Made by a program: the position numbers and the translations under genes. This document shows, piece by piece, positions 1 to 10,828 of a stretch of DNA of 10,828 nucleotides. This DNA is from Chloroflexota bacterium (GTDB lineage: Bacteria > Chloroflexota > Limnocylindria > QHBO01). The notes beneath the pieces were generated by a model. That model saw only the letters and a program-made list of their open reading frames with translations. It searched no databases and was not told the origin of the DNA. Numbering within the stretch: the first letter of the stretch is position 1; each line of letters opens with the position of its first letter. The DNA lies in NCBI GenBank assembly GCA_019348395.1, contig JAHWJN010000034.1, positions 1-10,828 on the forward strand, read 5' to 3'.

Positions 1-1217
1 AAGGTGTAGAGGCCCTCCTCCCGGAAGAACTTCCCGAGGGCGGCCATCTCGTCGCTGGTCCCGTTGAAGGGCGCCATCGGCTCCATGGTCTTGCGGTCGC
101 GGACGAGCTCGACGATCCCGAACAGGCCGATGCTCCGCGTCGCGCCTACGCTCGGGTGCTTCGCGGCGAGCTCCTCGTGATGCCGGCGCATCACCTCGCC
201 CATCCGGGTGGCGCGCTCGAGCAGCCCCTCCTCCTCGTAGACCGCGATCGTCGCCAGCGCGGTGGCGCAGGCCAGCGGATGGGAGTTGTAGGTGAGGCCG
301 CCGTAGAAGACGTTATCGGCGAAGTGTTCCGCGTACTCGCGGCGCATGCCGAGCGCGCCGAGCTGGACGTAGGCGCTGGTCAGGCCCTTCGCCATGGTGA
401 TCAGGTCGGGGACCACGTTCCAGTGGTCGACCGCGAACCACTTCCCGGTCCGGCCGAAGCCGGCCATCACCTCGTCGGCGATCATGAGGATTCCATACCG
501 GTCGCAGATCTCGCGGACCCCCTGCAGGTAGCCGTCGGGCGGCGCGAGGATGCCGTTCGTGCCCGTGACCGTCTCGAGGATGAAGGCGGCGATGGTGCCC
601 GGTCCCTCGAGCTGGATGGTCTCCTCCAGGGTGGCGAGCGCCTCCTCGGCGGTGTCCCAGCCGCGCTGGATGCCGTGGTACGGATCCAGGACGCGCACGA
701 CACCCGGCATGCCGGGCTCGTTCGCCCAGCGACGCGGGTCGCCGGTGAGCGTCATCGCGCCGGCCGTCCCGCCGTGGTAGCTGCGGTAGCGGGCGAGGAT
801 CTTGTGCCTGCCGGTGACCAGCCGCGCCAACTTCACGGCGTTCTCGTTCGCCTCGGCGCCGCCGTTGGTGAAGAAGAAGGTGTCGATGTCGCCGGGCGTG
901 ATCTCGGCGAGCTTCTGTCCCAGCCGCGCCCGCGGCTCGGTGGCCATGAACGGATTGGCGTAGGCGAGCGTCTCGGCCTGCTGCTTGATCGCCTCGATCA
1001 CCTTGGGGTGGCCATGGCCGATGTTCGTGCACATCAGCTGCGAGTTGAAGTCGAGGTAGCGCTTGCCCTCCGGCGTCCAGAAGTAGCAGCCCTTGGCGCC
1101 GGCGACCGGGATCGGGTCGACCTTGCTCTGGGCCGACCACTCGAACAGGGTGTGGCGCTTGGTGAGGGCGACGATCTCGTCGCCGGTCATAGTTCCGTGC
1201 TCGGTGTCGATCGCCAT
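1..1217 (-). CDS. Class III PLP-dependent aminotransferase (partial, C-terminus beyond left edge)
   Basis: Fold-type I class III aminotransferase, the family that moves the amino group of omega-amino acids (beta-alanine, GABA, putrescine-like amines) to a keto acid in the cytoplasm. The 405 visible residues show the family order: an N-terminal entry with HTLFEWSAQS near residue 22, the cofactor phosphate-binding TNGGAEANE (117-125), SYHGG (146-150), the pyridine-nitrogen aspartate in ADEV (D248), and the Schiff-base lysine in MAKG (K277). The frame is still open at base 3, so roughly the last 40-60 residues are missing. The ATG at 1217 was chosen because it gives the longer conserved N-terminus; an ATG at 1190 is also possible. 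It lies 96 bp downstream of the PLP decarboxylase on the same strand and is probably the last visible gene of that operon. Family assignment is firm. Substrate is inference: beta-alanine/pyruvate-type is favoured by the beta-ureidopropionase-like gene elsewhere in the window. Confidence 0.93.
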   Translation of the reverse strand, partial: MAIDTEHGTMTGDEIVALTKRHTLFEWSAQSKVDPIPVAGAKGCYFWTPEGKRYLDFNSQLMCTNIGHGHPKVIEAIKQQAETLAYANPFMATEPRARLGQKLAEITPGDIDTFFFTNGGAEANENAVKLARLVTGRHKILARYRSYHGGTAGAMTLTGDPRRWANEPGMPGVVRVLDPYHGIQRGWDTAEEALATLEETIQLEGPGTIAAFILETVTGTNGILAPPDGYLQGVREICDRYGILMIADEVMAGFGRTGKWFAVDHWNVVPDLITMAKGLTSAYVQLGALGMRREYAEHFADNVFYGGLTYNSHPLACATALATIAVYEEEGLLERATRMGEVMRRHHEELAAKHPSVGATRSIGLFGIVELVRDRKTMEPMAPFNGTSDEMAALGKFFREEGLYT

Positions 1218-1313
1218 CAGTTCTCGCTCTCGCCTCTCGCGGATCTGTCCTCGGAAGGGCCGATTACACCACAGCCGACCACGGTGCCGGCGGCCGGTCC
1301 GTCGAGGCGGTCG

Positions 1314-2690
1314 CTAGGCCGATGCCGCGCAGCGCAGGATCGCGTCCACGGTGCGATCCGCATCGGCCTCGGTGGTGGACCAGTTGCTGACGCTGATGCG
1401 CATCGCGGCCACCCCCTTCCAGGTGGTGCCTCCCATCCATGCCGTGCCGTCGGCCTGGACTGCGGCAATGACCTCCCGCGTGCGCTCGTCCGAGCCGCCG
1501 AAGCGCACCATGACCTGGTTGAGCACGACGTCGTTGAGGACCTCCACGCCCTCGGCGTCGCGAAGCCGATCGGCCATGCGGCGGGCCAGCATGCAGCACC
1601 GCTCGACGAGCGCCTGGACCCCCTCGCGGCCCAGCGAGCGGATGGCGGCGTAGAGGACGAACCCGCGCGCCCGTCTCGAGCTGTCGAGGGTCCACTCCCA
1701 ATTCTCGCGCTGCTCGCTGCGCATGAGGTACGAGGCCGATGCCGACATGGCGGCGCGGTGCGCCTCGGCATCGCGGACCGCCACGAAGCCGCAGTCGTAG
1801 CCGACGTTGAGCCACTTGTGGGCATCGGTCGACCAGGAATCGGCGCGGTCGACCCCCTCGACCAGGTGGCGCAGGGATGGCGAGACGGCAGCCCACAGGC
1901 CGAAGGCGCCATCGACGTGGATCCAGGTGTTCGGATGGTCGGCGACCGCATCGGCGATCTCGTCGACCGGGTCGAAGGCCCCGGTGTTGACGTTGCCGGC
2001 CTGGAGCACGGCGATCAGCGGTCCGTCGACCGCTGCCAGGGCCGCCGCTGCGGAGTCGGCGCGGATGCGACCCTGGTCATCGGTGGGTACGCGGACGACA
2101 CGGTCCCGCCCCAGGCCGAGGTACTGGAGCGCGGTCAGGACCGTGGCATGCGCCTCCTCGCCGATCAGCACCGTGATCTCCGGCGCGCCGTACAGCCCGT
2201 GGGCCTCCACGTCCCAGCCGGCGCGGGCGAGCACGGCGTGGCGTCCCGCCGCCAGGCCGATCGCGTTCCCCAGGCCCGCGCCGGTCGGCAGGCCGACGCT
2301 CGCGTCCGCCGGCAGGCCGAGCAGCTCGAGCATCCAGCGTCCGGCCACCTGCTCGGCGGCGGCCGCGGCCGGTGAGAGGGCATGCAGCGCGGCGTTCTGG
2401 CCCCACGCGCCCACGAGCCAATCCGTCGCGGCAGCGGCCGGCAGCGCGCCGCCGATGACGAAGCCGAAGTAGCGTGGCCCGACCGAGGCGACGATCCCCG
2501 GGTCGGCGGCGCCCGCCAGCTCCTCCACGACGCTCACCGCGTCGGTCCCGGCCTCCGGCAGCAGTCCGCCGATGCGCTGCGCGATGGCGGTGGCGTCGGC
2601 GCGAGCGCCGACATGGCGCTCGTCCAGGCCCGCAAGGTAGTCGAGCCCCAGCTCCGCGGCGCGGCGCAACGCCGCCTCTCGTTCGTTCAT
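1314..2690 (-). CDS. Group II pyridoxal-5'-phosphate-dependent decarboxylase
   Basis: A 458-residue fold-type I PLP enzyme of the group II decarboxylase family (glutamate, aspartate, aromatic and related amino acid decarboxylases), cytoplasmic. Visible landmarks: the N-terminal substrate/dimer segment with RYFGFVIGG (73-81), a phosphate-binding loop PTGAGLGNA (135-143), the ring-stacking histidine in EEAHATV (H181), the pyridine-nitrogen aspartate in HVDGAFG (D260), and the Schiff-base lysine in STDAHKWLN (K292). Length is normal for the bacterial members. The phosphate loop is unusual: many relatives read TGATMAN or GGTxAN, here TGAGLGN. The ATG sits 9 bp after the stop of the upstream dehydrogenase-like gene with no clear Shine-Dalgarno sequence, suggesting translational coupling. 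The substrate cannot be assigned; an acidic or aromatic amino acid delivered by the TRAP system is a guess. Some proteins of this fold are annotated as aminotransferases, but the AHKW context favours a decarboxylase. Confidence 0.92.
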   Translation of the reverse strand: MNEREAALRRAAELGLDYLAGLDERHVGARADATAIAQRIGGLLPEAGTDAVSVVEELAGAADPGIVASVGPRYFGFVIGGALPAAAATDWLVGAWGQNAALHALSPAAAAAEQVAGRWMLELLGLPADASVGLPTGAGLGNAIGLAAGRHAVLARAGWDVEAHGLYGAPEITVLIGEEAHATVLTALQYLGLGRDRVVRVPTDDQGRIRADSAAAALAAVDGPLIAVLQAGNVNTGAFDPVDEIADAVADHPNTWIHVDGAFGLWAAVSPSLRHLVEGVDRADSWSTDAHKWLNVGYDCGFVAVRDAEAHRAAMSASASYLMRSEQRENWEWTLDSSRRARGFVLYAAIRSLGREGVQALVERCCMLARRMADRLRDAEGVEVLNDVVLNQVMVRFGGSDERTREVIAAVQADGTAWMGGTTWKGVAAMRISVSNWSTTEADADRTVDAILRCAASA

Positions 2691-2699
2691 CGGCGGAGA

Positions 2700-3485
2700 T
2701 TACACCCCGGCGATCAGCCCTCCATCCACGGCCACCAGCTGGCCGGTGAGGTACGACGCCCGCTCGGAGGCGAGGAAGGCCACGAGCGCGCCGAGCTCCT
2801 CCGGCCGGCCGTACCGACCGGCCGGGATCGTGGCGATGTGCGCCGCGCGCACGCGGTCCTCGGTGACGCCCTCAAGCTCGGCGCGGCCGGAGTCGAGCTG
2901 CTGGATGCGGGGCGTGGCGATCCTGCCGGGCATCACGCCGTTGACGGTCACTCCCTCGGCGGCGATCGCGCGCGCGGTCGTCTTCAGCCACGCGGCGAGC
3001 GCGGAGCGTCCCGCGTTCGAATAGACGAGGTCGTTGATCGGCTGCCGCACGCCGCTCGACAGGATGCTCACCACCCGCCCCCACCGGCGCTCGCGCATGC
3101 CGGGCAGGAGCCGCGTGGCGAGCTCGATCGGCGTGGCGGCGAGCAGCTGGAAGGCCCGCGCCCAGCCGTCGGGATCGGTGGCGGTGGGATCGGACGTGGG
3201 CGGCCCACCGGCGTTGAGCACCACGATGTCGATCGGGCCCATGGTCAGCGCCGCCTCCGCGACCGTCGCCGCCGCACCGGGGTCCGTGGCGTCCGCGGCG
3301 ACGTGCTCGACCCGGACGCCGTGCTGTTCCGCCACCTCGCGCGCCGTCGCGGCGAGCGCATCGGCACTGCGCGACCAGAGCAGGAGGTCGCAGCCCTCGG
3401 CCGCCAGTGCCTCCGCCGAGGCCCGACCGAGGCCGGACGTCCCTCCGCCCACCACCGCCGTTCTTCCGCGCAGCCCCAGGTCCAT
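2700..3485 (-). CDS. SDR-family (FabG-like) oxidoreductase with altered active site
   Basis: A 261-residue Rossmann-fold protein of the short-chain dehydrogenase/reductase superfamily, expected to bind NAD(P)H in the cytoplasm. Visible: the dinucleotide glycine motif GGGTSGLG (13-20), the NAGG motif (91-94), the strand ending in ILSS (S143/S144), the VNGVMPG segment (181-187) and the usual C-terminal YLTGQLVAVDGG. The canonical YxxxK catalytic pair is not in register. When the downstream helix ending at K168 is aligned to a typical family member, S156 takes the tyrosine position and R160 the lysine position; Y155 is one residue upstream. A diverged FabG-like clade with an S-N-x-x-R pattern appears to share this feature, so it may be a lineage character rather than damage. 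It starts 6 bp after the TRAP permease stop, with a GTAGGATAGG stretch as ribosome-binding candidate, and ends 9 bp before the decarboxylase. Substrate unknown. Confidence 0.9.
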   Translation of the reverse strand: MDLGLRGRTAVVGGGTSGLGRASAEALAAEGCDLLLWSRSADALAATAREVAEQHGVRVEHVAADATDPGAAATVAEAALTMGPIDIVVLNAGGPPTSDPTATDPDGWARAFQLLAATPIELATRLLPGMRERRWGRVVSILSSGVRQPINDLVYSNAGRSALAAWLKTTARAIAAEGVTVNGVMPGRIATPRIQQLDSGRAELEGVTEDRVRAAHIATIPAGRYGRPEELGALVAFLASERASYLTGQLVAVDGGLIAGV

Positions 3486-3491
3486 GGCTGC

Positions 3492-5492
3492 CTATCCTAC
3501 GGATGCCGACCGGCGCTGGCTCCGCCGTCGGACCAGGTGGAGGCCGAGCCCGGCGAGCACTGCCGCGAACCCGATCGCCATGGTGGCCGGCGCCATCATG
3601 AGCAGCGCCGCCGCCCCAACCGCGAAGACGCCGCGCTCGAGCCAGCTCGCCGAGGTCAGGATCCAGCCACCGGTCACCACGGCCAGGGCGGCGACGGCGA
3701 CCGCGGAGACGGCGATGGCCGTCAGGATCGACACGGGGTCGCTGCGGGTCAGGAGGATTCCTTCCCCGGCCGGGGCCAGGACGAACACGAACGGCACGAG
3801 GAAGGCCGGCAGGGTGTAGCGCCAGGTGAGCCACATCGTCTTGATCGGCTTCCCGCCGGTGATGGCCGAGGCGGCGAACGGCGACAGTGCGGTCGGAGGC
3901 GAGACCTCGGAAAGGACCGAGTAGTAGAAGACGAACATGGCGGCGGCGTAGGCCGGCACGTCGAGCTGGATGAACGCCGGCCCGATGATGATCCAGCTGA
4001 TGATGAACGAGGCGGTCACCGGCACCGCCAGGCCGAGCAGCAGGATGGCGATCGCGGCGAAGATCGCCACGAGCACGAGCTCGCCGCCGGCGAGCGCCAC
4101 GATGATCCCCGCCAGCTTCAGCGCCAGGCCGGTGAGGGTCAGCTGGCCGACGATGATGCCGGCGGCCGCCATGACTGCCGCGGCCGGCAGGACGTTGATG
4201 GCGCCCTGCGCGAACGATTCGAAGATGCGGCGCGGCGTCATCCAGCTGCGCCGATCCAGGAAGCTGAGGACGAACGCGAGGGCCGTGGCGAGCACCACGG
4301 CGCGGAAGGCGCTCATGCCCATGACGAGGAAGACCACGATCGCGATCAGCGAGCTGAAGTGGTAGCCGTAGCGCAGCAGCAGGTGCTTCACCGAGTGGGT
4401 GGTGACCTCGACCTCGTGCGTCTCGAAGCGCCGAGCGTCCATCTCGATGGCGAGGATGATGCCGAGGTAGTACAGCAGGGTCGGGACGGTCGCCCACAGC
4501 AGCACCTCGAGGTAGGAGACCCCCAGCAGCTCGGCGATGATGAATGCCGCGGCGCCGAGCGTGGGAGGCGACAGGATGGCCCCGATGCCCGCAGCCGCCA
4601 GCACGCCGCCGGCCTGCTCGGGCGGGTAGCCCGCGCGGCGCAGGATCGGCCACGAAACGCCTCCCAGGGTGACCGTCGTCGCGACGCCGGATCCGGAGAC
4701 GGTCCCCAGCAGGAAGCCGGCGAGCGTGACGGTGCGTCCGGGGCCCGAGCTCGACGTGCGGAAGGCGGCGAAGGAGAGGTCGAGGAAGAAGCGACTGGCG
4801 CCCGAGAACTCGAGCACCGCCCCGTACAGCGTGAAGAGGATGACGTACGTCGCCGCGACCCGCAGGGGCACGCCGAAGATGCCCGCGGTGCCCATCACGT
4901 TGTGACCGAGGATGCGCTCGAACGAGTAGCTGTTGCTGTCGAACGGGGCGGGCACTGATGGACCGATGAAGCCGTAGAGGATGAATGCCACGCAGATGAT
5001 CGGCACCACCCAGCCGACGGTTCGGCGCGCCGCCTCGAGCGTCAGGACGACGAGCGCGCTGCCGGCAACGATGTCCATCTCGTTCGGGATGACGGCCCGT
5101 CGGAAGAACGGGTCCAGGTCGAGGACGATGTAGGCCGTCGCCGCCAGCGAGGCCAGCGCCAGCGCCCAGTCGACCACGTTGGGGTTGTCCGCCGCCTCGT
5201 CCTCTCGCTGGGACTCGGACCGGCCCCAGCCGCGGTAGGTCAGGAAGGTGAGGGCCAGGATGCCGCCGAGGAAGAGGGTCAGGTAGAGGTGCCGCTCGAT
5301 GGGATTGAAGACCCACCACAGCGCCATGAGGGTCAGGGCCGCAGCCGCCACCTTGACGGCGAGCTTCGGGATGCCGCTCAGGCGGCGGGCGGGCTTCTCC
5401 GACTCGTACTCGGCGAGCAGGGCAGCCTGGTCGAGCTCCTCGCCGGTGCGCGTCTCCGCGGCCGACTCGCGCGGTTCGCCCGGGGTCGTCAT
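3492..5492 (-). CDS. TRAP transporter fused permease (4TM/12TM, DctQM type, TAXI-associated)
   Basis: A 666-residue inner-membrane protein fusing the small (Q, about 4 TM) and large (M, about 12 TM) TRAP subunits, which use the sodium or proton gradient to import a solute brought by the periplasmic/extracellular binding protein. After an acidic cytoplasmic N-terminus of about 45 residues, hydrophobic segments run nearly to the end. The two inverted-repeat signature regions are visible: GTVSGSGVATT (263-273) with ILSPPTLGAAA (306-316), and SEVSPPTALSPFAAS (528-542). The last roughly 80 residues add further membrane helices, as is common in TAXI-type fused permeases. The ATG at 5492 overlaps the DUF1850 stop as ATGA, giving a 4-bp overlap and likely translational coupling. 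The same frame is open for another 55 codons upstream, but that stretch is Arg/Gly-rich and lies inside the DUF1850 gene, so it was excluded. Substrate is not deducible; characterised TAXI systems include glutamate transporters. Confidence 0.95.
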   Translation of the reverse strand: MTTPGEPRESAAETRTGEELDQAALLAEYESEKPARRLSGIPKLAVKVAAAALTLMALWWVFNPIERHLYLTLFLGGILALTFLTYRGWGRSESQREDEAADNPNVVDWALALASLAATAYIVLDLDPFFRRAVIPNEMDIVAGSALVVLTLEAARRTVGWVVPIICVAFILYGFIGPSVPAPFDSNSYSFERILGHNVMGTAGIFGVPLRVAATYVILFTLYGAVLEFSGASRFFLDLSFAAFRTSSSGPGRTVTLAGFLLGTVSGSGVATTVTLGGVSWPILRRAGYPPEQAGGVLAAAGIGAILSPPTLGAAAFIIAELLGVSYLEVLLWATVPTLLYYLGIILAIEMDARRFETHEVEVTTHSVKHLLLRYGYHFSSLIAIVVFLVMGMSAFRAVVLATALAFVLSFLDRRSWMTPRRIFESFAQGAINVLPAAAVMAAAGIIVGQLTLTGLALKLAGIIVALAGGELVLVAIFAAIAILLLGLAVPVTASFIISWIIIGPAFIQLDVPAYAAAMFVFYYSVLSEVSPPTALSPFAASAITGGKPIKTMWLTWRYTLPAFLVPFVFVLAPAGEGILLTRSDPVSILTAIAVSAVAVAALAVVTGGWILTSASWLERGVFAVGAAALLMMAPATMAIGFAAVLAGLGLHLVRRRSQRRSASVG

Positions 5493-6010
5493 CCGCCGGG
5501 ACGCGCTCTGAGCGTGATCCTCAGATCCCCCGGAACGACCATCTCCCACAGCCGAATCCTCGCCCCGCTCGCGAGCACGAGCGTCCGCTCGCCGTGGGAG
5601 CTGGCAGCGACGGTCAGCGAGGACAGCTCGACCGGCGTGGCCGCCGGCACCTGCCACCAGCCGGCCCAGGCGCCGGCCACCGCTCGCCGCGGCGCCTCGC
5701 TGACCGCGTAGTACTCCTGCAGGATCGCGGCATCGGTCGCCCCGAGACCGACGAGCGACAGGCGTCCGTCATCGGCCACCACGAAGTGCTCGGCGGCCGG
5801 GCTGCCGTACAGCGAGTTCCGGTATTCGAGCGTGAATCGGCCATCCGGGACGGGGACGCGGAGCGCCACCGATCCGTCGGACGTCCGCCCGACCAGCTCC
5901 CAGCGAGCCAGCGCCGCTATGCCCGCTTCAGCCGCGGAGGCGGTCGATCCGGCGATGAGCAGCGTCACGATGGCGGGGCCGATCGCTCGGCCCCACCATC
6001 GGGCCCGCAT
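5489..6010 (-). CDS. DUF1850 protein of the TRAP operon
   Basis: A 173-residue protein beginning with an Arg-containing stretch and a hydrophobic segment ending in STASAAEA (about residues 9-29), consistent with export across the membrane or N-terminal anchoring. The middle has the pattern expected of DUF1850: a beta-rich domain with FTLEYRNSLYGSPAAEHF (59-76), where relatives usually have an HS-type motif followed by proline and glutamate, and a closing WEMVVPGDLRITL. DUF1850 proteins are repeatedly found between TAXI binding proteins and fused TRAP permeases; their biochemical role is not established. The start is 1 bp after the TAXI stop (TGA-C-ATG) and the stop overlaps the permease start, so the three transport genes form one coupled block. 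The assignment rests on motif resemblance plus context. A longer open reading in the same frame up to 6469 lies inside the TAXI gene and is not credible. Confidence 0.8.
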   Translation of the reverse strand: MRARWWGRAIGPAIVTLLIAGSTASAAEAGIAALARWELVGRTSDGSVALRVPVPDGRFTLEYRNSLYGSPAAEHFVVADDGRLSLVGLGATDAAILQEYYAVSEAPRRAVAGAWAGWWQVPAATPVELSSLTVAASSHGERTLVLASGARIRLWEMVVPGDLRITLRARPGG

Positions 6011-6011
6011 G

Positions 6012-7049
6012 TCAGCCGGCCTCGTCGTAGTAGGCCTGGGCTCCCGGACAGACGTCCATGAACTCGACCTCGCCCGCGGTGGCCGCGTCGAGCTCACTGG
6101 CAGCCGGGTGCACGTCGACGAGGTCGTCCTTCTGCTCGAACAGGACCTGGGTGATCTGCCGCTGGAGCTCCTCGTCCATCGACGTGTTGACCACCAGGAC
6201 GTTCGGCACGACCACCGTCGGCACCGCTTCGTCGACGCCGTCGTACGTGTCGGCCGGAATCTCCCGCTCGAGGTAGAACGGACCGTACTCGTCGGCCAGG
6301 TCGCTCGTGTACTCCGCCGTTGGCACCAGCGCCAGCTCCCCGGCCGAGGCCAGGTCGACGAGCGCGCCTGTCGGGAGGCCGCCGGACCAGAATCCGGCGT
6401 CGATCGTCCCGTCGCGCAGGCCGTCGACCGTCTCGTCGACGAGCAGCTGCGAGCGGTCGATGTCGGCATCCGGATCGATGCCCGCCGCCTCGAGGATCCG
6501 AATTGCGATCACCTCAGTGCCGGAACCGGGCGCGCCCAGCGAGACCCGCCGGCCGGCGAGGTCGGCCACGCTCTCGATACCGGAGTCGGGTGTGGTCACG
6601 AGCTGGGTATAGTTGCTGTACAGGATGCCGAGGGTGCAGGCATCGATGGCGTTCCCCTCGAAGTCCGTCCCCCGACCCTCCACCGCGTCGGCTGCCGTGT
6701 CACCGAGCACGAACGCCACGTCGGCGTCGCCGGTGCCGATCAGCAGCATGTTGTCGACCGATGCGCTCGTCTCCTGCGCGGTCGCCTCGACGCCGTCGAG
6801 GTTCTCGCTCAGCTCCTGGGCCAGCCCGCCGCCGAGCGGGAAGTAGACGCCGCCGGTGCCGCCGGTGGCGATGGTCAGCCGGGTGGTCTCGCCGTCACCG
6901 TTGCCGCCGCCATCGGTGGCCGCGCCGTCGGTCGGCGCGTCGGTGGGATCCGTGGCGCCGGTGCCGTCGCCCTCGTCGGCCGGACCGCACGCGGTCAGCG
7001 CGAGGACGAGTGTGAACAGGAAGGCCGGTACTGCGCGTGATGCAGACAT
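6012..7049 (-). CDS. TAXI-family TRAP transporter solute-binding lipoprotein
   Basis: A 345-residue extracytoplasmic solute receptor of the TAXI (TRAP-associated extracytoplasmic immunogenic) family. It has a lipoprotein signal: basic start, hydrophobic run, and lipobox LTAC with the lipid-anchored cysteine at C21, so it should be tethered to the outer face of the cytoplasmic membrane. Residues 23-55 form a Gly/Asp/Thr-rich low-complexity tether. The binding domain starts with LTIATGGTGGVYFPLG (58-73), the hallmark TAXI N-terminal motif, followed by DVAFVLGD (110-117), SLGAPGSGTEV (170-180) and FWSGGLPTGAL (220-230), all typical of the two-lobed fold. It is the first gene of the minus-strand operon, preceded by a good Shine-Dalgarno sequence and the dyad-rich intergenic region. 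Family is secure. The ligand is unknown; glutamate/glutamine is the best-known ligand class in the family. Confidence 0.95.
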   Translation of the reverse strand: MSASRAVPAFLFTLVLALTACGPADEGDGTGATDPTDAPTDGAATDGGGNGDGETTRLTIATGGTGGVYFPLGGGLAQELSENLDGVEATAQETSASVDNMLLIGTGDADVAFVLGDTAADAVEGRGTDFEGNAIDACTLGILYSNYTQLVTTPDSGIESVADLAGRRVSLGAPGSGTEVIAIRILEAAGIDPDADIDRSQLLVDETVDGLRDGTIDAGFWSGGLPTGALVDLASAGELALVPTAEYTSDLADEYGPFYLEREIPADTYDGVDEAVPTVVVPNVLVVNTSMDEELQRQITQVLFEQKDDLVDVHPAASELDAATAGEVEFMDVCPGAQAYYDEAG

Positions 7050-7055
7050 TGCGTG

Positions 7056-7061
7056 CTCCTC
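7056..7061 (-). promoter_or_regulatory. Shine-Dalgarno site for the TAXI lipoprotein
   Basis: Read on the minus strand the sequence is GAGGAG, followed by a 6-nt spacer and the ATG at 7049. This is a near-optimal ribosome-binding site and fixes the start of the first operon gene. Confidence 0.75.
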
Positions 7062-7193
7062 ACTCCAGGCGACGACTCCTCCGCCGGTCGCCGCGATGAC
7101 TCACTCGGGTGGTTGCTCCTGCGAACGATGTTACCGGTCGGTGTCGAGCCGCCGCCTCGGCCCTTGCCTCCAGAAACGTTCTCGGGGAGTTCC

Positions 7194-7219
7194 GGCCGCC
7201 ATCGGCCGATGGTGCGGCC
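7194..7219. repeat. Imperfect 26-bp palindrome in the divergent spacer
   Basis: The outer arms GGCCGC (7194-7199) and GCGGCC (7214-7219) and the inner arms CATCGG (7200-7205) and CCGATG (7206-7211) are reverse complements; only the two bases GT (7212-7213) break the symmetry. The core 7199-7212 is a perfect 14-bp palindrome. It overlaps the first copy of the GCCAG-N4-GCTGGC dyad by three bases. A protein-binding site is more likely than a terminator, since no T-tract follows on either strand. Confidence 0.6.
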
Positions 7220-7405
7220 AGTCCCGCTGGCCACTCGTCGCGCCAGCGCGCGGGAGGATGCCCTGGGCCGTCATTGGCCAGTCTGGCTGGCGCCGTGACG
7301 ACCGAGCCGGCGCTCCGTGGTCGGGGCGCCAGTGTCGCTGGCATCCGGGAGCCGGAGCGGCCTCAGTGGGCCCCGCCCCCCCGTCCAACCGCCAGCGTGG
7401 CTGGC
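7217..7405. repeat. Four copies of the dyad GCCAG-N4-GCTGGC
   Basis: Copies lie at 7217-7231, 7277-7291, 7328-7342 and 7391-7405. Each has the perfect 5-bp inverted arms GCCAG and CTGGC around a 5-bp spacer (TCCCG, TCTGG, TGTCG, CGTGG); the last spacer base is G every time, while the other spacer bases and the flanks vary. Start-to-start distances are 60, 51 and 63 bp. Conserved arms with variable surroundings are what multiple operators for a dimeric regulator look like. Small RNA hairpins or a short dispersed repeat are alternatives. I did not find the same motif elsewhere in the window when scanning by eye. Confidence 0.75.
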
Positions 7406-7470
7406 CCCGCCCTGGCCAACCCTCGCCGGCGGCCGGCGGTGAGATACTCCGTGCCGCTGTACGCACGCAC

Positions 7471-7480
7471 GGGAGAAGGG
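7471..7480 (+). promoter_or_regulatory. Ribosome-binding site of the cupin gene
   Basis: The purine run GGGAGAAGGG lies just before the ATG at 7484. GGAG (7472-7475) has an 8-nt spacer to the start, which supports that ATG as the true start. Confidence 0.6.
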
Positions 7481-7483
7481 TGA

Positions 7484-7951
7484 ATGAGCGGTCGTCGCAC
7501 CGGCTATGTCCTCCAGCCCGGCGAGGGCGAGCGCGTCCGCATGCTCGCGTCCGAGCACCAGGTCCTCGCCGGCAGGCGGACCGATGCGTCGTTCACGCTG
7601 CTCTCGTCGACCATTCCGGCGGGCGGCGGGCCGCCGCCCCACGTTCATGACGACGAGGACGAGCTGTTCTACGTCCTCGAGGGGCGGCTGCGGGTCAGGT
7701 GCGGCGATGATGAATGGGTCGTCGGCGCCGGCGGCTGTGCGTATCTCCCGCGGGGCGTCATCCACCAGCCCCGCGTGGAGGGTGAAGAGCCGGCCCGCGT
7801 GCTGGTCATCACCAGCCGTCCCGGCCTGGAGGACTTCTTCGGGGAGGTGACCGCCGAGGTCGCCGCGTCAGGGCGGCCTCCCAACCTCGAGCTGATGGAC
7901 CGCCTGGGGGCTCCCTACGGCCTGCGGCACTTCCCGCCGGAGACCGGGTGA
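7484..7951 (+). CDS. Single-domain cupin (cupin_2) protein
   Basis: A 155-residue cytoplasmic beta-barrel protein of the small cupin type. Cupin motif 1 is visible as PPHVHDDEDELFYVLEG (51-67), giving metal ligands H53, H55 and E60. Motif 2 is YLPRGVIHQPR (87-97), giving H94, so the four-ligand metal site is complete, although the Asn often ending motif 2 is absent. Such proteins range from quercetinase-like dioxygenases to isomerases and metal-dependent sensors; the sequence does not say which. The C-terminal tail (about 115-155), with a phenylalanine-rich start and GRPPNLELMDRLG, resembles the tail of quercetin dioxygenase-like small cupins. It is transcribed divergently from the TRAP operon across the dyad-rich spacer, so shared control is possible. 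It ends 4 bp from the convergent P-loop gene. Confidence 0.9.
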   Translation: MSGRRTGYVLQPGEGERVRMLASEHQVLAGRRTDASFTLLSSTIPAGGGPPPHVHDDEDELFYVLEGRLRVRCGDDEWVVGAGGCAYLPRGVIHQPRVEGEEPARVLVITSRPGLEDFFGEVTAEVAASGRPPNLELMDRLGAPYGLRHFPPETG

Positions 7952-7955
7952 GCGG

Positions 7956-8561
7956 CTAGCCCAACGGCGCGCTGAGCTGGCCGTCGACGAGCGGGGCGCC
8001 CACGATCCCGGCCAGCCGCTCGGCGAGGACCCACCAGTCGAAGTCCGCGGTCACGTCGCTGGCGGGCACGCTGACGCATCGGTCCTGCGACAGGTAGATC
8101 GGCAGGATGCGGTCGAGGATCGCCTCGATCTCGTCGCGGAAGGTGTCGGAGGTGGAGCGCACGCCATCGGCCAGCAGGCCGACGTCGGGCAGCAGCCGCA
8201 CCGAGAGGTCGTAGGTGCCGGCCCATCGGCGGATGAGGGGCTCGACGCCGAACGGGTCCTCCCCGCCGGTGACGCGCAGGTAGTACGCGAAGTTGTCGAC
8301 CACCGAGCGATCCGTGACCAGGATCTCGGCTCGGCTCGCCAGCTCCAGCTCCTGCTGGATCTGCGTCACCAGGACCCACAGCTGCGCCTCGGCGGTCGCC
8401 TCCTCGTTGAGGCCGAGCGGGTTGAAGCGGACGACTTCGCGACCCACCTCCACCGACCGACCGGCACGCCCGACCGTGGAGGCGAAGGCATGCACGGCGT
8501 TCGACTTGCGCACCGAGTGGGAGCCGATGAAGGCGATCTTGGCGTGGCGGGTCCAGGGCAT
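7956..8561 (-). CDS. Small P-loop (AAA_28-like) ATPase/kinase-like protein with altered Walker A
   Basis: A 201-residue cytoplasmic protein with the layout of small P-loop nucleotide-binding proteins of the AAA_28/nucleoside-kinase-like group. A beta strand KIAFIG leads into the phosphate loop, which reads GSHSVRKS (13-20): lysine K19 and serine S20 are kept, but the glycine normally before the lysine is R18. A Walker B-like strand ends in ILVTDRS (80-86) with D84, matching the DR motif of deoxynucleoside-kinase-like folds. A later segment, DLSVRLLPDV with RSTSD and FRDEIEAILDRILP, resembles the lid and C-terminal helices of the group. The gene begins 11 bp after the protease stop on the same strand, so the two are probably co-transcribed; no good Shine-Dalgarno is visible. 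Target and function are unknown. The family call is from motif order only. Confidence 0.75.
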   Translation of the reverse strand: MPWTRHAKIAFIGSHSVRKSNAVHAFASTVGRAGRSVEVGREVVRFNPLGLNEEATAEAQLWVLVTQIQQELELASRAEILVTDRSVVDNFAYYLRVTGGEDPFGVEPLIRRWAGTYDLSVRLLPDVGLLADGVRSTSDTFRDEIEAILDRILPIYLSQDRCVSVPASDVTADFDWWVLAERLAGIVGAPLVDGQLSAPLG

Positions 8562-8572
8562 CGGTGGACAGG

Positions 8573-9748
8573 CTACAGGCAGCCGCCGGTGCTCACCGCC
8601 TGCGTGGACCCGATGAACGGGCCCATGCGTTGGACGGCCTCGTCCGAGCCGATGGCGTAGCCGACATCGGGGGACAGCCGCGATCCGCCGAAGATGACGC
8701 CGCCGACGATGCCGGGCTCCACCACCAGCGGCCCGCCGCTGTTCCCCTGGCGGATCTGGGCGCGGAGCTCGACGACGCTCCGATCGTGGGCGCCTTCGCC
8801 GTAGATGTTCGGACCGGTGATGTCGTGGGCCGCGGTCACCGCGGCGGAGGTGGCCGTCAGCTCGCCGCCACCGGGATAGCCGAGCGCAACACCGGTGGAA
8901 CCGCGCCCCGGGATCTGTGGCGCAAGGCGAAGGGCGGGGGCCCCCGCGCTCGGGACGTGGAGGAGGGCCAGGTCGGCGACAGCGTCGTAGGCGACCACGA
9001 CCGCGTCGTGGCTGGAGCCGCTCAGTGTCACGGTGGTGCCGGTGCTCCCCGCCACGACATGGGCGTTGGTGATGGCGTGCGTCGCGGACACGAAGAAGCT
9101 GCTGCCGACCGAGAGTCCGGGGCCGCAGCCGGAGGCGGTCACGCGCGCCGTGCTGGCCAGTGCGGATTCGGCGAGCGCGCGCGCCTCCGCGTCATCGGGC
9201 AGGTCGACCGGCTCCGCGGGGAGCGGTTCCAGCCCGCCGAACAGCGGCGGCAGATCGGTGGTGTCGAGGAGCGCCAGGAGCCGGCCGGCAACGGTGATCG
9301 ATGGCGGCAACCGGTCATTCACGACCTGCACCGCCACCGAATCACGGGCGAGGGCCGCGAGGGCCGGCGACATGCCGGCGGCCAGGACCCCGCCGACGAG
9401 CCACACCAGCAGGACGACGTGTGCCGCCCCGACCGCCGCGCCCCCGAGCATGTCGAGGGGACGGAGCGGGCTCCGGCGCAGGCCGTGGCTCAAGGTTGCC
9501 CCCAGGGCCGCCCCGAGCGCCTCGCCGCCGAGCACCAGCGCACCCAGGCCGAGGATCGTGACGAGCGCGCGCGTGGGCTGTTCGATCTCGGCCAGCGAGT
9601 CGCGCAGCAGCGACGAGAGCAGCACCGCCAGCAGGAAACCGCCGACGGCACCGGCCAGGCCCAGCACCGGCCCGAGGAAGCCGGCCCGCGCTCCGGACAC
9701 GAGGCCGATGACGAGCAGCAGCAGGACGAGCAGGTCGAAGAGGTTCAT
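8573..9748 (-). CDS. MarP-like membrane-anchored serine protease (CvpA domain + trypsin-like domain)
   Basis: A 391-residue protein with an N-terminal CvpA/colicin-V-production-type membrane domain (about four hydrophobic segments: 5-19, 24-48, 62-86, 100-126) and a C-terminal chymotrypsin-fold protease domain placed outside the membrane. The catalytic triad is complete: H230 in TNAHVV, D259 in AVADLALL, S337 in GNSGGP. C208 just before the protease domain and C390 next to the C-terminus match the disulfide pair known in Mycobacterium tuberculosis MarP (Rv3671c), which is required for acid resistance; length and triad spacing also agree closely. This suggests a periplasmic or cell-wall-side stress protease. 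The ATG at 9748 (MNLFDLL) was chosen because it starts the first membrane helix; 52 further in-frame codons upstream are Pro/Arg-rich and overlap the divergent promoter region. It is followed by the P-loop gene. Confidence 0.92.
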   Translation of the reverse strand: MNLFDLLVLLLLVIGLVSGARAGFLGPVLGLAGAVGGFLLAVLLSSLLRDSLAEIEQPTRALVTILGLGALVLGGEALGAALGATLSHGLRRSPLRPLDMLGGAAVGAAHVVLLVWLVGGVLAAGMSPALAALARDSVAVQVVNDRLPPSITVAGRLLALLDTTDLPPLFGGLEPLPAEPVDLPDDAEARALAESALASTARVTASGCGPGLSVGSSFFVSATHAITNAHVVAGSTGTTVTLSGSSHDAVVVAYDAVADLALLHVPSAGAPALRLAPQIPGRGSTGVALGYPGGGELTATSAAVTAAHDITGPNIYGEGAHDRSVVELRAQIRQGNSGGPLVVEPGIVGGVIFGGSRLSPDVGYAIGSDEAVQRMGPFIGSTQAVSTGGCL

Positions 9749-9845
9749 GGCGTGGGAGCAGCCTACCTGTCGGAGCGTGGGGCTGCGCTCCCGACCGCTG
9801 AGCGGCGGCGCCGGTGTAATGTATCGGCTTCCCATGGCCCAAAAG

Positions 9846-9861
9846 CCCCACGTCGGTGGGG
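9846..9861 (+). promoter_or_regulatory. Leader hairpin upstream of the amidohydrolase
   Basis: CCCCAC (9846-9851), loop GTCG, GTGGGG (9856-9861) form a perfect 6-bp GC-rich stem. It ends 6 nt before the ribosome-binding site. If transcription starts near 9828 the hairpin lies in the 5' leader and could affect translation or stability. No T-tract follows, so it is not a standard terminator. Confidence 0.4.
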
Positions 9862-9867
9862 GCGACC

Positions 9868-9875
9868 GAGGAGGA
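9868..9875 (+). promoter_or_regulatory. Ribosome-binding site of the amidohydrolase
   Basis: GAGGAGGA with a 4-nt spacer to the ATG at 9880. Its strength and position favour that ATG over the in-frame GTG at 9856, which lies within the leader hairpin. Confidence 0.75.
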
Positions 9876-9879
9876 ACCG

Positions 9880-10728
9880 ATGGCGCGAACCGTCCGCGCG
9901 GCACTGCTCCAGGCGGAGTGGACCGGCGACAAGGAGTCGATGATCCAGAAGCACGAGAAGTACGCGCGCGAGGCCGCGGCCCAGGGCGCGAAGGTGATGT
10001 GCTTCCAGGAGCTCTTCTACGGACCGTACTTCTGCCAGGTCCAGGACCCGCAGTACTTCAGCTACACCGAGCACATCCCCAACGGGCCGACCACGAAGCG
10101 GATGCAGGAGCTGGCCAAGGAGACCGGGATGGTGCTCATCGTGCCGATGTACGAGGAGGACGAGCAGACCACCGGGGTCTACTACAACACCGCCGCGGTC
10201 ATCGATGCCGACGGGACGTACCTGGGCAAGTACCGCAAGACGCACATCCCGCACGTGAAGGGCTTCTGGGAGAAGTACTACTTCCGTCCCGGGAACACCG
10301 GCTACCCGGTGTTCGACACGGCCGTCGGCAAGGTCGGTGTCTACATCTGCTACGACCGCCACTTCCCCGAGGGCGCGCGGGCGCTGGGCCTGAACGGCGC
10401 GGAGCTGGTCTTCATCCCGTCCGCCACTTCACGCGGCCTGTCCGAGTACCTGTGGCGCGTCGAGCAGGTGAGCCACGCGCTGGCCAACGGCTACTACGTC
10501 GGCACCATCAACCGGGTCGGCATCGAGCCGCTCGGTGACGACGACTTCTACGGCCAGTCGTACTTCGTGGATCCGCGCGGCCAGTTCGTGGGCGACGTGG
10601 GGGACCCGCACGAGGAGGAGCTCATCGTCCGGGACCTGGACCTCGACAAGATCGAGGAGGTCCGCCAGACGTGGCAGTTCTTCCGCGACCGGCGGCCGGA
10701 CGCCTACGACGACCTCGTCCGCCCCTAG
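9880..10728 (+). CDS. Nitrilase-superfamily carbamoyl-amide hydrolase (beta-ureidopropionase / N-carbamoylputrescine amidase type)
   Basis: A 282-residue cytoplasmic carbon-nitrogen hydrolase. The catalytic residues are visible: E44 in CFQELFYGPYF, K120 in YRKTHIPH, and the nucleophile C157 in VYICYDRHFPEG; E131 in FWEKYYF matches the additional active-site glutamate of N-carbamoyl hydrolases. Length is typical, and SATSRGLSEYLWRVEQ (181-196) with the tail helix RQTWQFFRDRRPDAYDDL (262-279) is characteristic of the beta-ureidopropionase / N-carbamoyl-D-amino acid / N-carbamoylputrescine branch. The expected reaction releases CO2 and ammonia from an N-carbamoyl amine or amino acid, for example N-carbamoyl-beta-alanine in reductive pyrimidine breakdown. 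No dihydropyrimidinase or dihydropyrimidine dehydrogenase is in the window, so the pathway is inference; the aminotransferase at the left end would suit beta-alanine. The ATG is fixed by a strong ribosome-binding site. Confidence 0.93.
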   Translation: MARTVRAALLQAEWTGDKESMIQKHEKYAREAAAQGAKVMCFQELFYGPYFCQVQDPQYFSYTEHIPNGPTTKRMQELAKETGMVLIVPMYEEDEQTTGVYYNTAAVIDADGTYLGKYRKTHIPHVKGFWEKYYFRPGNTGYPVFDTAVGKVGVYICYDRHFPEGARALGLNGAELVFIPSATSRGLSEYLWRVEQVSHALANGYYVGTINRVGIEPLGDDDFYGQSYFVDPRGQFVGDVGDPHEEELIVRDLDLDKIEEVRQTWQFFRDRRPDAYDDLVRP

Positions 10729-10828
10729 GACCGATGCGACCAGAGCTGGTTCACCGATCCGAGCGTCGCCCCGCCACCGGGCTCCCCGCGGGGAGCATCG
10801 GCCAGGAAGCCTTCGCCGATCCGGGCGC
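10725..10828 (-). CDS. Possible C-terminal end of a convergent gene (partial, unrecognised)
   Basis: On the minus strand a frame is open from the right edge to a TAG at 10727-10725, giving 33 residues ending in TLGSVNQLWSHRS with GC-rich third positions like the neighbours. Its stop overlaps that of the amidohydrolase through a shared CTAG, a tail-to-tail arrangement. I recognise no family. The rival reading is a plus-strand gene starting at the ATG at 10735 (31 visible codons, start MRPELVHRS) 6 bp after the amidohydrolase; its first codons are less GC-biased, so I prefer the minus-strand option, without certainty. Confidence 0.35.
   Translation of the reverse strand, partial: ARIGEGFLADAPRGEPGGGATLGSVNQLWSHRS
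10781..10796. repeat. Perfect 16-bp palindrome downstream of the amidohydrolase
   Basis: GCTCCCCGCGGGGAGC is its own reverse complement and lies 52 bp after the amidohydrolase stop. It could fold as a very stable GC stem and act as a weak or factor-assisted terminator, but there is no T-tract, and it may simply lie inside a neighbouring coding region. Confidence 0.35.

Follow-up and report, generated by a model that had tools for sequence, protein, structure and literature searches.

The intergenic DNA between two divergent genes of a Chloroflexota bacterium contains the same short palindrome four times, which raises the question of whether these dyads form an operator for the neighboring genes or belong to something that extends beyond this locus. 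The window, i.e., the whole stretch of 10,828 nucleotides that was analyzed, is an entire contig of the host genome (1.375 Mb in 211 contigs, 59% complete). The features considered are the following:

7217..7405, no strand assigned: whole four-dyad array, flanked by the divergent TAXI and cupin genes
7217..7231, no strand assigned: dyad 1, GCCAG-TCCCG-CTGGC, exact match
7277..7291, no strand assigned: dyad 2, GCCAG-TCTGG-CTGGC, exact match, 60 bp after dyad 1 (start to start, as below)
7297..7300, plus strand: GACG as an outer block of dyad 2, at +13 to +16 relative to the dyad center, compared with the family logo
7328..7342, no strand assigned: dyad 3, GCCAG-TGTCG-CTGGC, exact match, 51 bp after dyad 2
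7391..7405, no strand assigned: dyad 4, GCCAG-CGTGG-CTGGC, exact match, 63 bp after dyad 3
6012..7049, minus strand: neighboring TAXI-type solute-binding protein (NMT1_3), context only
7484..7951, plus strand: neighboring cupin (Cupin_2), context only

The preliminary description had reported the motif GCCAG-N4-GCTGGC as occurring four times, and the window indeed contains exactly four exact copies, starting at 7217, 7277, 7328, and 7391. In the 434-bp intergenic region these four dyads compare with a mean of 0.003 and a maximum of one in 20,000 first-order Markov resamples. When up to two mismatches are allowed, the whole window gives 24 strand matches versus 12.3 expected, so that the signal that stands out is that of the exact copies only. 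None of the Pfam matches of the ten window proteins (nine matched, one without match) is to a DNA-binding domain, and the cupin has a match to the sensor fold AraC_binding. The window has no Rfam match at gathering thresholds, and no match to a sigma-70-like promoter is present in 7040-7490.

The array belongs to a family of intergenic repeats that is dispersed over the host genome and also occurs in a few relatives. A dyad-pair pattern matches 18 places in the host, where the reversed control has no match, and has none in 176 further genomes belonging to the class. The host genome has 36 exact GCCAGN5CTGGC sites, 29 of which lie in arrays, and three of the remaining seven adjoin degenerate copies. 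Only one of the 43 array dyads is genic, in line with the original expectation that the motif is not equally frequent inside genes. The array had been proposed to be an operator for a dimeric regulator, perhaps sensing the TRAP substrate. Its position between divergent genes fits such a local operator, but the same arrays adjoin genes for a phosphoesterase, a P-loop NTPase, a hydroxyacyl-CoA dehydrogenase, MeaB, a 2-hydroxyacid dehydrogenase, and toxins, and the nine neighboring proteins that were scanned are functionally unrelated. Moreover, the motif does not recur at the orthologous TAXI genes, where it had been expected: the 3.9-4.0 kb loci of G002, itself a family-bearing genome (69% identity), and of G003 (65% identity) contain no exact GCCA-N7-TGGC dyad; beyond this comparison of exact dyads, G003 and G006 gave two partial matches, both of them weaker. 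The local operator was therefore rejected on the basis of the genome-wide spread and the dyad-free TAXI orthologs, and we regard it as very improbable. From the original proposal, an array of DNA that binds dimers remains the best reading, whereas its role as operator of the TRAP and cupin genes does not hold. Matches to the window cupin exist in seven of nine genomes of the genus, the best with 37% identity, and since none of them is close, its upstream region is not comparable. In G004 (L299), the aminotransferase, decarboxylase, dehydrogenase, and nitrilase genes of the window are collinear and other genes replace the TRAP/TAXI/cupin block, the TRAP and TAXI proteins being without match in that stretch.

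Loci of the family were recruited in two ways, with pair patterns that had gaps of 25-55 or 34-64 and with R1, a sequence-only model built from a 43-unit alignment; this set, from which the first logo was also made, took in mismatched neighbors picked at 51 or 61 bp. Under R1, dyad 3 of the window has the highest score in the host genome, and the R1 search of the host gave further arrays on contigs 205, 189, 181, and 37. Among the relatives, most R1 matches fall into two genomes of the same genus, G001 (15) and G002 (24), the units of which have the host-like architecture with the arms shifted to GCCAA...TTGGC. Counted as exact GCCA-N7-TGGC dyads irrespective of their spacing, there are at least 11 arrays with 43 dyads in the host, at least 24 with 71 in G002, at least six with 16 in G001, and at least one with three in G018, together 42 arrays and 133 dyads in the four genomes; these are minimum counts, since the loci examined cover part of each genome. 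Degenerate arrays on contigs 189, 111, and 162 and at C133:439-576 were left out of the 11 host arrays, and one overlapping dyad (2838) of locus L312 was dropped after the gene-context analysis. With an R/Y pair pattern, six of 177 class genomes give matches, namely the host (22), G002 (27), G001 (5), G018 (2), and two others with one match each, which equals the level of the reversed control elsewhere. In a phylum sample of 400 genomes, which took in neither G001 nor G002, 16 genomes match, the host with 22, G018 with two, and fourteen others with 1-2 each, the latter being background because the reversed control matches ten genomes. As the family is missing from most relatives, it cannot be generally essential. 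A contig scan across phyla gave at least 115 stretches, and among the matches listed the largest share belongs to Pseudomonas entomophila COR5. An Acidimicrobiia match (L146) consists of three identical dyads at intervals of 57 bp within apparently coding sequence, and nine viral stretches match the pair pattern, two of which (L208, L212) were inspected and are tight 27-bp tandem repeats. When 4-bp arms were considered in G004, six pairs were found at the center length of the family with no arm repeated, compared with 20 GCCA pairs in loci selected from G002 (50 kb); CGAG/CGAC pairs occur in G004 at center length 3.

The symmetry extends beyond the dyad, which forms the core of a site of ~44 bp. 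The symmetrized host logo consists of the core GCCAGYNNNRCTGGC, GACG at +13 to +16, and GA at +20/+21, with the left side mirrored. The terminal dyads of the G002 arrays have the sequence GATGCCAACCnnGTTGGCCCTGTGACCGnCGAA pointing inwards, so that the two ends are mirror images and form terminal inverted repeats as in MITEs, and outside GATGCC nothing is conserved. Three dyads are present in 21 of the 24 G002 arrays, the commonest intervals being 5 and 8 turns in eight arrays, 5 and 6 in six, and 6 and 8 in four. Using a search pattern that permitted G or A equally at the varying base, the half-site GCCAG was found in 72/86 cases in the host, and GCCAA in 119/142 in G002, 22/32 in G001, and 6/6 in G018. 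The largest host array (L015:7243-7713, contig 160) has nine dyads with spacings of 61, 51, 61, 60, 50, 61, 51, and 61 bp and takes up the intergenic space that separates a P-loop NTPase gene from a phosphoesterase gene.

The spacings between dyads fall into classes of 50-51, 60-63, about 72, and about 82 bp. The 89 spacings of 45-90 bp, a range outside which spacings of 43 and 102 lie, are fitted best by a period of 10.23 bp with a mean cosine of 0.915, which none of 2000 random spacing sets reaches (random maximum 0.367); since the arrays share ancestry, these spacings are not independent and their effective number is below 89. The mean cosine per genome is 0.926 in the host (31 spacings), 0.983 in G001 (10), and 0.919 in G002 (46), and G018 contributes two spacings, too few for phasing. 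As units were chosen at 51 or 61 bp for the R1 set, the spacings of that set are partly circular, and the phasing therefore rests on the exact dyads collected without a spacing rule. As a control, REPs of P. entomophila with the same arms, taken from the contig scan across phyla, are unphased: 56 pairs from 54 loci give -0.02 at 10.2 bp, and their highest value at any period is 0.34 versus a random mean of 0.27.

According to our own codon-usage gene caller, the starts of which are approximate, the 42 arrays lie between tandem (26), convergent (10), or divergent genes (3, one of which, L259, overlaps its gene call), the context of three being undetermined. Hence, like REP/BIME elements, the arrays occur preferentially where the neighboring genes are tandem or convergent, although the numbers are small, and the window array belongs to the rare divergent class. 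Facing 3' ends (47) lie at a median of 36 bp from the arrays, and facing 5' ends (34) at a median of 86 bp. Seven of the 133 dyad centers of the four genomes are within predicted genes, so that the family also has the dispersed, mostly intergenic, and clustered nature of such palindromic repeats. A Gp49-like (DUF891) gene lies 38 bp from the sole array found in G018 (L323:3362-3488), and in G002 a gene for a ParE-type toxin is 618 bp from a pair of near-identical arrays (L263:424-1057). The location after genes would also suit REP-like RNA hairpins at transcript ends, which stabilize mRNA, slow ribosomes, or aid termination. RNA folding is better than that of shuffles in three arrays (z -3.50, -2.79, -3.74), although such scores are of the kind expected of palindrome-rich DNA. 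Selection on RNA hairpins predicts more G.U than A.C at variable pairs in the transcript sense, and G.U indeed leads in the outer blocks (81 versus 58 A.C), but not at the two innermost pairs (22 versus 28). Furthermore, the stems have 5 bp, no match to an intrinsic terminator (GC-rich hairpin, then T run) is present in 7040-7490, and it is hard to see why single-stranded RNA would obey a 10.2-bp spacing rule. The counts at the inner pairs and the phasing thus favor a double-stranded protein target and leave room for a role as RNA, which we consider quite improbable.

Selection on the arms, as it had been suggested from the window alone, is supported by one array at the same junction in G001 and G002. 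The two versions align without indel and are identical at 29/30 arm positions, 16/24 positions of the flank blocks, and 23/59 non-motif linker bases, with 32/40 identities in the last 40 coding bases upstream; the flanking proteins are 90% and 92% identical. As the arms are kept while the linkers drift, at least one array is held by selection. At a second junction common to two relatives the layout of the array has changed, and in another case an array of the host corresponds to a dyad-free gap between the same genes in G001. Within genomes, array copies are 95.6% identical over 136 bp (L263, 507 bp apart) and, in two further inverted pairs, 83% over 177 bp and 79% over 145 bp, from which it follows that arrays are copied as units. 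These whole-array copies, the junction that is empty in G001, the mirror-image G002 ends with no conservation outside GATGCC, and the patchy distribution could also be explained by a MITE-like selfish element, the dyads of which would bind a transposase encoded elsewhere, with the phasing serving only the transposition complex and with no benefit for the host. Since a 10.2-bp length period has been attributed to transpososome assembly in the Paramecium IESs (PMC3464196), this alternative stays viable. However, no target-site duplication was seen by eye in 24 G002 ends, most copies have intact arms but diverged linkers, and one array retains arms as well as spacing despite the drift of its linkers, which makes a purely selfish element unlikely in our view, though still one to be reckoned with. 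The REP-associated tyrosine transposase (PF01797) was found in none of 41 genomes (the control gave a signal in 5/14; host 59% complete), and a REPIN moved by a RAYT was set aside for this reason. In G002 (L308:3730-5046), a gene for a mutator-family (IS256-type) transposase begins 40 bp from a two-dyad array, the second dyad of which also resembles a terminal unit.

Explanations of interspersed palindromes in bacteria have invoked RNA hairpins, protein sites, or selfish DNA. For the arrays described here the best reading is a REP/MITE-like element that acts as double-stranded, same-face putative protein-binding DNA. By a modest balance of probability, they are dispersed intergenic palindromes at whole helical turns, each of which is likely bound by a putative protein dimer, with all dimers aligned on the same face. 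A dimeric DNA-binding protein would read the dyads, and the bound dimers, due to this alignment, would form one nucleoprotein complex or a short loop. The specificity of the protein would differ between species according to the GCCAG and GCCAA half-sites. The arrays would be spread as units by an enzyme and then, as the least certain step, might be retained owing to an action of the complex at gene ends, where it could, for instance, stop read-through polymerase or insulate neighbors. Against this explanation we count that the evidence for selection comes from one array, with a changed layout at the second shared junction, the common ancestry of the arrays behind the 89 spacings, the G.U excess of the outer blocks together with the RNA folds of three arrays, the lack of the family in most relatives, and the location of the window array itself between divergent genes. 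Nevertheless, the helix-locked spacings and the arms that hold while linkers drift point to a double-stranded same-face nucleoprotein complex, and the species-typical arms (GCCAG versus GCCAA) provide a handle for finding the protein via correlated change in close relatives. It is conceivable, but rather doubtful, that the arrays constitute a new class of bacterial chromosomal element. In that case, arrays of two to nine dyads, helix-phased and mirror-symmetric, would be recognized as double-stranded DNA by a dimeric protein that evolves fast and is specific to the species; they would spread as units with no REP-type transposase involved and would then be retained as structural punctuation between genes.

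The nearest known kind is the REP/BIME group, with which location and palindromy agree, whereas stem length, tag, spacing rule, and transposase differ. In the literature compared (PMC3733652, PMC12306157, PMC2817692, PMC3116915), REP/BIME elements are short palindromes, clustered and scattered through intergenic DNA, chiefly where gene pairs are tandem or convergent and near 3' ends (PMC3733652), and the arrays share all of this. REPs are defined by a GTAG-tagged stem of 5-13 bp or a CGTC-tagged stem of 8-9 bp with the tag at one end (PMC3733652). In contrast, the arrays have 5-bp arms around a 5-base center with symmetric outer blocks on both sides, are mirror-symmetric and spaced by whole turns unlike the REPs of P. 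entomophila, and their logos contain no GTAG. A CGTC block close to the palindrome is also typical for the CGTC-tagged REPs, for which no associated transposase is known (PMC3733652), but their tag is one-sided, whereas CGTC/GACG occurs here on both sides, five bases from the arms. REPINs are REP doublets moved by RAYT transposases, and their inverted end units are copied as one piece like those of the arrays (PMC3116915), which, however, mostly have three or more dyads and no PF01797 protein in the genomes searched. The length classes of Paramecium IESs, about 10.2 bp apart, have been read as same-face assembly (PMC3464196), but IESs are eukaryotic, excised, and unique-copy, so that only the geometric principle is in common. 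Among open-licence PMC papers, searched by title and start of the abstract, no paper describing helix-phased palindrome arrays was found. The arrays may be filed as a variant of interspersed palindromic elements that appears new. The GTAG-type REPs at loci L092-L206 of P. entomophila COR5 share the GCCAG/CTGGC arms, apparently by coincidence.
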